The position numbers and the translations under genes were made by a program. A stretch of 64,000 nt of DNA from Actinocorallia sp. API 0066 (GTDB lineage Bacteria > Actinomycetota > Actinomycetes > Streptosporangiales > Streptosporangiaceae): positions 62,001 to 126,000 of the forward strand of contig NZ_JAJLQY010000001.1 in NCBI RefSeq assembly GCF_020991275.1, read 5' to 3'. Below, piece after piece: positions 1 through 64,000 of the stretch (the stretch's first letter is position 1; each line of letters begins with the position of its first letter). The notes beneath the pieces were generated by a model. That model was not told the DNA's origin. It ran no database searches and worked only from the letters and a program-made list of their open reading frames with translations.

Positions 1-1
1 T

Positions 2-337
2 GAGTTGAAGCACGGGCCTATCGCGCTCATCGAGGACGGCCTGCCTGTGATCGTCGTGGTGCCGCCGCGTGCCCGCGCGGTGCTGCACGACAAGATCGTC
101 TCCAACATCCAGGAGATCAGGGCGCGGGGGGCGCGCACGATCGTGATCGCCGAGGAGGGCGACGACTCGGTCGCGCCGTACTCGGACACGCTGATCGAGG
201 TCCCGGCCGTGCCGACGCTGCTCCAGCCGCTGGTGACGACGGTGCCGCTCCAGGTGTTCTCGTGTGAGCTGGCGACGGCCAAGGGCCACGACGTGGACCA
301 GCCGCGCAACCTCGCCAAGTCCGTCACGGTGGAATAG
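2..337 (+). CDS. glmS: Glutamine--fructose-6-phosphate aminotransferase (isomerizing), C-terminal end
   Basis: This is the last 111 codons of GlmS, which makes glucosamine-6-phosphate from fructose-6-phosphate and glutamine, the first step towards UDP-GlcNAc and peptidoglycan. The fragment opens with the E-L-K-H-G-P-I-A-L-I motif of the second SIS (sugar isomerase) domain and ends with the invariant D-Q-P-R-N-L-A-K-S-V-T-V-E tail that closes the active site. The reading frame is open to the left edge, so the gene starts outside the window. A TTG at 5 is an internal Leu codon, not a start. The neighbouring acpS, nnr and alr genes match the usual actinobacterial order downstream of glmS. Confidence 0.95.
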   Translation, partial: ELKHGPIALIEDGLPVIVVVPPRARAVLHDKIVSNIQEIRARGARTIVIAEEGDDSVAPYSDTLIEVPAVPTLLQPLVTTVPLQVFSCELATAKGHDVDQPRNLAKSVTVE

Positions 338-414
338 TCCCGGCGAGTCGTGAACCTCCCGCTGTCGCCCGTCATCTGATCCGCTGATGACCACGGCGGT
401 CGGCGGGAGGACGC

Positions 415-1386
415 ATGGACGCAGGGGTGCGGGCGCGGGAGGTGACCCGCTCGTTCGGCGCCGTCCGCGCCCTGGACGGGCTCGACGTCACCGTCCCGTA
501 CGGCGCGGTGACGGCGCTGGTGGGCGCGAACGGGGCCGGCAAGACGACCCTCATGCTCATCCTGGCGACGCTGCTGGCGCCGGACTCCGGGTCGGTCGAG
601 GTGGGCGGGCACGACGCGCTGCGCGACCCCGTCGCGGCCCGCGCGTCACTCGGCTGGATGCCCGACGTGTTCGGCGTCTACGACATGCTGACGGCCGAGG
701 AGTACCTGGTCTTCTTCGCCGAGGCGTACGGGCTGCCCAAGGCCGAGGGGGTGTCGCGCGCGCACGAGCTGCTCCAGCGGATGGGGCTCGCGGAGTGGGC
801 GCGCAGGCCCGTCCACGTGCTTTCGCGCGGCCAGAAGCAGCGGCTTGGGCTAGCGCGCGCGCTGGTGCACCGCCCGAAGGTGCTGATCCTTGACGAGCCG
901 TCTTCCGGGCTCGACCTGAAGTCCCGGGTGGAGCTGCGCGGCCTGCTGCGCTCGCTGGCCGCCGACGACGGCGCCGCGGTGCTCCTGTCCAGCCACGTGA
1001 TGAGCGAGCTGGAGATCGCCGACCGGGTCGTCCTGATCGACGGCGGCCGGACGCGCGGCGAGTGGGACGCCGCCGAACTGCTCTCCGGCCGACGGGTGCC
1101 ATGGCTCGTGCGCGCGCTTGACGACCAGGCCCTGGCCGTCGCGCTCGATCGCGCCGGGGTGCCGCACAGCAGCGCCTCGGGAGCGGCCGACGTGCGGATC
1201 GGCCCGCTTACCGAGGAAGAGGCCGCGGGCGTGCTCTCGGGGCTCGTGGAGGCCGGAGTACGGGTCGTCTCCTACACGCCCGCAGGCGGCGTGCTGGAGA
1301 GCGCGGTGCTCGCGGCGGGAGCGGAGGACGAGCCCGATGAACACGGGCTCGTCGTGGACGGCGCGTGGCGGCGGGAGGAGATCTGA
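415..1386 (+). CDS. ABC transporter ATP-binding protein
   Basis: This 323-residue nucleotide-binding subunit should power an ABC exporter together with the overlapping permease gene. Visible motifs are Walker A G-A-N-G-A-G-K-T-T near residue 42, the signature L-S-R-G-Q-K-Q-R near 140, Walker B V-L-I-L-D-E-P near 160 and the switch histidine in S-S-H-V near 195. The C-terminal third, about residues 220-320, is a divergent extension typical of NatA/CcmA-like ATPases. The ATG at 415 is preceded by GGGAGGA, a good ribosome binding site. Its TGA overlaps the ATG of the permease (TGATG), so the two are translationally coupled. The substrate cannot be read from sequence. Confidence 0.93.
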   Translation: MDAGVRAREVTRSFGAVRALDGLDVTVPYGAVTALVGANGAGKTTLMLILATLLAPDSGSVEVGGHDALRDPVAARASLGWMPDVFGVYDMLTAEEYLVFFAEAYGLPKAEGVSRAHELLQRMGLAEWARRPVHVLSRGQKQRLGLARALVHRPKVLILDEPSSGLDLKSRVELRGLLRSLAADDGAAVLLSSHVMSELEIADRVVLIDGGRTRGEWDAAELLSGRRVPWLVRALDDQALAVALDRAGVPHSSASGAADVRIGPLTEEEAAGVLSGLVEAGVRVVSYTPAGGVLESAVLAAGAEDEPDEHGLVVDGAWRREEI

Positions 1387-2423
1387 TGGCGGGTGTGCGC
1401 GGGATCGGCCTTGTGGCCCGGCAGGAGCTGCGGACCAGGGTGCGGGCGCGGCGGTGGCGGCTGCTGCTCGGCGTGTGGTTCGGGCTGGTCGGCCTCCTCA
1501 CCTTCGCCCTGTGGGCCGCCTATGACGGCGGCTACTCCGACCGCGACCTGGGTGTCGCCGTCTACGGGACGCTGCTTCTGCTCGTCCTCCTTCTGGTGCT
1601 GCTGCTCGCCCCGGCACTGGCCTCGCAGTCCGTCAACGGGGAGCGGGAGCGCGGCACCCTCGCGCTGCTCCAGCTGACGGGCCTGACGCCGGGCGAGATC
1701 GCGGCGGGCAAGCTGGTCGCCGCCTGGGGGACGGGCCTTGTGGCGCTCGGCCTCACGCTGCCGTTCCTGGCCTGGCCGGTGCTCACCGGGGCGGTTCGGC
1801 CTGTCACCGCGCTGGTGTCGGTGCTGGTGACGGCTTTGCTTATGGGCGTCGTGTGCGCGCTCGCCCTGTGCTTCTCGGCTGTCGCGGCCCGTGGGGTGGC
1901 GTCCGCTCTGGCGTCCTACCTGACCGTCTTCGGGATGCTCATTGGGACGGTCATCTGCTACGGCGTCTATTTCGGACTCACCGCGCCGTCCGAGGGGTCG
2001 GGCGCCAGTGAGGACGAGAGCCGGGGCTGGTGGCTGCTCGCCCCGCACCCGTTCGTCGTCCTCGCCGACGCCGCCCCGGAGACGCCTCCCCGGCCCGTCT
2101 GCGGCTACACCACGCTGCCGCCGACGCCCGAGCACCCGCAGGGCGAGCGGGTCCGGATCTGCCCGGAGGAGGAGCCCGCCTTCGACCTGCTCGGCGAACT
2201 CCGCGAGACGATCCGCGAACTGCGCGCCGAGGATGTCGACTACGTCGTCTCGGACACGGACCACGGCACCCACAGGTACACATACCAGGAGAACGCCTCA
2301 GGCCCGGTCTGGCCCTATGGCCTCGCCGTGAACCTCGCCCTGGGCGCGGGCGCCTTCGCGATCACCGTCAAACGCCTCAGACTCCCCGTCAAACACCTCG
2401 CCGAAGGCACCCGCCTGGCCTGA
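1386..2423 (+). CDS. ABC transporter permease (ABC-2 type)
   Basis: This 345-residue membrane subunit pairs with the preceding ATPase. I take the ATG at 1386, which overlaps the ATPase stop and has GGGAGGAG upstream; an in-frame GTG at 1365 is less likely. There are about six hydrophobic helices: one near residue 35, one near 60-80, several between 125 and 205 and one near the C-terminus. The segment near residues 80-110 (S-Q-S-V-N-G-E-R-E-R-G-T-L) is the E-R-x-x-G-T motif typical of ABC-2 permeases. A polar stretch of about 100 residues between helices 5 and 6, with two Cys, probably lies outside the membrane. Substrate unknown; heterologous export is the family default. Confidence 0.88.
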   Translation: MAGVRGIGLVARQELRTRVRARRWRLLLGVWFGLVGLLTFALWAAYDGGYSDRDLGVAVYGTLLLLVLLLVLLLAPALASQSVNGERERGTLALLQLTGLTPGEIAAGKLVAAWGTGLVALGLTLPFLAWPVLTGAVRPVTALVSVLVTALLMGVVCALALCFSAVAARGVASALASYLTVFGMLIGTVICYGVYFGLTAPSEGSGASEDESRGWWLLAPHPFVVLADAAPETPPRPVCGYTTLPPTPEHPQGERVRICPEEEPAFDLLGELRETIRELRAEDVDYVVSDTDHGTHRYTYQENASGPVWPYGLAVNLALGAGAFAITVKRLRLPVKHLAEGTRLA

Positions 2424-2446
2424 CTTCACGCCGATAAGCTGCGCGG

Positions 2447-2800
2447 GTGATCGTGGGTGTGGGCATCGACGTGGTGGACGTGGCGCGCTTCACGGCCTCC
2501 CTGGAACGCACACCCCGGATGCGGGAGAGGCTGTTCACCGAGGTGGAGCGTGAGCTGCCCGTGCTGTCCCTGGCCGCCAGGTTCGCCGCCAAGGAGGCGC
2601 TGGCCAAGGCGCTGGGCGCGCCGCGCGGCCTGAGGTGGACCGACGCGGAGATCAGGCGCGAGCCCGACGGCCGCCCCACCCTGCACGTCATCGGCACCGT
2701 CGCCGCCGCCGCCCAGGCCCGCGGCGTCACCTCCTGGCACGTCTCCCTGAGCCACGACGGCGGCGTCGCCACCGCCGTCGTCATCGCCGAATCCTCCTGA
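2447..2800 (+). CDS. acpS: Holo-[acyl-carrier-protein] synthase
   Basis: AcpS moves the 4'-phosphopantetheine arm from coenzyme A onto a serine of apo-ACP, activating fatty-acid and some polyketide synthesis. The protein is 117 residues, the normal family size. It begins [11 protein letters not shown] with the Mg-binding Asp at residue 8, and carries [12 protein letters not shown] with the second Mg ligand Glu50. A C-terminal H-V-S-L-S-H-D segment completes the fold. The start is GTG at 2447. It sits 23 bp after the ABC permease, so it may be co-transcribed with it, and is followed by the hairpin repeats and nnr. Confidence 0.96.
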
Positions 2801-2808
2801 GCCGCCGT

Positions 2809-2959
2809 CCATCGGACACAGCCCGGAGGTGGGCGCTCCCGACGAAGTCGGGAATTGCCAAGCGCCTGCCTCCGGGCCATCGGACACAGCCCGGAGGTGG
2901 GCGCTCCCGACGAAGTCGGGAATTGCCAAGTGCCTGCCTCCGGGCCATCGGACACAGCC
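2809..2959. repeat. Tandem 68-bp hairpin repeat (two full copies plus a partial third)
   Basis: Two copies of a 68-bp unit (2809-2876 and 2877-2944) differ at one base, C2863 against T2931, and 15 bases of a third copy follow. Each unit is one large imperfect palindrome. A 17-bp outer stem pairs 2821-2837 with 2861-2877 and contains two G-U wobbles; an inner stem CCCGAC/GTCGGG closes a GAA loop at 2838-2852. The single difference between copies turns a G-C pair into a G-U pair, so the fold is kept. The element fills the gap between acpS and nnr and has no U-run. It could be a REP-like dispersed element or a transcript-end structure. Confidence 0.85.
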
Positions 2960-3025
2960 GGATGATCGCGGGCGGGCTGTGGGCGGGGTAGGAAGGGTGG
3001 GGACGGGCGAGCTCTGGGAGGGCCG

Positions 3026-4525
3026 TTGAGGTACGCGCACGCGGTGGAGGAGGTCAGGGCCGCGGAGGCGGCGCTGATGGCGACGTTGCCCGAGGGCACG
3101 CTGATGCAGCGCGCGGCGGCCGGGCTGGCCGCGGTGTGCGCGCAGTTGCTCGGCGGCGTGTACGGCGCGCGGGTGCTGCTGCTGGTCGGCAGCGGCGACA
3201 ACGGCGGTGACGCGCTCCACGCGGGCGCCCGCCTGGCCCGGCGCGGCGCGCGGGTGACGGCGGCGCTGGCCGCCCCCAAAACGCACACGGAGGGCCTGGC
3301 GGCCTTCCGGGAAGCCGGGGGGCGGGTCATCGTCCACGAGCGTCTTGAGGGGCTTCTGGCGCCCGCGGGGCGGGAGTTCGCGGGCACCGACCTGGTGATC
3401 GACGGCCTGGTCGGCATCGGCGGCCGTGGCGCGCTGCGCGGCCTGTACGCGGATCTTGTGCGCGCGCTCCCAGACGACGCCGCCGTGGTCGCCTGCGACG
3501 TCCCGAGCGGGGTCGACGCCGACACCGGCGAGGTCGTCGGCGACGCCGTCCGGGCCGACGTGACCGTGACCTTCGGCACACTCAAGCCCGGCCTGCTCAT
3601 CGACCCCGGTGCCGACCGGGCTGGCGTCGTCGAGCTGATCGACATCGGCCTGCGCGACCTGCCCGCGCCCACCGTCATCGCCCCTGCGACGGCCGACATC
3701 CACCCGCCGCGCCCGTCCGCCGAGACCGACAAGTACCGGCGCGGCGTGCTCGGCGTGATCGCCGGGGGCGCCCAGTTCACCGGCGCTGCGCTGCTGTCGG
3801 TCGGGTCGGCGCTGCGCGGCGGCGCGGGCATGGTCAGGTTCGCCTCCGCCGCCCGTGTTGTGGACCTCGTGAACGCCCGCTGGCCTGAGGCGGTCACCAC
3901 GGTCCTGCCGGAGGCGTCCGCCGACCTGGAGTCGGTCGGCCGGGTCCAGGCGTGGGTCGTCGGCCCCGGCCTGGGCGTGGACGCGCGCGGCGAACGCCTC
4001 GTGGAGGCGGTGTTGCGCTCTGACGTGCCCGCTCTCGTGGACGCAGACGGGATCACCGTCCTCGCCGAGATGGACACCGCCCGCCGGGCCGATCTCCTCA
4101 ACCGGGAGGCCCCGACCCTGCTCACCCCGCACGCGGGCGAACTCTCCCGCCTCCTGGACGCCACCCGGGAGCAGATCGAGACGCACCGCCTCGCCCACGT
4201 GCGCAGGGCCGCCGCCGACCTTGGCGTCACCGTCCTGCTCAAGGGCTCTACGACGCTCGTGGCCGATCCCAGCGGCCCCGTCCTGGCCAACCTCACCGGC
4301 ACCCCCTGGCTCGCCACGGCGGGCTCCGGCGACGTCCTGTCCGGCCTGGCGGGCGCCCTCCTCGCCCAGGGGGTGGCCGCCGCCGAGGCCGGGGTCTGGG
4401 CGGCCCACCTGCACGGCCTCGCGGCCCGCCGCGCCGCCGCCCCCCGTCGCGGCCTCGCCCCCGCGCCCATCACCGCCGAGGACGTCCTCGCCGCCCTCCC
4501 GGACGCCTTCGCCCAACTCCCCTGA
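3026..4525 (+). CDS. nnr: Bifunctional NAD(P)H-hydrate epimerase / ADP-dependent (S)-NAD(P)H-hydrate dehydratase
   Basis: This 499-residue enzyme repairs hydrated NADH and NADPH in two steps: epimerisation of the R form, then ADP-driven dehydration of the S form. The N-terminal YjeF_N (epimerase) domain spans about residues 1-215 with G-S-G-D-N-G-G-D-A and D-V-P-S-G-V-D. The C-terminal ribokinase-like dehydratase domain spans about 225-499 with T-P-H-A-G-E and the nucleotide-site signature A-G-S-G-D-V-L-S-G. The start is TTG at 3026, supported by GGGAGGG just upstream and by the conserved M-R-Y-A-x-x-V-x-x-V-R-x-A-E beginning. It is followed by alr, the common actinobacterial pair. Confidence 0.95.
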   Translation: MRYAHAVEEVRAAEAALMATLPEGTLMQRAAAGLAAVCAQLLGGVYGARVLLLVGSGDNGGDALHAGARLARRGARVTAALAAPKTHTEGLAAFREAGGRVIVHERLEGLLAPAGREFAGTDLVIDGLVGIGGRGALRGLYADLVRALPDDAAVVACDVPSGVDADTGEVVGDAVRADVTVTFGTLKPGLLIDPGADRAGVVELIDIGLRDLPAPTVIAPATADIHPPRPSAETDKYRRGVLGVIAGGAQFTGAALLSVGSALRGGAGMVRFASAARVVDLVNARWPEAVTTVLPEASADLESVGRVQAWVVGPGLGVDARGERLVEAVLRSDVPALVDADGITVLAEMDTARRADLLNREAPTLLTPHAGELSRLLDATREQIETHRLAHVRRAAADLGVTVLLKGSTTLVADPSGPVLANLTGTPWLATAGSGDVLSGLAGALLAQGVAAAEAGVWAAHLHGLAARRAAAPRRGLAPAPITAEDVLAALPDAFAQLP

Positions 4526-4576
4526 GCTGCGCGGACCCGTCGTCACAGGGCGTCGCGTGCGGCAGACTTGGGGACC

Positions 4577-5713
<1,137 letters not shown>

Positions 5714-5732
5714 CCTCACGGGGAGGACGACT

Positions 5733-6818
5733 GTGGACGGACGGAGCAAACGGCGGCTCGGCATCGCGGGGGCCGTCGCGGGAGCGGGCGCGGCAGGGTT
5801 CGGCGCCGCCATCGCCGCCCGCAAGTACGCCGTAGGCAGGGTCAGGGCCCAGCCCGACCCCGAGGTGAACGAGCCTTTCGGCGTCCCGCGCGGTGACGCC
5901 CTGACGGTCTTGGCTGACGACGGCCTGCCCCTGTACGTCGAGGTGGAGGAGCCCGGCATCCCCCCGATGCCGGGAACGCCCACCCTGGTGTTCTGCCACG
6001 GCTACTGCCTGACCCGCGACACCTGGCACTACCAGCGCCGCGACCTGACGGGTTTCCGCCGGATCGTCTGGGACCAGCGCAGCCACGGCCTGTCCGGGCG
6101 CAGCCACCCCGGCCGCGCCACGATCGACCAGACGGGCCAGGACCTCGCGGCGGTGCTGCGCGCGACGGTAGGCGACGACGAGCCTGTGATCCTCGTAGGC
6201 CACTCCATGGGCGGCATGACGGTGATGGCGTATGCCGAGCACCACCCTGAGGAGTTCGGGAGCAGAGTGCGCGGCGTCGGCCTGATCAACACGGCGATAG
6301 GCGACATCCAGCAGATGACGCTGGGCCTGCCGCTGGTGCTGGCGAAGCTGGCCAGGCCGCTGACGCCCCGCCTGGTACGCGGCCTGGGCAGGGGAGGCGC
6401 TTTCATCGACTCCAACCGCAACCGCAACGTGGGCGCCGACCTCGCCTTCTGGGTGATCCGCCGGATGGGCTTCGCGGACCGCGCGGTCAGCCCGACCGTC
6501 GTGGACTTTGTGGAGCGGATGATCCGCGCGACCCCGTTCGAGGTGATCGCGGAGTTCTACCCGACGTTCCTCGGGCACGACAAGCGCGCGGCGCTGGCCG
6601 TCCTGGACAAGGTGCCCGCGCTGGTGATGACCGGCGACGCCGACCTCCTCACCCCGGCCGCGCACGGCGCTGAGATCGCCGAGGGGCTGTCGGACGTCGA
6701 CTACGAGCCGGTGTCGCCCGCCGGGCACCTGCTGCCCCTGGAGCACCCGTACCGGGTCACCGAGGCGCTGTTGCGGCTGGCCGGTCGGGCCGTGGCCGGG
6801 ACGGGGGGCCGGGGGTGA
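5733..6818 (+). CDS. Alpha/beta hydrolase
   Basis: A 361-residue alpha/beta-hydrolase with an N-terminal hydrophobic segment (about residues 10-28, Ala/Gly-rich) that may act as a membrane anchor or signal. Family marks are the oxyanion region L-V-F-C-H-G-Y near residue 88, the nucleophile elbow G-H-S-M-G-G near 155, a catalytic Asp in G-D-A-D near 303 and the His in S-P-A-G-H near 330. The start is GTG 5733 with GGGGAGGA upstream. Its stop overlaps tsaE by four bases. An unassigned hydrolase between alr and tsaE is common in actinomycetes; the substrate cannot be inferred. Confidence 0.9.
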   Translation: MDGRSKRRLGIAGAVAGAGAAGFGAAIAARKYAVGRVRAQPDPEVNEPFGVPRGDALTVLADDGLPLYVEVEEPGIPPMPGTPTLVFCHGYCLTRDTWHYQRRDLTGFRRIVWDQRSHGLSGRSHPGRATIDQTGQDLAAVLRATVGDDEPVILVGHSMGGMTVMAYAEHHPEEFGSRVRGVGLINTAIGDIQQMTLGLPLVLAKLARPLTPRLVRGLGRGGAFIDSNRNRNVGADLAFWVIRRMGFADRAVSPTVVDFVERMIRATPFEVIAEFYPTFLGHDKRAALAVLDKVPALVMTGDADLLTPAAHGAEIAEGLSDVDYEPVSPAGHLLPLEHPYRVTEALLRLAGRAVAGTGGRG

Positions 6819-7276
6819 AGATCGAGACCGCCGAGCGGATGCACGCGTTGGGCGTCGGGCTCGGCGAACGGCTGCGCGCGGGCGACGTCGTCGTGCTGTC
6901 GGGCGGCCTGGGCGCGGGCAAGACGACGCTCACGCGGGGCATCGGCGAGGGTCTGGGCGTGCGCGGCCCGGTGACGTCGCCGACGTTCGTGATCGCGCGG
7001 GTCCATCCGTCGCTGGTGGACGGGCCGCCGCTCGTCCACGTGGACGCGTACCGGCTGGGTGGCTTCGCCGAGGTGGACGATCTGGACCTGGACGCCGATC
7101 TCGCCCATGCCGTCACGGTCGTCGAGTGGGGCGAGGGGCTCGTCGAGGGGCTCGCGGAGGACAGGCTGGAGATCCGGATGACCCGGATAGGTGACGGTGA
7201 GTCACGCGAGGTCGCCGTCAGTGGCGTCGGGGCGCGTTGGGCGGGCTGGAGCTGGGACGGGATCGTTCCAGAATAG
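6815..7276 (+). CDS. tsaE: tRNA threonylcarbamoyladenosine biosynthesis ATPase TsaE
   Basis: TsaE is the small P-loop ATPase that works with TsaB and TsaD to attach the threonylcarbamoyl group to A37 of ANN-decoding tRNAs. The 153-residue protein has the P-loop G-G-L-G-A-G-K-T at residues 30-37, the V-T-S-P-T-F switch segment near 57, H-V-D-A-Y-R-L near 75 and V-V-E-W-G-E near 105. The GTG start at 6815 overlaps the hydrolase stop (GTGA). tsaB and tsaD lie just downstream, with one secreted protein gene between, so the whole t6A transfer complex except TsaC is here. Confidence 0.95.
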   Translation: MKIETAERMHALGVGLGERLRAGDVVVLSGGLGAGKTTLTRGIGEGLGVRGPVTSPTFVIARVHPSLVDGPPLVHVDAYRLGGFAEVDDLDLDADLAHAVTVVEWGEGLVEGLAEDRLEIRMTRIGDGESREVAVSGVGARWAGWSWDGIVPE

Positions 7277-7386
7277 ATAGCTACCGCCGGGTACTCCCGA
7301 TTCGCCTGTGACATGGCTTACCCTCTACCGAGCATCTTCGACAAAGGGATCACGTCCCGGGACCTGACGGGTATGGGAGTCCTCCA

Positions 7387-8097
7387 GTGGGTGGTCAGAG
7401 ACGTAGAAGCAGCGGCTCGGAGCGCAGCATGGCGATCCTCCTCGCCGGTGCGCTCACGGGTGTGCTCGCCGTCTGCGCGATAGCGGGACTTTTTATCCTC
7501 AAGAACGCGGGCAGCACGGCGCCCCCGCACCTGGCGCCGGACACGAGCCACCAGTCCGCGCCCGGCGCGGGCGGCGCGGAGTTCCTGCCGCTCGACGGCC
7601 CGCCGGACGCCTGCAAGGTGCTCGCGGCGTCCCCGGCGCAGCTCGTGCCCGGCACCAAGCCGACCCCCGGCACCGCCACCGACACCGCCACCGAGGTGCG
7701 GTGTAGCTGGGGCGACGTCGGGCTCGGCGACGACCCTCGGGAGCTGAGCGTCGAACTGCGCAGCGTGCTGGGCGTCGACCCGCTCGGCGAGGCCGAGGTC
7801 CAGTTCACCGACGAGATGGCCACCGACAAGAAGGGCGAGAACCTCCTCCCCGGCCAGAAGCAGAAGTACTTCGCGGAGGTGAAGGATCTGGGCGACCAGG
7901 CGTACGTGCTGTACCTCGCCGACTCCGCCTTCGCCCAGGGCATCCTCAACGCCCGCGTAGGCAACATCCTGGTGACGGTCTCCTACGGCGGCAGCAAGAG
8001 CGACGACTCACCCTTGTCCCAGGACACCTGCGTCAACGGGGCCAAGGCGGCGGCCGCGAACGCCGTCGCGGCGATCAAGAAGCTCGGCGCCGCCTGA
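7387..8097 (+). CDS. DUF3558-like anchored extracytoplasmic protein
   Basis: A 236-residue protein of unknown function. After a short Arg-rich cytoplasmic N-terminus it has one hydrophobic helix at about residues 18-37, then a Thr/Pro/Ala-rich linker and a folded outer domain. That domain contains P-D-A-C-K near 74, R-C-S-W near 102 and D-T-C-V-N near 215, the paired-Cys layout seen in actinobacterial DUF3558 and related envelope proteins. There is no lipobox Cys, so it is membrane anchored rather than a lipoprotein. The GTG start has GGGAG upstream. It sits between tsaE and tsaB, a position often taken by such a protein, with no visible link to tRNA modification. Confidence 0.7.
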   Translation: MGGQRRRSSGSERSMAILLAGALTGVLAVCAIAGLFILKNAGSTAPPHLAPDTSHQSAPGAGGAEFLPLDGPPDACKVLAASPAQLVPGTKPTPGTATDTATEVRCSWGDVGLGDDPRELSVELRSVLGVDPLGEAEVQFTDEMATDKKGENLLPGQKQKYFAEVKDLGDQAYVLYLADSAFAQGILNARVGNILVTVSYGGSKSDDSPLSQDTCVNGAKAAAANAVAAIKKLGAA

Positions 8098-8124
8098 CGC
8101 GGGCGCCGTATAGGCTTGACGGTC

Positions 8125-8787
8125 GTGCTGGTACTGGCTTTCGACACCGCGACCTCGACGGTCACCGTGGCGCTCTACGAGTGGTTCCCCGGCGATCCCG
8201 TCAAACCCGTCGCCGTGGTGGCAGGGCGGGACAAACAGCGGCACGCGGAGGTGCTCTCGCCCTCGATCGCCCGTGTGCTCGCCGAGGCCGGAGCCGCCCC
8301 CCGCGATCTCGACGCGGTCGCCGTCGGCGTCGGCCCCGGCCCCTACACCGGCCTGCGGGTGGGCCTGGCGACGGCTGACGCGCTCGGCAACGCGCTGCGC
8401 GTCCCCGTCCACGGGGTGTGCACGCTCGACGCGATCGCGTGGGCCACCGGCCGCACCGAGCCGTTTGTGGTGGCCACCGACGCGCGCCGCCGCGAGGTCT
8501 ACTGGGCCAGGTACGACGCCCACGACAGGCGCGCCACCGAGCCCGCCGTGGGCCCCGCCCTCGAAGCCGCCTGCGGCCTGCCCGCGTACGGCGAAGGCGC
8601 GGCCCTGTACCGGGACGTCCTGGGCGAGCCCGGAGAACCCCTGCTTCCGTCGGCCGGGGCGATCGCCGAGATCGCGATAAGCCGCCTGTCCGGCAAGCCG
8701 GGCCTGCCTCTGCTGCCCGCCGACCCGCTCTACCTACGCCGTCCCGACGCGCAGGAGATCGGCGCGCGGAAGAGGGCGAGCCAGTGA
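8125..8787 (+). CDS. tsaB: tRNA threonylcarbamoyladenosine biosynthesis protein TsaB
   Basis: TsaB is the ASKHA-fold scaffold that heterodimerises with TsaD in t6A synthesis. The N-terminus M-L-V-L-A-F-D-T-A-T-S and the segment V-G-V-G-P-G-P-Y-T-G-L-R-V-G near residue 70 are the family signatures. I prefer GTG 8125, which gives the conserved beginning and 220 residues; TTG 8116 in frame adds three residues. Like other TsaB proteins it lacks the metal-binding histidines of TsaD. The stop overlaps the rimI GTG by four bases, giving a coupled tsaB-rimI-tsaD unit. Confidence 0.93.
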   Translation: MLVLAFDTATSTVTVALYEWFPGDPVKPVAVVAGRDKQRHAEVLSPSIARVLAEAGAAPRDLDAVAVGVGPGPYTGLRVGLATADALGNALRVPVHGVCTLDAIAWATGRTEPFVVATDARRREVYWARYDAHDRRATEPAVGPALEAACGLPAYGEGAALYRDVLGEPGEPLLPSAGAIAEIAISRLSGKPGLPLLPADPLYLRRPDAQEIGARKRASQ

Positions 8788-9239
8788 CGGACCCCGTCGT
8801 CAGGCCCATGACCACCGCCGACCTGCCCGCCGCGCTCAAGCTGGAGCACGAGCTGTTCGGCGCCGAGTCCTGGACCGAGGAGATGCTCCTGGAGGAGCTC
8901 GCCGCCGTCCCCCACGTAAGGCACTACGTCGTCCTGGAAGACGCGGGGGAAGTCATCGGCTACGCGGGCCTTGCTTCCGCAGGCGGTGACGGCGACGTCC
9001 AGACAATCGGGGTACGCGCCGTCAGCCAGGGCCGGGGCCTGGGCGCCGTCCTGCTGACCGAGCTGCTGGACGAGGCGCGGCGGCGCGGCTGCCGCCGGGT
9101 CTTCCTTGAGGTGCGGGCCGACAACACGCCCGCGCAGCGGCTGTACGAGAAGTTCGGCTTCCACCGGATCGGCGTGCGCAAACGCTACTACCAGCCGTCC
9201 GGCGTGGACGCGATCATGATGCGGAGGGACGAACCGTGA
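8784..9239 (+). CDS. rimI: Ribosomal protein S18-alanine N-acetyltransferase
   Basis: A 151-residue GNAT acetyltransferase. The acetyl-CoA binding motif A is the Q-G-R-G-L-G segment near residue 80, followed by [19 protein letters not shown], the RimI-like substrate and CoA face, and R-K-R-Y-Y near 134. The start is GTG 8784, overlapping the tsaB stop; a long upstream in-frame extension would run through tsaB in the wrong frame and is rejected. Its own stop overlaps the tsaD GTG. RimI homologues sit between tsaB and tsaD in most actinobacteria; acetylation of S18 or of other N-termini is inferred from family and position. Confidence 0.92.
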
Positions 9240-10264
9240 CCGAACCCCTGGTGCTGGGCATCGAGACGTCCTGCGACGAGACGGGCGTGGGGATCGTGCG
9301 CGGGCACACGCTGCTGGCCGACACCGTCGCCTCCAGCGTCGACCTCCACGCCAGGTTCGGCGGTGTGGTGCCCGAGGTCGCCAGCCGCGCCCACCTGGAG
9401 GCGATGACCCCGACGATCGAGCGGGCCCTGGCCGAGGCGGGCGTCGCGCTCTCCGACCTCGACGCGATCGCCGTCACCGCCGGCCCCGGCCTGGCGGGCG
9501 CGCTCATGGTCGGCGTGGCCGCCGCCAAGGCTTACGCACTGGCCCTGGGCAAGCCCCTGTACGGCGTGAACCACCTGGCCGCCCACGTCGCCGTAGACCA
9601 ACTGGAACACGGCCCTCTCCCGAAGCCGTGCGTCTCCCTCCTGGTCTCCGGCGGCCACTCCTCTCTCCTCCTGGTCCCCGACGTGGCCCGCGACGTCCGC
9701 TCACTGGGCTCAACCGTGGACGACGCCGCAGGCGAGGCGTTCGACAAGGTGGCCCGAGTCCTGGACCTGGGCTTCCCCGGCGGCCCTTTGATCGACCGAA
9801 GGGCCCGAGAAGGCGACCCCCGCTCTATCGCCTTCCCCCGAGGCAAACTCGACGACGGCACCTACGACTTCTCCTTCTCCGGCCTGAAGTCCGCCGTAGC
9901 CCGCTGGGTCGAGGCCCGTGAACGCTCCGGCCACCCCGTCCCCATCGCCGACGTAGCCGCCTCCTTCCAGGAAGCCGTAGTAGACGTCCTCACCCGCAAA
10001 GCCATAGCCGTCTGCAAAGACAACGGAGTCGACCACCTACAAATCGGCGGCGGCGTAGCCGCCAACTCCCGCCTCCGAGAACTAGCCGCCACCCGCTGCG
10101 AAAAGGCCGGAATCCACCTCCGAGTCCCCCGCCCCGGCCTCTGCACCGACAACGGCGCCATGGTCGCCGCCCTAGGCGCCGAACTAGTCTCAGCCAACCT
10201 GGACGACTCCCGCCTGGACATCCCCGCCGACTCCTCCCTCCCCGTAACCACCATCCACCTGTAA
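9236..10264 (+). CDS. tsaD: tRNA N6-adenosine threonylcarbamoyltransferase TsaD
   Basis: TsaD transfers threonylcarbamoyl from TC-AMP to A37 of tRNA. The 342-residue protein has G-I-E-T-S-C-D-E-T at residues 8-16, the metal ligands His113 and His117 in N-H-L-A-A-H-V, S-G-G-H-S-S near 140 and G-G-G-V-A-A-N-S near 265. The GTG start overlaps the rimI stop. The last 300 bases use many more codons ending in A (GTA, CTA, ATA, CGA, AAA) than the first part of the gene, although the protein stays conserved, an odd composition shift for this genome. It closes the housekeeping block; accessory genes follow. Confidence 0.95.
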
Positions 10265-10383
10265 CCCACCCCAACCCCCACCCCTCCAACCTCGGACACC
10301 GCTTCGCGGCGGCAGCCTTTCTCATGCGACCCTGAGATGTCGGTCGGCAACGTCCGCACCCACGACCTGCCCCGAGGACCGCT

Positions 10384-10944
10384 GTGAACCCCAAGCTTCC
10401 GCCCGGCCTGTCCAACGTGATCGCCCCGTTCGTCGGAGAACTGTCGTCCGTCAGCGATCCGGCCGCGCGCGGCTTCTCCTCGGACGTGGCAGCCGTGGTC
10501 GAAGGCGACAGGGGAAGGTTCTTCATCAAAGGGATGCGAGGCGGCAAACGCCGCCGCGCGTCCCTGCTCCGTGAAGCCGCGATCAATCCCTACGCACGTG
10601 AGTTCTCGCCAGCCGTCCGCTGGCAGGCCGAGTCGGACGGCTGGCTCGTCCTCGGATTCGAAGTCCTGGAGGACTTCCGACCCTCCGACCTTTCCCCCGG
10701 ATCCGAGGACCTCCCCGAAGTGGTCTCCGACATCAACGCCAACAACATCCTCCTCGGCCAGACCGAGCACTGGGCAAAAGACTGCACCGCATGGCGCAAC
10801 GCCAACCCCCGCGCCATCGACGCCTTCGCCACCGCCTCAATCCGCCAAACCGCCCGCTTCGCCGAACACCACCCAGACAAAACCTGGCTCAAAGAATGCC
10901 TCACCACAACCGAAGCCTGGGCCGAATACCGCAGCCTCCGATAA
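10384..10944 (+). CDS. Shrunken phosphotransferase-fold (APH-like) protein, probably non-functional
   Basis: The 186-residue product looks like an aminoglycoside-phosphotransferase-family kinase with pieces missing. The N-terminal lobe carries F-F-I-K-G-M near residue 40 (the ATP-lysine strand) and L-L-R-E-A-A. The catalytic-loop equivalent is S-D-I-N-A-N-N-I-L-L-G near 118, where the usual first His is Ser. What follows at once is the late helix A-W-R-N-A-N-P-R-A-I-D-A-F-A. The segment between the N-lobe and the catalytic loop, and the metal-binding (DFG-like) segment after it, are absent, while the frame is intact. The start is GTG 10384. I infer two in-frame deletions; regular members of this group are about 60-80 residues longer. 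Confidence 0.6.
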   Translation: MNPKLPPGLSNVIAPFVGELSSVSDPAARGFSSDVAAVVEGDRGRFFIKGMRGGKRRRASLLREAAINPYAREFSPAVRWQAESDGWLVLGFEVLEDFRPSDLSPGSEDLPEVVSDINANNILLGQTEHWAKDCTAWRNANPRAIDAFATASIRQTARFAEHHPDKTWLKECLTTTEAWAEYRSLR

Positions 10945-11039
10945 CGGCGGCAGCCGGGGAGTGTGTTCGGCGTCCATCACCCCGGTCGGTCGGCGTAGTC
11001 TTCAGCGGGTGGCGGTGGAGGGACGGAGGTCGGGCATGG

Positions 11040-11555
11040 TCAGGACGGGCGGTAGTCGAAGTGGGGGACGGCCCGTGCCCAGGCCGCCTCAACGGTGTCC
11101 CGGCAGAACGCGACGATGTCGGGATCGTCGGAGTACTGGATCTCGGGGATGGTCCCGTGCTCTCCGTCGTGGACGTTGAAGATCACCGCGCTGCCGTCGA
11201 GGACGAAGCAGTCGTTTCCGGGCAGCGGGGTCGCGGAGACCTCGCGGCGGGGAAGCCACCGGAGCCGCTCGCCTGCCTTGACCGAGGGTCCGCAGGTCGC
11301 GACGGCCATGCGCTGGTACTCCGACAGCGGCTCGGAGACCACGCGAACTCGCCGGAACGTCCAGCCCGTCGCCGACTGCGCCTCGACGAACTCGGCGTAC
11401 TCCCGCGCGGACCGCTCGACGTACTCGCGATCCCCGCCCCGCCACGCGTCGAGCAGGTGGCGGTCCATCCCGTACTCGTCCAGCAGCTCGACCTTCAGCA
11501 GGTCGCGGACGGAGCGGATGAGCGTCGCGCGCCGCTCAGCCGAGATCGACTCCAT
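11040..11555 (-). CDS. DUF6879 family protein (first of three)
   Basis: A 171-residue protein of the DUF6879 family, whose members are commonly found beside XRE/DUF397 genes in actinomycetes. The recognisable core is W-T-F-R-R-V-R-V-V-S-E-P-L-S-E-Y-Q-R near residue 67, R-W-L-P-R near 100, D-C-F-V-L-D near 112 and a C-terminal A-W-A-R-A-V-P-H near 160. The ATG at 11555 has GAAGGAG seven bases upstream. It lies 80 bp downstream of the last lanthipeptide gene on the same strand, so it may be read through from that operon. No biochemical role is known to me. Confidence 0.75.
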   Translation of the reverse strand: MESISAERRATLIRSVRDLLKVELLDEYGMDRHLLDAWRGGDREYVERSAREYAEFVEAQSATGWTFRRVRVVSEPLSEYQRMAVATCGPSVKAGERLRWLPRREVSATPLPGNDCFVLDGSAVIFNVHDGEHGTIPEIQYSDDPDIVAFCRDTVEAAWARAVPHFDYRPS

Positions 11556-11635
11556 GGTGCTCCTTCACGTAGTGGAAGCGGGACAGCAGGGTGTACGTGA
11601 TCGCCGACCAGTCGTGTGTCGATGGGTTTGTTGGG

Positions 11636-12421
11636 TTATGGCCAGCTGCTCGTGCTGGTGCGGGTGGTGTTGTCGGTGGGGGGTTTGAGGGTGGCTTGGG
11701 TGGCGGCTTGGGCTAGGGCGGCTTGGGTTGTGGCGGGGAGGCCGAGGCGGTTCCAGTGGAAGATGATGTGTTGGGAGATGACGGCGCGGATGCCTCGGGT
11801 GAGGTGGCCGGTTTCGCGGAGTTGTTGGAGTGTGGTGCCGGTGTGCTGGAAGGAGGTGAGCCAGGCGTTGTCGGTGAGGTCGGGGTGGGGGTGGCCTAGG
11901 AGGAGGTGGCGGACGTTGTGGGTGTAGGACGCCCAGACGTTCGGGGTGGGTGGTTCGGGTGTCAGGGGGGCGCGTTGTTCGGCGATTTTGGCCCAGACGT
12001 CGCCTTGTTCGTTGAGGTCGAGTCCGGCGGCGCGCATGAGGGCTGTGCAGAGGATGAGGGAGCGTTCTTGTCGGTCGTTGGGGTTGTCGGCCAGGTAGGT
12101 GAGGAGGTGGTGGCTGTCGTGGTGGAAGAGGGTGTGTGCGGCGGTCATGCTGTGGGGGCCGCCGAAGGCGTGGGTTTCCGGTTCGTAGATGTCGGGGGTC
12201 CAGGCGTGCTTGTTGGTGAAGATGTCTTGTGGGGGGTGGGGCGGACCGAGGTAGCGGATGCGCCAGCGGCCTTTGCGGATGAACCACCAAGAGGTGATGG
12301 TGCCGGTGGACTCGGCTGCGGGTAGCACGGTGGACAGGTGCTGGACGGCTGCGTGTTCGCGTTCGCGCGGGGTCTGCCCGGGATAGGTGATGTTCACCTG
12401 CTTCCAGCGGGTTTCGTCCAT
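11636..12421 (-). CDS. Thiopeptide-type bacteriocin biosynthesis domain protein (stand-alone elimination-domain-like)
   Basis: A 261-residue protein resembling the SpaB_C / thiopeptide-type domain, which in split LanB systems eliminates glutamate from glutamylated Ser/Thr. Support: the start W-K-Q-V-N-I-T-Y-P, the W-W-F-I-R-K-G-R-W-R-I-R-Y strand pair near residue 44, F-G-G-P-H-S near 87, the S-L-I-L-C-T-A-L-M helix near 120 and H-I-I-F-H-W-N-R-L-G near 220. These are the usual landmarks of the domain. The ATG at 12421 has AAAGGAAA upstream and lies 16 bp after lanC. Because the neighbouring LanB already carries its own C-terminal domain of this type, the second copy is notable. Codons ending in A are enriched here. 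Confidence 0.82.
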   Translation of the reverse strand: MDETRWKQVNITYPGQTPREREHAAVQHLSTVLPAAESTGTITSWWFIRKGRWRIRYLGPPHPPQDIFTNKHAWTPDIYEPETHAFGGPHSMTAAHTLFHHDSHHLLTYLADNPNDRQERSLILCTALMRAAGLDLNEQGDVWAKIAEQRAPLTPEPPTPNVWASYTHNVRHLLLGHPHPDLTDNAWLTSFQHTGTTLQQLRETGHLTRGIRAVISQHIIFHWNRLGLPATTQAALAQAATQATLKPPTDNTTRTSTSSWP

Positions 12422-12437
12422 GCGCGGTTTCCTTTGG

Positions 12438-13514
12438 TCAGCAGAGCAGGAGGCAGGCGTCCCATGCGGTCGTGGTCTCAGCGGTGGCCAGAGTGGTACC
12501 TGCCTTGCCTTCGAGGAGCCCGGTGGGTTCGTCTGTCGGGAAAGCGGTCGTGTGGTGGAGGCGGGCGAGGTGTTGCAGTGGGATCGGGTGGAGGGCGTCG
12601 GCGGCGATCCGTCGGGCGGTGGTGAGGAGTCCGGCGGTGCCGTGGCACAGGCTGCGGTCGGTGAAGAGGCTTGTTTGGGCGGGGTCGGTCACGCAGGCCG
12701 TGAACGCGGTTTCGGCGGTGTGTTGGCGGTCGGGGTCGGTGAGGGCGCGGGCGGCGAGTTGCTGGGCGCGCGCGATGCCGGGGGTGCCGTAGCACCAGGA
12801 CGGGCGGAGCGGGCCGGTCTGGGCGGGGCGGGCGGTTTTGAGGTCGGCGCGGGTGACGGTTTGGGGCCACCATGCCGCGCCGTTGTCGGTGTGCTGCCGC
12901 CAGGTGTCCAGCCAGGTGAGGATGCGTTGGATGGCGTCGGTGTGGCCGTGGACGTGGGTGCCGTCGAGGTGGGTGAGGGCCAGGAGGGCGAGCGGCCCGG
13001 TGATGCCGTGGGCGAGGCCGTGGTTGCCGTGGCCGTCTGCGGGGGCGGGGTGGTCGCGGCGTGGGCCGTTGCGGCACCACCAGCCGGGGAGGGGTCCGAG
13101 GGGTTCGGTGAGGCGGACGAGGTAGGTCAGGACGTCGCGGAGCAGGTCGGTGCGGCCGACGCGGCGTAGGGCGACGCCGAGGCCGGTCAGTCCTCGGATC
13201 AGGTCGTACTCGGCGTAGTCGGGCCGCTGGCGTCGGTCGATGCGGCGGTGCGCGGCGTCCAGGCGTTGCCGGGTCACGTCCACGGTTCCGTCGATGGCGG
13301 TGGCCTTGGCGCGGGCGAGGCCGGGGTGGTCGCTGGCGGCGAGGACGAACGCGAGGGCGGGGGCACCGTAGTAGAGGCTCGCGCCCTCGGTGACGCTCAC
13401 GCCTTCGGCGACGGCCAGTTCGAGTGGCGCGAACGCGCGCTGATGGTCGCCGGTCGCCAGGTGGAGGAGAGCGATCCCGGCTGCTCCGTCCGCGAGGGAC
13501 TGTCCCGCTGTCAT
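12438..13514 (-). CDS. lanC: Lanthionine synthetase C family protein (LanC cyclase)
   Basis: LanC is the zinc cyclase that adds cysteine thiols to dehydroalanine or dehydrobutyrine to close (methyl)lanthionine rings. The 358-residue protein has the three zinc ligands of the family: Cys241 in W-C-Y-G-T-P-G, Cys290 and His291 in L-C-H-G-T-A-G. A further conserved histidine is in G-L-A-H-G-I at residue 169. Double-glycine-type helical repeats (alpha/alpha barrel) fill the rest. Its ATG overlaps the LanB stop by four bases (ATGA), so the dehydratase and cyclase are coupled. The length is a little below that of NisC, with the short N-terminus seen in actinomycete members. Confidence 0.93.
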   Translation of the reverse strand: MTAGQSLADGAAGIALLHLATGDHQRAFAPLELAVAEGVSVTEGASLYYGAPALAFVLAASDHPGLARAKATAIDGTVDVTRQRLDAAHRRIDRRQRPDYAEYDLIRGLTGLGVALRRVGRTDLLRDVLTYLVRLTEPLGPLPGWWCRNGPRRDHPAPADGHGNHGLAHGITGPLALLALTHLDGTHVHGHTDAIQRILTWLDTWRQHTDNGAAWWPQTVTRADLKTARPAQTGPLRPSWCYGTPGIARAQQLAARALTDPDRQHTAETAFTACVTDPAQTSLFTDRSLCHGTAGLLTTARRIAADALHPIPLQHLARLHHTTAFPTDEPTGLLEGKAGTTLATAETTTAWDACLLLC

Positions 13515-16231
13515 GGCGCAGCCTGGGCGAGGCGGGTAAGGGCGACGGCGCGGGCCAGACGCAAGCAGTGCCGTTCGGAGGCGGTGTCCACCCCGATCAT
13601 GCGTGCGTGGTGCAGGTGCAGCAGGTTCGACAGGACGTGGTCGAGATCAAGGCCGTCCGCCTCAGCCAGGCCCCGGTAGGCGGCCAGCGCCGTCGAGAGG
13701 TCGGCGTCGCCGTAGGGGCGGCGGGAACGGGTGAGCTGGGCGGGGTCGAGGCGGGGCCCGCTGCGGCGGGGCGCGTGGTGGGCGAGCCAGGCGGGGCCGT
13801 CGCCGGTGAAGCCGTGCGCGATGGCGAGCATCCCGGCGGCGGTGGCGGCTTGCCGGTCGCCCGACAGGTGCCGCAGGACGTTGCGGGAGTCGGCGGCGAA
13901 GACCGTCTCGGCGGCGGCGAGGGTCGGGCCGGTTCCGTGGCGTGTGTCGGGCCGGTAGGTGGTCAGCAGGTAGTCGGTCAGGAGGCCCGCGTCGTGCAGG
14001 TGCTCGGCCCAGACGGCGAGGTCACGGGCGGCGTCGGCGAACGCGACGGTGTGCAGCGGAACGCGGAGCCGCAGGTGGGGTTCGGGGTCGGGGTAACGCA
14101 GGAACCACCAGCCGCAGGGGAGACGGGGACGGCCGGTGAGGATGTCGTCGGCCCGGCCGAACAAGCGGGCGTCCAGCCAAGGAGACGGCCCCGGCCGGTG
14201 CTGCAGGACGCTGGCGGGACGACACGGCCGGGCGGCGCGGGGCACGGTGGACGGTCGCGTGTGGGCGAGCGTGAGAAGGAGCTCGACGGGTCGTCCATCG
14301 GACCACCCCGACCCTCCAGGGGCTTCGGTGAGGACCGCGTTCGGGTGCCGGTCGAGGTGGCTGCGCAGAAGCGCGAGATGGGCGTTCTCGTCCAGATCGA
14401 GGCGTATCCGGATGTCGTCGTCGCCGAGGAACACCTCACGCGGCAGCCGGTACCGATCGCGATACCGGGCCCAGGCCGTCTCCCACTCCTGCCACGTCGC
14501 CCTCCGGCCGGGGAACGCGGTCGCGGGGATCAGCCAACGCGCCGGGTGCAGGATCGACCGGCCGCGCCGGACACGCGGGAGGAACGGCAGGCGGCTGGCG
14601 TGGCCCCAGTCGAACCGGGTGCACGGGGCCAGGAACGCCGTCCAGATCTCGGTGAGGAAGCGGACGAGGGGCTGCTGCCCGGCGGGTAGGAGCACGCTGT
14701 TGAACAGCAACGGCTCCACCGGTCGCCCTGTCGTGTGGGAGACGAGCCACAGCCGCACACCGTCGCCGACGACAGCGAGGTCCTCGACCCGCACGGCCGG
14801 ATCGGGATGGAACTCCCCAACGGGCAGGACGGGAAGCAGCTCCGGGGCGCGGGCGAGGGCGGCGAGCCGGAGATCCAGCGGAGGCGCGGCCACCTGGACG
14901 GCTTGCGCGTCGGGCGACGCGGAGGGCAGATCCCGGTAGACGCGCTGGAAACGGTCGAGGTCGGCGGGGTCCAGGAGGTGCAGGAACCGGGCGGCGGAGA
15001 CCCCGGCGTGCCGGGCCGCGCTCACGACCGTCAAGGTGAACTCACCGCGATCAAGGTCATGGACAGTGCCCGCCGCGAGGGTGAAGCGGAGTTCGGTGTG
15101 GGGGATCGGTGGCCGGTCGTCGTCGCCGCGCAGCGTGTTGATCGTCGTGTCGTCAAGGAGAGTCTCGGCCGCGTCGGCCAGCGCGGCCTCCTGCGCGAGG
15201 GAGAACAGGACGGAGTCGCGCGTCGTGTGCGGTGCCGGGGGCCTGCGACGGGTCGAGGTCCGGTATCCGGCCGGGTACCCGAGAACACGGAGGACTTCGC
15301 GGACGGGCACGGCGGCGCCGGGACCCCAGCGTTCGAGGAACGCCCGGTGGTAGTCGGCCGCCCAGGCGAAGCGCGGCGCGATCGCGACCAGAGCGGAAGC
15401 CGCGTCCTGTGCCTCGCCGACCACCGATGGAGGAAGCGTCACCGCACAGTCCAGGCGAAGATCAACGGGCGTCTGGGCGGAAGGCTCGGGAAGGTCCCCG
15501 GAACAGGTGCGGGCGCGGGAATCCGTGATGATCGTTCTCGTTCGGACGGCCGTGCGGAGTGTCCCCGCTTGCACAAGGTCGGCCAGCAGCACCTCGGCAG
15601 CCGCGAGATCGTCGTCGGGCTCTTTGGCGACCAGTTCGGCCAGCTTGACGAACGGAATGGGCGACCGGGCGGCTTCGAGTGCCGTCTCTATCGGGCGGGT
15701 CAGTTTGATCTCGGCGTCCCAGACCCGGCCGTCTTCGATGCGGGCGCAGGGCGTCACCCACGCCCCGCCTCGTCGGAACCCGAGTGAGTCGGTCATGACC
15801 GAGGTGGTGCGCAGGGCCGGGAGGTCTTCGGTGGTTGCCCGGGGTCCGCCCGGGTGGGGAACCGCGTGATGCCTGTCGTCCCAACGGAACGCGGCGTGTG
15901 TGCCGAGGCGACCGGATGCCGCTCCGGCGAAGCGTCCGAACGGTGTCGCCCGTGTCGTCCATCGCAGTACGTAGCGCACCGTCGCCTCGGTCAGACGGCG
16001 CAGCCTGTGCGCGTCGAGAGTCTCGCCGCCCAGTACCCGCGTGATCTGGGCGCTGAGGTCCGGCGAGGCGAGGCTGACGGCCTTCGCGAACTCGGGCGAC
16101 TCCCATACCTCCCGCAGCCACGCCACCCAGGAGGCAGGTCGGTCGCCGGTGAGGTCGGGCCAGGCGGGCAGGGTGAGCCCTTGGGGGTAGGCGGCGGCTC
16201 TGATCAGCGTGGCGTCGACGGCTCGGAACAT
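13511..16231 (-). CDS. lanB: Lantibiotic dehydratase (LanB, full length)
   Basis: LanB dehydrates Ser and Thr of the precursor, using glutamyl-tRNA to glutamylate the side chain and then eliminating glutamate. The 906 residues comprise the glutamylation region (about 1-620, beginning M-F-R-A-V-D-A-T-L-I-R, with T-R-A-T-P-F-G-R-F-A-G near 95) and a C-terminal SpaB_C/elimination domain (about 655-900, with L-P-C-G-W-W-F-L-R-Y and L-R-L-R). The ATG at 16231 has GGAGCGAG upstream. It follows the precursor gene after a hairpin and overlaps lanC. The presence of both domains in one chain makes this a complete class I dehydratase. Confidence 0.93.
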   Translation of the reverse strand: MFRAVDATLIRAAAYPQGLTLPAWPDLTGDRPASWVAWLREVWESPEFAKAVSLASPDLSAQITRVLGGETLDAHRLRRLTEATVRYVLRWTTRATPFGRFAGAASGRLGTHAAFRWDDRHHAVPHPGGPRATTEDLPALRTTSVMTDSLGFRRGGAWVTPCARIEDGRVWDAEIKLTRPIETALEAARSPIPFVKLAELVAKEPDDDLAAAEVLLADLVQAGTLRTAVRTRTIITDSRARTCSGDLPEPSAQTPVDLRLDCAVTLPPSVVGEAQDAASALVAIAPRFAWAADYHRAFLERWGPGAAVPVREVLRVLGYPAGYRTSTRRRPPAPHTTRDSVLFSLAQEAALADAAETLLDDTTINTLRGDDDRPPIPHTELRFTLAAGTVHDLDRGEFTLTVVSAARHAGVSAARFLHLLDPADLDRFQRVYRDLPSASPDAQAVQVAAPPLDLRLAALARAPELLPVLPVGEFHPDPAVRVEDLAVVGDGVRLWLVSHTTGRPVEPLLFNSVLLPAGQQPLVRFLTEIWTAFLAPCTRFDWGHASRLPFLPRVRRGRSILHPARWLIPATAFPGRRATWQEWETAWARYRDRYRLPREVFLGDDDIRIRLDLDENAHLALLRSHLDRHPNAVLTEAPGGSGWSDGRPVELLLTLAHTRPSTVPRAARPCRPASVLQHRPGPSPWLDARLFGRADDILTGRPRLPCGWWFLRYPDPEPHLRLRVPLHTVAFADAARDLAVWAEHLHDAGLLTDYLLTTYRPDTRHGTGPTLAAAETVFAADSRNVLRHLSGDRQAATAAGMLAIAHGFTGDGPAWLAHHAPRRSGPRLDPAQLTRSRRPYGDADLSTALAAYRGLAEADGLDLDHVLSNLLHLHHARMIGVDTASERHCLRLARAVALTRLAQAAP

Positions 16232-16257
16232 GTCTCGCTCCGGGGGGCGGCGGGTGA

Positions 16258-16288
16258 AGGGTCCGGCCGCTGGTAGAGGCCGGACCCT
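16258..16288 (-). terminator. Attenuator-like hairpin between precursor gene and lanB
   Basis: A perfect 11-bp inverted repeat, arms AGGGTCCGGCC (16258-16268) and GGCCGGACCCT (16278-16288), with a nine-base loop. It lies in the 84-bp gap after the precursor stop and 26 bp before the lanB start. No U-run follows. A partial terminator in this position is common in lanthipeptide operons and would keep precursor mRNA in excess over enzyme mRNA; that role is inference. Confidence 0.7.
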
Positions 16289-16315
16289 CTCGGACGGGAC
16301 TTTGCTCAGCCTGTT

Positions 16316-16444
16316 TCAGGCGCCTGAACAGGCGTCGGAGTCAGTGTCGCCGCTGCCGCAGTTGTCGTCGGTGATGGTGGCGTAGGCGTTGGCGGCGGGT
16401 CCGGCATCGACCAGGCGCAGGTTCAGTTCGTACTCGGGGCTCAT
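16316..16444 (-). CDS. lanA: FxLD-family lanthipeptide precursor peptide
   Basis: A 42-residue peptide, too short for ordinary gene calling. It has a leader with Y-E-L-N-L-R-L-V (residues 5-12) where the family usually shows F-x-L-D followed by a V/L-rich stretch, and a core T-D-D-N-C-G-S from residue 25. Cys29 and Cys39 can form two thioether rings; candidates for dehydration are Thr23, Thr25, Ser31, Thr34, Ser36 and Ser40. The core is very acidic (Asp26, 27, 33, 35, 37). Its ATG overlaps the methyltransferase stop (ATGA) and LanB/LanC follow. The gene context makes the call strong, although Tyr and Asn replace the name-giving Phe and Asp. Confidence 0.85.
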   Translation of the reverse strand: MSPEYELNLRLVDAGPAANAYATITDDNCGSGDTDSDACSGA

Positions 16445-17691
16445 GCGGCGTTTCCCTTCTTGTTGGGGGTGAAGGTCAGGACGAGGCGGCTGTGCCGCTT
16501 GTCCAGCACCATTCCGTTCGGCAGGTCGCCGTCCGGGGCGTGCGCGGGAAGGACGGTCAGGACGGGCGCGGGGTTGCCCGCGTCCAGCCAGGCGCGCATG
16601 TGCTCGACCATCCGTCCGGCCGCCACCTCGGCCTGCGGGCCGTGGGCGTAGGAACCGAGGTCGAAGACCCTGTCGGTCCAGGACAGCTTGGACCGGTAGG
16701 CGAGTGTGCCGTCTTGGAGGGTGGCGGGCGTGCCGTACTGCCAGGACGGCGCCACGGTCCCGGCCTCGATGGCCTCGCTCTGCGCTGTCAGAACGACGAG
16801 CCCCTCCCGCAGCCGGGTCGCCAGCCAGAGGTTGAGGTCGGACAGGTTCGTGCGGGGCGGCAGGGCCACCCCGGCCCACGCCTCCGCGCGGGGCAGGTCG
16901 AGGAGACCTTCGATCGCGGCGGGGTCGATGTGCTGGCCTTCGTCCAGCCGCAGGTGAACCCCGTCGGCGATGTCGAGGTGCCGGATCTCGGAGGCTCCGT
17001 CACCCTGCATCGACACGAAGCCGCACAGGCGGTGGCTCTGGCTCACGAGGCGGTCTCCCTCCCGGCGCAGCGCCCACGAGCGGGTCATCCCGAACGTCCG
17101 CAACGGCACGACGAGGACGCCGCCTTCGGTGAGCTGATCCCGCCAAGCGGGCGGCACGTCCCATGCCCCGACGGTGACGATGATCAGGTCGTAACGGCGG
17201 CCCGGCTCGACCGGGTGCTCGGCGTCCGCGCGGAGCACGGTGACGTCGTCGTAGCCCGCCGCCGCAAGGCACTTCGAGGCCCGGTCGATGACGTCCGGGT
17301 CGATGTCCACCGTCGTGACGGACCCGGCGGCACCGACCAACTCCCGCAGCAGCGAGGCGTTGTACCCACCCGAGCCGATCTCCAGGACCGAACGCCCGGT
17401 CAGCCCGCCAAGCGCGTCGGCGGCCTGACCGAGCATCTCGGCGATGAGGAACGGCGCCGACACCGAACTGAGGCTCTCCCCACTGGGCAGCCTCTTGGTG
17501 ACGACAGCGGTGTTCTCGTACGCCTCCTCCAGCGGCAGCCCCGGCGTGAACAGCTCACGCGGCACGGTCCGCATGGCCGTTTCCACCTCCGGCCGCAACA
17601 CCAAGCCCTTCGCCTGGTGATCGGCCGCAAGCCGATCCACCATCGCGTCCCGCAGTCCCTCACCACTCAGAGTGCCGATGCTCACCAACAT
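16441..17691 (-). CDS. Protein-L-isoaspartate-methyltransferase-like enzyme of the FxLD lanthipeptide system
   Basis: A 416-residue SAM-dependent enzyme related to PIMT. The S-S-V-S-A-P-F-L-I-A-E-M block at residues 76-87 corresponds to the PIMT S-x-S-A-P substrate loop, and V-L-E-I-G-S-G-G-Y-N at 102-111 is SAM motif I, followed by T-V-D-I-D-P near 128. About 200 extra C-terminal residues distinguish it from repair PIMT and match the subfamily named 'methyltransferase, FxLD system'. Known lanthipeptide PIMT homologues such as OlvSA methylate an Asp and drive isoaspartate formation; the same is inferred here. The ATG at 17691 has AAGGGGGA immediately upstream. It is the first gene of the operon and overlaps the precursor. 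Confidence 0.88.
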   Translation of the reverse strand: MLVSIGTLSGEGLRDAMVDRLAADHQAKGLVLRPEVETAMRTVPRELFTPGLPLEEAYENTAVVTKRLPSGESLSSVSAPFLIAEMLGQAADALGGLTGRSVLEIGSGGYNASLLRELVGAAGSVTTVDIDPDVIDRASKCLAAAGYDDVTVLRADAEHPVEPGRRYDLIIVTVGAWDVPPAWRDQLTEGGVLVVPLRTFGMTRSWALRREGDRLVSQSHRLCGFVSMQGDGASEIRHLDIADGVHLRLDEGQHIDPAAIEGLLDLPRAEAWAGVALPPRTNLSDLNLWLATRLREGLVVLTAQSEAIEAGTVAPSWQYGTPATLQDGTLAYRSKLSWTDRVFDLGSYAHGPQAEVAAGRMVEHMRAWLDAGNPAPVLTVLPAHAPDGDLPNGMVLDKRHSRLVLTFTPNKKGNAA

Positions 17692-17779
17692 TCCCCCTTC
17701 GACGTTCCTCCGCCACCGCGATCACCGCCTCGCGCGTGCTCCACCACCCTCCCGTGCCCCGGCGCGTGGTGCCAGGAAT

Positions 17780-17800
17780 TTAGCTACCTTTAGCAGCTAA
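17780..17800. promoter_or_regulatory. Inverted repeat in the divergent promoter of the lanthipeptide operon and XRE regulator
   Basis: Arms TTAGCT (17780-17785) and AGCTAA (17795-17800) are separated by nine bases that themselves contain TTTAGC. This AT-rich site stands out in a GC-rich gap between the methyltransferase start (17691, minus) and the XRE gene (17899, plus), and is a good operator candidate for the adjacent regulator. Confidence 0.5.
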
Positions 17801-17898
17801 GGAAATGGCACTTCCCGCCTGGTCAGGCAGGAAATTGGATGAGTCGGACGCTGCTCGTCACGGCTAGCGAAGACGGAAGCCGGGGGCATGCGTACGTG

Positions 17899-18801
17899 AT
17901 GGCCAGTTCGTCCTCGTCGTCGGCCCAGGCCGCCCGTGAGCGCCTGGGAGCCCGCCTGCGCGAGCTGCGGACAGGGGCGGGGCTGTCAGGGGTGGAGTTC
18001 GCACGACGGGCTGGCTGGTCTGCCTCGGCCGTCGTGTCGCAGGTGGAGAAGGGCCGCCGCTCCATCACCGCCGATCACGTGCGGCTGTGGTGCTCGCTGA
18101 CCGGCGCGTCGCCCGAGTTGACGGCCGAGCTGCTCGCCGAGCAGGCGAACATGGCGGGAATCTGGCTCTCGCTCCGCGAACATGGGCGCGGCCTTGCCTT
18201 GAACGCCCGCCAGAAACTCACCATCGGCGACTCGATGTCCCGCGTCACGCTTGTCCGCACCTACCAGACCAAGGTCATTCCCGGGTTGCTGCAGACGCCC
18301 GGCTACATGGAGCAGGTTCTCCGGGGGGTCCGCAGAGACCGCCGCATCGAGCCCGACGACATCGCCGAGGCCCTCGCCGAACGGCTGGGACGGCAGCGGA
18401 ATCTACGCCGCCATGGAGCCCGGTTCGTCTTCCTCCTGGAGGAGACCGTCCTGCGGTTCCGCCAGTTCGGGCCGGACGTCCACCGTGAACAGCTCCTGCA
18501 CCTCCTGGAGGTCATGCGGCTCCCGACGGTGTTCGTGGCCGTCATCCCGATGGACACCGACCGGCGAGGCGTGCGGCCACGCGAGTCCTTCGACATCTCG
18601 ACCTTCCCCGACCACGAACACGTCCAGGTGGAGCTGCTGTCCGGGCTGCTCACCCTCACCCATCCCGAAGAACTCGCCATGTACCGGCAGGCGTGGGACG
18701 CCCTCATGTCCCGCGCCGTCCACGGCGACGGCGTCCGCGCCTTGATCGGACGGGCGTTGGAGGCGCTTGACGGCGAGGCCGAAGGCGGGCGATCGTCGTA
18801 G
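17899..18801 (+). CDS. XRE-family regulator with DUF5753 domain
   Basis: A 300-residue regulator with an N-terminal helix-turn-helix (about residues 12-70: L-G-A-R-L-R-E-L-R, F-A-R-R-A-G-W-S-A-S-A-V-V-S-Q-V-E-K-G-R-R) and a C-terminal DUF5753 ligand- or partner-binding domain (about 100-285: Y-Q-T-K-V-I-P-G-L-L-Q-T near 127). I choose ATG 17899 because the conserved M-A-S-S-S-S-S start lies there; ATG 17839 would add 20 unconserved residues. It diverges from the FxLD methyltransferase across an inverted repeat and is followed without a gap by a DUF6879 gene, so control of the lanthipeptide operon is a reasonable guess. Confidence 0.88.
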   Translation: MASSSSSSAQAARERLGARLRELRTGAGLSGVEFARRAGWSASAVVSQVEKGRRSITADHVRLWCSLTGASPELTAELLAEQANMAGIWLSLREHGRGLALNARQKLTIGDSMSRVTLVRTYQTKVIPGLLQTPGYMEQVLRGVRRDRRIEPDDIAEALAERLGRQRNLRRHGARFVFLLEETVLRFRQFGPDVHREQLLHLLEVMRLPTVFVAVIPMDTDRRGVRPRESFDISTFPDHEHVQVELLSGLLTLTHPEELAMYRQAWDALMSRAVHGDGVRALIGRALEALDGEAEGGRSS

Positions 18802-19583
18802 TGCAACTCTCAGCCCGGCTACAAGGAGGCCCGACACCCGTGGTCGAGTTCATCGGTGAAGACCCCGACTCCGACCAGCACGAATGCCCGGCCGTGTGGG
18901 CCGAGCCCGGAGGGATGTACATCCGGGGCAAGCGCGTCGATCCGGCCATCAGCGAGCGGTTGAGCCGGGACGTCGCCAAGGGCGAGGACGAAGAGGACGT
19001 CTGGGTTCCGGATCGCCTCTTCCCGATCGTCCGTGAAGCCCTTGACGGAACGTTCGAGCCCGGCCGCGAGGGCAAGGGCCAGCCTTCGTTCGACAGGCTC
19101 GTCGCGAACGCCAAACGGTCCATCATCCGGCTGGAGATGCGGGACGCCTACGACCCCTCCCAGGCCAGCAGCTTCGCCGAATGGAAGCAGACGGGCGGCC
19201 TGTCCAGCCACCAGTGGGGCGACTGGGCCGCCATCGTCGGCGACGCCGTCAACCGGGGTGTGACCTGGCGGCGCGTCCGCGTCATCTCCAAGCCCATGTC
19301 GGAGTACATGAGGTGGGAACACGCCGTCACCGACATGAACGTCTCCTTCGGAGAGGACATCCGCTGGCTATGGCGACACGACGCCGCAGACCTGCTCCTC
19401 CCCGCTGCCGACTGCTGGGTCTTCGACTCCCGCATCGTCCGCTGGAACTTCCAACGCGGCGACGACACCAACCCCCGCGTCTACACCTTCAGCTCCGACC
19501 CACGCATCACCCGAGACATCGCAGGCGCCTTCACCGCCGCCTGGGACCGAGCCACCCCACACACGGAGTTCAAACCCGAGTAA
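18801..19583 (+). CDS. DUF6879 family protein fused to a small N-terminal partner domain (second of three)
   Basis: A 260-residue protein in two parts. Residues about 1-85 hold E-C-P-A-V-W near 28, R-G-K-R-V-D near 42 and E-D-V-W-V-P near 65; this resembles the free-standing 90-residue product at 25148-25420. Residues about 95-260 are a DUF6879 domain with W-R-R-V-R-V-I-S-K-P-M-S-E-Y near 153, R-W-L-W-R near 188 and A-W-D-R-A-T-P-H at the end. The GTG start shares one base with the XRE stop (TAGTG), so the pair is coupled. A terminator follows. The function is unknown; the pairing with XRE suggests a regulatory accessory. Confidence 0.78.
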   Translation: MQLSARLQGGPTPVVEFIGEDPDSDQHECPAVWAEPGGMYIRGKRVDPAISERLSRDVAKGEDEEDVWVPDRLFPIVREALDGTFEPGREGKGQPSFDRLVANAKRSIIRLEMRDAYDPSQASSFAEWKQTGGLSSHQWGDWAAIVGDAVNRGVTWRRVRVISKPMSEYMRWEHAVTDMNVSFGEDIRWLWRHDAADLLLPAADCWVFDSRIVRWNFQRGDDTNPRVYTFSSDPRITRDIAGAFTAAWDRATPHTEFKPE

Positions 19584-19620
19584 TGCCCCGCCGACCTGTA
19601 ATCCGATGAAGGGAACAAGC

Positions 19621-19660
19621 GAAAGAGCCTGCCTCTTGAGAGGAGAAGGTAGGCTCTTTC
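19621..19660. terminator. Bidirectional terminator hairpin
   Basis: A 14-bp stem, arms 19621-19634 and 19647-19660 (both reading GAAAGAGCCT at their outer ends), with one G-U wobble and a 12-base loop. It sits between the convergent stops of the DUF6879 gene (19583) and the DUF397 gene (19677). GCGTTTTGG follows on the plus strand. Confidence 0.85.
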
Positions 19661-19676
19661 GCGTTTTGGGAAAGAG

Positions 19677-19862
19677 CTAGCTGCTTTGGTGCTTGAGAGC
19701 GTTGGTGAGGGTGGTGAAGGTGGACTTGGTGAAGCGGAGGGTGGGGCCGTTTGGGTGCTTGGAGTCGCGGGTGGCGATTTTTCCGGGGAGGGGGGCTAGT
19801 TCTACGCAGTCGCCGCCGTTTCCGCTTGTGTAGGAGGACTTGCGCCAGTTTAGTTCTTCCAT
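19677..19862 (-). CDS. DUF397 domain-containing protein
   Basis: A 61-residue protein of the DUF397 family, small partners of XRE/DUF5753 regulators in actinomycetes, where such pairs act in developmental and antibiotic control. The family pattern is clear: W-R-K-S-S-Y-T at residues 6-12, G-G-D-C-V-E-L at 16-22, I-A-T-R-D-S-K at 29-35 and a final F-T-x-x-x-F-T-T-L segment. The ATG at 19862 overlaps the end of the upstream XRE gene by 13 bases, so they form a two-gene operon. Like others in the family it is probably cytoplasmic and binds the DUF5753 domain; that is known for relatives, not shown here. Confidence 0.9.
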   Translation of the reverse strand: MEELNWRKSSYTSGNGGDCVELAPLPGKIATRDSKHPNGPTLRFTKSTFTTLTNALKHQSS

Positions 19863-20686
19863 TTTTGTACTGCCTTTTCGATCAGGGTCAGGGATTCGTT
19901 TCTGCTCAGGGCGGCGGCTCTGAATGTCTCGAAAATGTGGCGTAGGTGTGAGATGGCCTCTGGGCCTTCCACGACTTCGCCGTTGAGCTGGTTGTCCATG
20001 TAGGCGACCTCTCCGCCGCCGTTGAGGTTCGCGATGGCGAAAGGTCCGGAGAATCCGCTGCAAACGCTATCAGACAGGGGGAGGAGCGCGACGATCACGT
20101 TACGTCGTTGGGCCATCTCGTGGAGGTGTTCCATCTGGCGGTGCATGGTCTCGTCGTCGCCGACGCGCCGTTCGAGGACGGCGGTGTCCATGAGGGCCAC
20201 GAAGGTGATCGGGCTGTCTCTCGTCAACAGCTCCTGTCGTTCGAGCCGGGTTGCCACGTGCCTGTCGACTTCGGTGCCGAGATATCCGTGGGCCTCGAAA
20301 GTGCGTCTCATGTACTCCTCGGTCTGGAGCAGGCCGGGAATGAGAAGCGGCTGGAACGACCAGACGAAAAGGCTCGCGCGTTCGGCTTGGAGCCATTTGC
20401 CGAACCATTCCTGGGGCATGGCGTCGTTGATCATGTCGTCGCGGATGCGTGCTAGGTAGCCGGGATCGGGGTTGTCCTTGGTGGCTTTGCTGAAGCCGAA
20501 GTAGACCTCGATCTTGGCCAGATCTTCCGGGACGGGTATGCGTTCGCCGCGCTCCCACATGTAGACGAGGCTGAGCGAGACGTTCATCGCGGTGGCGAAC
20601 TGTTCGGGCTTCAGCCCGCGCCGCTCACGGGCGATCTTGATTTCTCGGCCGAGAAACCTGCGGGGGGTCAGGTGAACGCTCGCCAT
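19850..20686 (-). CDS. XRE-family regulator with DUF5753 domain
   Basis: A 278-residue regulator. Helix-turn-helix at about residues 10-65 (R-R-F-L-G-R-E-I-K-I-A-R-E-R-R-G, then S-L-V-Y-M-W-E-R-G-E-R) and DUF5753 at about 85-265 (F-Q-P-L-L-I-P-G-L-L-Q-T-E near 122). I use ATG 20686, since the 38 residues upstream in frame are not conserved in type. It forms a pair with the overlapping DUF397 gene and diverges from the ATPase gene at 20871. This XRE/DUF397/HATPase trio is a common actinomycete module. Codon use is less GC-biased than in the neighbouring core genes. Confidence 0.9.
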   Translation of the reverse strand: MASVHLTPRRFLGREIKIARERRGLKPEQFATAMNVSLSLVYMWERGERIPVPEDLAKIEVYFGFSKATKDNPDPGYLARIRDDMINDAMPQEWFGKWLQAERASLFVWSFQPLLIPGLLQTEEYMRRTFEAHGYLGTEVDRHVATRLERQELLTRDSPITFVALMDTAVLERRVGDDETMHRQMEHLHEMAQRRNVIVALLPLSDSVCSGFSGPFAIANLNGGGEVAYMDNQLNGEVVEGPEAISHLRHIFETFRAAALSRNESLTLIEKAVQKWKN

Positions 20687-20870
20687 CGTTTGCACAGCTC
20701 CTGCACGCGTCGGGGGAAAGGCCAAGTGCATCCGGTGTGTTTCTGTCCGTACTGCCCAGCATACGCCGGTGAGTGCAGGGTGTGGATACAGAAAGCACAT
20801 GCTGGATCGATCCTGGTTCCGTTGGATCGGAAAGCGACCCGAGCCTTACCGGGGAAGGAAGGTCCTGGCT

Positions 20871-21410
20871 GTGGGGAAGCGTAGCGAAGATCGGACACGG
20901 CACATGAACGCGCGACCCGGACCGTTCGCCGGGCAGGTCCGCCCACGGTTCCGGCACCTTGAGCGGTGCTACCCGGCTTTTCCCGCAATAGTGGGACTTT
21001 CCCGGAGTCTCGTCAGCACCCACGCGCACTCTTGGGGCCTACCAGCGGACATAACGGACTCTCTCGGCCGGTGTGTCTCGGAGCTGGCGACCAACGCGCT
21101 CGCCGTCTCGGGCCCACTCGATCTGATCAGGGTCCGTTTGCAGGCGTTCCCCAGTTGTGTCCTTCTCTCGGTCTACGACGTGAGCCCAAAAAAGCCCGAG
21201 GCGTCCGCCCCCGACCTGACGCTGGCAGAACTCGACGCCCTCCCCGACGTCGAAGATCCGCTTGGGTTCCCCGAATTCGGCGGATGGGGCCTCCCCCTGG
21301 TTCAGGCGCTCGCCGACGTGACGGGCGCCCATTGGCTCGACCCCGTCCCCGAATCCGGCAAATGGGTGTGGGCGCGCTTCGACTTCCCTCCTCAGGTGAC
21401 AGGGGCGTAG
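20871..21410 (+). CDS. ATP-binding protein, anti-sigma (RsbW)-like HATPase
   Basis: A 179-residue GHKL-fold ATPase. The N-box is S-E-L-A-T-N-A-L-A near residue 72 and the G-box region is G-G-W-G-L-P-L-V-Q near 138. Such stand-alone domains act as anti-sigma factor kinases or partner the XRE/DUF397 modules. I prefer GTG 20871 because GGGAAGGAAGG lies just upstream; ATG 20904 is possible but has no ribosome binding site. In the N-box the usual His/Arg after the Asn-Ala is replaced by Leu-Ala. It is read divergently from the XRE gene. Confidence 0.78.
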   Translation: MGKRSEDRTRHMNARPGPFAGQVRPRFRHLERCYPAFPAIVGLSRSLVSTHAHSWGLPADITDSLGRCVSELATNALAVSGPLDLIRVRLQAFPSCVLLSVYDVSPKKPEASAPDLTLAELDALPDVEDPLGFPEFGGWGLPLVQALADVTGAHWLDPVPESGKWVWARFDFPPQVTGA

Positions 21411-21485
21411 AGGCAAGAGCCTCGGTTATCCCGCACGCGCGGATCGTTGCGGGAGTTCCTCATGATTCGTGAAAGGTGAATGCGT

Positions 21486-22181
21486 ATGTCTGGGCGTGGT
21501 TGTTTTGCGGTGAATCTGGCGCGGTGGGGTGTCGTGCCGTACATCACGGCGTGGACGTCGGAGGTGATGTCGGAGGTTGCGGTGGTGGTGCGAGGCGGGC
21601 GGATCGCTTACGTCGACGAGAGGGCGGGGGATCGTGATGGTGCGGGGGTGTTGTGGACGCGGGTGGGGTTCAGTCCGGGCGTGGGGGTTCCGGAGTTCAA
21701 GTCCGTGCACTCCCTGCGGCAGCGTGAGGCGATGCGCCGTCGACTGTGCCAGGTATGCGGAACGCCCTGCGGGCGGAGCGCGCTGTGGATGCTCTCGCAG
21801 GAGGAGTACGAGAGCGCGGAAGGGCCGTGGCCCGCCCCCGTCATGACCGCGCACCCGCCGGTATGTCCGGGATGCGTGGAGCGCTCGGGGCGACTCTGCC
21901 CGCACCTGCGCAAGGGATACGTGGTGCTCCGCCCCCGGCGCGTCGCTCCGGCCGCGATCTCCGGCGTGCTCTACCAGCCGACCAGCACCGGCCTGAAAGC
22001 CGGTGCCCCCACCACCATCGCCCACGACGACCCCCGCACCCGCTGGCTACGCGCAGCCCAACTCCACGTCACGCTGGAGGACTACGAAGTCATCAACCTA
22101 GGCAACATGCTCACCACCGGTTCCCAGGCGCGGCCTCGCTCGGGCCCCGGCGTCTCGGTCAGCGTGTCAGGGCTGCCCTGA
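21486..22181 (+). CDS. Hypothetical protein with paired Cys clusters
   Basis: A 231-residue protein I do not recognise by function; similar ones occur near XRE/HATPase modules. It contains two Cys groups, C-Q-V-C-G-T-P-C-G near residue 91 and C-P-G-C-x(7)-C-P-H near 128, which could bind one or two zinc ions. The N-terminal half is rich in aromatic and aliphatic residues without a membrane helix. I take ATG 21486, six bases after AAGGTGA; ATG 21480 abuts the ribosome binding site. Its last 23 bases overlap the end of the convergent NB-ARC gene. Confidence 0.6.
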   Translation: MSGRGCFAVNLARWGVVPYITAWTSEVMSEVAVVVRGGRIAYVDERAGDRDGAGVLWTRVGFSPGVGVPEFKSVHSLRQREAMRRRLCQVCGTPCGRSALWMLSQEEYESAEGPWPAPVMTAHPPVCPGCVERSGRLCPHLRKGYVVLRPRRVAPAAISGVLYQPTSTGLKAGAPTTIAHDDPRTRWLRAAQLHVTLEDYEVINLGNMLTTGSQARPRSGPGVSVSVSGLP

Positions 22182-24531
22182 GGTGTGTTTCCAGGGCGGT
22201 GGCGCGTGGGTCGGAGAGGGGCGCCAGGGACGTCAGGGCTTCGGTCAGGTGGGGGCGGGCGTCGTCTGTCCGGCCCAGGTCGGTGAGGGCCGTCGCCAGG
22301 TGGGTCAGGGCGAGGGCCAGGTTCCAGGGGTCGTTCAGCGCGCGATGGGTCCTCGCCGCCTGCAGGTGGAAGCCGACGGCCTCCTCGGGCTGGCCGAGAT
22401 CCCGGTAGGTCTCGCCGGTGCAGTCCAGCGCCATGGCCTCCCGGCTGCGGTCGCCCACCTTGCGCTGGATGACGGCGGCCCGTCGCAACGGGTCGAGGGC
22501 GTCGGCCGGACGACCGAGGGCACACAGGACCCTTGCGTGTTCGACCAGCCAGTGCGCCAGCCACACCTGGTTCCGAGCGGCGTGCGCGATCGCGAGCGCG
22601 GACTCGATGCTCCGCAGCGCCTCCGCGGTCATGCCGAGTTCGCGCAGGGCCATGCTGAGGAAGAACCGCGAGTTGCCCTCCTGCGCGGTATCACCGATCT
22701 CCTCCTGAACGGCGATCGCCTGCCGGAGATGTTCGGCCGCGTCATCGAGCCGGGCCAGTTCGTACAGGGTCTCGCCCAGATTTCCGAGAATCAGGGCCTG
22801 CCATCGCCGGTCGTCGAGGCTTCGGAAAAGGTCAAGGGCTTTCTGGAAGTGGTCGGCGGCGGCGTCGAGACGTCGGTGCCGGAGACCGAGCAGGCCGAGC
22901 GCGTTGGTCGAGACGCCTTCACCAAAACGGTTCCCGATCTCCCGCCGGATGTTCAAGGCGGCGACGTGGAACTCCTCCGCCTTGGTCAGCCCGCGCGCCT
23001 GGAAATGGGCTTTGCCGAGGCTCTCCAACACTTCGGCTTCACCGTAACGGTCGCCGATCGCCCGGGCGGCGGCCAGCCCGGCGGATCCGGTGACAAGCCA
23101 GTCGTCAAAGGCGTTCTGGTGCATGTAGGCGCCTCGCAGAACGGCGGCGAGCTGCCAGCAGATCTCCGCCATGCCGCTCTGCCCGGCGAGGACGGTCGCG
23201 GCGACGAGGTTCTCCCGTTCCGTCGCGAACCACAGATCGGCCTCGGCCCCTCCCGGAAAGGACGGCGGCGCGGCGTCCACGGGTTCGGAGAGCACAACGG
23301 TGCGGCTGAACGGGGCGAGCGCGCCGAGCGCGGCGTCAGCCGTGTGCAGGTACCAGGAGAGCAGGCGGCGCAGAGCCGTCGCGCGGTCGGCTGCCGTCTC
23401 CTCGTGCCGGACCTGGTCGATGGCGTAGGCGCGGAGCAGATCGTGGAGTTGGAAGCGGTCGGGGCCTGACTGTTCGAGGAGATGGGCGCCGACCAGGACG
23501 TCCAGGAGATGCCGGACCCGCTGGCCCGCGCCCGCGCCCAACAGGGCTTCGGCCGCCGCGGCGCCGAAGACGGGCGTGGGGTGCAGGCCGAGGAGCCGGA
23601 AGAGCCGCGCGGCGGCCTCGGGAAGCGCCCGGTAGGACCAGGCGAAGACCGTGCGCACGGCCTCGGCCTCCGTGTCGTCGCCGGTGGAAAGCGCGTCCCA
23701 GAGGCCCGACTCGTCACGGAGGTCCTGGATGAGTTCGCTGAGCGGCATGAACGGCCGGCCGACCGCGCGCTCGGCCGCGATGCGCAGCGCGAGCGGGAGC
23801 CGCGCGCACAGGAGCGCCAGTTCCCGGAACTGCTCGGGCGTGTCGTCCGCCCGGTACTGCACGGTGACGCTCGCCAGCAGTTCGATCGCGTCGGACTCCG
23901 GCAGGATGCCGAGGGTCAGTCGACGCCCGCCGTCCCTGGCGACGAGCCCGGACAGCCGGTCGCGGCTGGTGACGATGACGAGGGGACCCGCTGTCCCCGG
24001 CAGTAGCGGACGCACCTGCCCTGCGGACGCCGCGTTGTCGAGTAGGAGCAGCATCCGCCGGTCGGCGAGCCGCGAGCGGAGCAGGGCCGCCCGTTCGTCG
24101 GCGTCGGCGGGTATCTCGGCGGGGCGGACGCCGAGCGCCCGCAGGAACCGGTCGAGCGCCTGCTCCGGCGGGGTGGGCGCCGCCGGGTCATAACCCTTGA
24201 GGTTGAGGTAGAGCTGGCCGTCCGGGAACCGATGCCGGACCCGGTGCGCCCACCGCAGCGCCAGCGCCGTCTTGCCGACCCCGGCGGTCCCGGTGATGAC
24301 GACGAGTGACTCGCCGGTCAGCAGTCCGTCCAGATCCGCCAGTTCGGCGCGGCGGTTGACAAAATGTCTGATGTCCGCGGGGAGTTGGCGCGGGGGCTCG
24401 CCGGCGGGATGTCCGGAAGCGTGGAAATGCACCCCGCCGTGGACGTCCCTGGCCTGGACGAGCTCGGCGGGGCCGAGTTGGTCGGAGCGGTTGACGTGCT
24501 GTGGCCGCTCGTCGTGGTCGCCTCGATCCAT
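22159..24531 (-). CDS. STAND NTPase: NB-ARC domain with TPR repeats
   Basis: A 790-residue signal-transduction ATPase. Residues about 25-36 carry the V-H-G-G-V-H-F-H motif often seen ahead of actinomycete STAND ATPases. The NB-ARC part has the P-loop G-T-A-G-V-G-K-T at 81-88, a Walker B-like L-L-L-L-D-N-A near 150 and V-I-V-T-S-R (sensor) near 175. Winged-helix and arm regions follow, then at least seven TPR-like helical pairs from about 480 to the end. It resembles AfsR-type proteins without the N-terminal SARP DNA-binding domain. It is the last gene of an operon with a DUF6879 gene 12 bp upstream, and overlaps the convergent gene at its 3' end. Confidence 0.88.
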   Translation of the reverse strand: MDRGDHDERPQHVNRSDQLGPAELVQARDVHGGVHFHASGHPAGEPPRQLPADIRHFVNRRAELADLDGLLTGESLVVITGTAGVGKTALALRWAHRVRHRFPDGQLYLNLKGYDPAAPTPPEQALDRFLRALGVRPAEIPADADERAALLRSRLADRRMLLLLDNAASAGQVRPLLPGTAGPLVIVTSRDRLSGLVARDGGRRLTLGILPESDAIELLASVTVQYRADDTPEQFRELALLCARLPLALRIAAERAVGRPFMPLSELIQDLRDESGLWDALSTGDDTEAEAVRTVFAWSYRALPEAAARLFRLLGLHPTPVFGAAAAEALLGAGAGQRVRHLLDVLVGAHLLEQSGPDRFQLHDLLRAYAIDQVRHEETAADRATALRRLLSWYLHTADAALGALAPFSRTVVLSEPVDAAPPSFPGGAEADLWFATERENLVAATVLAGQSGMAEICWQLAAVLRGAYMHQNAFDDWLVTGSAGLAAARAIGDRYGEAEVLESLGKAHFQARGLTKAEEFHVAALNIRREIGNRFGEGVSTNALGLLGLRHRRLDAAADHFQKALDLFRSLDDRRWQALILGNLGETLYELARLDDAAEHLRQAIAVQEEIGDTAQEGNSRFFLSMALRELGMTAEALRSIESALAIAHAARNQVWLAHWLVEHARVLCALGRPADALDPLRRAAVIQRKVGDRSREAMALDCTGETYRDLGQPEEAVGFHLQAARTHRALNDPWNLALALTHLATALTDLGRTDDARPHLTEALTSLAPLSDPRATALETHLRAALTR

Positions 24532-24543
24532 GCTCGAAGAGCC

Positions 24544-25155
24544 TCAGGGGGTCGCGGGGGGATCCAGATGGGCGATCTCTCTGGCCATGAACGTGTCGAG
24601 TGGTTCGCCCGCCCTGTACAGGTCTTCGATGAAGCGCTGGCACGTTGAGATCAGCGCGGAGTCGGTGAACCTGTTCGCCGCCTCCAGGACGCCGTCGTCG
24701 TTGTAGACGGCCTCGTACATCACGTCCGTGCCGAGCGTGTAGATCTCCGGCAGGGGGCCGGACTTCTCGAACTCCGCGACGTCGGAGGCGTGGACGACGC
24801 TGGTCAGCCCGCCTTTCGCGTGCCGCATCGCGAGCAGGTGCAGTTCCCATCGGAGGTACGGGCTGAACGGTTTCTCGACAATTCGCACCCGGTGGCTGAC
24901 GAATCCGTGGTCCGCGACCCGCCGGTAGTAGTCGGCGTAGTCGGCCTCACGTTCCCGGATACTGCGCAGAGACGCGTCCCAGTCCCCGGCCGCGAACGCC
25001 TCCCAGCTCGGCTCACCCGGCTCCTTGAAAACCTGCTGCCGTTCCAGCTTCCAGAACCCCGGCTCGCGCGTCTCCCAGAACCGTTTCTCAAAATCGGCCC
25101 AGTATTCGGCAAGCCCGAGGCGTTCCGGAACGGCTTTCCCGAACCCCTCAAGCAT
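24544..25155 (-). CDS. DUF6879 family protein (third of three)
   Basis: A 203-residue protein. I set the start at ATG 25155, which overlaps the stop of the small gene upstream by eight bases; an in-frame GTG further up would run through that gene in another frame. Family marks are V-S-H-R-V-R-I-V-E-K-P-F-S-P-Y-L-R-W-E near residue 100 and a C-terminal domain with L-I-S-T-C-Q-R-F. Between them lies D-V-A-E-F near 135. It is the middle gene of the operon small protein - DUF6879 - STAND ATPase, placing this family in a likely sensing complex. Confidence 0.78.
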   Translation of the reverse strand: MLEGFGKAVPERLGLAEYWADFEKRFWETREPGFWKLERQQVFKEPGEPSWEAFAAGDWDASLRSIREREADYADYYRRVADHGFVSHRVRIVEKPFSPYLRWELHLLAMRHAKGGLTSVVHASDVAEFEKSGPLPEIYTLGTDVMYEAVYNDDGVLEAANRFTDSALISTCQRFIEDLYRAGEPLDTFMAREIAHLDPPATP

Positions 25156-25420
25156 CCGGAATGTCCCGCTTTGCGGCCAGGATCGCGGCTCGCGGAACAA
25201 CGACCAGGCTTTCCCCGGGATCAATGGAGACGCCCTCGGGTAGCCGGTCGCGATAGGCGGCCGTGAGTTCCTGTCCGATAATGGCGACATCACCGTTCTC
25301 AAGTTCCCAGACGTCCGGGCAGCTTCCCTCGCCGGACGTGTCGCCCCGCTCGTGCGGTGACTTCCCCCAGCGTCGCAGGAGTCCCGCGGTCGCGTCCGCT
25401 TCCCACTTCTTTCCTGCCAT
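25148..25420 (-). CDS. Small DUF6879-partner protein
   Basis: A 90-residue protein, first in the operon with DUF6879 and the STAND ATPase. It starts M-A-G-K-K-W-E-A-D, has C-P-D-V-W-E-L near residue 34, D-V-A-I-I-G near 44 and S-L-V-V-V-P-R near 71. The same C-P-x-V-W ... V-x-V-P spacing appears in the N-terminal domain of the protein at 18801-19583, where it is fused to DUF6879. I infer that the two proteins interact. Its function is unknown to me. No membrane segment or signal peptide is seen. Confidence 0.7.
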   Translation of the reverse strand: MAGKKWEADATAGLLRRWGKSPHERGDTSGEGSCPDVWELENGDVAIIGQELTAAYRDRLPEGVSIDPGESLVVVPRAAILAAKRDIPDA

Positions 25421-25533
25421 CTCACGCCTTCCCCAAGGCCGATGGGAATTTCAGGCTAGCAGGCGAAGTCCGTTTCTCGCAATGGTGCAATAAGGCGCAT
25501 AAGGCCAGAAACGACAATATGGGGTGGTGGAAA

Positions 25534-27036
25534 TCAGACGGTGAGTTCGAACCAGACTATTTTGCCGGAGGTGGTTCGGGTGGCGCCCCAGCGGCGGGCC
25601 AGGCGGGAGACGAGTTGGAGGCCGCGGCCGCCCTCGTCGTCGTCGTGGGCGTCGCGGAGGACGGGGAGGGTGTGTTCGTCGTCCATGACCTCGACCAGGA
25701 GGTGTTCGGTTTGGACCAGGCGGAGTTCGATGGGGCGGCCGGCGAAGCGGACGGCGTTGGTGACGACCTCGGTGGCGAGGAGTTCGGTGATCTCGATGTG
25801 GTCGGTGAGATCCCAGGAGTTCAGGGTGGCGCGGATGAGGCGGCGGATCCGGGACGGGGTGGTGCGGCGTGGTTCGAGCATCCAGCGGGCGACGTTGGCG
25901 GCGGGGATGCCTGTGAGGTCCGCCATGAGGACGGCTACGTCGTCGCTCCTGTCGTCGATCTGGAGGTGCCGTAGGACGTCGTCGCACTGGGCGTCGAGGG
26001 TGAGGCGGCGGCCGTCCAGGGCGTTCCGCAGGTTCTCCAGGCCGGAGGTGATGTCCTCGCCGCGCACCTCGATGAGGCCGTCGGTGCACATGACGAGGCG
26101 GTCGCCGTCGCACACGGGGAACTCGATCGGCTCGAAAGCCACGCCGCCGACCCCGATCGGCACGCCTTCGGGGACGTCGAGGAGTTCGGCGCGGCCGTCG
26201 GCGCGGACGAGGATCGGCGGCAGATGCCCGGCGTTCGCGAAGGTGCAGCGCCGCGCGACCGGGTCGTAGACGGCGTACATGCACGTGGCGAGGTGGTTCT
26301 CGCCGAGCCCCTGGGCGAGCCCGTCGAGCTGCCGGAGCACCTGGTCGGGCGGCAGGTCGAGGGCGGCGAGGGTCTGCACCGAGGTGCGGAGCTGGCCCAT
26401 GATCGCCGCCGAGCGCATGCCGTGCCCCATGACGTCGCCGACGACGAGCGCGACCCGGCTGCCGGGCAGGCCGATCGCGTCGAACCAGTCGCCGCCGACG
26501 CGGGCGTGGTCGCTGGCCGGGAGGTAGCGGTGGGTGATCTCGACGCCCGCGAAGCGCGGTAGCCGGTTGGGCAGCATGCTGCGCTGGAGGGTGTCGGCGG
26601 CAGCCGCCTCCTGCCGGTAACGGTGCGCGTTGTCGGCGGCGAGCGCGGCCTGCGCGACGAGCTGGCCGATCATGAGCATGTCGGCCTCGTCGCTGAGGTG
26701 CCCTTCGAGGAGGACGGCGCCGAGGGTGCGGCCACGGACCTTCATCGGCAGCGCGAGGAGCTGTCCGTGGCACAGGGCGCCGCCCGCGGCCATCGCGGCG
26801 TGCGCGGCCTCCTCGGGCTGTTTGGGGCCGGCGGCCAGGCGCAGGTCGTCGGCGAAGTCGCGCTGGCCGAACAGGCTCTCCTGCAGGTAGACCGACGCCG
26901 CGGACGCGAGCCGTGGCACGAGCGCGCCGACGAGGGCCCGCGCGGACTCGGCGGGGTCGAGCCGGGTCCCGATCCGGGCGGCCGCGTCCGCGAGGAAGGC
27001 GAGGCGCTCCCTGATGCTCACGGCGGTCTCGGTCAC
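25534..27036 (-). CDS. SpoIIE-type PP2C phosphatase with GAF-like and HATPase domains
   Basis: A 500-residue protein combining an N-terminal GAF-like sensor (about 1-140), a SpoIIE-type serine phosphatase (about 150-360: V-G-G-D-W-F-D near 173 and G-D-V-M-G-H-G near 192 hold the metal-binding Asp residues) and a C-terminal GHKL kinase-like domain (about 375-500: E-V-V-T-N-A-V near 415, D-E-G-G-R-G-L near 465). Such proteins both phosphorylate and dephosphorylate anti-anti-sigma factors. The start GTG 27036 is four bases after the methyltransferase stop, so the two are co-transcribed; the long upstream in-frame extension is spurious. Confidence 0.87.
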   Translation of the reverse strand: MTETAVSIRERLAFLADAAARIGTRLDPAESARALVGALVPRLASAASVYLQESLFGQRDFADDLRLAAGPKQPEEAAHAAMAAGGALCHGQLLALPMKVRGRTLGAVLLEGHLSDEADMLMIGQLVAQAALAADNAHRYRQEAAAADTLQRSMLPNRLPRFAGVEITHRYLPASDHARVGGDWFDAIGLPGSRVALVVGDVMGHGMRSAAIMGQLRTSVQTLAALDLPPDQVLRQLDGLAQGLGENHLATCMYAVYDPVARRCTFANAGHLPPILVRADGRAELLDVPEGVPIGVGGVAFEPIEFPVCDGDRLVMCTDGLIEVRGEDITSGLENLRNALDGRRLTLDAQCDDVLRHLQIDDRSDDVAVLMADLTGIPAANVARWMLEPRRTTPSRIRRLIRATLNSWDLTDHIEITELLATEVVTNAVRFAGRPIELRLVQTEHLLVEVMDDEHTLPVLRDAHDDDEGGRGLQLVSRLARRWGATRTTSGKIVWFELTV

Positions 27037-27040
27037 GGGG

Positions 27041-27670
27041 TCACACCCGGCGGCAGTGGTAGAAGAGCTGGATCTCCGGGACGGCCTGTGTGCTGGACGG
27101 CGCGTAGCTGAGCACGTTCTCGGCTTCGACGGCGAATCCGGCGGCTTCGACGGCGGCGCGCAGTTCGTCGCGCAGCAGGCAGGAGACGAGGAGTTCCTGG
27201 CCGAGGAAGGAGATGGGGAACTCTTCGAGGTCGGCTTCGACCATCGACAGGCAGAACAGCCCGCCGGGGCGTAGGAGGCCGTGGATGAGGGCGAGCGATT
27301 CAGGGATCTGCGCGAGAGGCAGCATGAGCAGGACAAAGAAGGCGACGATGGCGTCGTACTGGCCCTTCACGTCCCGCAGGTCGCCCTGGTGAAATTCTCC
27401 TTCGGGAACGTTCTCACGGGCGAGGCGGACCATCTCGGCGCTGAGGTCGAGTCCGGTGACGCGGTGTCCGGCTCCGGCCAGCTGCGCGGCGGTCGGCAGT
27501 CCGGTGCCGCAGCCGAGGTCGAGGATGGAGGAGGACGGCGCGAGCTGGTCCAGGAGCCAGCCGCCGGCGGCGAGCTGGCCCTCCTTGTGCGGGAACGCCT
27601 CGTCGTAGCGGACGCCGATCGCGTCGAACGCGGCGGCGTGGCGTCTCTCTCGTTCGGCCCACTTGGTCAC
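27041..27670 (-). CDS. Class I SAM-dependent methyltransferase
   Basis: A 209-residue methyltransferase. Motif I is I-L-D-L-G-C-G-T-G near residue 49, the ribose-binding acidic residue is in G-L-D-L-S near 73, and the motif II/III region V-A-F-F-V-L-L near 109 and L-L-R-P-G-G-L near 131 are normal. The substrate is not evident; the F-F-V-L-L-M-L-P pattern is seen in small-molecule methyltransferases. The start is GTG 27670. It shares a promoter with the SpoIIE-type phosphatase and diverges from the flavoprotein gene. Confidence 0.85.
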   Translation of the reverse strand: MTKWAERERRHAAAFDAIGVRYDEAFPHKEGQLAAGGWLLDQLAPSSSILDLGCGTGLPTAAQLAGAGHRVTGLDLSAEMVRLARENVPEGEFHQGDLRDVKGQYDAIVAFFVLLMLPLAQIPESLALIHGLLRPGGLFCLSMVEADLEEFPISFLGQELLVSCLLRDELRAAVEAAGFAVEAENVLSYAPSSTQAVPEIQLFYHCRRV

Positions 27671-27784
27671 TGCGCACGGTCCCTGGGTGCTCGGCTACGC
27701 GACTTTGGTGTGGTCACTTTAGAGGTGTTTGTTGCGGATAGGGAGAAGTTCCCGAATCGGCCTCATGTGATGTCGGTTTCTTGC

Positions 27785-27807
27785 GAAGATCCACAAAGTG
27801 GATCTTC
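27785..27807. promoter_or_regulatory. Perfect palindrome upstream of the flavoprotein gene
   Basis: Arms GAAGATCCAC and GTGGATCTTC, 10 of 10 paired, separated by AAA. The site ends three bases before the ribosome binding site AGGGAGG of the gene at 27825. It could be an operator on DNA or an mRNA hairpin that affects translation; the sequence does not say which. Confidence 0.7.
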
Positions 27808-27824
27808 CTAGGGAGGCTTCTCCG

Positions 27825-29288
27825 ATGCAGGAACACGAATCTCACGCCATCAGCCGACGCGCCGCCGTGACCGGGCTGGTCGCGGGCGCCCTCGTGGTGG
27901 GGCTCGACCCCGTCACCCGCACGTGGGCGACCGCGGCACACGCGGCCGGACCCCTCGACGCCGTCCCCTCGCTCGACGGCACGCTACGCACCGACGCCGC
28001 TTCTTTGGCGGCGGCCGCCGACGACTTCGGACACATCGTCAGCCGGACCCCGCTCGCCGTCCTCGAACCGGGATCGGTGTCCGACATCGCGAAGATGGTG
28101 AAGTTCTGCCGTCCGCGCGGGATCAAGGTGGCCGGACGTGGCCAGGGCCACACCACCCAGGGCCAGGCGCAGGTCTCCGGCGGGCTCGTCATCGAGACGG
28201 GACCGCTGAACTCGATCCAGATCCTCTCCGACAGGGCGGTCGTCGGGGGCGGCACCACCTGGAGCGCCCTCCTCCAGGCGTCGCTGGCGCAGGGCCTCAC
28301 CCCGCCGACCCTGACGGACTACCTGGGCCTGTCCGTAGGCGGCACCCTCTCCAACGGCGGCCTCGGCGGGCAGATCATCCACCACGGGGCACAGGTGGAC
28401 AACGTGCTCGAACTGGAGGTCGTCACCGGCAAGGGCGACGTGCTGCGCTGCTCGCCCACCCTGCGCAAGGACCTCTTCGACGCCGCCCGCAGCGGCCTCG
28501 GCCAGGTCGGCATCATCACCGAGGCGGTGGTGAAGCTCGTGCCCGCGCCCGCCACCGTGCGCAGGTACAACCTGTTCTACCCGAGCGTCGCCGCCCTCAC
28601 CGCAGCGCAGCGGGCCATGTGCGAGGACGGCCGCTTCGACTACCTCGAAGGCCAGATCGGGCTGGCCGAAGGCGGCCACACCTTCCTGATGGAAGCCGTC
28701 AAGTACAACGCCACACCCGCTGACGACGCCGCCCTCATCGGCGACCTCACCCACACGTCCGTCACGATCGACGACCTCACCTACTGGGACTTCGCCGACC
28801 GCATCGGACCGATCGTGGACATCCTCAAGGCCATCGGCGAGTGGCAGCGGCCGCACCCGTGGCTCGACAGCGTCGTCGCGGGCTCCGCGGTGAACTCGCT
28901 CGTCACGGGGGCGCTGCCCGACCTTACGCCGGAGAAGATCGGGCTCAGCGGCGTCATCCTGCTGTACGCGATCCCGACCAAGAAGGTGAAGGCGCCGCTG
29001 CTGCGGCTCGGCTCGACCCGTGAGCTCAACGAGAAGTACGCGTTCCTGTTCTCGCTGCTGCGCACGTCCTCGCCCGGATCCCTCGACCCGGCCGCCATGA
29101 TCGCCCTGAACAAGGCGTTCTACAAGAAGAACCGGCTGCGCGGAGGCGGCTGGTACCCGGTCGGCTCCAACCCGCTCAGCAAGGCCGAGTGGGTCGTCCA
29201 CTTCGGCACCGCCTACCCGGCGTTCCTGCTGGCCAAGGCCAAGTACGACCCGTCCCGCATCCTCGCCCCCGGGCAGGGCATCTTCTAG
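27825..29288 (+). CDS. Tat-exported FAD-linked oxidase, cytokinin-dehydrogenase-like
   Basis: A 487-residue flavoprotein. The N-terminus has a twin-arginine signal (S-R-R-A-A-V-T-G at about residues 9-16, then a hydrophobic stretch and A-H-A-A near 43). The FAD-binding PCMH part has G-R-G-Q-G-H-T-T-Q-G-Q near 105, where the His is in the place used for covalent FAD attachment in plant CKX. The C-terminal half matches the FAD-and-cytokinin-binding domain and ends Y-D-P-S-R-I-L-A-P-G-Q-G-I-F. The ATG at 27825 has AGGGAGG upstream; the upstream GTG 27798 lies inside the palindrome and is less likely. The true substrate may be another amine or sugar. Confidence 0.85.
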   Translation: MQEHESHAISRRAAVTGLVAGALVVGLDPVTRTWATAAHAAGPLDAVPSLDGTLRTDAASLAAAADDFGHIVSRTPLAVLEPGSVSDIAKMVKFCRPRGIKVAGRGQGHTTQGQAQVSGGLVIETGPLNSIQILSDRAVVGGGTTWSALLQASLAQGLTPPTLTDYLGLSVGGTLSNGGLGGQIIHHGAQVDNVLELEVVTGKGDVLRCSPTLRKDLFDAARSGLGQVGIITEAVVKLVPAPATVRRYNLFYPSVAALTAAQRAMCEDGRFDYLEGQIGLAEGGHTFLMEAVKYNATPADDAALIGDLTHTSVTIDDLTYWDFADRIGPIVDILKAIGEWQRPHPWLDSVVAGSAVNSLVTGALPDLTPEKIGLSGVILLYAIPTKKVKAPLLRLGSTRELNEKYAFLFSLLRTSSPGSLDPAAMIALNKAFYKKNRLRGGGWYPVGSNPLSKAEWVVHFGTAYPAFLLAKAKYDPSRILAPGQGIF

Positions 29289-29299
29289 CCTCTCCCGAG

Positions 29300-29331
29300 C
29301 CGCGCGCCCGGTCCTTCGGCCGGGCGCGCGG
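29300..29331. terminator. Bidirectional terminator between convergent genes
   Basis: A perfect 12-bp GC stem, arms CCGCGCGCCCGG (29300-29311) and CCGGGCGCGCGG (29320-29331), with an eight-base loop. It lies between the flavoprotein stop (29288) and the MFS stop (29332). CACGTCTT follows on the plus strand, a weak U-tract. Confidence 0.85.
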
Positions 29332-30624
29332 TCACGTCTTGGCGGTGACGGCCGGGGCGTCGTCTGAGGGCAGGTCGGGGCGGGGCGGCCGGGCGGCGCG
29401 TAGGGCGGCCGAGATGACGGCGGCGAAGAGGCACAGGATCGCGGCGCCGTACCAGGCGACGTCGTAGGCGCCCAACCCGTCACGGACCAGGCCCGCCGCG
29501 AGGGCGGCGGCGGCCGCGCCGACCATGTGCGAGGCGAACACCCAGCCGAAGACGATCGGGCCGTCCGCGCCGAACACCCGCGCGCACAGCGCCACCGTGG
29601 GCGGGACGGTCGCGACCCAGTCCAGGCCGTACAGGGCGATGAACAGGATGATGCCGGGAGACAGCGCGCTAGGCGGGTTCCCGGAGGCGAGCAGTGAAGG
29701 GAAGACGAGGAGGGACAGCCCGCGCAGCCCGTAGTAGACGAACAGGAGCTTGGCGGGGTCGAACCTGTCGGTGAGCCAGCCGGACAGGATCGTGCCGACC
29801 ACGTCGAAGATCCCGATGACCGCGAGCAGCCCTGCGGCGGCCTGCTCCGGCATGCCGTGGTCGTGCGCGGCAGGGATGAAGTGGGTGCCGACGAGGCCGT
29901 TGGTGCTCGCGCCGCAGATGAAGAACCCGAACATCAGGTACCAGAACGCCCGGTGCCTCGTGGCACGTCCGAGGACGCGCAGCGCGTGCCGGGCCGCGCC
30001 CTTGCGGGGCTCCCTTATGACGGGCCCGTCGGCGCCGTAGGCGGTGAGCCCGATCTCCTCGGGGGAGTCGCGCACCAGGAACCAGACGAGCGGCACCACG
30101 GCGAGCGCGGCGGCGGAGACGACGACGGAGGCCGTCCGCCAGCCAGGACCCTCGGCCAGCGCGGCGAGCAGCGGGAGGAACACGAGCTGGCCCGTCGCGC
30201 CGCCCGCCGTGAGCACGCCCATCACCAGGCCGCGTCGTTTCGCGAACCAGCGGTCGGTCAGGGTGGCGGCGAACACCAGCGCCATCGAGCCGGTGCCCAG
30301 CCCCACCAGGACGCCCCACAGCGCGACGAGCTGCCAACTCGCCGTCATCCAGACGGTGAGGCCGCTGCCCGCGCTGATGAGCAGCAGCGCGGCGGTGACG
30401 ACCCTGCGCATGCCGAAGCGGTCCATGAGAGCGGCGGCGAACGGGGCGGTGACGCCGTAGAGCACGAGGTTCACCGAGACGGCGAGCGAGACCGTGCCGC
30501 TGGACCAGCCGAACTCCGCGCGCAACGGGTTGATCATCACGCCGGGGGTGGCGCGGAACCCGGCGGCGCCCATGATCGCGACGAGCGCGACACCGCCGAC
30601 GATCCACGCTCTGTGCAACTTCAT
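29332..30624 (-). CDS. MFS transporter
   Basis: A 430-residue major facilitator with twelve hydrophobic segments. The loop 2-3 motif is seen as M-D-R-F-G-M-R-R near residue 67, and its counterpart in the second half is L-T-D-R-F-D-P near 293. The central loop (about 195-225) carries the D-S-P-E-E-I-G-L motif found in oxalate/formate- and monocarboxylate-type members. The substrate is probably an organic anion, by family only. The gene diverges from the glxA-type regulator across 86 bp, which suggests regulation by that protein. Confidence 0.88.
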   Translation of the reverse strand: MKLHRAWIVGGVALVAIMGAAGFRATPGVMINPLRAEFGWSSGTVSLAVSVNLVLYGVTAPFAAALMDRFGMRRVVTAALLLISAGSGLTVWMTASWQLVALWGVLVGLGTGSMALVFAATLTDRWFAKRRGLVMGVLTAGGATGQLVFLPLLAALAEGPGWRTASVVVSAAALAVVPLVWFLVRDSPEEIGLTAYGADGPVIREPRKGAARHALRVLGRATRHRAFWYLMFGFFICGASTNGLVGTHFIPAAHDHGMPEQAAAGLLAVIGIFDVVGTILSGWLTDRFDPAKLLFVYYGLRGLSLLVFPSLLASGNPPSALSPGIILFIALYGLDWVATVPPTVALCARVFGADGPIVFGWVFASHMVGAAAAALAAGLVRDGLGAYDVAWYGAAILCLFAAVISAALRAARPPRPDLPSDDAPAVTAKT

Positions 30625-30710
30625 CAGACGAGTCTCGTGGAACCGGACGGATCCCGGTGAGTGGCGTAAAGGACAACTAACGCAGGATTCCGGCCACTAC
30701 GCTCGGATCC

Positions 30711-31649
30711 ATGCCCCATCGCGTCGCGGTACTGATCATGGACGACTTCGCGCCCCTCGACGTCGGCGTGCCAGGCCAGGTCTTCTGGGCGGCGCGCGGA
30801 CCCGCCGACTACGAGGTGCTCGCCTGCACCGAAGACGGCCTGCCCCGGCGCTGCAAGGCCGGATACAGCATCACCCCCGACCACGATCTTTCGCTGCTCG
30901 CCACCGCCGACACCGTGGTCGTGCCCGGCGTGCACGGCGGGCCCGTCATGCGCGGGGAGGTCTCCCCGGCCGTCAGGACGGCGCTGCGGGGCACGTCGGC
31001 CCGGATCATGTCCATCTGCACGGGCGCGTTCGTGCTCGCCGCAGCGGGCGTCCTGGACGGCCGCAGGGCCACCACACACTGGCGCGACACCGCACGGCTC
31101 GCCGCGATGTACCCGGCCGTCAAAGTGGACCCGGACGTGCTTTTTGTGGACGAAGGCGACGTACTGACCTCGGCCGGGGTCGCCGCCGGGATCGACCTCT
31201 GCCTGCACGTCATCCGGTGCGACCACGGCGCGGAGGTCGCCAACCGGACGGCCCGGCGCTGCGTCACCGCGCCCATGCGGGACGGCGGCCAGGCCCAGTT
31301 CATCGAACGGCCCATCCCCGAGCCGTCCGGGACGTCCACCGCCGCCGCGCGGGACTGGGCGCTGCGGCACCTCGCCGAACCCGTCTCCGTGCCGCTGCTG
31401 GCCGCCCGCGCCGGGATGAGCGCCCGCACCTTCACCCGCCGCTTCCGCGACGAGACCGGCCTCAGCCCCGCCCGGTGGCTCGGCCAGCAACGCCTCGCCC
31501 ACGCCCGCGAACTCCTGGAAGCGACCGACCTGCCCATCGAGGAGATCGCCCGCCGCACCGGCTTCACCACCCCCGTGACCCTCCGCCAACACCTCCACGC
31601 CGCCGTCGGCCTCTCCCCCCTCGCCTACCGCCGCACCTTCCGCCACTGA
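30711..31649 (+). CDS. GlxA-type transcriptional regulator (DJ-1/PfpI domain plus AraC HTH)
   Basis: A 312-residue regulator with an N-terminal amidotransferase-like DJ-1/PfpI domain (about 1-185) and a C-terminal AraC-type DNA-binding domain (about 215-312). The nucleophile-elbow cysteine is in M-S-I-C-T-G-A-F near 105. The two HTH units show L-L-A-A-R-A-G-M-S-A-R-T-F-T-R-R-F near 233 and I-E-E-I-A-R-R-T-G-F near 278. It is read divergently from the MFS transporter. AraC-type members of this group respond to small nitrogenous ligands; the ligand here is not known. Confidence 0.9.
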   Translation: MPHRVAVLIMDDFAPLDVGVPGQVFWAARGPADYEVLACTEDGLPRRCKAGYSITPDHDLSLLATADTVVVPGVHGGPVMRGEVSPAVRTALRGTSARIMSICTGAFVLAAAGVLDGRRATTHWRDTARLAAMYPAVKVDPDVLFVDEGDVLTSAGVAAGIDLCLHVIRCDHGAEVANRTARRCVTAPMRDGGQAQFIERPIPEPSGTSTAAARDWALRHLAEPVSVPLLAARAGMSARTFTRRFRDETGLSPARWLGQQRLAHARELLEATDLPIEEIARRTGFTTPVTLRQHLHAAVGLSPLAYRRTFRH

Positions 31650-31651
31650 CC

Positions 31652-31682
31652 AGCCGCGACACCGGGGCGGCAGCGGCTTTTT
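31652..31682 (+). terminator. Intrinsic terminator after the GlxA-type gene
   Basis: Stem AGCCGC (31652-31657) with GCGGCT (31673-31678), a 15-base loop, followed at once by a run of five T. The remaining 233 bases up to 31915 hold no gene I can support. Confidence 0.6.
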
Positions 31683-31915
31683 GACGGCGAGCGCCCTCCC
31701 GTCCGGCACAGCTTTCCCAAAACGGTGTGGAGTGTAAAAATGACCGGTGGAGGCGCGAAATCGAGGCAACGCGAGCGAACACGGCGTTAATCCGCACCGG
31801 ACGGCCGTGGCTCCTTTCCACCTTTTCCCCAACAGTCAGCCCGGCCGTCATGCGGTCCCCCAAGAATGGAATTCAGGCCCGTCCGGAATTACCCGCGCCG
31901 TCAGATCCCCGCGGT

Positions 31916-32446
31916 TCAGCCTTCAAGCCGGTAAGCCGACAGCGGGCGGTCCGCGCCGTGGCTGGCGACGAGCGTGACGCCGTCGCGCCGGAGCAGCCAC
32001 GAGGGCGGCGCGTCCCTCGCCTCGACGCCCGCACCGGGGTGGTTCCCCTCGAAGCGCTCGGAGCGGAACTCCCCGCCCGTCCCGACGTCGAGCAGGATCA
32101 TCCGGTCGGCGTGCGCCTGGTACCCGTTGAACAGCACGGCGACCTCGCCGTCCGCCACGTGGAGCGCCGTGCCCATCAGGCCGACGCCGTCCGGCGCGGT
32201 GGCGCTCATCATGCAAACGACCCCGCCGCCCGTGTCGTACCGCCACGTTTTGGCCCCGTCGGCGATGCGATAGGAGAGGGCGCCGTCCGAGCGCACCCGC
32301 ACGACCGTGCCTTTCGCGGCGCCGCCGGGCACCCACACGCCCTTGCCCTGGAGGCTCGCGGGCCGGTCCGCCTCGGCCTGCCAGACCGTCTCCAGTTCAG
32401 GCGGAAGACTCTCCCTACCGATCACGAACCCCGCGCCCGCCCCCAC
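31916..32446 (-). pseudogene. PQQ-like beta-strand protein, probably lacking its true start
   Basis: The open frame encodes a 176-residue domain with V-W-V-P-G near residue 37, R-I-A-D-G-A-K-T-W-R-Y near 59 and L-L-D-V-G near 117, the repeated W/Y-rich strands of a PQQ-like propeller. The first usable start is GTG 32446, but it falls inside a clear hydrophobic helix (L-G-A-L-L-L-S-I-A-V-G-A-G). Reading the same frame upstream gives a Pro/Arg-rich cytoplasmic tail that continues without any ATG, GTG or TTG to the XPB stop at 32645. A membrane-anchored protein that has lost its start codon, or a rare start codon such as CTG, is the simplest reading. No partner gene is evident. Confidence 0.55.
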
Positions 32447-32644
32447 GGCGATGGAGAGCAGGAGCGCCCCGAGCCCGCCCGCCGCAGACGGCTCGCGCCA
32501 GCGTGAGGGCGCACCGCTCGCTGGGGATGCCCACGCCTCAGCCCGATCTGGGCGTTTGTGTGCGGCTGGGGTGCCTGTCGCTTGGCGGCGTGCACCCGAC
32601 TTTCGCGGATGCGCGTGCCGCGATTCCCGTTCGTAGGGGACGGG

Positions 32645-34285
32645 TCAGAGGTCGTCGGCGTCGGTGATGCGGTAGGCGTAGCCCTGTTCGGCGAGGAAGC
32701 GTTGGCGGTGGGCGGCGAAGTCCTGGTCGAGGGTGTCGCGGGCGACGACGCTGTAGAAGCGGGCGGTCTTGCCGGACGCCTTGGGGCGGAGGACGCGGCC
32801 TAGGCGCTGGGCCTCCTCCTGGCGGGAGCCGAACGAGCCGGACACCTGGATAGCGACGGACGCCTCGGGCAGGTCGATAGAGAAGTTCGCGACCTTCGAC
32901 ACGACGAGGCAGGAGATCTCGCCCGTCCGGAACAGCTGGAACAGCCGCTCCCGCTCCTTGATCTTGGTCTCGCCCTTGATCACCGGGGCGTCGAGGCGCT
33001 CGCCCAGCTCGTCGAGCTGGTCGATGTACTGACCGATCACCAGAATCTGCTCGTCCCTGTGCGTCTCCACGAGGCGTTCCACCACGCGCGTCTTGGTGTC
33101 GGTCGTGGCGCAGAAGCGGTAGCGCTCCTCCGGCTCGGACGTCGCGTAGGCGAGGCGTTCGGAGTCGGTCAGCGTGACGCGGACCTCGACGCAGTCGGCG
33201 GGCGCGATCCAGCCCTGGTTCTCCATCTCCTTCCAGGGCGCGTCGTAGCGCTTCGGGCCGATCAGAGAGAAGACGTCGCCCTCCCTGCCGTCCTCGCGCA
33301 CCAGCGTCGCGGTGAGGCCGAGCCGTCGCCGGGCCTGGAGGTCGGCCGTCATCCGGAAGATCGGGGCGGGCAGGAGGTGCACCTCGTCGTAGATCACGAG
33401 GCCCCAGTCGCGCGCGTCGAACAGCTCAAGGTGCCCGTACACGCCCTTACGCCGCGATGTCATGATCTGGTATGTCGCGATCGTGACGGGCCTGATCTCC
33501 TTCCTGGAGCCCGAGTACTCGCCGATCTCGTCCTCGGTCAGGGAAGTCCGCTTCAGCAGCTCCTGCTTCCACTGGTGGACGCTGACGGTGTTCGTGACGA
33601 GGATCAGGGTCGTCGCCCGCGCGTGCGCCATCGCGGCAGCGCCCACCGTGGTCTTCCCGGCCCCGCAGGGCAGCACGACGACCCCTGAGCCGCCCTGCCA
33701 GAACGCCTCCGCCGCGTCCTTCTGGTACGGCCGCAGCGACCAGCCGTCCTCGGCCAGGTCGATCGTGTGCGCCTCGCCGTCCACATAGCCCGCGAGGTCC
33801 TCGGCGGGCCAGCCGATCTTCAGCAGCGCCTGCTTGAGCGACCCCCGCTCGGACGGATGCACCACGACGGTGTCCTCAGCCACCCGGTCGCCCAACATCG
33901 GCTTGATCTTCCGCGACCGCAGCACCTCTTCAAGGACTGCCCTGTCCACCGACACCATGACAAGCCCATAAGAGGGATGCTTCTCCAGCCGCAACCTCCC
34001 ATACCGCCCCATCGTGTCCGCCACGTCCACCAGCAGCGCATGCGGCACCGGGTAGCGCGAGAACTGGATCAGCGCGTCAACAACCTGCTCAGCGTCATGC
34101 CCGGCCGCCCGAGCGTTCCACAACGCAAGCGGCGTCACCCGATACGTGTGCACATGCTCAGGCGCCCGCTCCAGTTCGGCGAACGGCGCGATCGCCCGCC
34201 GACAGTCCGCCGCCCGCTCATGCTCGACTTCCAGAAGCAGCGTCTTGTCCGACTGCACGATCAACGGACCATCGTTCATAGGCAT
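32645..34285 (-). CDS. DNA repair helicase XPB
   Basis: A 546-residue superfamily 2 helicase of the bacterial XPB (ERCC3) group. Residues 1-185 form the N-terminal damage-recognition-like domain. Walker A is L-P-C-G-A-G-K-T at 205-212, the DEVH box is at 300-303, motif III is G-L-T-A-T near 324 and motif VI is Q-R-L-G-R-V-L-R near 505. The R-E-D-G-R-E-G segment after motif III contains the R-E-D residues characteristic of XPB. ATG 34285 is the start, with ATG 34279 as an alternative. The helicase-associated gene about 540 bp away matches the mycobacterial neighbourhood. The role in repair is by family. Confidence 0.94.
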   Translation of the reverse strand: MPMNDGPLIVQSDKTLLLEVEHERAADCRRAIAPFAELERAPEHVHTYRVTPLALWNARAAGHDAEQVVDALIQFSRYPVPHALLVDVADTMGRYGRLRLEKHPSYGLVMVSVDRAVLEEVLRSRKIKPMLGDRVAEDTVVVHPSERGSLKQALLKIGWPAEDLAGYVDGEAHTIDLAEDGWSLRPYQKDAAEAFWQGGSGVVVLPCGAGKTTVGAAAMAHARATTLILVTNTVSVHQWKQELLKRTSLTEDEIGEYSGSRKEIRPVTIATYQIMTSRRKGVYGHLELFDARDWGLVIYDEVHLLPAPIFRMTADLQARRRLGLTATLVREDGREGDVFSLIGPKRYDAPWKEMENQGWIAPADCVEVRVTLTDSERLAYATSEPEERYRFCATTDTKTRVVERLVETHRDEQILVIGQYIDQLDELGERLDAPVIKGETKIKERERLFQLFRTGEISCLVVSKVANFSIDLPEASVAIQVSGSFGSRQEEAQRLGRVLRPKASGKTARFYSVVARDTLDQDFAAHRQRFLAEQGYAYRITDADDL

Positions 34286-34329
34286 TCAGTCTGCAACACG
34301 TGGGCACGTGCTCGTGTTCCGTGGGGCGG

Positions 34330-34710
34330 TCAGACGCGGGCGGGTTCGTCCCAGGTGCTGCTCTCGGCCTCCAGCGCGCCCCATAGGCCGAAGCCGAAGA
34401 GGGCGATGACGAGGAGGATGCCCAGGGCGATGGCCACTCCGAAGATCACCCAGCTGATCGTCGTCAGCCGGGCGGCGGACTGGGGGTCGGTGGTCGTGCG
34501 GCTCATGGCGATCGCGGCGGTGATGATCCCCGGTACGGCGAACAGGCCGCAGCAGGTGACCGTCAGCACGATGTTGCAGATCAGCGCGGCTACCGCGCTG
34601 CCGTTGTTCGGCGCCGGAGGCGGCGGACCGTAGCCGCCGTACTGGTTGGGATGGCCGGGGACCCCGTAGCCGTAGGCTTTCGGGTCGGGGGTGTGGTAGC
34701 CGTAGCTCAC
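34330..34710 (-). CDS. DUF4190-like small membrane protein
   Basis: A 126-residue protein with a Gly/Pro/Tyr-rich cytoplasmic N-terminus (about residues 1-38) and two hydrophobic segments: A-A-L-I-C-N-I-V-L-T-V near 45-65 and I-F-G-V-A-I-A-L-G-I-L-L-V near 88-110. This is the layout of DUF4190-type proteins of unknown role. I place the start at GTG 34710, with GAGAAGG upstream at about 11 bases; GTG 34722 is an alternative. Reading further upstream in frame would overlap the promoter region and the end of the helicase-associated gene. It lies between two helicase genes without an obvious link. Confidence 0.7.
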   Translation of the reverse strand: MSYGYHTPDPKAYGYGVPGHPNQYGGYGPPPPAPNNGSAVAALICNIVLTVTCCGLFAVPGIITAAIAMSRTTTDPQSAARLTTISWVIFGVAIALGILLVIALFGFGLWGALEAESSTWDEPARV

Positions 34711-34825
34711 GGGAGCATGCACCTTCTCGCAGGCAGGGCGCTCGAACGCCGGACAGGGTCGGCCGTTGGCGGGAGTCTTCTCCTGGTTTGACTGTGCAGC
34801 GTAGCGCCTGGTTCCCGCAGGGTGC

Positions 34826-37174
34826 TCACACGTCCCGCACCCCCGTGATCCGGTGCAGGGTGAACCGCTGCACGGACGCCTTCGTGCGGTCATAGGCCGT
34901 GAGGTAGCCACCGTCCACCCGGACGGGCTCGACTATCCGGCTCGTCGCCTGCCCCTGCTGGTCGAGGTAGCCGATCCAGACACGGGAGCCGATGGCCGAG
35001 CGCAGCCTCTCGATCGTCGCCATCGACGGGGTCCTGGGCGGATCGCCGTCCGGGGCGCCCACCGCCGCCGCCTCCTCCCCGGCCCTGAGCGCGCGCACGG
35101 CGGCCGCCGCGATATCGGCGTCGACCACCTGCTCGTGGTCGATCGGCGGACGGGCGGGCGTCTCGGCGCGGTGCGCGTCCGTCCGCGTCACCACGAGGCC
35201 GCCTTCGGCCGACTCGGGCACCGGCGAGAACCCGACCGAGCGCAGCGACTCCAGCAGGTCCTGCCGGGACAGCCGGGACGCCAGGACGGTCGGCGCGAGC
35301 CGGTACAGCCGCAGCGCCGACGCCCTACGGTCGGCGAGGATCTCGTCCAGGACGGCCGGGTCGTCACAGCGCACGTAAGACAGGGCCGTGCCCACCCGCA
35401 GCCTGCCGTGCTTGCGCCCCACGTCCTCGACCAGGTACGCGAGCGGCTGCGGGACGGGCGTCGCGCTGTGCCGCGTCAGCAGGTCGAGCAGCTCCGAGAT
35501 GGTGCGGCCCGCGTCCATCGCGCGCCGCACCGAGGCGGGCGTGAACCTGTAGACGGTCGCGCCGCCCGTCGATTCCACGTCGGCCGCCAACGCCAGCTCC
35601 CTGGCCAGCTCGGGGACGAGCGGGCCGGGCGCCACGGCCGTCAGGTCGGCCTGGAGCAGGACGTGGTCCACCGGGGCGGGCAGCAGGGCGCCCAGGCCGC
35701 CCGTGACGTCCTCACCCCGCAGGAAGGGCCCCGTGTAGGACGCCTTCGCGCCGAACCCCGTGAGGCCCAGGAAGGCCGCCTCCCGGAGCGTCCAGGAGGC
35801 CATCCGGGAGTACAGGCCGCCCGTCCTGCGGGGACGCCGCCACGTCAGCCGCTCCATCAGGGACTCCTCGGAGGCCGCCACCTCGTCGGGCAGCGCCTCC
35901 AGGACCTCCCTCCGGACGCGCGGGGCGTGCGCGCGCACGGACTCGTCGGCGAGCGCGTTGATCGTCTTGTCCCTGTCGTCCTTGCCGCCCGCCAGGCCGG
36001 GCACCCTGTCGGTGTCCAGCCAGGCGTTCGCCAGGTCGGCCCAGCGCTCGGCGGCGCCGCGCAGCAGCCACAGGTCGTAGGAGCGGGTCGGGGTCCACCC
36101 GACGTCGCGGGCCAGAAGGCCGGCCGCGTAAGCCACCTCGGCCAGGAGTGCGACGTCCTGCTCCGCCACATCAAGACGGGCCGCCGCGGCCCTCAGGTCG
36201 CGGACGGCAAGGCCGCCGCTGCGCAGCACGGACGGCGGCTCCAGGCCCCAGCCCTCCAGCAGCTCCTCCATGAGGCGCAGCGCGGTGAACACCTGCCCCG
36301 ACGCGATCTGGTCGGTGAGGCCCTGCGGCCGCTCCGGGCCCGCCGCCGACGGCTCGGTGAGCACGTTCTCGCGGAACAGGACGCCGCCGCGCAGATACAG
36401 GCCGACCTCCCGGGGCAGCGTCACCGTCCGGTCGTCGGTGGCGACCAGGAGGCCGCGCGCGAGGAGCCTGTCGATCGGGCTCGCCGCCGTGGCGAGCGTC
36501 ACGGGCCGGCGCGCGTTCTCGATCCGGCCGGACGGCGGGCCCCACGCCAGCCGCTCCAGCGCGGTGCGCGCCTCGGGCCCGGCGTCCGCGACGAGGTCGG
36601 CCGGGTCGGCGAGCCGGGCGGCGACGGCCTCGGCGAGGCCGCTCGCGTTCGCGAAGGCGGTGGACAGGCCGAGATCCTCGGCGAGCACGACGAGCCGGTC
36701 CAGGGGGAGCACGGCGAACGCGTCACGGGCGGGCGGGCCGAGCCCGGCGGGCTCGCGCAGCGCCGCCCGAATGCCCGGTGCGACCTGGTATGACCGGCGC
36801 GTCCCCGGCCACACGAGACCCAGCGCCAGCAAGTTATCCACAGATTCGGCGACGCGCGGTCCGAGCGCCTTTTTCAGTGCTGTGATGGTGGGGGAAGGGA
36901 GAACGATGACGGATTCCAGCACCGCGAGCGCGGCCCGGTCCAGCCCGTCGAGCGCCCGGGAGACGGCGGGGGGCGTCGCCGCGCGGGCGGCCAGCGCGCC
37001 CAGGTCGGCCGGTACCGGGGTGATCAGTTCCGGGCGCGCCCGCACCAGCGCCGCCAACTCCTCGTCGGTGCGCCCGCGCAGCCAGTCCCCGTAGCTGTCC
37101 ACGTCCCTAGTCGTGCCCCGCCGTGCCCGCCGTGTCTCCGCCGACGTTCCGGTCGCGGGTTCCGCGCCCGTCAC
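34826..37174 (-). CDS. Helicase-associated (XPB/Ssl2-like) protein with C-terminal WYL-like domain
   Basis: A 782-residue protein resembling the mycobacterial protein encoded beside XPB. It has no helicase motifs of its own. It has an XPB/Ssl2-like N-terminal region (about 28-330: Y-G-D-W-L-R-G-R-T-D-E-E-L-A-A-L), a middle helicase_C_3-type domain (about 490-640) and a C-terminal segment from about 715 that looks like a WYL domain (I-E-R-L-R-S-A-I-G-S-R-V-W-I-G-Y-L-D). The start is uncertain: GTG 37174 gives 782 residues, GTG 37102 removes 24 low-complexity residues; neither has a good ribosome binding site. It follows the TetR gene by 37 bp. Confidence 0.82.
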   Translation of the reverse strand: MTGAEPATGTSAETRRARRGTTRDVDSYGDWLRGRTDEELAALVRARPELITPVPADLGALAARAATPPAVSRALDGLDRAALAVLESVIVLPSPTITALKKALGPRVAESVDNLLALGLVWPGTRRSYQVAPGIRAALREPAGLGPPARDAFAVLPLDRLVVLAEDLGLSTAFANASGLAEAVAARLADPADLVADAGPEARTALERLAWGPPSGRIENARRPVTLATAASPIDRLLARGLLVATDDRTVTLPREVGLYLRGGVLFRENVLTEPSAAGPERPQGLTDQIASGQVFTALRLMEELLEGWGLEPPSVLRSGGLAVRDLRAAAARLDVAEQDVALLAEVAYAAGLLARDVGWTPTRSYDLWLLRGAAERWADLANAWLDTDRVPGLAGGKDDRDKTINALADESVRAHAPRVRREVLEALPDEVAASEESLMERLTWRRPRRTGGLYSRMASWTLREAAFLGLTGFGAKASYTGPFLRGEDVTGGLGALLPAPVDHVLLQADLTAVAPGPLVPELARELALAADVESTGGATVYRFTPASVRRAMDAGRTISELLDLLTRHSATPVPQPLAYLVEDVGRKHGRLRVGTALSYVRCDDPAVLDEILADRRASALRLYRLAPTVLASRLSRQDLLESLRSVGFSPVPESAEGGLVVTRTDAHRAETPARPPIDHEQVVDADIAAAAVRALRAGEEAAAVGAPDGDPPRTPSMATIERLRSAIGSRVWIGYLDQQGQATSRIVEPVRVDGGYLTAYDRTKASVQRFTLHRITGVRDV

Positions 37175-37211
37175 GTCCGCCGCGTCCGTGGTGTCCGCCC
37201 GCCGCGCCGGG

Positions 37212-37817
37212 TCAGTCCCGGGTGGGCAGCAGGCCCAGGGCCAGCCGCGCCCACGCCGTCGTGAACCGCCGCTCGTCGGTCTTGATCGGAGCCTCGTACA
37301 GTGACTCGTTCGCCAGCCAGTAGTTCACCACCGAACCGCCGAGGATCGCCGCGATCGCCTCCCAGTCCTCGTCCACGCCCGCGAACTCGGGCTGGGTCGA
37401 GATCCACTGGGCGATGCCCTGGTACAGGGGGTTGACGACACCGTCACGCATGTCGGCGACAAGATGCGGGAACTGATCGAGGTCGCGGAAAAGGACCCTG
37501 ACGAGCTCCTTCTCCTCACGCATCTTCTGCAGACCCGCCACACACGTCATGCGCAGCCGCAGTTCCAGCGGTTTGTCCTTGTACTGTTCGGACTCCGCGA
37601 GCACCGTCACCACCTGCTCGCGGGTACGTTCGATGTGCTCGCGGACGGCGGCCGCCAACACCTCCTGCTTGGACGGGAAATGCCGGTACAGGCCGCCCGC
37701 CCCCGGCGAAAGGCCCGCCGCGGCCTCGATCTCGGCGACCGACGTCGCCGCGTAACCGCGCTCGGCGAACAGGCGCAGCGCCTCGGCCACGATCCGCTCG
37801 CGCGTCGATGTGCTCAT
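37212..37817 (-). CDS. TetR/AcrR family regulator
   Basis: A 201-residue regulator. The N-terminal helix-turn-helix is at residues about 8-60: R-I-V-A-E-A-L-R-L-F-A-E-R-G-Y, T-S-V-A-E-I and G-G-L-Y-R-H-F-P-S-K. The C-terminal ligand domain (about 70-195) is helical, with no recognised ligand. The ATG at 37817 is 33 bp after the cold-shock gene stop on the same strand and the TetR stop is 37 bp before the helicase-associated gene. It is not clear whether TetR controls those neighbours or genes elsewhere. Confidence 0.9.
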   Translation of the reverse strand: MSTSTRERIVAEALRLFAERGYAATSVAEIEAAAGLSPGAGGLYRHFPSKQEVLAAAVREHIERTREQVVTVLAESEQYKDKPLELRLRMTCVAGLQKMREEKELVRVLFRDLDQFPHLVADMRDGVVNPLYQGIAQWISTQPEFAGVDEDWEAIAAILGGSVVNYWLANESLYEAPIKTDERRFTTAWARLALGLLPTRD

Positions 37818-37850
37818 TCTCTGAATCCTCCCCCAGAAGCCTAGGGCAGG

Positions 37851-38246
37851 TCAGGCGTCGATGTCGTCGGCTACTGCGCGCAGTACGGTTGCGATCTTGC
37901 GGGACTCGGTGCTGGAGGGGTGCTTGCCGCGCCGGTAGGTCTCCGAGACGTGGTCGAGGAGTTTGATCAGATCCTCGGTGATGTTCACCATGTCGTCCGG
38001 CTTCTTGCGCTTGGCCTTGGCGATGGTCTTCTCCACCGACGGGGGCGAGTCAAGCACGCGCACCGACAGGGCCTGCTGCCCGCGCCGACCCTCGACCACG
38101 CCGAACTCCACCCGCTGACCCTGCTTCAGCGACGTCGTTCCGCTCGGCAGCGCCGAAGAATGGACGAATACCTCACCGCCGTCGTCGCGGGTGAGAAAAC
38201 CGAAACCCTTGTCGGAGTCGTACCACTTGACCTTGCCACTGGGCAC
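37851..38246 (-). CDS. Cold-shock domain protein with actinobacterial C-terminal extension
   Basis: A 131-residue nucleic-acid-binding protein. The cold-shock domain covers about residues 1-66 with RNP1 K-G-F-G-F-L at 13-18 and RNP2 V-F-V-H-S-S-A-L at 26-33. Beyond it is a Lys-rich linker (K-A-K-R-K-K near 80) and a helical tail of about 50 residues that classic CspA proteins lack but actinobacterial ones often have. The start is GTG 38246. A perfect AT-rich inverted repeat sits 50 bases upstream. It is likely an RNA chaperone or regulator of transcription. Confidence 0.92.
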   Translation of the reverse strand: MPSGKVKWYDSDKGFGFLTRDDGGEVFVHSSALPSGTTSLKQGQRVEFGVVEGRRGQQALSVRVLDSPPSVEKTIAKAKRKKPDDMVNITEDLIKLLDHVSETYRRGKHPSSTESRKIATVLRAVADDIDA

Positions 38247-38296
38247 GGTTGACCTCTGTGTCTTGGCTGCGGGTGCATGGGATCTACAAGGCTAAT

Positions 38297-38314
38297 GCCT
38301 TAAGGGATTAAGGC
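38297..38314. promoter_or_regulatory. AT-rich inverted repeat upstream of the cold-shock gene
   Basis: Arms GCCTTAA (38297-38303) and TTAAGGC (38308-38314) around GGGA, a perfect 7-bp repeat. It lies between the HAD gene stop (38323) and the cold-shock start (38246), all on the minus strand. It may be an operator, part of the 5' UTR structure, or the HAD gene's terminator, although no U-run follows. Confidence 0.5.
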
Positions 38315-38322
38315 GATACTCC

Positions 38323-38967
38323 TTATAGGGCGAACGTTCCCCTACCCGTGCCCTTGCCCGTCCCCCGGGCGGAGAACCATGAAGGGAAGGTAGTCAGATC
38401 CCCCAGGACATGGTCCGCGCCGTAAGCCGCGAGCGCCTCGGCGGTGAACGGACCCGTCGCCACGGCGAGGCTGAACGCCCCCGCCGCGCGGGCCGCGTCC
38501 ACGTCGCCGGTGTGGTCGCCGACATAGGTGTGCGCGCCGTGCTCGCGCAGCGCCTCGCCCTTCGCCGCCGACCACAGGCCGCCGACGAGGAGATCCACTT
38601 CGAGGCCCAGATGGCGGAGCGTCGCCTCCGCGTGCGGCCTGTTCTTCGCGGTGACGACGATGACCCTGTCGCCGCCGTCCCGCACCGCCTGGACGGCCTC
38701 CGCCGCGCCCGCCATCGGGTCCGTCGCGGGGATCGCGAGGTCCGGGTACAGGGCGCGGAACCGCACCACCATCTCAGGGACGCGCTCGGCCGGGAACCAG
38801 TGCGCCAGCTCCGCCTCCAGCGGCGGGCCGAGCCGTGACGTGACGAGCGGGACGTCGATGAACACGCCGGTCTCGGCGGACAGAGCGGCATAGACGGCGC
38901 CGATGCCGCGGCGGGTGTCCGCGAGCGTCATGTCCAGGTCGAATCCCACCATCATGGGCGTCAGCAT
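38323..38967 (-). CDS. HAD-superfamily phosphatase
   Basis: A 214-residue HAD hydrolase resembling phosphoglycolate phosphatases. Motif I is G-F-D-L-D-M-T-L-A-D-T near residue 8 (nucleophile Asp10), motif II is V-V-T-A-K-N near 104 and motif III/IV is V-G-D-H-T-G-D near 146. A helical cap lies between about 18 and 85. ATG 38967 is taken as the start, with ATG 38955 and 38952 possible. The substrate is unknown. It diverges from the DUF3027 gene across 96 bp. Confidence 0.85.
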   Translation of the reverse strand: MLTPMMVGFDLDMTLADTRRGIGAVYAALSAETGVFIDVPLVTSRLGPPLEAELAHWFPAERVPEMVVRFRALYPDLAIPATDPMAGAAEAVQAVRDGGDRVIVVTAKNRPHAEATLRHLGLEVDLLVGGLWSAAKGEALREHGAHTYVGDHTGDVDAARAAGAFSLAVATGPFTAEALAAYGADHVLGDLTTFPSWFSARGTGKGTGRGTFAL

Positions 38968-39063
38968 AGGCGGCCGACGTGCCCGTCATGGGCGGCATTG
39001 GGGGGCCGCGTCCGGCGGCGCGGAGGGCGGCGGGGGCGGGCGCGTGCACGGTCATGCTCCGGG

Positions 39064-40581
39064 ATGGGCGACAATCAGGGGGTGACCTCACTCCGCCCCG
39101 CCGCATCCCGCCGCAGCCGGACCCCGGCCGCCGACACGGCCTGTGTGCAGGCCGTCGAGCTGGCCCTACAGGCGGCGAGGGAGACGGCGCGGCCGTCCGA
39201 GGTGGGAGATCACCTCGGCTGGGCGGTCGAGGGCGACCGCGTGGTCACGCACTACTTCGCATGTAGGGACGCCGGCTACCGGGGCTGGCGCTGGGCCATC
39301 ACGGTGACTCGGGCGTCCCGCGCCAAGAACGTCACGATCTCGGAGACGGCGCTCGTGCCGGGCGACGAGGCGATCCTGCCGCCGCCGTGGGTGCCGTGGC
39401 TGGAGCGGCTGCGCCCCGGCGACATGGGCCCCGGCGATCTGCTGCCGACGGCCGAGGACGACGTGCGCCTCGCCCCCGGCTTCACCGAGACCGACGACGT
39501 GGACGCCGACGTCGAGGCCCAGTGGGAACTCGGCCTCGGCCGCGCCCGGGTGCTGTCGGTCGAGGGCCGCGCCCAGGCCGCCGAACGCTGGTACGACGGC
39601 ACGGCGGGCCCGCGCGCCCCCATCGCCGCCGCCGCCCCGGCCCAGTGCAGCACCTGCGGCTTCTTCATCCCGCTGTCCGGCGAGCTCCGCCTCCTGTTCG
39701 GCGTCTGCGCCAACGCCTACGTCCCCGACGACGGCCGTGTCGTCGCCGCCGACCACGGCTGCGGCGGCCACTCCGAAGCCGTCAAGGCCCCCGCCCAGTC
39801 CGACCCCCCACCCCTCATCCTCGACGACCTCACCATCGACCCCTTCACCACCACCCCCCACACCTCCCCGGCCACCGAGGCACCGGCCCAGGCCGATCGC
39901 GTCGCCGATGCCGACGACGCGGAGGCCACCGACGGCCCCGAACAGCCCGCCGCCTCACAGGCAGCCGAGCAGCCCGCCGAGCCGGATCTCACTGAGGACA
40001 CCGAAGGGTCGGCCAGCGCCGCCGCGTCGCAGGCGGTCGAGAACGCCGCCGAAGCGGACTTCGCCGACGACGGGGACGAGCCGTCCGGGCCCGCCAGCCC
40101 GCAGGCGGTTGAGATCGCCGTCGAGGCGGACTTCGCCGACGGTGGGGACGAGCCGTCCGGGCCCGCCGGGTCGCAGGCGCAGATTGACGGCGTCGAGCAG
40201 GGCGTTGCCGAGGTTGCCGAGGCGTCGGTGCAGGCTGCCGCGCCGCAGGTGTCGGCCGAGGGCGTCGCCAGGCCGGACGCTGCCGAGGGCGTGGCCGGGC
40301 CGGATGCTGCCGGGGTCGCCGAGGGTGTCGAGGTGTCGGCCGGGGACGTCGGGGTTGCCGGGGTTGCTGAGGGCGCTGGGGAGGTGCCCGAGGGGGGTGA
40401 GGTGCGGGCTGAGGGTGGTGTTGAGCTGGGGGCCGTGGGGTCGGATGACGATGCTGGGGTTCAGGTTGAGGATGGTGCTGAGGGTGTTGGTGGGGAAGAA
40501 GGGGTTGGGGTGGAAGTTGTGGTTGAGGGGGAAGGGGCTGGTGGGGGAGAAGAAGGGGCCGGGTTGGGCGAGGGTGGTTGA
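39064..40581 (+). CDS. DUF3027 domain protein with long acidic low-complexity tail
   Basis: A 505-residue protein. The DUF3027 domain covers about residues 15-245, with a zinc-ribbon-like C-S-T-C-G-F-F-I-P near 196 and C-A-N-A-Y, then D-H-G-C-G-G-H-S near 230. From about 250 to the end the protein is an Ala/Glu/Gly/Asp/Val tail, including two 24-residue repeats, and is strongly G-rich in the last 200 bases. The tail is much longer than expected for the family. I use ATG 39064; GTG 39082 is possible. It is followed after three bases by the giant ATPase gene, an arrangement found in other actinomycetes. Confidence 0.8.
   Translation: MGDNQGVTSLRPAASRRSRTPAADTACVQAVELALQAARETARPSEVGDHLGWAVEGDRVVTHYFACRDAGYRGWRWAITVTRASRAKNVTISETALVPGDEAILPPPWVPWLERLRPGDMGPGDLLPTAEDDVRLAPGFTETDDVDADVEAQWELGLGRARVLSVEGRAQAAERWYDGTAGPRAPIAAAAPAQCSTCGFFIPLSGELRLLFGVCANAYVPDDGRVVAADHGCGGHSEAVKAPAQSDPPPLILDDLTIDPFTTTPHTSPATEAPAQADRVADADDAEATDGPEQPAASQAAEQPAEPDLTEDTEGSASAAASQAVENAAEADFADDGDEPSGPASPQAVEIAVEADFADGGDEPSGPAGSQAQIDGVEQGVAEVAEASVQAAAPQVSAEGVARPDAAEGVAGPDAAGVAEGVEVSAGDVGVAGVAEGAGEVPEGGEVRAEGGVELGAVGSDDDAGVQVEDGAEGVGGEEGVGVEVVVEGEGAGGGEEGAGLGEGG
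40028..40172 (+). repeat. Two 72-bp direct repeats inside the DUF3027 tail
   Basis: A 72-bp (24-codon) unit occurs twice in frame; the shared core GCGGACTTCGCCGAC starts at 40054 and again at 40126. It encodes E-A-D-F-A-D-x-G-D-E-P-S-G-P-A. It is part of the acidic C-terminal tail. Confidence 0.8.
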
Positions 40582-40587
40582 CGGGTG

Positions 40588-43500
40588 ATGGGTGACGGGC
40601 TGAGCGGGGCCACGGGCGGGGCGGCGAACGATCCGCTGGACCCGTTCGGGACCGCGCGGATCAGGGAGCGGGTGCTCGCGGCGTGGGCCGCGTCGCCCGC
40701 CCGGTTCCGCGAGGACGCGAACAGCGAGGAGGACCACGCGCTCGGCGGCTACCGCGACCGCGTCCTCATCGAACTCGCCCAGAACGCCGCCGACGCCGCC
40801 GCCCGCGCGGGCGTCCCCGGCGAACTCCACCTCTCGCTCTCCGCCGGCGTCCTCACCGCCGCCAACACCGGCGCCCCCCTCACCCCCGAAGCCGTCGAAT
40901 CCCTCTCCACCCTCCGCACCTCCACCAAAACCCCCACCCTCCCCACCCCCGGCATCACCCTCAACACCGCACCCGCCGACCCCGCCGCCCCGACACCCCC
41001 ACAAACTCCCACCCCGCCGACCACCAGCACCATCACCAGCCCCGAAGCCGCCGAACCCCTCCCCGCAACACCGGAAACCCCCGGCACCCCGACCACCAGC
41101 ACCAATGCCAGCCCCGAAGCCGCCACAAGCGGGCCCACCACCGAATCTCCCGACCTCTCCGAAACACCGGAAACATCCGGCGTGGAGCCCGGCAGTGGGG
41201 CCCGGGGTGGCGCGCCCGCTGAGCCCTCGCTTGCGACGTCGGAAACGCCCGGCACGCCGACTACCGGCGCGCTCAGCGGCGCTGAGGCTGGCGAGGGTCC
41301 GTCCGTCACCGGATCCCCCGAGGGTTCCGCGACGCCGGAAACCTCCGGTGTTCAGCCCGGCGGCGTGGCCGGGGGTGGCGCGCCTGCTGAGCCCTCGCTT
41401 GCGACGTCGGAAACGCTCGGCACGCCGACCACCGGCGCGCTTGGCGGTGCCGGGGCTGGCGAGGGTTCGTCCGTCACTGAATTCCCCGAGGGTTCCGCGA
41501 CGCCGGAAACGTCCGGCGTTCAGCCCGGCGGCGCGGCCCGGGGTGGCGCGCCCGCTGGATCGCCCCCGGCAATGCCCGGCACGCCTGGCACGCCGACTAC
41601 CGGCGCGCTCGGCGGTGCCGGGGCTGGCGAGGGTCCGTCCGTCGCCGGATCCCCCGAGGGTTCTGCAACGTCGGAAACCTCCGGTGTTCAGCCTGGCGGC
41701 GTGGCCCTGGGTGGTGCGCCTGCTGAATCCTCGCTTGCGACGTCGGAAACGCCTGGCACGCCGACCACCGGCGCGTTCAGTGGTGCTGGGGCTGGCGAGG
41801 GTCTGTCCGTCACCGGGTCCTCCGAGGGGCGCGTGATGTCGGAAACGGCCGGGGGGTGGAGTGGTGGGGGAGAGGTGGAAGGTGGGGAGACGGGGTTTGT
41901 GGGGAGGTTTGGGGTGGGGTTTGCGGCGGTGGTGGGGGTTACGGATCGGCCGGTGATCGCTTCGGTTACGGGGGCGGTGAGTTGGTCGGCGGTGGAGACG
42001 TTGCAGTTGGTGGAGGTGGTGCCTGGGTTGGCGGGGGAGGTGAAACGGCGTGGGGGGCATGTGCCGGTGTTGCGGTTGCCGTTCGCGTCGTCGGCGCTGC
42101 CGCCTGAGGGGTATACGACGCAGGTGACGTTGCCGCTCAGGGACGCGGCGGCGGAGGAGCAGTTGCGGGCCGAGCTTGAGGCGTTCGGGCCGGAGCTGCT
42201 GCTGGGGCTGCCCGCGCTGGCCATGGTGACGATCACGGTGGACGGGCGGAGCAGGGTGCTCCAGTCGTCGGACGCGGGCGACGGGCTTGTGGTGGTCGCC
42301 GAGACGGGCGGGGAGGGTTCGGCCGTCACCGAGTGGCGCACGGTCGAGCGGCACGGCAGGATCCCCGCCGACCTGCTCGCCGACCGGCCCACCGAGGAGC
42401 GCGCAAGGCCGTTCTGGTCGGTGCGCTGGGCGGTCAGGGCGGAGCCGCGCGGCCCCCTCGACGGCCCGCCGGAGGGCCCCGGCGTGCTGTACGCGCCGAC
42501 CCCCAGCGCCGAGCGCCTCGACCTGCCCGCCCTGCTCATCGCCAGCTTCCCGCTGGCCCCCGACCGCAGACACGTCCAGCCGGGAACGCTCACCGACTTC
42601 CTCGTCGCCAGGACGGCCGAGGCGTACGCCGACCTGGTGGCGGGCGCGCCCGGCCCGGAGGCGCTCGACCTCGTGCCCGGCCCGGTCGGCGCGTCGGCGG
42701 TGGACGGCGCGATCCGCGCGGCCGTCCTCGACCTGCTGCCCGAACGTCCGCTGCTGCCCCTGGCCGAGGACCAGAACCTCAGGGTCCGCGCCCGCGACGC
42801 CGTCGCCCTGGACGCGCCCCAGCCGGTCGTGGAGGCGCTGACGGGCGTCGTCCCGGGCCTGCTGCCGCCCGGCTGGAACGCGGGCCACCGGGGCCTGCGC
42901 GCGCTCGGCGTGCGCCGGATGGGCCTCGCGGACGTCGCCGACGCGCTCGCGTCGGTGGAGCGTGAGCCGTCGTGGTGGCGGGAGATCTACACGGCGCTCG
43001 CGTCGGCCGACACGGGTGAGCTGGGCGCGCTGCCGGTGCCGCTCGCCGACGGCAGGCTGGTCCGTGGCCCGAAGGGCGTCCTGCTGGGCCGTGATCTGCC
43101 GCCCCCGGAGCATCTTGAGGTTCTGGGACTGCGCGTGGTGCATCCGCAGGCCGAGCATCCGCTACTGGTGCGCCTGGGTGCGCTGGAGGCGGGCCCGCGT
43201 CAGGTGCTCAACGACCCTGCGGTTCGCGGCGCGGTCGAGGGCTCCCTGGACGCCGAGGATCCGGAGGCCGTCGCCGACGCCGTGCTGTCCCTGGCGCGCG
43301 GCCTGGTGACGCCGGGCGAGCCGTGGCTGGCGGAGCTGGCCCTACCGGCCGACGACGGCGAGCTGTACCCGGCGGGCGAACTCATGTTCCCCGACGCGCC
43401 GCTCCGCCGGATCGTGGGCGAGGACTCCCCGTTCGGCGTGGTCGCCCCCGAGCTGATCGACGAGTACGGGGAAGACGCGCTGGCCGCCGTAGGCGTGTTG

Positions 43501-44463
43501 CGAGGTTTCGCCCTCCTGCGCGCCGAGGACGCCGACCCCGAGGATCTCGACCTGGACGGCGTCGAAGACTGGGATCTGCCTTCGGGCCACATCCCCGAAC
43601 TCGTGGCCGTCCGTGATCTGGAACTCGTCGAAGACTGGGACGCCGCTCTCACCCTCCTGTCCGAGCCGCCCTACCGTGACGCGGTGATCGAGCCGGTCCG
43701 CTTTATGGACGGCCGTACCGCCCCGTCGTACACGGCGTGGTGGCTCGCCGAACACGAGGTGCTCGGAGGCCCGCGCCGCACCCACGATTCCGACCCCTTG
43801 CTGGACGGCCTGTACGAGCCCGCTCCCGAGGGCCTGGACGCCGGGTTCGGCCGTGCCCTGGGCGTCCGGGCGTCCCTGGGCGACGTGCCGCCGGACGAGT
43901 TGCTTGACCGGCTGGCCGATCCGGCCCTGCCCGTCACCCGGCAGCAGTTGCGCGCGCTGTGGGCGTGGCTGGCGGGGACGTCGGGGGCGACACCGCCCGC
44001 GCGGGTCAGGGCGCTGTCCGGGGGCGTGCCGGAGGTCGTCCCGGCCGAGGACGCGATAGTCGTCGACGTCCCTTACGCGCTGCCGCTCCTGGAAGGCCAG
44101 CCGCTCATCCTGCTTCCGCTGGAGCGGGCCGCCACCCTGGCCGACCTCCTCGACCTGGCCGTCGCGTCGGAGGAGATCCCGGGCGAGGTCGTCTCCGAGG
44201 GCGTCGAGCGGGAGGTTCCCGAACATGTCAGGGCGCTTTTCCCGGAGGCCCCGGAAACCTACCTCCATCACGACGCGCTGAGGGTGGACGGCCGTGAGGT
44301 CGCCTGGTGGTACGACGGCGCCCCGCACGCGGCGACCCCTGACGGCCTGGCCCGCGCCCTGGCCTGGGAGATGGGCCGCTGGGACGACAGGCTGTTGCTC
44401 GCCGCGCTGCTCACGTCCCCCGGGGACGCCGGGGCGCTGCTGGCCGAAGCCGACCTCGGCTGA
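40588..44463 (+). CDS. Giant GHKL (Hsp90/sacsin-like) ATPase with a repeat insertion in its ATP-binding domain
   Basis: A 1291-residue protein. The N-terminal GHKL fold has the N-box I-E-L-A-Q-N-A-A-D-A-A near residue 58 and the T-A-A-N-T-G-A-P-L motif near 92. The G-box G-R-F-G-V-G-F-A-A-V is only reached at about residue 437; about 320 residues of Pro/Thr/Ser/Gly repeats lie between. These come where the ATP lid should be. The remaining 850 residues are a helical/beta body without recognisable catalytic domain, like sacsin-type proteins. I choose ATG 40588 over GTG 40585. The gene directly follows DUF3027 and is probably co-transcribed. A function in protein quality control is inferred from the fold only. 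Confidence 0.75.
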   Translation: MGDGLSGATGGAANDPLDPFGTARIRERVLAAWAASPARFREDANSEEDHALGGYRDRVLIELAQNAADAAARAGVPGELHLSLSAGVLTAANTGAPLTPEAVESLSTLRTSTKTPTLPTPGITLNTAPADPAAPTPPQTPTPPTTSTITSPEAAEPLPATPETPGTPTTSTNASPEAATSGPTTESPDLSETPETSGVEPGSGARGGAPAEPSLATSETPGTPTTGALSGAEAGEGPSVTGSPEGSATPETSGVQPGGVAGGGAPAEPSLATSETLGTPTTGALGGAGAGEGSSVTEFPEGSATPETSGVQPGGAARGGAPAGSPPAMPGTPGTPTTGALGGAGAGEGPSVAGSPEGSATSETSGVQPGGVALGGAPAESSLATSETPGTPTTGAFSGAGAGEGLSVTGSSEGRVMSETAGGWSGGGEVEGGETGFVGRFGVGFAAVVGVTDRPVIASVTGAVSWSAVETLQLVEVVPGLAGEVKRRGGHVPVLRLPFASSALPPEGYTTQVTLPLRDAAAEEQLRAELEAFGPELLLGLPALAMVTITVDGRSRVLQSSDAGDGLVVVAETGGEGSAVTEWRTVERHGRIPADLLADRPTEERARPFWSVRWAVRAEPRGPLDGPPEGPGVLYAPTPSAERLDLPALLIASFPLAPDRRHVQPGTLTDFLVARTAEAYADLVAGAPGPEALDLVPGPVGASAVDGAIRAAVLDLLPERPLLPLAEDQNLRVRARDAVALDAPQPVVEALTGVVPGLLPPGWNAGHRGLRALGVRRMGLADVADALASVEREPSWWREIYTALASADTGELGALPVPLADGRLVRGPKGVLLGRDLPPPEHLEVLGLRVVHPQAEHPLLVRLGALEAGPRQVLNDPAVRGAVEGSLDAEDPEAVADAVLSLARGLVTPGEPWLAELALPADDGELYPAGELMFPDAPLRRIVGEDSPFGVVAPELIDEYGEDALAAVGVLRGFALLRAEDADPEDLDLDGVEDWDLPSGHIPELVAVRDLELVEDWDAALTLLSEPPYRDAVIEPVRFMDGRTAPSYTAWWLAEHEVLGGPRRTHDSDPLLDGLYEPAPEGLDAGFGRALGVRASLGDVPPDELLDRLADPALPVTRQQLRALWAWLAGTSGATPPARVRALSGGVPEVVPAEDAIVVDVPYALPLLEGQPLILLPLERAATLADLLDLAVASEEIPGEVVSEGVEREVPEHVRALFPEAPETYLHHDALRVDGREVAWWYDGAPHAATPDGLARALAWEMGRWDDRLLLAALLTSPGDAGALLAEADLG
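41053..41880 (+). repeat. 168-bp in-frame tandem repeat array (about four full copies plus degenerate ends)
   Basis: Units of exactly 168 bp (56 codons) begin near 41221, 41389, 41557 and 41725, each opening at GCGCCxGCT..., and encode G-T-P-T-T-G-A-L-x-G-A, E-G-S-A-T-x-E-T-S-G-V-Q-P-G-G and G-G-A-P-A. A degenerate earlier copy precedes them from about 41053. A Thr/Pro-rich, C-rich stretch (40900-41050) comes first. The period is a multiple of three, so copy number can change without breaking the frame. Confidence 0.88.
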
Positions 44464-44490
44464 CGGGCCCGCAGGCCGCCAGGCGCGAGA

Positions 44491-44757
44491 TCACGGCCGT
44501 CCAGGGGCCTCCGAGCCGTCGTCGGGGACGTCGGCGTGCGGTTCGCGTTTGCGTTCGAAGCGCGGCAGGTACAGGCAGGCGAACACGCCGATGACGGTGC
44601 CCGTGACGCACACCCACAGCCACCAGTGGGCGTCCTCGGGGAGGCCGACGGCGAGGAGCACGACGAAGGCGACGACCCACGCTGCCGTACCGACGGCGGC
44701 GACCCTGACGTTGTTCGTCTCGATCGGCTCAGGTTGCGGCAGGTGAGGACGGGCCAT
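44491..44757 (-). CDS. DUF2530 family small membrane protein
   Basis: An 88-residue protein with two hydrophobic helices (about residues 21-40 and 46-64) and short polar ends. The layout P-x-P-I-E-T-N-N-V-R-V at residues 8-18 and W-W-L-W-V-C at 45-50 matches the actinobacterial DUF2530 family of unknown function. It reads convergently to the giant ATPase, with 27 bp between stops, and is divergent from the MarR gene. Confidence 0.85.
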   Translation of the reverse strand: MARPHLPQPEPIETNNVRVAAVGTAAWVVAFVVLLAVGLPEDAHWWLWVCVTGTVIGVFACLYLPRFERKREPHADVPDDGSEAPGRP

Positions 44758-44824
44758 GCGGCCAGACTATCCGGGAGACGATCAGCGGCCCGTCCGGGGG
44801 AATGTCCGAGAAGGGGGGTATCGT

Positions 44825-44848
44825 TAGCAAGAGTAATGACTCTCGCTA
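44825..44848. promoter_or_regulatory. Candidate MarR operator
   Basis: Arms TAGCAAGAGT (44825-44834) and ACTCTCGCTA (44839-44848), 9 of 10 paired, with spacer AATG. The site lies 13 bases upstream of the MarR start, as expected for an autoregulatory MarR operator, and also between MarR and the divergent DUF2530 gene. Confidence 0.7.
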
Positions 44849-44860
44849 GCGACTTTGACG

Positions 44861-45325
44861 ATGGAACAGAAGAAGACGACCCCAGAGCCGGTCGCCAGAG
44901 CGGAGCCGTCGGTGGTGTCCGAGCTGGCGGCGGAGCTGCGGATCTCGGTGGCCCGGCTGTCCCGGCGGCTGCGCAGGCAGGCCAGGAGCGGCCTGTCGGT
45001 CACCCAGCTCTCGGCGCTGGTGACGCTGGACAAGCACACCGAGATGACGCCGCGCGAGCTGGCCGGGCACGAGCACGTGAAGCCGCCTTCGATGACGCGG
45101 ACCGTCGCGTCCCTGGAGGCCGCCGGGCTCGTCGCCAGGCGCGCGCATCCGACCGACGGACGCCAGGTGGTGCTCGCGCTCACCGACTCCGGACGGTCCT
45201 TGCTCGTCGAGCATCGACGGCTGAAGGAGGCGTGGCTGGCCCAGCGGCTCGCCGAGTTGACGGCCGAGGAGCGGGCGGCGCTGGAGCGGGCGGCGCCGAT
45301 CCTGGAGCGGCTGAGCCGGATGTGA
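44861..45325 (+). CDS. MarR family regulator
   Basis: A 154-residue winged-helix repressor. The helix-turn-helix region is at about residues 55-100 (M-T-P-R-E-L-A, P-P-S-M-T-R-T-V-A-S-L-E), the wing is R-A-H-P-T-D-G-R-Q-V near 95. I choose ATG 44861; TTG 44855 adds only two residues. Its stop overlaps the GTG of the MFS gene, so regulator and pump are coupled. This is the standard arrangement in which MarR represses its own operon until a drug or phenolic ligand binds. Confidence 0.92.
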   Translation: MEQKKTTPEPVARAEPSVVSELAAELRISVARLSRRLRRQARSGLSVTQLSALVTLDKHTEMTPRELAGHEHVKPPSMTRTVASLEAAGLVARRAHPTDGRQVVLALTDSGRSLLVEHRRLKEAWLAQRLAELTAEERAALERAAPILERLSRM

Positions 45326-46587
45326 GACGCGCCGGGATGTTCCGCAGCCTGCGCAACCGGAACTACCGGCTCTTCATGTCCGGCCAGGTGATCTCCAACA
45401 CGGGCACCTGGATGCAGCGGATCGCCCAGGACTGGCTCGTCCTCCAGCTCACCCATGGCAGCGGGACGGCCCTGGGCATCACCACGGCGCTCCAGTTCCT
45501 CCCGATGCTGCTTTTCGGGCTGTGGGGCGGCGTCATAGCCGACCGCTACTCCAAGCGGAAGCTGCTCGCCGTCACCCAGTTGGGCCTCGCCTTGCCCGCG
45601 CTCGCGCTGGGCCTCCTTGACGTCACGGGCCTCGCCCAGGTCTGGCACGTCTACCTTCTGGCGTTCGCCCTGGGCATGGCCACGGTGTTCGACAACCCGG
45701 CCAGGCAGGCGTTCGTCAGCGAACTGGTCGGCAAAGAGGACCTGCCCAACGCGATCGCCCTGAACAGCGCGACCTTCAACGGCGCGCGCGTCGTCGGGCC
45801 CGCCGTCGCGGGTGTGCTCATCGCGCTGATCGGCACCGGGCCCGTCTTCCTGGTGAACTTCGCGTCCTTCGGCGCCGTCCTGTTCGGGCTGTGGCGGATG
45901 CGTGAAAGCGAACTGCGCACCCTTCCGCCCGTCCCACGGCAGAAGGGCCAGCTACGCGAGGGCCTGCGCTATGTCCGGAACCGGCCGGACTTGATGCTGA
46001 TCCTCGGCACGATCGCGCTGGTCGCCGGGTTCGCGATGAACTTCCAGATCACCACGGCGCTCGTCGCCACCGAGGACTTCGGCAAGGGCGCGTCCCAGTT
46101 CGGCCTGGCCAGCACCGCGATGGCCGTCGGCTCTGTGACGGGCGCGCTGCTGGCCGCCCGGAGGGTCGCCCCCACGAACCGTCTCCTGTACGGCTCGGTA
46201 CTGCTGTTCGGGCTTTCGGCGATCCTGGTCGGCGTCATGCCCACGTGGCCGCTGTTCCTCCTGATGCTCGTGCCGACCGGGATGCTCCTCATGACCTTCA
46301 CGACCGCCGCGAACGCCACGATGCAACTCGGCGTCATACCGGAGATGCGTGGGCGCGTGATGGGCCTGTACATGTTCGTGTTCATGGGTGTGAACCCGAT
46401 CACAGCGCCGTTCGTCGGGTGGCTCGCCGAGGTGTTCGGCGGACGCGTCTCGATCATCTTCGGCGGCGCCGTCGCGACCGTCGCCGCGCTGGCCGTCATC
46501 ACGCTCGGTGCGCGCCGGGAAACGGCGGGAAGGCGGGATACCGCTGGGAAAGTGTCGGCGGGAACGCATAGGCTCAAAGCCGGATGA
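45322..46587 (+). CDS. MFS transporter (drug-efflux type)
   Basis: A 421-residue major facilitator of the enterobactin/macrolide-exporter-like group. It starts F-R-S-L-R-N-R-N-Y-R-L-F near residue 7 and has N-T-G-T-W-M-Q-R-I-A-Q-D-W near 25, a signature of that group, and A-D-R-Y-S-K-R-K in loop 2-3 near 72. About 12 membrane helices can be drawn. The start GTG 45322 overlaps the MarR stop by four bases; ATG 45337 is an alternative. Substrates are likely small hydrophobic compounds, by family. Confidence 0.9.
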   Translation: MRRAGMFRSLRNRNYRLFMSGQVISNTGTWMQRIAQDWLVLQLTHGSGTALGITTALQFLPMLLFGLWGGVIADRYSKRKLLAVTQLGLALPALALGLLDVTGLAQVWHVYLLAFALGMATVFDNPARQAFVSELVGKEDLPNAIALNSATFNGARVVGPAVAGVLIALIGTGPVFLVNFASFGAVLFGLWRMRESELRTLPPVPRQKGQLREGLRYVRNRPDLMLILGTIALVAGFAMNFQITTALVATEDFGKGASQFGLASTAMAVGSVTGALLAARRVAPTNRLLYGSVLLFGLSAILVGVMPTWPLFLLMLVPTGMLLMTFTTAANATMQLGVIPEMRGRVMGLYMFVFMGVNPITAPFVGWLAEVFGGRVSIIFGGAVATVAALAVITLGARRETAGRRDTAGKVSAGTHRLKAG

Positions 46588-46654
46588 CCACCGGCGGGCC
46601 ATGGGTGCCGCACCCGTGCACGCGGCCGCCGACCAACCGAGGGGAAAGAAAGCT

Positions 46655-47227
46655 GTGACGGTTTCCTTGCAGAAGGGCCAGCGGATCTCGCTGAGCAAGC
46701 CGGGAGGGGGCGGGCTGACGCTGGTCCGGATGGGCCTGGGCTGGGACGCGGTGAAGAAGAAGGGCTTCTTCGGCTCGCGTGAGCAGGACATCGACCTCGA
46801 CGCGTCGGTCGTGGTCTTCGCCGACCAACAGGTCGCCGACGTCGTGTACTTCGGCCAGCTGACGAGCCGCGACGGCTCGATCCGGCACACCGGCGACAAC
46901 CTGACCGGCGCGGGCGACGGCGACGACGAGTCGATCATCGTCGACCTGTCGCGCGTCCCGGTGCACGTGACGGCGCTCGTGTTCGTGGTGAGCTCCTTCC
47001 AGGGCCAGACGTTCAACCAGGTGGAGAACGCCTTCTGCCGCCTGGTGGACGAGACGACCCAGGCCGAGCTGGCCCGCTACACGCTCACCGGCGGCGGCGC
47101 CCACACCGGCATGGTGATGGCCCGCCTGTACCGGCACGGCCAGGAGTGGAAGCTCGGCGCGATCGGCGAACCAAGCCAGGGCCGCACCTTCCAGGACATG
47201 CTCCCGGCGATCGCCGCCCACGCCTGA
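46655..47227 (+). CDS. terD: TerD family protein
   Basis: A 190-residue calcium-binding-fold protein of the tellurite-resistance/stress family. It carries the core D-L-D-A-S-V near residue 45, H-T-G-D-N-L-T-G-A-G-D-G-D-D-E near 72 (the acidic calcium site) and F-N-Q-V near 115. The start GTG 46655 has AGGGGAAAG upstream, and the long in-frame ORF extending upstream into the MFS gene is spurious. It is four bases before a second TerD-like gene. TerD proteins are linked to membrane-associated stress responses; tellurite itself need not be involved. Confidence 0.93.
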   Translation: MTVSLQKGQRISLSKPGGGGLTLVRMGLGWDAVKKKGFFGSREQDIDLDASVVVFADQQVADVVYFGQLTSRDGSIRHTGDNLTGAGDGDDESIIVDLSRVPVHVTALVFVVSSFQGQTFNQVENAFCRLVDETTQAELARYTLTGGGAHTGMVMARLYRHGQEWKLGAIGEPSQGRTFQDMLPAIAAHA

Positions 47228-47231
47228 CGCG

Positions 47232-48773
47232 GTGACCGCCCTCGTCCGCGGGGCCAACGCCCCCCTGCGCGCCACAAGGGTCACCGTCACCCACACTTGT
47301 GCGCGCCCGGTCGACCTGAGCGCGCTGCTGGTCGGCCGGGATCTCCGGGTGCGGTCGGACGACGACCTGGTGTTCTACAACGCCCCGGTCGCGTCCGGCG
47401 TGCGCTGGAGCCAGGAGGCGCTGGAGATCGATCTGGCCGCGCTGCCCGGCGACGTGCACGCGGTGCTCGTCGCGATGAGCCTTGCCGACGCCGCGCCGTT
47501 CGCGACGGTCCCGCCGCCGACGGTGCTGGTCGAGGAGCACACGTTCGCCATGGCGGGGCTCGCCGAGGAGACGGCCGTGGTCGCGCTGGAGCTGTACCGC
47601 CGCCAGGACGCCTGGAAGGTGCGGGCGGTGGGCCAGGGCTACGCGGGCGGTCTCGCGGCGCTGCTGGTGGACCACGGCGTCGAGGTGGACGATCCGGGGC
47701 CGCGCCCGCCGCGCCCGCCGCGGGTGGCGCCCGATCCGGTGCCGCCGCCGCCGAGCGAGCCCGCCGCGCCAGGCACGTCGCTGCCTTACGTGGATCGGGC
47801 CTGGATGGTCTGGGAGGACGCGAGCCGTTCCCTGGATTCCTACCGGGGTTCGCTGGAGCACGCCCTGGCCGTCCGCGACGAGGAGGTGACGGGCAGGGCG
47901 CCGCGCGGCAGGGCGCAGCAGCTGATGGACGCGAGTCTGGAGCGGCTCACCACCGACATGGCGCAGTTGGCGGGCGAGCTCGCCGCGCACGAGGGTGTGG
48001 TGGGCGCGGAGGTCGCGCCGTTCGCCGGGCCGTCCTGGCTGACGTGGCAGCCGCCGGAGAAGGTCGGGCAGGGCATGCTGCTCGGCCACCTGGACGCCGA
48101 CGAGGTGTCCACGCCGCGTATCCCGCTGATCCTGCGGGTGCCGTTCGGCAGGCCGGTGTGGCTGAACCGGGGCGTGGTGCCGCGCGATTCGGTGGCGTTC
48201 GCTTGGTCGCTCGTCACCCGGTTCCTCGCCGCGGTGCCGCCGGGCGCGGTCGCGCTCGACGTGATCGACCCGACGGGCCTGTCCGGCGCGGGCTGGATCA
48301 ACGGGCTGCCGCGGCCGGTGCTGGACTTCCTGTGCGGCGGCGGTGTCGCGTCGGGCCCGCAGGCGGGGCAGCGTCTCGACAGGCTGCTCGACCTGGTGGA
48401 TCTGCGCGCGATCAGCGGTGAGGAGGACCAGTTGCTCGGCGGCACGCCGCCGGTGCGGCTCGTTGTCGTCTTCGACGTCGGCGCGGCGCTGGACGAGTAC
48501 GGCGACAGGCTGATGCGGCTGGCGAAGGAGGGGCCGCCGCTGGCCGTCCCGGTGATCTGTGTGGAGACGGAGACGCCGACGGGCGAGTCGGTGCGCGCGA
48601 TGCGGATCAAGATGGCGGGCAACACGCTGCCGTCGGACGAGGGCACGTTGAGCGACCCGTGGGTCGGCGGCACCTGGACCCTCACCCCCGATCTCCTCCC
48701 GGACGCGGCCCTCGACCGTCCGCCCGCGCTGCTCACCCACGTCCTGAACACGCACGCCAAGGTGCTCGGCTGA
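47232..48773 (+). CDS. TerD-like domain fused to a large C-terminal domain
   Basis: A 513-residue protein. The N-terminal ~150 residues are a divergent TerD-type domain (V-D-L-S-A-L-L-V near 28, Y-N-A-P near 49, I-D-L-A-A-L-P near 66). A Pro/Arg-rich linker follows (about 152-182). The last 330 residues begin L-P-Y-V-D-R-A-W-M-V-W-E and include R-V-P-F-G-R-P near 305 and D-F-L-C-G-G-G near 372; these resemble degenerate FtsK-like ATPase cores seen fused to TerD in actinomycetes, without a clear P-loop. The start is GTG 47232. Co-transcription with terD is likely. Confidence 0.72.
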   Translation: MTALVRGANAPLRATRVTVTHTCARPVDLSALLVGRDLRVRSDDDLVFYNAPVASGVRWSQEALEIDLAALPGDVHAVLVAMSLADAAPFATVPPPTVLVEEHTFAMAGLAEETAVVALELYRRQDAWKVRAVGQGYAGGLAALLVDHGVEVDDPGPRPPRPPRVAPDPVPPPPSEPAAPGTSLPYVDRAWMVWEDASRSLDSYRGSLEHALAVRDEEVTGRAPRGRAQQLMDASLERLTTDMAQLAGELAAHEGVVGAEVAPFAGPSWLTWQPPEKVGQGMLLGHLDADEVSTPRIPLILRVPFGRPVWLNRGVVPRDSVAFAWSLVTRFLAAVPPGAVALDVIDPTGLSGAGWINGLPRPVLDFLCGGGVASGPQAGQRLDRLLDLVDLRAISGEEDQLLGGTPPVRLVVVFDVGAALDEYGDRLMRLAKEGPPLAVPVICVETETPTGESVRAMRIKMAGNTLPSDEGTLSDPWVGGTWTLTPDLLPDAALDRPPALLTHVLNTHAKVLG

Positions 48774-48813
48774 CCTTCCGGGTCGGCCGGGCGCCGCACC
48801 CGCCTCGGGGGAG

Positions 48814-49383
48814 GTGCTTCCGACGCGCCTGTACGCCGCGCTCCGTCCGCCGGACGCCGCGCTCGCCGAGCTGGACGCCGCCCTGCGTCCCGTCCGGGCG
48901 GCCCACCCCGGCCCGCGCTGGACGGCCCGCGCCTCCTGGCACCTGACGCTCGCCTTCTACGGCGACGTCCCGGACGAGGCGGCCGCCGCCCTACCGGCCC
49001 TCCTTGCCGAAGCCGCCTCCGACACCCCGCCTCTACGCCTCGCCTTCACCGGCTCCGGCTCCTTCCCCGCCCGCAACCCCCGCGTCCTGTGGACGGGCCT
49101 GCACGGCGACCTGGCCCCCCTCACGTCCCTCGCCGGAGCCTGCGCCGACGCCGGGTCCCGCCTGGGCCTCCCGACGCCCGACCGCCCCTTCCAGCCCCAC
49201 CTGACGCTCGCCCGCACCCGCACCCCCGGCGACCTCACCACCCCCGCCGCCCTCCTCCACCCCCTCACCGGCACCCCCTGGACGACGGCCGCCTTCACCC
49301 TCGTCCACAGCCACTTCCCCCACCCCGGAACCACCCCCCTCCACACCTTCCCCCTCACCGCCCCACCGGACGGCGAAGGCTAG
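48814..49383 (+). CDS. thpR: RNA 2',3'-cyclic phosphodiesterase
   Basis: A 189-residue 2H phosphoesterase. The two catalytic H-x-T-x motifs are H-L-T-L-A-F near residue 43 and H-L-T-L-A-R near 130, and the spacing is right for the ThpR/LigT group, which opens 2',3'-cyclic phosphates of RNA to 2'-phosphates. The start is GTG 48814, immediately after the GGGGGAGG ribosome binding site, so the true start may be slightly downstream. The stop overlaps the convergent membrane-protein stop by four bases (CTAG), with no space for a terminator. Codons are highly C-rich. Confidence 0.88.
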   Translation: MLPTRLYAALRPPDAALAELDAALRPVRAAHPGPRWTARASWHLTLAFYGDVPDEAAAALPALLAEAASDTPPLRLAFTGSGSFPARNPRVLWTGLHGDLAPLTSLAGACADAGSRLGLPTPDRPFQPHLTLARTRTPGDLTTPAALLHPLTGTPWTTAAFTLVHSHFPHPGTTPLHTFPLTAPPDGEG

Positions 49384-51242
49384 ATCTCGGGGGGTGGGGC
49401 GGCGGAGCCGGCGGAGTCGGGGGGGCCCCAGGGGAGGCCGTACTGTTCGCAGGCGCGGCGGAGTTCGGCGAGGTCGGGGGCGAAGGAGACGCGGCGCAGG
49501 ACGCGGCCGCCGGGCGACCAGACGACGAGGCGGGGCACACCCTCGCCGGAGTGGTCGATGCCGACGCCGCCGACGGTCTCCCGGCGCAGGCTCCAGTCGG
49601 TCCGGCCGAGCCTGGTCACCGAGGCGATGCCGTGCACGGAGACGCGCAGCTGGGAACGGTTCCGGTCGTAGAACCAGGCGCCGACGAACCCGATGAGCAG
49701 CCCGAGCGGCACCGACCAGGCCATGACGGGGCTGAACCCGAGGAACACCCAGGCGACCGTCACGGTGACCAGGAGCGTCACGGCGGCCGTCACCCCGTAC
49801 GCCCACAGGCGGGCGCGCGGCGTGGCGTCCAGGAGCGCGCCAGGCCCGCCCTCGGGGGTCGGGAGCGGCGCCGGGTCCTCTGCGGCGAGGGTGGAGACGG
49901 CGCCGTGGAAGGCGGCGCTGAGATAAGCGTCATACTCCGCGTCGGTGACAGGCAGGCCGACGGCCCGCGCCTTCTCCCGCAGATCGGTACGGGCGATCCG
50001 GAGCGCCTTGAGCGGCGCCGCGAGGAACTCCTCACCCTCGGTGTCGTAGACCCGCAGCCAGGCGTGCCCGTCGACGGTGAGCAGTTCGACCACGCCGATC
50101 CGGTCGGCGGGCATCTTCAGCATGACGTCGCCCGCCATGTCGGCCCAGCCGAGGCCGTCCTCGCCGACGACGAGCCGCCCGCCGGGCACCTGGGAGAAGA
50201 TCTCCGGCAGCCCGTCGAGCCCGTACTCGGACGGCCGGGGCGCGGCGGGCGCGGTCGAGACGACCCGGTACCCGTGCTCGTCCAGGGTGTGCGCGAGCTG
50301 GAACTCGTCGACGCCGCGCGCGTGCAGTTGGGCGACGACCCGTAGCCGGTGGTCGAACACGACGGCCGTAAGCGGCGCGTACTCAGGCTCGCCCGTCAGG
50401 GGGTTCAGTTCGGGTCCCGGCCCGAGCAGCAGCGCCCCGATGGACGCCGCGGGCACGTCCTGCACGCCGTCGGCGGAGATCGCCCAGGTGACGGGCGCCG
50501 TCCGCCGCAGCCGCCGCCGGACGCCGAGCGCGGCCAGTGCCCCGCCGAGCGCCCACAGCCCCGCGCCGAACCGCGCGGACATCGTCTCAAGCCCCTGGAC
50601 GGCCGAGACGACGACCATGAGCCAGGCGAGCGTGACGGCGGTGCCGCCGAGCAGGGCGGCGCGCAGCCGGGCCGGTCCGTCGCCCTGGGAGGCGAGCTTG
50701 ACGGGTTCGCCGGACGGCGTCGAAGGCTCCACCACGGCTGACATCAACGCGGCCTCGACGTCCAGGTAGTCCTGTTCCTCATCGAGGTCGGGAGCGAAGT
50801 CGGAGTCCACGACCCGGATGGGGATGCCGAGCCGCCGCGCGGTCACAAAGAACGCGTGCGGCTCGAACCCCATCTCGGGCAGCGTGCCGAGCTGGGTGGT
50901 GCCGAACTTGTGGTGCACGGTGAGCACCTGCTCGTCCGCGCTGATCGACAGCTCCTGGACGCGTCCGGGCGCGTAGGACTGGGCGACGCGCCCGTCACGG
51001 TCGAGGAGTTCGAGTCCGGCCGCGGACAGCCGCCAGCGGGGCCCGGGGCGCGGGCCCGGCATGAGCAGGGGCAGGGCCGCGAAGCCGAGCACGAGGGCCG
51101 CCCACAGCCAGGACGGCCTGAGCGGGATGAGTGCGACGGCGAAGGCGAGCAGGGCGAAGGGCGCGCCGCCGGGCGGGCGACGGCCCTCGGCCCTCAGGCC
51201 GACGAGCTCGTGGTCCACAGGAGGAATAGTGACACGCTCCAC
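49380..51242 (-). CDS. Large membrane protein of unknown function
   Basis: A 620-residue protein I cannot assign. It has hydrophobic pairs at about residues 28-62, 193-235 and 478-525. Between them lie three soluble segments, each starting with a beta-rich stretch (R-L-S-A-A-G-L-E-L-L near 72, W-A-I-S-A-D-G-V near 253 and L-R-V-S-V-H-G-I-A-S-V near 540), giving an internal resemblance to PH-like domains. The GTG start at 51242 directly follows the TGA of the propeller gene. It is the third gene of a tight operon, which suggests an envelope or surface role. Confidence 0.7.
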   Translation of the reverse strand: MERVTIPPVDHELVGLRAEGRRPPGGAPFALLAFAVALIPLRPSWLWAALVLGFAALPLLMPGPRPGPRWRLSAAGLELLDRDGRVAQSYAPGRVQELSISADEQVLTVHHKFGTTQLGTLPEMGFEPHAFFVTARRLGIPIRVVDSDFAPDLDEEQDYLDVEAALMSAVVEPSTPSGEPVKLASQGDGPARLRAALLGGTAVTLAWLMVVVSAVQGLETMSARFGAGLWALGGALAALGVRRRLRRTAPVTWAISADGVQDVPAASIGALLLGPGPELNPLTGEPEYAPLTAVVFDHRLRVVAQLHARGVDEFQLAHTLDEHGYRVVSTAPAAPRPSEYGLDGLPEIFSQVPGGRLVVGEDGLGWADMAGDVMLKMPADRIGVVELLTVDGHAWLRVYDTEGEEFLAAPLKALRIARTDLREKARAVGLPVTDAEYDAYLSAAFHGAVSTLAAEDPAPLPTPEGGPGALLDATPRARLWAYGVTAAVTLLVTVTVAWVFLGFSPVMAWSVPLGLLIGFVGAWFYDRNRSQLRVSVHGIASVTRLGRTDWSLRRETVGGVGIDHSGEGVPRLVVWSPGGRVLRRVSFAPDLAELRRACEQYGLPWGPPDSAGSAAPPPEI

Positions 51243-52190
51243 TCACTTTCGTCTGCGCCCGAAGACCACCGCGGCCAGCAGGACGCCCGCTAGGACGAAC
51301 AATCCGACGCCCTTATTAGTTCCTGTTGTGTCCGAATCCCCCGAGGCGTTCTCCGCGGTCTCCGCCGGGGACGGTTGGGGGAGCGCGTCGTCGGGAAGGG
51401 GAACCCGCCACACCTTGCGGTCGGCGCCCTCCGAGCTGATCAGGAGGGCCTTCCCGTCGGCCGTGTAGGTGATCCCCTCGCCTTGTTCCTGGTTGGGCAG
51501 CGAGATCCTGTCGATCCGCTCTCCGGGGGCCTTGTAGAGGGTGGCCGAGCCGTACCCCCTGATGACGAACGTGCTGCCGTCCGGGGAGAACGCGCCGTCC
51601 GTCGCGAACGAGTGGGCGGGCCCGACAGGGCGCAGGACGTTCTTGGCCGACGTGCTGAGCTTCTTGGGCGCCCGGTACAGGGTGCCGCTTCCGAGCTGCT
51701 TGGAGGCGATGTAGAGGCGGTTGTCGCGCGGGTCGATCAGGAGGGACTCGGCGTCTCGGGGGCCGTCCTCGTAGGTGAAGCGGAAGGCCGTCACGGGGAG
51801 GGTGGCGTCGCGTAGGCGGGCGGGTTCAGGGATGCGGAAGACGGCGACGTGCGGCCAGGCGCCGCGCAGGTTGTCGCCGATGTCACCGAGGAACAGGGCG
51901 GGCCTGCCCTGTTCGTCACGGCCCAGGGCCATGCCCTCCCAGTCGCGCGCGGTGATCCCGTCAAGGGTGAGCACCGCCTTGGTCCGCCCGGTGGCGATCT
52001 CCACCGCGAACACCTGGGCGAGGCCGCCCGAGTCGTTGTGGGTGTACACGATCCCCGGATGCCGCTGTGAGGCGGCCAGGCCGGACGACTCGGTGATCCT
52101 GGCGTCCTGGAAGCTGAACGCCACCTGCGGATCGCCGCCGCTCCCCAGGGGGAGAGCGGCGGCGAGCAGGACTGACGTGAAAGGGCTCAC
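51243..52190 (-). CDS. Exported beta-propeller-like protein with C-terminal membrane anchor
   Basis: A 315-residue protein with a short N-terminal signal-like segment (about residues 3-17) and a C-terminal helix (about 291-308) followed by R-R-R-K, the layout of a tail-anchored surface protein. No LPxTG motif is visible. The body has repeated beta-strand blades such as S-S-G-L-A-A-S near 35, H-N-D-S-G near 51, F-L-G-D-I-G-D-N near 99 and D-A-E-S-L-L-I-D near 147, as in NHL/SMP-30-like proteins. Its GTG start overlaps the stop of the 27-residue peptide gene. Enzymatic activity is not clear. Confidence 0.75.
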   Translation of the reverse strand: MSPFTSVLLAAALPLGSGGDPQVAFSFQDARITESSGLAASQRHPGIVYTHNDSGGLAQVFAVEIATGRTKAVLTLDGITARDWEGMALGRDEQGRPALFLGDIGDNLRGAWPHVAVFRIPEPARLRDATLPVTAFRFTYEDGPRDAESLLIDPRDNRLYIASKQLGSGTLYRAPKKLSTSAKNVLRPVGPAHSFATDGAFSPDGSTFVIRGYGSATLYKAPGERIDRISLPNQEQGEGITYTADGKALLISSEGADRKVWRVPLPDDALPQPSPAETAENASGDSDTTGTNKGVGLFVLAGVLLAAVVFGRRRK

Positions 52191-52270
52191 CGCAGCAACG
52201 TACCCAGCACCACCGCCAGGACGAGCAGGGCGAGGATGGTCGGCAGGAGCCAGCGAGTCGGGCGGTACAC
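52187..52270 (-). CDS. 27-residue membrane peptide overlapping the propeller gene
   Basis: A very short reading frame starting at GTG 52270: two charged residues, then a hydrophobic helix (W-L-L-P-T-I-L-A-L-L-V-L-A-V-V-L-G-T) and a final Leu-Leu-Arg. Its TGA overlaps the GTG of the propeller gene (GTGA), the tight coupling typical of real genes here. It may be a structural subunit or a leader that drives reinitiation. The ribosome binding site is weak. Without comparative data I rate it as likely but unproven. Confidence 0.5.
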   Translation of the reverse strand: MYRPTRWLLPTILALLVLAVVLGTLLR

Positions 52271-52326
52271 GGCACTGAGCCTACGGCCGGTCCCGGGATG
52301 CCCCGGACGGGGGCTTCCCGAAGCGG

Positions 52327-54702
<2,376 letters not shown>

Positions 54703-54706
<4 letters not shown>

Positions 54707-55374
54707 GGGGCCAGGCGCTCCCGCCGCCAGCCCTCGCCCGCGCGGGTGTAGCGCAGCCTGTCGTGCAGCCGGTCGGGACGGCCCTGCCAGAACTCGACGT
54801 ACCGGGGCACCACGAGGTAACCGCCCCAGAACCCCGGCACGGGCACCCCGTCCGCTTCCGGCCAGCGCGCCGACAATTCGGCGAACCGATTCTCCAGCGC
54901 GGCCCGGTCGGCGATCACCTCGGACTGCCGGGAGGCCCACGCGCCCAGTTGCGAGCCGTAAGGGCGCGACCTGAAGTACTCGGCGGACTCCTCGGCGGGC
55001 AGCCTGGTGCACAGCCCTCCGACGATCACCTGACGGTGCAGGGGATGCCATGGGAACAGGAGGCTCGCCTGCGGGTTCTCGTCAAGATCGGTGCCCTTGC
55101 GCGATGTGTGATTCGTGAAGAACCGGAAACCATCGGACTTGAAGCCTTTGAGCAGGACGGTCCTGGCGCGCGGCTCCCCGTCGGCGGAGGCGGTCGCGAG
55201 CACCATCGCGTTGGGCTCGGGCAGGCCCGCGCTCACCGCGTCCGCGAACCAGCCGGTGAACAGCGCGAACGGCTCGGCGGGCGCGGATTCTTCGGCGAGC
55301 TCTCCCATGTCGTAGGAGATCCTGAGATGGGCGGGGTCCGCGAGAGAACGATCCACGGTCGTCAAGCCTCTCAT
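54703..55374 (-). CDS. pdxH: Pyridoxamine 5'-phosphate oxidase
   Basis: PdxH uses FMN and oxygen to turn pyridoxine- or pyridoxamine-5'-phosphate into pyridoxal phosphate. The 223-residue protein has P-N-A-M-V-L-A-T-A near residue 53, R-T-V-L-L-K-G-F near 70, F-F-T-N near 85, S-R-K-G near 91, the FMN and PLP-binding S-R-P-Y-G-S-Q-L-G-A-W-A-S-Q region near 135, and W-Q-G-R-P-D-R-L-H-D-R near 197. ATG 55374 is used; GTG 55356 would be six residues shorter. It is divergent from the citrate synthase gene and is the first gene of the pdxH-MFS-serC operon. Confidence 0.95.
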
Positions 55375-55484
55375 CCCGGAGTCGGCGCGCCGGGAGCGCG
55401 GGGGGTACTGGACGGTGACGGGCCGGGGTTCAATGGCCGGACACCGATCGCGGGGAGCGCCGTGCCCCCGGAAGGGAAGGCCGC

Positions 55485-56585
55485 ATGAGTGACTTCAAGC
55501 CGGGCCTCGAAGGGGTCGTGGCGTTCGAGACGGAGATCGCCGAGCCGGACAAGGAAGGCGGCGCGCTCCGCTACCGGGGCGTGGACATCGAGGATCTCGT
55601 CGGGAAGGTCTCCTTCGGCAAGGTGTGGGGCCTGCTGGTGGACGACTCCTTCGATCCCGGCCTCGCGCCCGCCGAACCGCACCTGCTTCCCGTCCGCTCG
55701 GGCGATGTGCGGGTGGACGTCCAGGCGTCGCTGCCCACTCTCGCGCCGCTCTACGGCATGCGGCCCCTGCTGGACGTCTCGGACGCGGAGGCGCGCGCCG
55801 ACCTGGCGAGGGTCTCCGCGCAGGCGCTGTCGTTCGCCGCGCAGAGCGCCCGGGGCCTGGGCCTGCCCGCCGTCCCCCAGCGCCTCGTGGACGCCGCCGA
55901 GGGCGTCACCGGGCAGTTCATGGTCCGCTGGCGCGGCGAGCCCGACCCGGCCCACGTCAGGGCCATCGACGCCTACTGGGTGTCGGCCGCCGAGCACGGC
56001 CTGAACGCCTCGACGTTCACCGCGCGGGTGATCGCCTCCACCGGCGCGGACGTCGCGGCGGCCGTCTCCGGGGCGGTCGGCGCGATGTCGGGGCCGCTGC
56101 ACGGCGGCGCGCCCGCCCGGGTGCTCCCGATGATCGAGAAGGTCGAGCAGTTGGGCGACGCGCGCAAGGTCGTCGCCGGGATTCTGGACAGCGGCGACCG
56201 CCTCATGGGCTTCGGCCACCGGGTCTACCGGGCCGAGGACCCCAGGGCGAGGGTGCTGCGCCGGACGGCCCGGGAGCTGGGCGCGTCCCGCTACGAGGCG
56301 GCCAAGGCGCTGGAGGACGCCGCCCTGGCGGAGCTGCGCGAGCGCCGTCCCGACCGGGCGATCGAGACGAACGTGGAGTTCTGGGCGGCGGTGGTCCTCG
56401 ACTTCGCCGAGGTGCCCACCGCGATGATGCCCGCGATGTTCACCTGCGGCCGGACGGCCGGGTGGGCGGCGCACATCCTGGAGCAGAAGCGGACGGGTCG
56501 GCTGGTGCGGCCCAGCGCCCGGTACGTCGGGCCCGGAAACCGTCCGATCCGTGACGTGGCGGGCCACTCCGGCGACACGGAATAA
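55485..56585 (+). CDS. citA: Citrate synthase 2
   Basis: A 366-residue citrate synthase of the shorter actinobacterial type II kind. The catalytic triad positions are visible: His in G-P-L-H-G-G-A near residue 206, His in M-G-F-G-H-R-V-Y-R near 245 and Asp in V-L-D-F-A-E-V near 306. It condenses acetyl-CoA or propionyl-CoA with oxaloacetate. The start is ATG 55485 after GGGAAGGCCGC. It diverges from pdxH. The pairing of pdxH, serC and a second citrate synthase is also found in mycobacteria and Streptomyces. Confidence 0.92.
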   Translation: MSDFKPGLEGVVAFETEIAEPDKEGGALRYRGVDIEDLVGKVSFGKVWGLLVDDSFDPGLAPAEPHLLPVRSGDVRVDVQASLPTLAPLYGMRPLLDVSDAEARADLARVSAQALSFAAQSARGLGLPAVPQRLVDAAEGVTGQFMVRWRGEPDPAHVRAIDAYWVSAAEHGLNASTFTARVIASTGADVAAAVSGAVGAMSGPLHGGAPARVLPMIEKVEQLGDARKVVAGILDSGDRLMGFGHRVYRAEDPRARVLRRTARELGASRYEAAKALEDAALAELRERRPDRAIETNVEFWAAVVLDFAEVPTAMMPAMFTCGRTAGWAAHILEQKRTGRLVRPSARYVGPGNRPIRDVAGHSGDTE

Positions 56586-56678
56586 CCCGGTACCCCGAAA
56601 ACGCTGAACAAAGCCCGGAGACTCGGGCATCTGGAGGGTGGTCGAGAAGTAGACTGCGACCTGGAGAGTGGAGGGACC

Positions 56679-57380
56679 TTGAGCTCACACGGACTGATCG
56701 ACACCACGGAGATGTATCTCCGCACGGTGTTCGAGCTTGAGGAAGAAGGCATCGTCCCGCTGCGGGCCCGGATCGCCGAGCGGCTGTCGCAGAGCGGTCC
56801 GACGGTGAGCCAGACGGTGGCCCGGATGGAGCGCGACGGGCTGTTGCGCGTCGAGGGCGACCGGCATCTTGTGCTGACCGAATCCGGCCGCGAGCTCGCC
56901 GTCCGTGTGATGCGCAAGCACCGCCTCGCCGAGTGCCTGCTGGTCAACGTGATCGGCCTGCCTTGGGAGGACGTGCACGCCGAGGCGTGCCGCTGGGAGC
57001 ACGTGATGTCCGAGCAGGTGGAGGCCCGTCTGGTCGCCCTGCTGGACAACCCGACGACGTGCCCGCACGGCAACCCGATCCCCGGTCTTGAGGAGTTGGG
57101 CGGCACCGCGGCCACCGCGGTGGAGCCGCTCACGGCGATGACGACCGCCGCCACGCGCGACGGACAGGCCGCCGTGATCCGCAGGATCGGCGAACAGGTC
57201 CAGGGCGATCACGACCAAATGCTTAAACTCAAGCAGATCGGGATACAACCCGGACGCGAGGTGACGCTCGCGGTAGGCGACGACGATGGTGTGCGAGTTA
57301 TCTGTGACGACTCCGGGGACGGTCCTGAGACAGAGCTGCCACGGCGTATCGCCGAGCACGTCTTCGTCGCGAAGCTCTGA
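56679..57380 (+). CDS. ideR: Iron-dependent DtxR/IdeR family repressor
   Basis: A 233-residue metal-dependent repressor. The N-terminal HTH (about 4-60) has D-T-T-E-M-Y-L-R-T near 8 and S-G-P-T-V-S-Q-T-V-A-R-M-E near 39. Metal ligands lie in H-R-L-A-E-C near 79 and in the segment C-R-W-E-H-V-M-S near 103. The C-terminal SH3-like FeoA domain is about residues 150-232. The start is TTG 56679 with GGAGGGACC upstream. It should repress siderophore and iron-uptake genes when Fe(II) is bound. Confidence 0.93.
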   Translation: MSSHGLIDTTEMYLRTVFELEEEGIVPLRARIAERLSQSGPTVSQTVARMERDGLLRVEGDRHLVLTESGRELAVRVMRKHRLAECLLVNVIGLPWEDVHAEACRWEHVMSEQVEARLVALLDNPTTCPHGNPIPGLEELGGTAATAVEPLTAMTTAATRDGQAAVIRRIGEQVQGDHDQMLKLKQIGIQPGREVTLAVGDDDGVRVICDDSGDGPETELPRRIAEHVFVAKL

Positions 57381-57458
57381 CATCTTGGCCGACGATCTCC
57401 GTGGTTTCTCCGCGACGGGTCCGGTGTTCATCGTTGAATGGGCGCCGGAGGTGAGCGG

Positions 57459-59630
57459 ATGAGCCAGTGGGGGGACGCGGAAGGCGAGGATCACGCCTTC
57501 GACGCGGAACTGCCGCCGGAGACGGTGTTCAACCAGATGGAGATGGCGGTCATCGTCACCGACCGCTTCAGCAACGTCATCTCGTTCAACGCGTTCGCCA
57601 GGAAGCTGTTCGGCTTCGGCGGCGACGAGTTCATCGGGCAGAGCGTGCTCTCGCTGGGCATCGCCGAGGAGGACCACGACCAGGCGCTCGACCTGGCGCG
57701 GCACGTCCTCAAGGGCGGCGTCTGGGAGGGCACGTTCTGCAACCTGCGCGACGACGGCACGCCGGTGTACACGCGGGCGCAGGCCGTCCCGCTGCGGCAC
57801 CCGTCCGGCTCGATCGACGGGGTGGCGATCTTCGCCCGCGAGGCGCTGCGCAGCAACCAGCGCGAACAGGACCGCTACGGCCTCCTCGACCGCGTCGGCA
57901 CCCGTCTGGCCGCGTCCCTGGAGCTCGACGTGACGCTCCGGGCGGTCGCCGCGACCCTCGTCCCGCAGTTCGCCGACCACCTCTTCATCGACCTCGTGAC
58001 GGCCGACAAGCTGGTCCGCCGGGTCGCCGAGCACACCCGCGGCTGGGCGCCGCCGCCCGGCACCTGGGCCGAGGCCGGCGAGCAGGTCGACTACCCGCCC
58101 GAGCACCACGCGGCCAAGGCGATCCGCCGCCGCGACGCGGTGCTGGTGGAGTCGGCGCAGCCGGGCGGCGAGTTCGGCGTCACCTCGGTGATCGCCGCGC
58201 CGCTCGTGGCGCGCGGCGAGGTGTTGGGGGTGATGAGCCTGGCCCTGTCCAACCTGGGCCGTAGACCCGACCCCCACTACGACGAGTTCGACAGGGCGCT
58301 GGTCGGCGCGATCGCCTCGCGGGTGGCGCTGTCGATAGACAACGCGATGCTCTTCGAGGAGGAGCGGGAGACGGCGCTGGCGTTCCAGCGGCAACTGCTG
58401 CCGGGTGAGCGCCCGCCTGATCTCGACGGCCTCCAGATCGCCTGGAGGTACGAGCCCGCCCGTCCGCTGGAGGCGCACGGCCAGGGCATACAGACCCAGG
58501 TCGGCGGCGACTGGTACGACGTGATCCCGCTGTCGGCGGGCCGCGTCGGCATCGTCATCGGCGACGTCGAGGGCAGGGGCGCGCGGGCCGCCGCCGTCAT
58601 GGGGCAGCTCCGGGCGGCGCTGCGCGCGTTCGCGCAGGACGACAAGTCCCCGGCCGACATCATGCGCAAACTGGACGAGTGGACGCGCGGCATGGTCCGC
58701 CCCGACGCGCCGCGCCCGCCGCTGGTGTCCTGTAGCTACTTCGTCTACGACGCGTGGTCGCGCGAGCTGACCTGGGCGAACGCGGGCCACCACCCGCCGC
58801 TGCTCGTTGTGGGCGACGCCGTCGGCGACCTGGATTTCAGCCGCTCGACGGGCGCGCTGCTCGGCATGCGCTCGGCGGGCATGGGCGGCGACGCGGTCTT
58901 CGAGGAGGAGACCGTCGTGCTGGCCCCCGGAAGCACCCTCGTCCTGTACACCGACGGCCTCGTCGAGCGGCGGCCCAAGCCGGACGGCAGCCTGCACAGC
59001 GACGACGAGTCCCGCGCGTTGGTCCGCGGCGCCGTCGGGACGGCCTCCGCGCACGGGGTCGAGGCGGTGGCGCACGCCGTGTTCTCCGCGGTGCCCGGCG
59101 AGATAGACGACGACATCGCCCTCGTCGTCATCCGGACCGCGCCCGAGGAACTCGCCGTCCGCGAGCGCACCTTCCCGAGCGAGCCGATCATGGTGTCCGA
59201 GGCGCGCCGCCTGGCGTCCGAGACGTTCACCGCCTGGGGCCTTTCCGAGGACGACGCCGAGACGGCCTGCCTGCTCGTCTCCGAGATCGTCACCAACGTC
59301 GTGCTGCACGCCACCAACGTCCCGGCGCAGAAGCGCGCGCTGGTCGGCGCGCCCGAACTGTCCTTCGACGAGGACGACTGGGATCTCGGCGGCGGCCTGG
59401 GCCGTCCCGAGCCGGTGAAGCCCGAGTTCCGGCTCCGGCTGCGCAAGGGCGCGCGCGCCCTGTGGGTCGAGGTCTTCGACCCGGACCTCCGGCTGCCGCG
59501 CATCCGCAACGCGGGCGAGACGGACGAGGGCGGGCGCGGCCTCTACCTCGTCGACCAGATCGCCGCCCGCTGGGGCTCGCGGCCCACGCCCAGCGGCAAG
59601 GCCGTCTGGTTCGAACTGCCCCTCGACTGA
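57459..59630 (+). CDS. PAS-GAF-SpoIIE phosphatase with C-terminal HATPase domain
   Basis: A 723-residue signalling protein. PAS domain at about 15-125 (V-I-V-T-D-R near 29, F-G-F-G-G-D-E-F near 49), GAF at about 140-295, SpoIIE-type phosphatase at about 305-535 (V-G-G-D-W-Y-D near 348, G-D-V-E-G-R-G near 367, where Arg replaces the usual His) and an HATPase domain at about 570-723 (E-I-V-T-N-V near 608, D-E-G-G-R-G-L near 688). The kinase part is interrupted by about 30 acidic residues. I choose ATG 57459 with GGAGGTGAGCGG upstream over ATG 57438. It probably tunes an anti-sigma/anti-anti-sigma switch. Confidence 0.88.
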   Translation: MSQWGDAEGEDHAFDAELPPETVFNQMEMAVIVTDRFSNVISFNAFARKLFGFGGDEFIGQSVLSLGIAEEDHDQALDLARHVLKGGVWEGTFCNLRDDGTPVYTRAQAVPLRHPSGSIDGVAIFAREALRSNQREQDRYGLLDRVGTRLAASLELDVTLRAVAATLVPQFADHLFIDLVTADKLVRRVAEHTRGWAPPPGTWAEAGEQVDYPPEHHAAKAIRRRDAVLVESAQPGGEFGVTSVIAAPLVARGEVLGVMSLALSNLGRRPDPHYDEFDRALVGAIASRVALSIDNAMLFEEERETALAFQRQLLPGERPPDLDGLQIAWRYEPARPLEAHGQGIQTQVGGDWYDVIPLSAGRVGIVIGDVEGRGARAAAVMGQLRAALRAFAQDDKSPADIMRKLDEWTRGMVRPDAPRPPLVSCSYFVYDAWSRELTWANAGHHPPLLVVGDAVGDLDFSRSTGALLGMRSAGMGGDAVFEEETVVLAPGSTLVLYTDGLVERRPKPDGSLHSDDESRALVRGAVGTASAHGVEAVAHAVFSAVPGEIDDDIALVVIRTAPEELAVRERTFPSEPIMVSEARRLASETFTAWGLSEDDAETACLLVSEIVTNVVLHATNVPAQKRALVGAPELSFDEDDWDLGGGLGRPEPVKPEFRLRLRKGARALWVEVFDPDLRLPRIRNAGETDEGGRGLYLVDQIAARWGSRPTPSGKAVWFELPLD

Positions 59631-59637
59631 CCCGGCG

Positions 59638-60306
59638 TCAGGCGGGGCGGGCCACCACGTGCGCCCACGTCTGGGTGAACCACAGCTCGCCGCCGACGAT
59701 GCGGGGGCGGGCGCCCGTCTTGGGGCCGCCGTCCACCTCGGCGAGCAGGACCTCGCGCAGCCGGTCGGCGATGCGCGGGTCGGGGGCGGCGGCCAGCCAG
59801 GGCGCGGCCGGGCGCTCCACGCTGAGGAGGTCCATGCCGGTGACGCGCCCGCCCGCCCGCCCGACCATCGCCAGCAGGTCGTCGATGCGGGGGATGGCCC
59901 GGAAACCGGGGTCGCGGACCCGCTCCAGCGCGTCGCGGTGGTCGCTGGACAGGTTGGTGCGGGCCAGATCGGCGACGACGACACGGCCGTCACGGCGGCA
60001 GACCCGCAGCATCTCGCGCAGCGCGGCCGCCGGATCGGCCAGGCGGCCCAGCGCGAACCTGGCCGTGACCAGCGAGAACGTGCCGTCCGGGAAGGGCAGC
60101 GCGGTCGCGTCGGCCGGGAACTCGCCCGACCTCGTCCCGATCGCCGCCGACGTCACCCGGGCCACCCTGCCCTCCAGGGCGAGCGCCATCGGGCTCGGGC
60201 CGTGGCACACGTCGAGGACGTGGTCGGCCGGGGACGGCTCGGCGAAGTCCGCGAGCCGTTCCAGGAAGGTGGAAAGGGTCCCGGGTGCGGTGGCGGTAGG
60301 CGACAC
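59638..60306 (-). CDS. Methyltransferase-like protein with degraded SAM motif
   Basis: A 222-residue protein of the UbiE/class I methyltransferase shape. Downstream elements are good: A-L-P-F-P-D-G-T-F near residue 70, L-A-D-P-A-A-A-L-R-E-M near 90 and R-V-C-R-R-D-G-R-V-V-V-A-D near 100. Motif I, normally V-L-D-x-G-x-G-x-G, reads V-L-D-V-C-H-G-P-S-P near 30, with the glycines largely lost. The start is GTG 60306. It ends eight bases after the PAS-phosphatase stop on the other strand. SAM binding may be weak or absent. Confidence 0.75.
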   Translation of the reverse strand: MSPTATAPGTLSTFLERLADFAEPSPADHVLDVCHGPSPMALALEGRVARVTSAAIGTRSGEFPADATALPFPDGTFSLVTARFALGRLADPAAALREMLRVCRRDGRVVVADLARTNLSSDHRDALERVRDPGFRAIPRIDDLLAMVGRAGGRVTGMDLLSVERPAAPWLAAAPDPRIADRLREVLLAEVDGGPKTGARPRIVGGELWFTQTWAHVVARPA

Positions 60307-60371
60307 GGCGGGCTCCCTCCCCAGGCATGGTCAACTCGATGAGACGTCGGGGAGAGCCGTACGGTTCGCTT

Positions 60372-60530
60372 TCAGTTGAGTGCGTCTCCCCACAGCGCGA
60401 GGACCACGAGCACAAAGACGATCGCCACCGAGGAGGCGAGCGGCGCGGGCAGCCGTAGCTTCAGCGCCGTCCAGCGGACGCAGAAGGCGGCGAGGATGGC
60501 GAGCAGCGCGAGGGTGACGATCCCGTCCAT
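60372..60530 (-). CDS. Small two-helix membrane protein
   Basis: A 52-residue protein with two hydrophobic segments (about residues 4-18 and 29-47) and a basic loop R-W-T-A-L-K-L-R between them. It begins at ATG 60530 and ends L-W-G-D-A-L-N. A longer in-frame ORF upstream is the shadow of the MFS gene. The gene is read divergently from the MFS transporter. No family name comes to mind. Confidence 0.65.
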   Translation of the reverse strand: MDGIVTLALLAILAAFCVRWTALKLRLPAPLASSVAIVFVLVVLALWGDALN

Positions 60531-60629
60531 GCGCCCACAGTAGACGGCCGGGGAGAACCTTGGCGGCCTCCGGGGATTGCCCGGCGGCGCGCTCAGGGTA
60601 GGCGTCCGGTGAGGCGCGGGAGGGGGCGC

Positions 60630-62624
60630 ATGGGGCGGCATGACGGGCGGACGGCGCGCGGCCGGGTCTGGATCGTCATCCTTGCCCTGATGCTGGGCAC
60701 CCTGCTCGGGGCGCTCGACCAGACGATCGTCTCCACCGCCCTGCCTACGATCGTGAGCGAGTTCGGCGGCCTGAACCATCTGGCTTGGGTCGTCACCGCG
60801 TACCTGCTGGCGAGTACGGCTTCCACGCCGCTGTGGGGCAAGCTCGGCGACCAGTACGGCCGCAAACCCCTGTACCTGACGGCCATCGTGGTGTTCCTCA
60901 TCGGCTCCGCGCTGTGCGGGGCGGCCTGGGACATGCCCTCGCTCATCGTGTTCCGCGCGCTCCAGGGACTCGGCGGCGGCGGGCTCATCGTGCTCGGCAT
61001 GGCGATCGTCGCCGACGTGGTGCCGCCCCGCGAACGCGGCACGTACCAGGGGTTCTTCGGCGCGGTGTTCGGCCTGGCGAGCGTGGCCGGACCGCTGCTC
61101 GGCGGATTCTTCGTGGAGAACCTGACCTGGCGGTGGGTGTTCTACGTGAACCTGCCGATCGGGGCGTTCACCTTTGTGCTGGTGCTCATGGTGCTGCACG
61201 GCAAGCGGGACAGGACAAGGCACCGGATCGACTACGCGGGCACAGCCGCGATCGCCGCCGCCGCGGTCTGCCTTGTCCTCGGGACGACGTGGGGCGGCAC
61301 CGAGTACTCGTGGGGCTCACCCGTCATCATCGGGCTGTTCGCCGCCGCCGTGGCGCTGCTCGTGCTGTGGTGGTTCATCGAGAGGCGGGCCGCCGAACCG
61401 GTGCTGCCCCCGCACCTGTTCCGGAACCCCGTCTTCACCGTCTCCGGGTTCCTCGCCTTTGTCATCGGGTTCGCGCTGTTCGGGTCGGTCACTTATCTGG
61501 CTGTCTACTTCCAGGTCGTCAAAGGGGTCTCGCCTACGTTGTCGGGGCTGAGCCTGCTGCCTCTCATGGCCGGGGTGCTGGCGACGTCGATCCTCTCCGG
61601 GCTGCTCATCACCCGGACGGGGAGATACCGGGTGTTCCCCATCGTCGGGACGGGCCTGATGACGGTCGGGCTGTTCCTGTGCTCGCGCCTCACGCCTTCG
61701 ACGTCGGTGCTGGAACAGAGCGTCTACCTTGCCGTGCTGGGGGTGGGCCTGGGGTGCGTCATGCAGGTGCTCATCATCGCGGTGCAGAACTCCAGCCCGT
61801 ACGAGGACCTCGGGGCCGCCACGTCCGGGAACACGTTCCTGCGCTCGATAGGCGGGTCGTTCGGGGTCGCGGTGTTCGGGACGGTCTTCAGCAACCAGTT
61901 GGCTTCGAACGTCGCGCGGGCACTGCAAGGCATCCAGTTGCCTGCCGGGGTGGACCCCGCGGAGTTGCAGCAGAACTCCTCCGTGCTGCGCAGGCTGCCG
62001 CCCCAGGAGTCGGCCGCGATCCTAGGCGCCTACGCCGACGCCATCCAGACGGTCTTCCTGTACGCGGTGCCCGTCACGGCACTCGCGTTCGTCGCAAGCT
62101 GGTTCCTCAAGGAAGTCCCCCTGAAGACCGCCACAAGGGAGGCGGGCATAGGCGAGAGCCTGGGCGCCCCCACCGAACGCTCGTCCCGCGCCGAGCTGGA
62201 GACCTGCCTGGCCCGCCTCCTCCGCCGCGACCCCACCGCCCGAGTCCTCTACGGCCAGCTGGCCGCCCGAGCGGGCCTGGACCTCCCGGCCGGAAGCATC
62301 TGGGCCCTCTGCCGCATCGCCCAGGCCGGCGTCATCACCGGCCGAGACCTAGCAGGCCAAGCCGAAACCACCCGAGAAAAAGGCCGCCACTACGTAGACG
62401 AACTAGTCGCCGAGGGCCTGGTAAACCGAGACGGCGAAGCCCTAGTCATCACCAACACCGGCCGAGCCTACGCCGAACGCATCTGGCAAACCCGCCGCCG
62501 CGCCCTAGACCACCTCCTAGACGGCTGGAACCCCACCCACCACCCCGAACTAACCACCCTCCTAGACCAAATGAGCCGAGACTCCCTAGGCACCCCCAAA
62601 GACCTCACCACCCTCTCCCCCTAA
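60630..62624 (+). CDS. DHA2-family MFS exporter with C-terminal winged-helix domain
   Basis: A 664-residue protein. The first ~505 residues are a 14-helix DHA2 (EmrB/QacA) exporter with L-D-Q-T-I-V-S-T-A-L-P near residue 29 and G-K-L-G-D-Q-Y-G-R-K near 71. After the last helix a soluble domain of about 150 residues follows, with L-Y-G-Q-L-A-A-R-A near 545 and R-H-Y-V-D-E-L-V-A-E-G-L near 595, a MarR-like winged helix. The ATG at 60630 has GGGAGGGGGC upstream; GTG 60609 is rejected. The last ~470 bases use many A-ending codons. A membrane transporter with its own DNA-binding-like domain is unusual but known in this subfamily. Confidence 0.87.
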   Translation: MGRHDGRTARGRVWIVILALMLGTLLGALDQTIVSTALPTIVSEFGGLNHLAWVVTAYLLASTASTPLWGKLGDQYGRKPLYLTAIVVFLIGSALCGAAWDMPSLIVFRALQGLGGGGLIVLGMAIVADVVPPRERGTYQGFFGAVFGLASVAGPLLGGFFVENLTWRWVFYVNLPIGAFTFVLVLMVLHGKRDRTRHRIDYAGTAAIAAAAVCLVLGTTWGGTEYSWGSPVIIGLFAAAVALLVLWWFIERRAAEPVLPPHLFRNPVFTVSGFLAFVIGFALFGSVTYLAVYFQVVKGVSPTLSGLSLLPLMAGVLATSILSGLLITRTGRYRVFPIVGTGLMTVGLFLCSRLTPSTSVLEQSVYLAVLGVGLGCVMQVLIIAVQNSSPYEDLGAATSGNTFLRSIGGSFGVAVFGTVFSNQLASNVARALQGIQLPAGVDPAELQQNSSVLRRLPPQESAAILGAYADAIQTVFLYAVPVTALAFVASWFLKEVPLKTATREAGIGESLGAPTERSSRAELETCLARLLRRDPTARVLYGQLAARAGLDLPAGSIWALCRIAQAGVITGRDLAGQAETTREKGRHYVDELVAEGLVNRDGEALVITNTGRAYAERIWQTRRRALDHLLDGWNPTHHPELTTLLDQMSRDSLGTPKDLTTLSP

Positions 62625-62631
62625 CCCCCCA

Positions 62632-62838
62632 TCACAGCCGCTCCACCCTCTCCACCGTCCCACCCGTCGCTCCGCAGCACGCCCGCCCGTCCAGCAGGTG
62701 CCACCACGCCGCGTCGACCCGGCACAGGTAGCCGTCCGCCGTGTGCCGGTCCGCCAGCGTCTCCGCCTTCAGCTGCGCCACCAACCGACACCCACGATGC
62801 GTCGGAGCCTGGCCGGGGGTGGGCGTGTGGTGGGTCAC
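62632..62838 (-). CDS. Small Cys-containing hypothetical protein
   Basis: A 68-residue reading frame starting at GTG 62836-62838 whose product, H-R-G-C-R-L-V-A-Q-L-K near residue 14, C-R-V-D-A-A-W-W-H-L near 39 and C-C-G near 54, has a natural composition and looks like a conserved small protein. It ends eight bases from the convergent MFS stop. The larger ORF that contains it runs antisense through the thiolase gene and is a shadow beyond this point. No function known. Confidence 0.5.
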   Translation of the reverse strand: MTHHTPTPGQAPTHRGCRLVAQLKAETLADRHTADGYLCRVDAAWWHLLDGRACCGATGGTVERVERL

Positions 62839-62892
62839 CTTCGACTTGGGGGGTACCGGCGGGTAAGGTGGTACTGACACCGAACATGATTC

Positions 62893-62909
62893 GGTTCCGG
62901 GACGGAACC
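62893..62909. promoter_or_regulatory. Paired inverted repeats in the thiolase promoter
   Basis: Arms GGTTCC (62893-62898) and GGAACC (62904-62909) around GGGAC are perfect, and a CCGAA/TTCGG pair lies just upstream at 62880-62894, overlapping it. The sites are 23 bases upstream of the GTG start, a likely operator or a control element in the 5' UTR. Confidence 0.5.
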
Positions 62910-62931
62910 CACCCCTAGTTTTGGAGGCGCA

Positions 62932-64000
62932 GTGGCCGAGGCTTACATCGTCGGAGCGGTCCGTACCCCCGTCGGTACCAAGAAGGGCGCGCTTGCCGGA
63001 GTCCACTCGGCGGACCTTGGCGCGCACGTGCTCAAGTCGCTCGTCGAGCGTACGGGGATCGACCCGTCGGCCGTCGAGGACGTGATCATGGGCTGTGTCA
63101 TGCAGGTCGGCGCGCAGACCCTGGACGTCGCGCGGACCGCGTGGCTGTCGGCGGGACTGCCCGAGAGCGTGCCCGGCGTCACCATCGACCGGCAGTGCGG
63201 CTCGTCGCAGCAGGCCGTGCACTTCGCCGCGCAGGGCGTCCTGTCCGGCACCCAGGACCTCGTCGTCGCCGCGGGCGTGGAGAACATGGCGGCGGTGCCG
63301 ATGGGCGCCTCCGTGCCGTTCACCGCCGAGGGCCCCACCGCGGGCCTGCCCTGGGGCGGGGGCTGGGGCGAGCGCTACGGCAAGCAGGAGATCTCCCAGT
63401 TCCGCGGCGCCGAGCTGATGGCCGAGAAGTGGGGTCTCACCCGCGACCAGCTTGAGGAGTTCGCCCTCGAGTCCAACGTGCGCGCCGGCAAGGCCATCGC
63501 GGCCGGGTACTTCGACCGTGAGATCGCCCCGCTGGCGGGCGTCGAGCGCGACGAGTGCGCGCGCCCCGACACCACGCTGGAGAAGATGGCGGGCCTGAAG
63601 ACGCTGCGTGAGGGCGGCGTCATCACCGCCGCCGTCTCCTCCCAGATCGCGGTCGGCGCCTCCGCGCTGCTCATCGCCTCCGAGGAGGCGGTGAAGACCC
63701 ACAACCTGAAGCCGCGCGCGCGCATCCACACCCTCGCCCTCGCGGGCTCCGACCCGGTCTACATGCTGACCGGCCCGATCCCGGCGACCGAGAAGGCCCT
63801 CAAGAAGTCCGGCCTGACGATCGACGACATCGACGTCACCGAGATCAACGAGGCGTTCGCCCCGGTCGTCCTGGCCTGGCAGCAGGAGATCGGCGCCGAC
63901 CCGGCCAAGGTGAACCCGAACGGCGGCGCGATCGCCCTCGGCCACCCGCTGGGCGCCACCGGCGGCATCCTCATGGCCAAGCTCCTGCACGAGCTGGAGC
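62932..64000 (+). CDS. Acetyl-CoA acetyltransferase (thiolase), 3' end cut by the window
   Basis: The first 356 codons of a thiolase. It starts at GTG 62932 after GGAGG. Visible marks are the acyl-enzyme Cys in D-R-Q-C-G-S-S-Q-Q near residue 87, G-V-E-N-M near 118, N-E-A-F-A near 304 and G-G-A-I-A-L-G-H-P-L-G-A-T near 332 with its catalytic His. The second catalytic Cys lies beyond the edge. The R-T-P-V-G-T-K near residue 11 is the standard N-terminus. Whether it acts in beta-oxidation or acetoacetyl-CoA synthesis cannot be told. Confidence 0.94.
   Translation, partial: MAEAYIVGAVRTPVGTKKGALAGVHSADLGAHVLKSLVERTGIDPSAVEDVIMGCVMQVGAQTLDVARTAWLSAGLPESVPGVTIDRQCGSSQQAVHFAAQGVLSGTQDLVVAAGVENMAAVPMGASVPFTAEGPTAGLPWGGGWGERYGKQEISQFRGAELMAEKWGLTRDQLEEFALESNVRAGKAIAAGYFDREIAPLAGVERDECARPDTTLEKMAGLKTLREGGVITAAVSSQIAVGASALLIASEEAVKTHNLKPRARIHTLALAGSDPVYMLTGPIPATEKALKKSGLTIDDIDVTEINEAFAPVVLAWQQEIGADPAKVNPNGGAIALGHPLGATGGILMAKLLHELE

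Follow-up and report, generated by a model that had tools for sequence, protein, structure and literature searches.

A probable two-ring lanthipeptide operon of five genes, with a predicted stand-alone glutamyl lyase and a two-cysteine precursor, in Actinocorallia sp. API 0066

Introduction

What does a syn-type glutamyl lyase do in a lanthipeptide operon whose precursor lacks the ring for which such an enzyme is known in a relative? This question is raised by a locus of Actinocorallia sp. API 0066, located within a stretch of 64,000 nucleotides (the window, meaning the entire DNA analysed). Class I lanthipeptide clusters that include a PIMT-like methyltransferase are an already known kind ('lanthimiditides'; olv, coi), and clusters resembling coi and olv occur commonly among actinobacteria. 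The product of the locus is very likely a short peptide with rings, of a kind known from actinobacteria. The clade to which it belongs, with a syn-lyase but without its known ring, represents a natural experiment. With only 42 residues and two Cys, the precursor offers an uncomplicated substrate on which to learn at which Thr a syn-lyase acts and how this choice affects ring stereochemistry. In addition, the residue after the target Asp varies freely in this clade, which permits a direct test of whether the methyltransferases recognise the ring or the residue next to the Asp. The same variation is also a handle on how that residue apportions the product among methyl ester, aspartimide and isoaspartate.

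Results and Discussion

The operon consists of five genes, all on the (-) strand, that encode a methyltransferase, a precursor, LanB, LanC and a stand-alone glutamyl lyase. There is a 4-base overlap between the precursor ATG and the methyltransferase stop, and another between lanC and lanB. The features of the locus are:

11636-12421, (-): stand-alone glutamyl lyase, 261 aa (TIGR03891, PF14028)
12438-13514, (-): LanC cyclase, 358 aa (PF05147)
13511-16231, (-): LanB dehydratase, 906 aa, with glutamylation domain and C-terminal lyase domain (PF04738, PF14028)
16257-16289, (-): G+C-rich hairpin in the gap between precursor and lanB (fold z-score, consensus pair changes)
16316-16444, (-): precursor peptide, 42 aa (TIGR04363, conservation)
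16441-17691, (-): PIMT-like O-methyltransferase (LanSA/FxlM type), 416 aa, first gene of the operon (TIGR04364, PF01135)
17839-18801, (+): divergent HTH-DUF5753 regulator (PF13560, PF19054)
18801-19583, (+): DUF6879 protein, 3' of the HTH-DUF5753 regulator (PF21806)

The initial annotation had described an FxLD-type operon of four genes. Family scores bear out the type and each of these genes: the isoaspartyl-methyltransferase-like enzyme reached 439.3 bits against TIGR04364 (FxLD-system methyltransferase, cut-off 320) and the precursor 41 bits against TIGR04363 (FxLD precursor model, cut-off 30), so that both models exceed their curated cut-offs, while LanB and LanC were recovered by their Pfam families. 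LanB also matched MibB, MadB and NisB. The number of genes, however, had to be corrected, as the lyase at 11636-12421, a protein with the elimination domain of lantibiotic dehydratases, had been overlooked although the annotated range starts with its gene (TIGR03891, 179.5 bits, cut-off 48.45; PF14028). This second glutamyl lyase matters for the predicted stereochemistry. LanB, LanC and a PIMT homologue all lie within one cluster, the combination by which lanthimiditides are recognised.

The precursor, MSPEYELNLRLVDAGPAANAYATITDDNCGSGDTDSDACSGA (42 aa, 16316-16444, (-) strand), contains the previously annotated YELN in the leader and TDDNCGS in the core, with two Cys and five Asp in its last 21 residues; the calculated monoisotopic mass of the peptide before modification is 4249.80. 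A literal F-x-L-D is missing from the leader, and TIGR04363 does not demand it; the YELN leader and the two-Cys core are what set this precursor apart within the FxLD family. The lanthimiditide core motif TxDxC with its conserved Asp is present as TDDNC. Two Cys in the core compare with three or four in 43 of 45 collected canonical members. Searches of a plasmid collection gave no match to the precursor at E 0.01, and a sequence search for solved relatives of the FxLD precursor gave just weak, unrelated matches. A chance open reading frame was ruled out by the TIGR04363 score together with 52 distinct precursors that share the core pattern.

These 52 precursors, the window one included, define a coherent sub-group (SG). 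The initial annotation would have been refuted had related genomes lacked precursors of this pattern, but they do not. In a quick methyltransferase tree (LG+G4, SH-aLRT only, root not inferred) SG forms one side of a branch with an SH-aLRT of 99. In Sinosporangium album, a relative that can be cultured, the methyltransferase is 86% identical to the window enzyme. Loci were collected by likeness to the window precursor, the window methyltransferase or the FxLD family models, and SG is therefore over-sampled. The loci include many that are closely related or were collected in duplicate, and identical precursors were counted once. ORFs longer than 120 aa, those with an unknown residue and those scoring below 15 were left out of the core counts; one canonical row (L154) was retained despite its broken-looking tail. 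Conserved core positions in SG are Thr25, Asp27, Cys29, Ser31, Thr34 and Cys39, the second Cys being displaced in one core (L200). The cassette with the methyltransferase upstream, plus the lyase, is present in 43 of the 43 SG loci that had 6.5 kb or more of downstream sequence. Among the listed titles and abstract openings on lanthipeptides of Frankia and on class I lanthipeptides of Salinispora, none describes SG, and a literature search with a stretch of the SG core gave one unrelated paper. SG may be identical with one of the Walker families I 1-4. A report of 2010 already describes Frankia clusters that contain O-methyltransferases (PMC3091789).

Among the closest known systems is the coi cluster of Streptomyces coelicolor A3(2) (CoiA1, CoiB, CoiC, CoiSA; PMC9486935). 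Both it and the window locus encode a precursor, a full-length LanB with the anti-lyase signature, LanC, a PIMT-like methyltransferase and, as a second lyase, one that bears the syn signature. Two Thr-Cys ring pairs with spacings of 4 and 5 are also shared (Thr25-Cys29 and Thr34-Cys39, as predicted for the window; Thr43-Cys47 and Thr50-Cys55 in mCoiA1). However, the second lyase is fused to the methyltransferase in coi (CoiSA) and separate in the window, coi has a Cys51-Thr57 pair forming a D-allo-L-methyllanthionine ring where the window core has no Cys, and the target Asp is followed by Gly in coi but by Asn in the window. Another close system, olv of Streptomyces olivaceus NRRL B-3009 (OlvA, OlvB, OlvC, OlvSA; PMC13001092, PMC9486935), also has LanB and LanC; its methyltransferase converts an Asp within a ring to aspartimide and isoaspartate, as predicted for the window. 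A second lyase is absent from olv and its product has more rings, whereas the window locus has the stand-alone lyase and only two Cys.

We consider it likely that the five genes together make a two-ring, Asp27-modified peptide. From the genes, their families, active-site signatures and core conservation we infer the chemistry, ring pairing, stereochemistry and leader cleavage. LanB would glutamylate Thr and Ser residues of the core with Glu-tRNA as donor, and its C-terminal domain would eliminate glutamate in anti fashion at some sites, while the stand-alone lyase would perform a syn-elimination at another. LanC would then close two thioether rings, Thr25-Cys29 enclosing Asp27 and, most likely, Thr34-Cys39. 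After LanC, the PIMT-like enzyme would methylate Asp27 in the closed ring, and the methyl ester would pass to an aspartimide and, by hydrolysis, mostly to isoaspartate. As to the second ring, Ser31 or Ser36 could start it instead of Thr34. As to the Asp27 route, the Asn next to it (Asp, Glu or Lys in relatives) may slow aspartimide formation.

That the Asp near the first Cys is the likely target, as the initial annotation had it, agrees with its conservation: each of the 51 SG cores that match the pattern has the Asp, with Thr before and Cys after it, and the 52nd also keeps the Asp. The following residue varies (N22 G16 D8 E5 K1, n=52), and Asp-Asn is therefore normal within SG. Asn is the commonest residue there (22/52) and is found in 15 of 45 canonical cores, counts that reject Asp-Asn as a peculiarity of this genome. 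YELN is likewise the commonest SG leader motif (11/52). These counts do not bear out the earlier view of the precursor as atypical in itself. Thr, Asn and Asp after the target have been mentioned before, with Gly typical and not required (PMC13001092).

According to the same report, OlvSA accepts the cyclised peptide only and yields an aspartimide and then 70-80% isoAsp. With Asn after Asp27, the pathway might instead stop or linger at the methyl ester or the aspartimide as the biologically relevant form, a possibility that we regard as real but somewhat improbable. It would fit the lower share of Gly after the target (16/52 in SG versus 26/45 in canonical cores; Fisher p 0.008, kinship ignored), at least 16 changes of this site on the tree within SG while the Asp itself stayed constant, and lihuanodin, which has Thr there and is reported to form a comparatively stable aspartimide (PMC13001092). 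However, sixteen SG cores do carry Gly, so a residue other than Gly need not be a requirement of the SG chemistry, and the share depends on sampling, since Gly was found in 4 of 32 cores in the first SG set alone. This endpoint is compatible with the proposed pathway up to that step.

Does the stand-alone lyase act as its coi counterpart does? Its syn-elimination signature comprises Lys50, which stands in place of a Tyr, and Ala85, the latter replacing NisB Arg826 (alignment of 22 sequences, equivalence assigned by eye). Among SG lyases, Lys is kept in 47/47 and Ala or Thr stands for Arg826 in 45/47; the other two did not match the pattern but read Ala. LanB carries the anti-lyase signature in its C-terminal domain (Tyr and Arg kept; each in 44 of 46 SG LanB lyase domains), and thus a syn-signature second lyase stands beside an anti-type LanB, as is characteristic of coi-type loci. 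In coi, the Cys of the syn-lyase ring belongs to a [Ser/Thr]-Cys pair of the core. Of the loci that have a lyase, 37 of 38 canonical ones carry this pair, versus 0 of 43 in SG. SG peptides seem to have lost one ring yet retain the enzyme known for making that ring in coi. As the syn signature is kept while the pair is absent, the lyase probably works elsewhere in the SG peptide than at the coi-type ring.

A tentative extension, to which we give a little less than an even chance, is that the syn-lyase of SG has been redirected and now determines the geometry at a different position, namely Thr23, Thr25 or Thr34, while the PIMT-like enzyme acts on the invariant ring Asp whatever follows. The outcome would be an allo-methyllanthionine at a new place, perhaps as the L-allo-L isomer, still unreported in 2022 (PMC9011353), or an unclosed (E)-dehydrobutyrine. 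Since any next residue (Asn, Gly, Asp, Glu, Lys) would be tolerated, the target would be chosen by the ring and not by an Asp-Gly motif. This redirection is weakened by two observations. Where CoiA1 and the window precursor share ring positions, equivalent to Thr25 and Thr34, CoiC apparently closes no ring on (E)-Dhb (PMC9486935), which speaks against the syn-lyase serving a Thr25 or Thr34 ring in that way. Furthermore, the five canonical loci that lack a lyase all have the [Ser/Thr]-Cys pair, which thus does not predict the enzyme.

Both observations would also suit a plain helper that finishes the glutamate elimination of LanB, leaving a peptide with ordinary DL or LL rings only. In coi, no more than one dehydration, along with glutamylated intermediates, was obtained when CoiB and CoiC worked alone, whereas CoiSA(ED) was able to eliminate at all three Thr (PMC9486935). 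We nevertheless regard such a helper as unlikely: the syn-lyase signature is fully retained among SG lyases, and LanB, which has kept its own lyase signature, shows no visible deficit in elimination.

It is very improbable that the stand-alone protein is a [4+2] aza-cyclase (thiopeptide or pyritide pyridine synthase, an enzyme that joins two dehydroalanines), in which case the product would contain a pyridine-based macrocycle. For proteins of this sort the idea was put forward by Walker et al. (PMC7268733), and the predicted fold matches both LanB lyase domains and aza-cyclases, with TM-scores by query length of 0.58-0.69 for the former versus 0.56-0.64 for the latter (PbtD, TbtD). A sequence search for solved relatives returned none at E 1. 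However, the syn-lyase Lys and the non-Arg residue are retained, the related domain CoiSA(ED) has been demonstrated to be a lyase (PMC9486935), and in SG cores Ser is invariant or nearly so at just two positions, 31 and 36, of which the latter is Ser in the window but Thr in 2 of 51 cores.

ORFs on either side of 51 SG loci were grouped into families, and every family present in 5 loci or more was assessed by eye on a single example. Among these families no dedicated protease was recognised, which is weak evidence, and the transporter search found one permease-like ORF that recurs in 5 of 51 loci. The commonest real-looking family is an XRE-type regulator (median 461 aa, 25/51 loci); several others resemble wrong-frame shadows. 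In the window, the divergent HTH-DUF5753 gene possibly regulates the operon, but the link is weak because genes for such regulators are plentiful in actinobacteria. Whether the DUF6879 protein is tied to the operon is uncertain.

The G+C-rich hairpin between the precursor gene and lanB is probably an attenuator. A scan of 11400-18000 against Rfam gave nothing that reached the gathering threshold. The region 16225-16318 folds with a z-score of -2.55, and in 18 chosen loci 7 of the 12 consensus pairs of the hairpin (16257-16289) have changed on both sides.

Operon organization

Five genes on the minus strand of the window form a well-supported operon that belongs to a known kind of lanthipeptide cluster. 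Translation of the region gave, in order of transcription:

17691-16441, minus strand: PIMT-like methyltransferase, 416 aa (TIGR04364, 439.3 bits, cut-off 320, NCBIfam; PF01135, Pfam)
16444-16316, minus strand: precursor, 42 aa (TIGR04363, 41 bits, cut-off 30, NCBIfam)
16231-13511, minus strand: LanB, 906 aa (PF04738 and PF14028, Pfam)
13514-12438, minus strand: LanC, 358 aa (PF05147, Pfam)
12421-11636, minus strand: stand-alone elimination-domain protein, here the stand-alone lyase, 261 aa (TIGR03891, 179.5, cut-off 48.45, NCBIfam; PF14028, Pfam)

The precursor ATG overlaps the methyltransferase stop by four bases, as does the LanC gene the LanB gene. The initial annotation had placed a four-gene FxLD locus at 11636-17691; its coordinates hold and span the fifth gene, which its gene list left out. 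HTH-DUF5753 and DUF6879 genes lie beside the operon (17839-19583), likewise in several relatives (L033, L040, L085, L086, L088-L090). A second DUF6879 ORF is found at 11040-11555 (minus strand).

Relatives of the precursor

The search query was the window precursor aligned with three relatives. Within the order it matched at E ≤ 0.001 in 37 of 345 genomes (18 below 1e-20), and within the class sample in 30 of 394 (12 below 1e-20); the 18 and the 12 each include three source genomes. A scan of named genomes with a methyltransferase alignment, from which the best 80 of 395 relatives were taken, gave 79 loci. The resulting pool of 148 longer stretches (the window, 68 others and the 79 from named genomes), some representing the same locus, yielded 107 distinct precursors past the filters. 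These comprise 45 canonical precursors, many with cores of the form G-S-T-C-x-S-A-C, 10 of a DCTxDxC type, and 52 of a sub-group (SG) that is defined by the core C-G-S-G-[NDE]-T and contains the window precursor.

SG hosts include Sinosporangium album, Sphaerisporangium, Actinomadura, Frankia, Parafrankia, Micromonospora and Salinispora. In a methyltransferase tree of 95 rows, all 47 SG rows fell on one side of a branch (SH-aLRT 99), with S. album as the nearest partner of the window. The DCTxDxC type (L209, L212, L213, L218, L219, L221, L227) also has the methyltransferase and branches beside SG; its lyase is a stand-alone protein in 7 of 7 loci with enough downstream sequence. No description of the predicted two-ring SG clade was found in the running text of the literature searched. 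Some SG loci (L165, L123, L167, L171, L172) have two methyltransferases of this family, the additional one adjoining the cassette.

The window's own genome (7,014,593 bases) encodes three other FxLD precursors above the cut-off (L036-L038; C42, C23, C12). Methyltransferase, LanB, LanC and lyase adjoin each of them, the lyase being fused to the methyltransferase in one, as in the coi cluster of Streptomyces coelicolor A3(2), and separate in two.

In the first set collected, precursor start and methyltransferase stop overlap in 21 of 33 SG loci, by one base in 19 and by four in 2; in the second set, loci from Micromonospora and Salinispora have a short gap there and no overlap. A G+C-rich hairpin (16257-16289) directly follows the precursor gene and is conserved in SG relatives, with two-sided changes in 7 of 12 consensus pairs among 18 hand-chosen loci. 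Its region folds in the window with a z of -2.55. The hairpin is probably the usual lanA-lanB attenuator.

Two glutamyl lyases with different signatures

In the coi study, CoiB carries out anti-elimination, syn-elimination is assigned to CoiSA(ED), and stand-alone syn-lyases alongside full-length LanBs are already listed (PMC9486935). The syn signature described is Lys in place of Tyr and a hydrophobic residue at the place of NisB Arg826 (PMC9486935, PMC9011353). The window's stand-alone lyase has Lys50 (WFIRKGRWRIR) and Ala85, the latter equated with Arg826 by eye; both are invariant among 22 aligned proteins. Lys was kept in all 47 distinct SG stand-alone lyases. At the Arg826 place 43 of them matched with Ala and 2 with Thr; the remaining 2 fell outside the search pattern but read Ala on inspection. 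The distance from Lys to the Arg pair is one residue shorter in SG lyases than in most canonical ones, and equally short in the DCTxDxC locus L040. The lyase domain of SG LanBs, in turn, has Tyr in 44/46 and Arg in 44/46, and 43/46 carry an LLH[LI]HH motif that a visual alignment places at the catalytic His region of NisB. Modelled with AlphaFold2 (pLDDT 87), the stand-alone lyase matches MadB, MibB and NisB as well as the aza-cyclases PbtD and TbtD; the fold alone is therefore not decisive.

A lyase without its known ring

The coi precursor CoiA1 has three rings: Thr43-Cys47 (LL), Thr50-Cys55 (DL) and Cys51-Thr57 (D-allo-L), the last made via the syn-lyase (PMC9486935). The window core shares two spacings with it, four in Thr25-Cys29 (compare Thr43-Cys47) and five in Thr34-Cys39 (compare Thr50-Cys55), but lacks a counterpart of Cys51. 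Where 6.5 kb or more of downstream sequence was available, the lyase was present in 43/43 SG, 7/7 DCTxDxC and 38/43 canonical loci, whereas an [ST]-Cys pair like Thr50-Cys51 occurred in 0/43 SG, 2/7 DCTxDxC and 37 of the 38 lyase-bearing canonical loci. In SG, then, the syn-type lyase is intact while the ring known for it is missing. A third Cys, present in 6 of 43 SG cores, could matter there, not in the window.

We infer that the SG syn-type lyase now serves a different Thr and that its LanC has adapted accordingly. The main alternative is that the stand-alone lyase is a mere helper. CoiC seems unable to cyclise (E)-Dhb at position 43 or 50 of CoiA1 (PMC9486935), where the two rings shared with the window lie, which speaks for a helper. 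So does the [ST]-Cys pair in all five canonical loci without a lyase; pair and lyase are therefore not strictly tied.

In the proposed mechanism, LanB would glutamylate the precursor and the two lyases would eliminate glutamate, probably with opposite geometry and at different sites. LanC would then close the Thr25-Cys29 ring and probably the Thr34-Cys39 ring. The methyltransferase would esterify Asp27 after cyclisation, as is described for OlvSA of Streptomyces olivaceus NRRL B-3009 (PMC13001092, in part). The ester would pass to an aspartimide and then mostly to isoAsp.

The residue after the target Asp

The precursor had been called atypical, which fits a comparison with the canonical form; within SG, both Asn after Asp and the leader motif YELN (11/52) are the commonest. 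The pattern T-[DSN]-D-x-C-G-S-G-[NDE]-T-xxx-A-C covers 51 of the 52 SG cores; in the exception, L200, the second Cys lies further on and the Asp is kept. Of the 52 SG cores, 22 have Asn after the target Asp, 16 Gly, 8 Asp, 5 Glu and 1 Lys; of the 45 canonical cores, 26 have Gly, 15 Asn, 3 Thr and 1 Glu. With Asn rather than Gly at this site, the ester or aspartimide may persist longer. The SG share of Gly depends on sampling, because the Micromonospora-rich second set raised it from 4/32 in the first set alone. The methyltransferase tree implies at least 16 substitutions at this site among SG members. TxDGC is the motif of most precursors according to Lee et al. (PMC10787088, in part), and Thr, Asn and Asp after the conserved Asp are already on record (PMC13001092, in part). 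Frankia nepalensis and Protofrankia coriariae (L206, L207) have Glu or Lys directly after the target Asp (TSDEC, TSDKC); such cores are hard cases for aspartimide formation.
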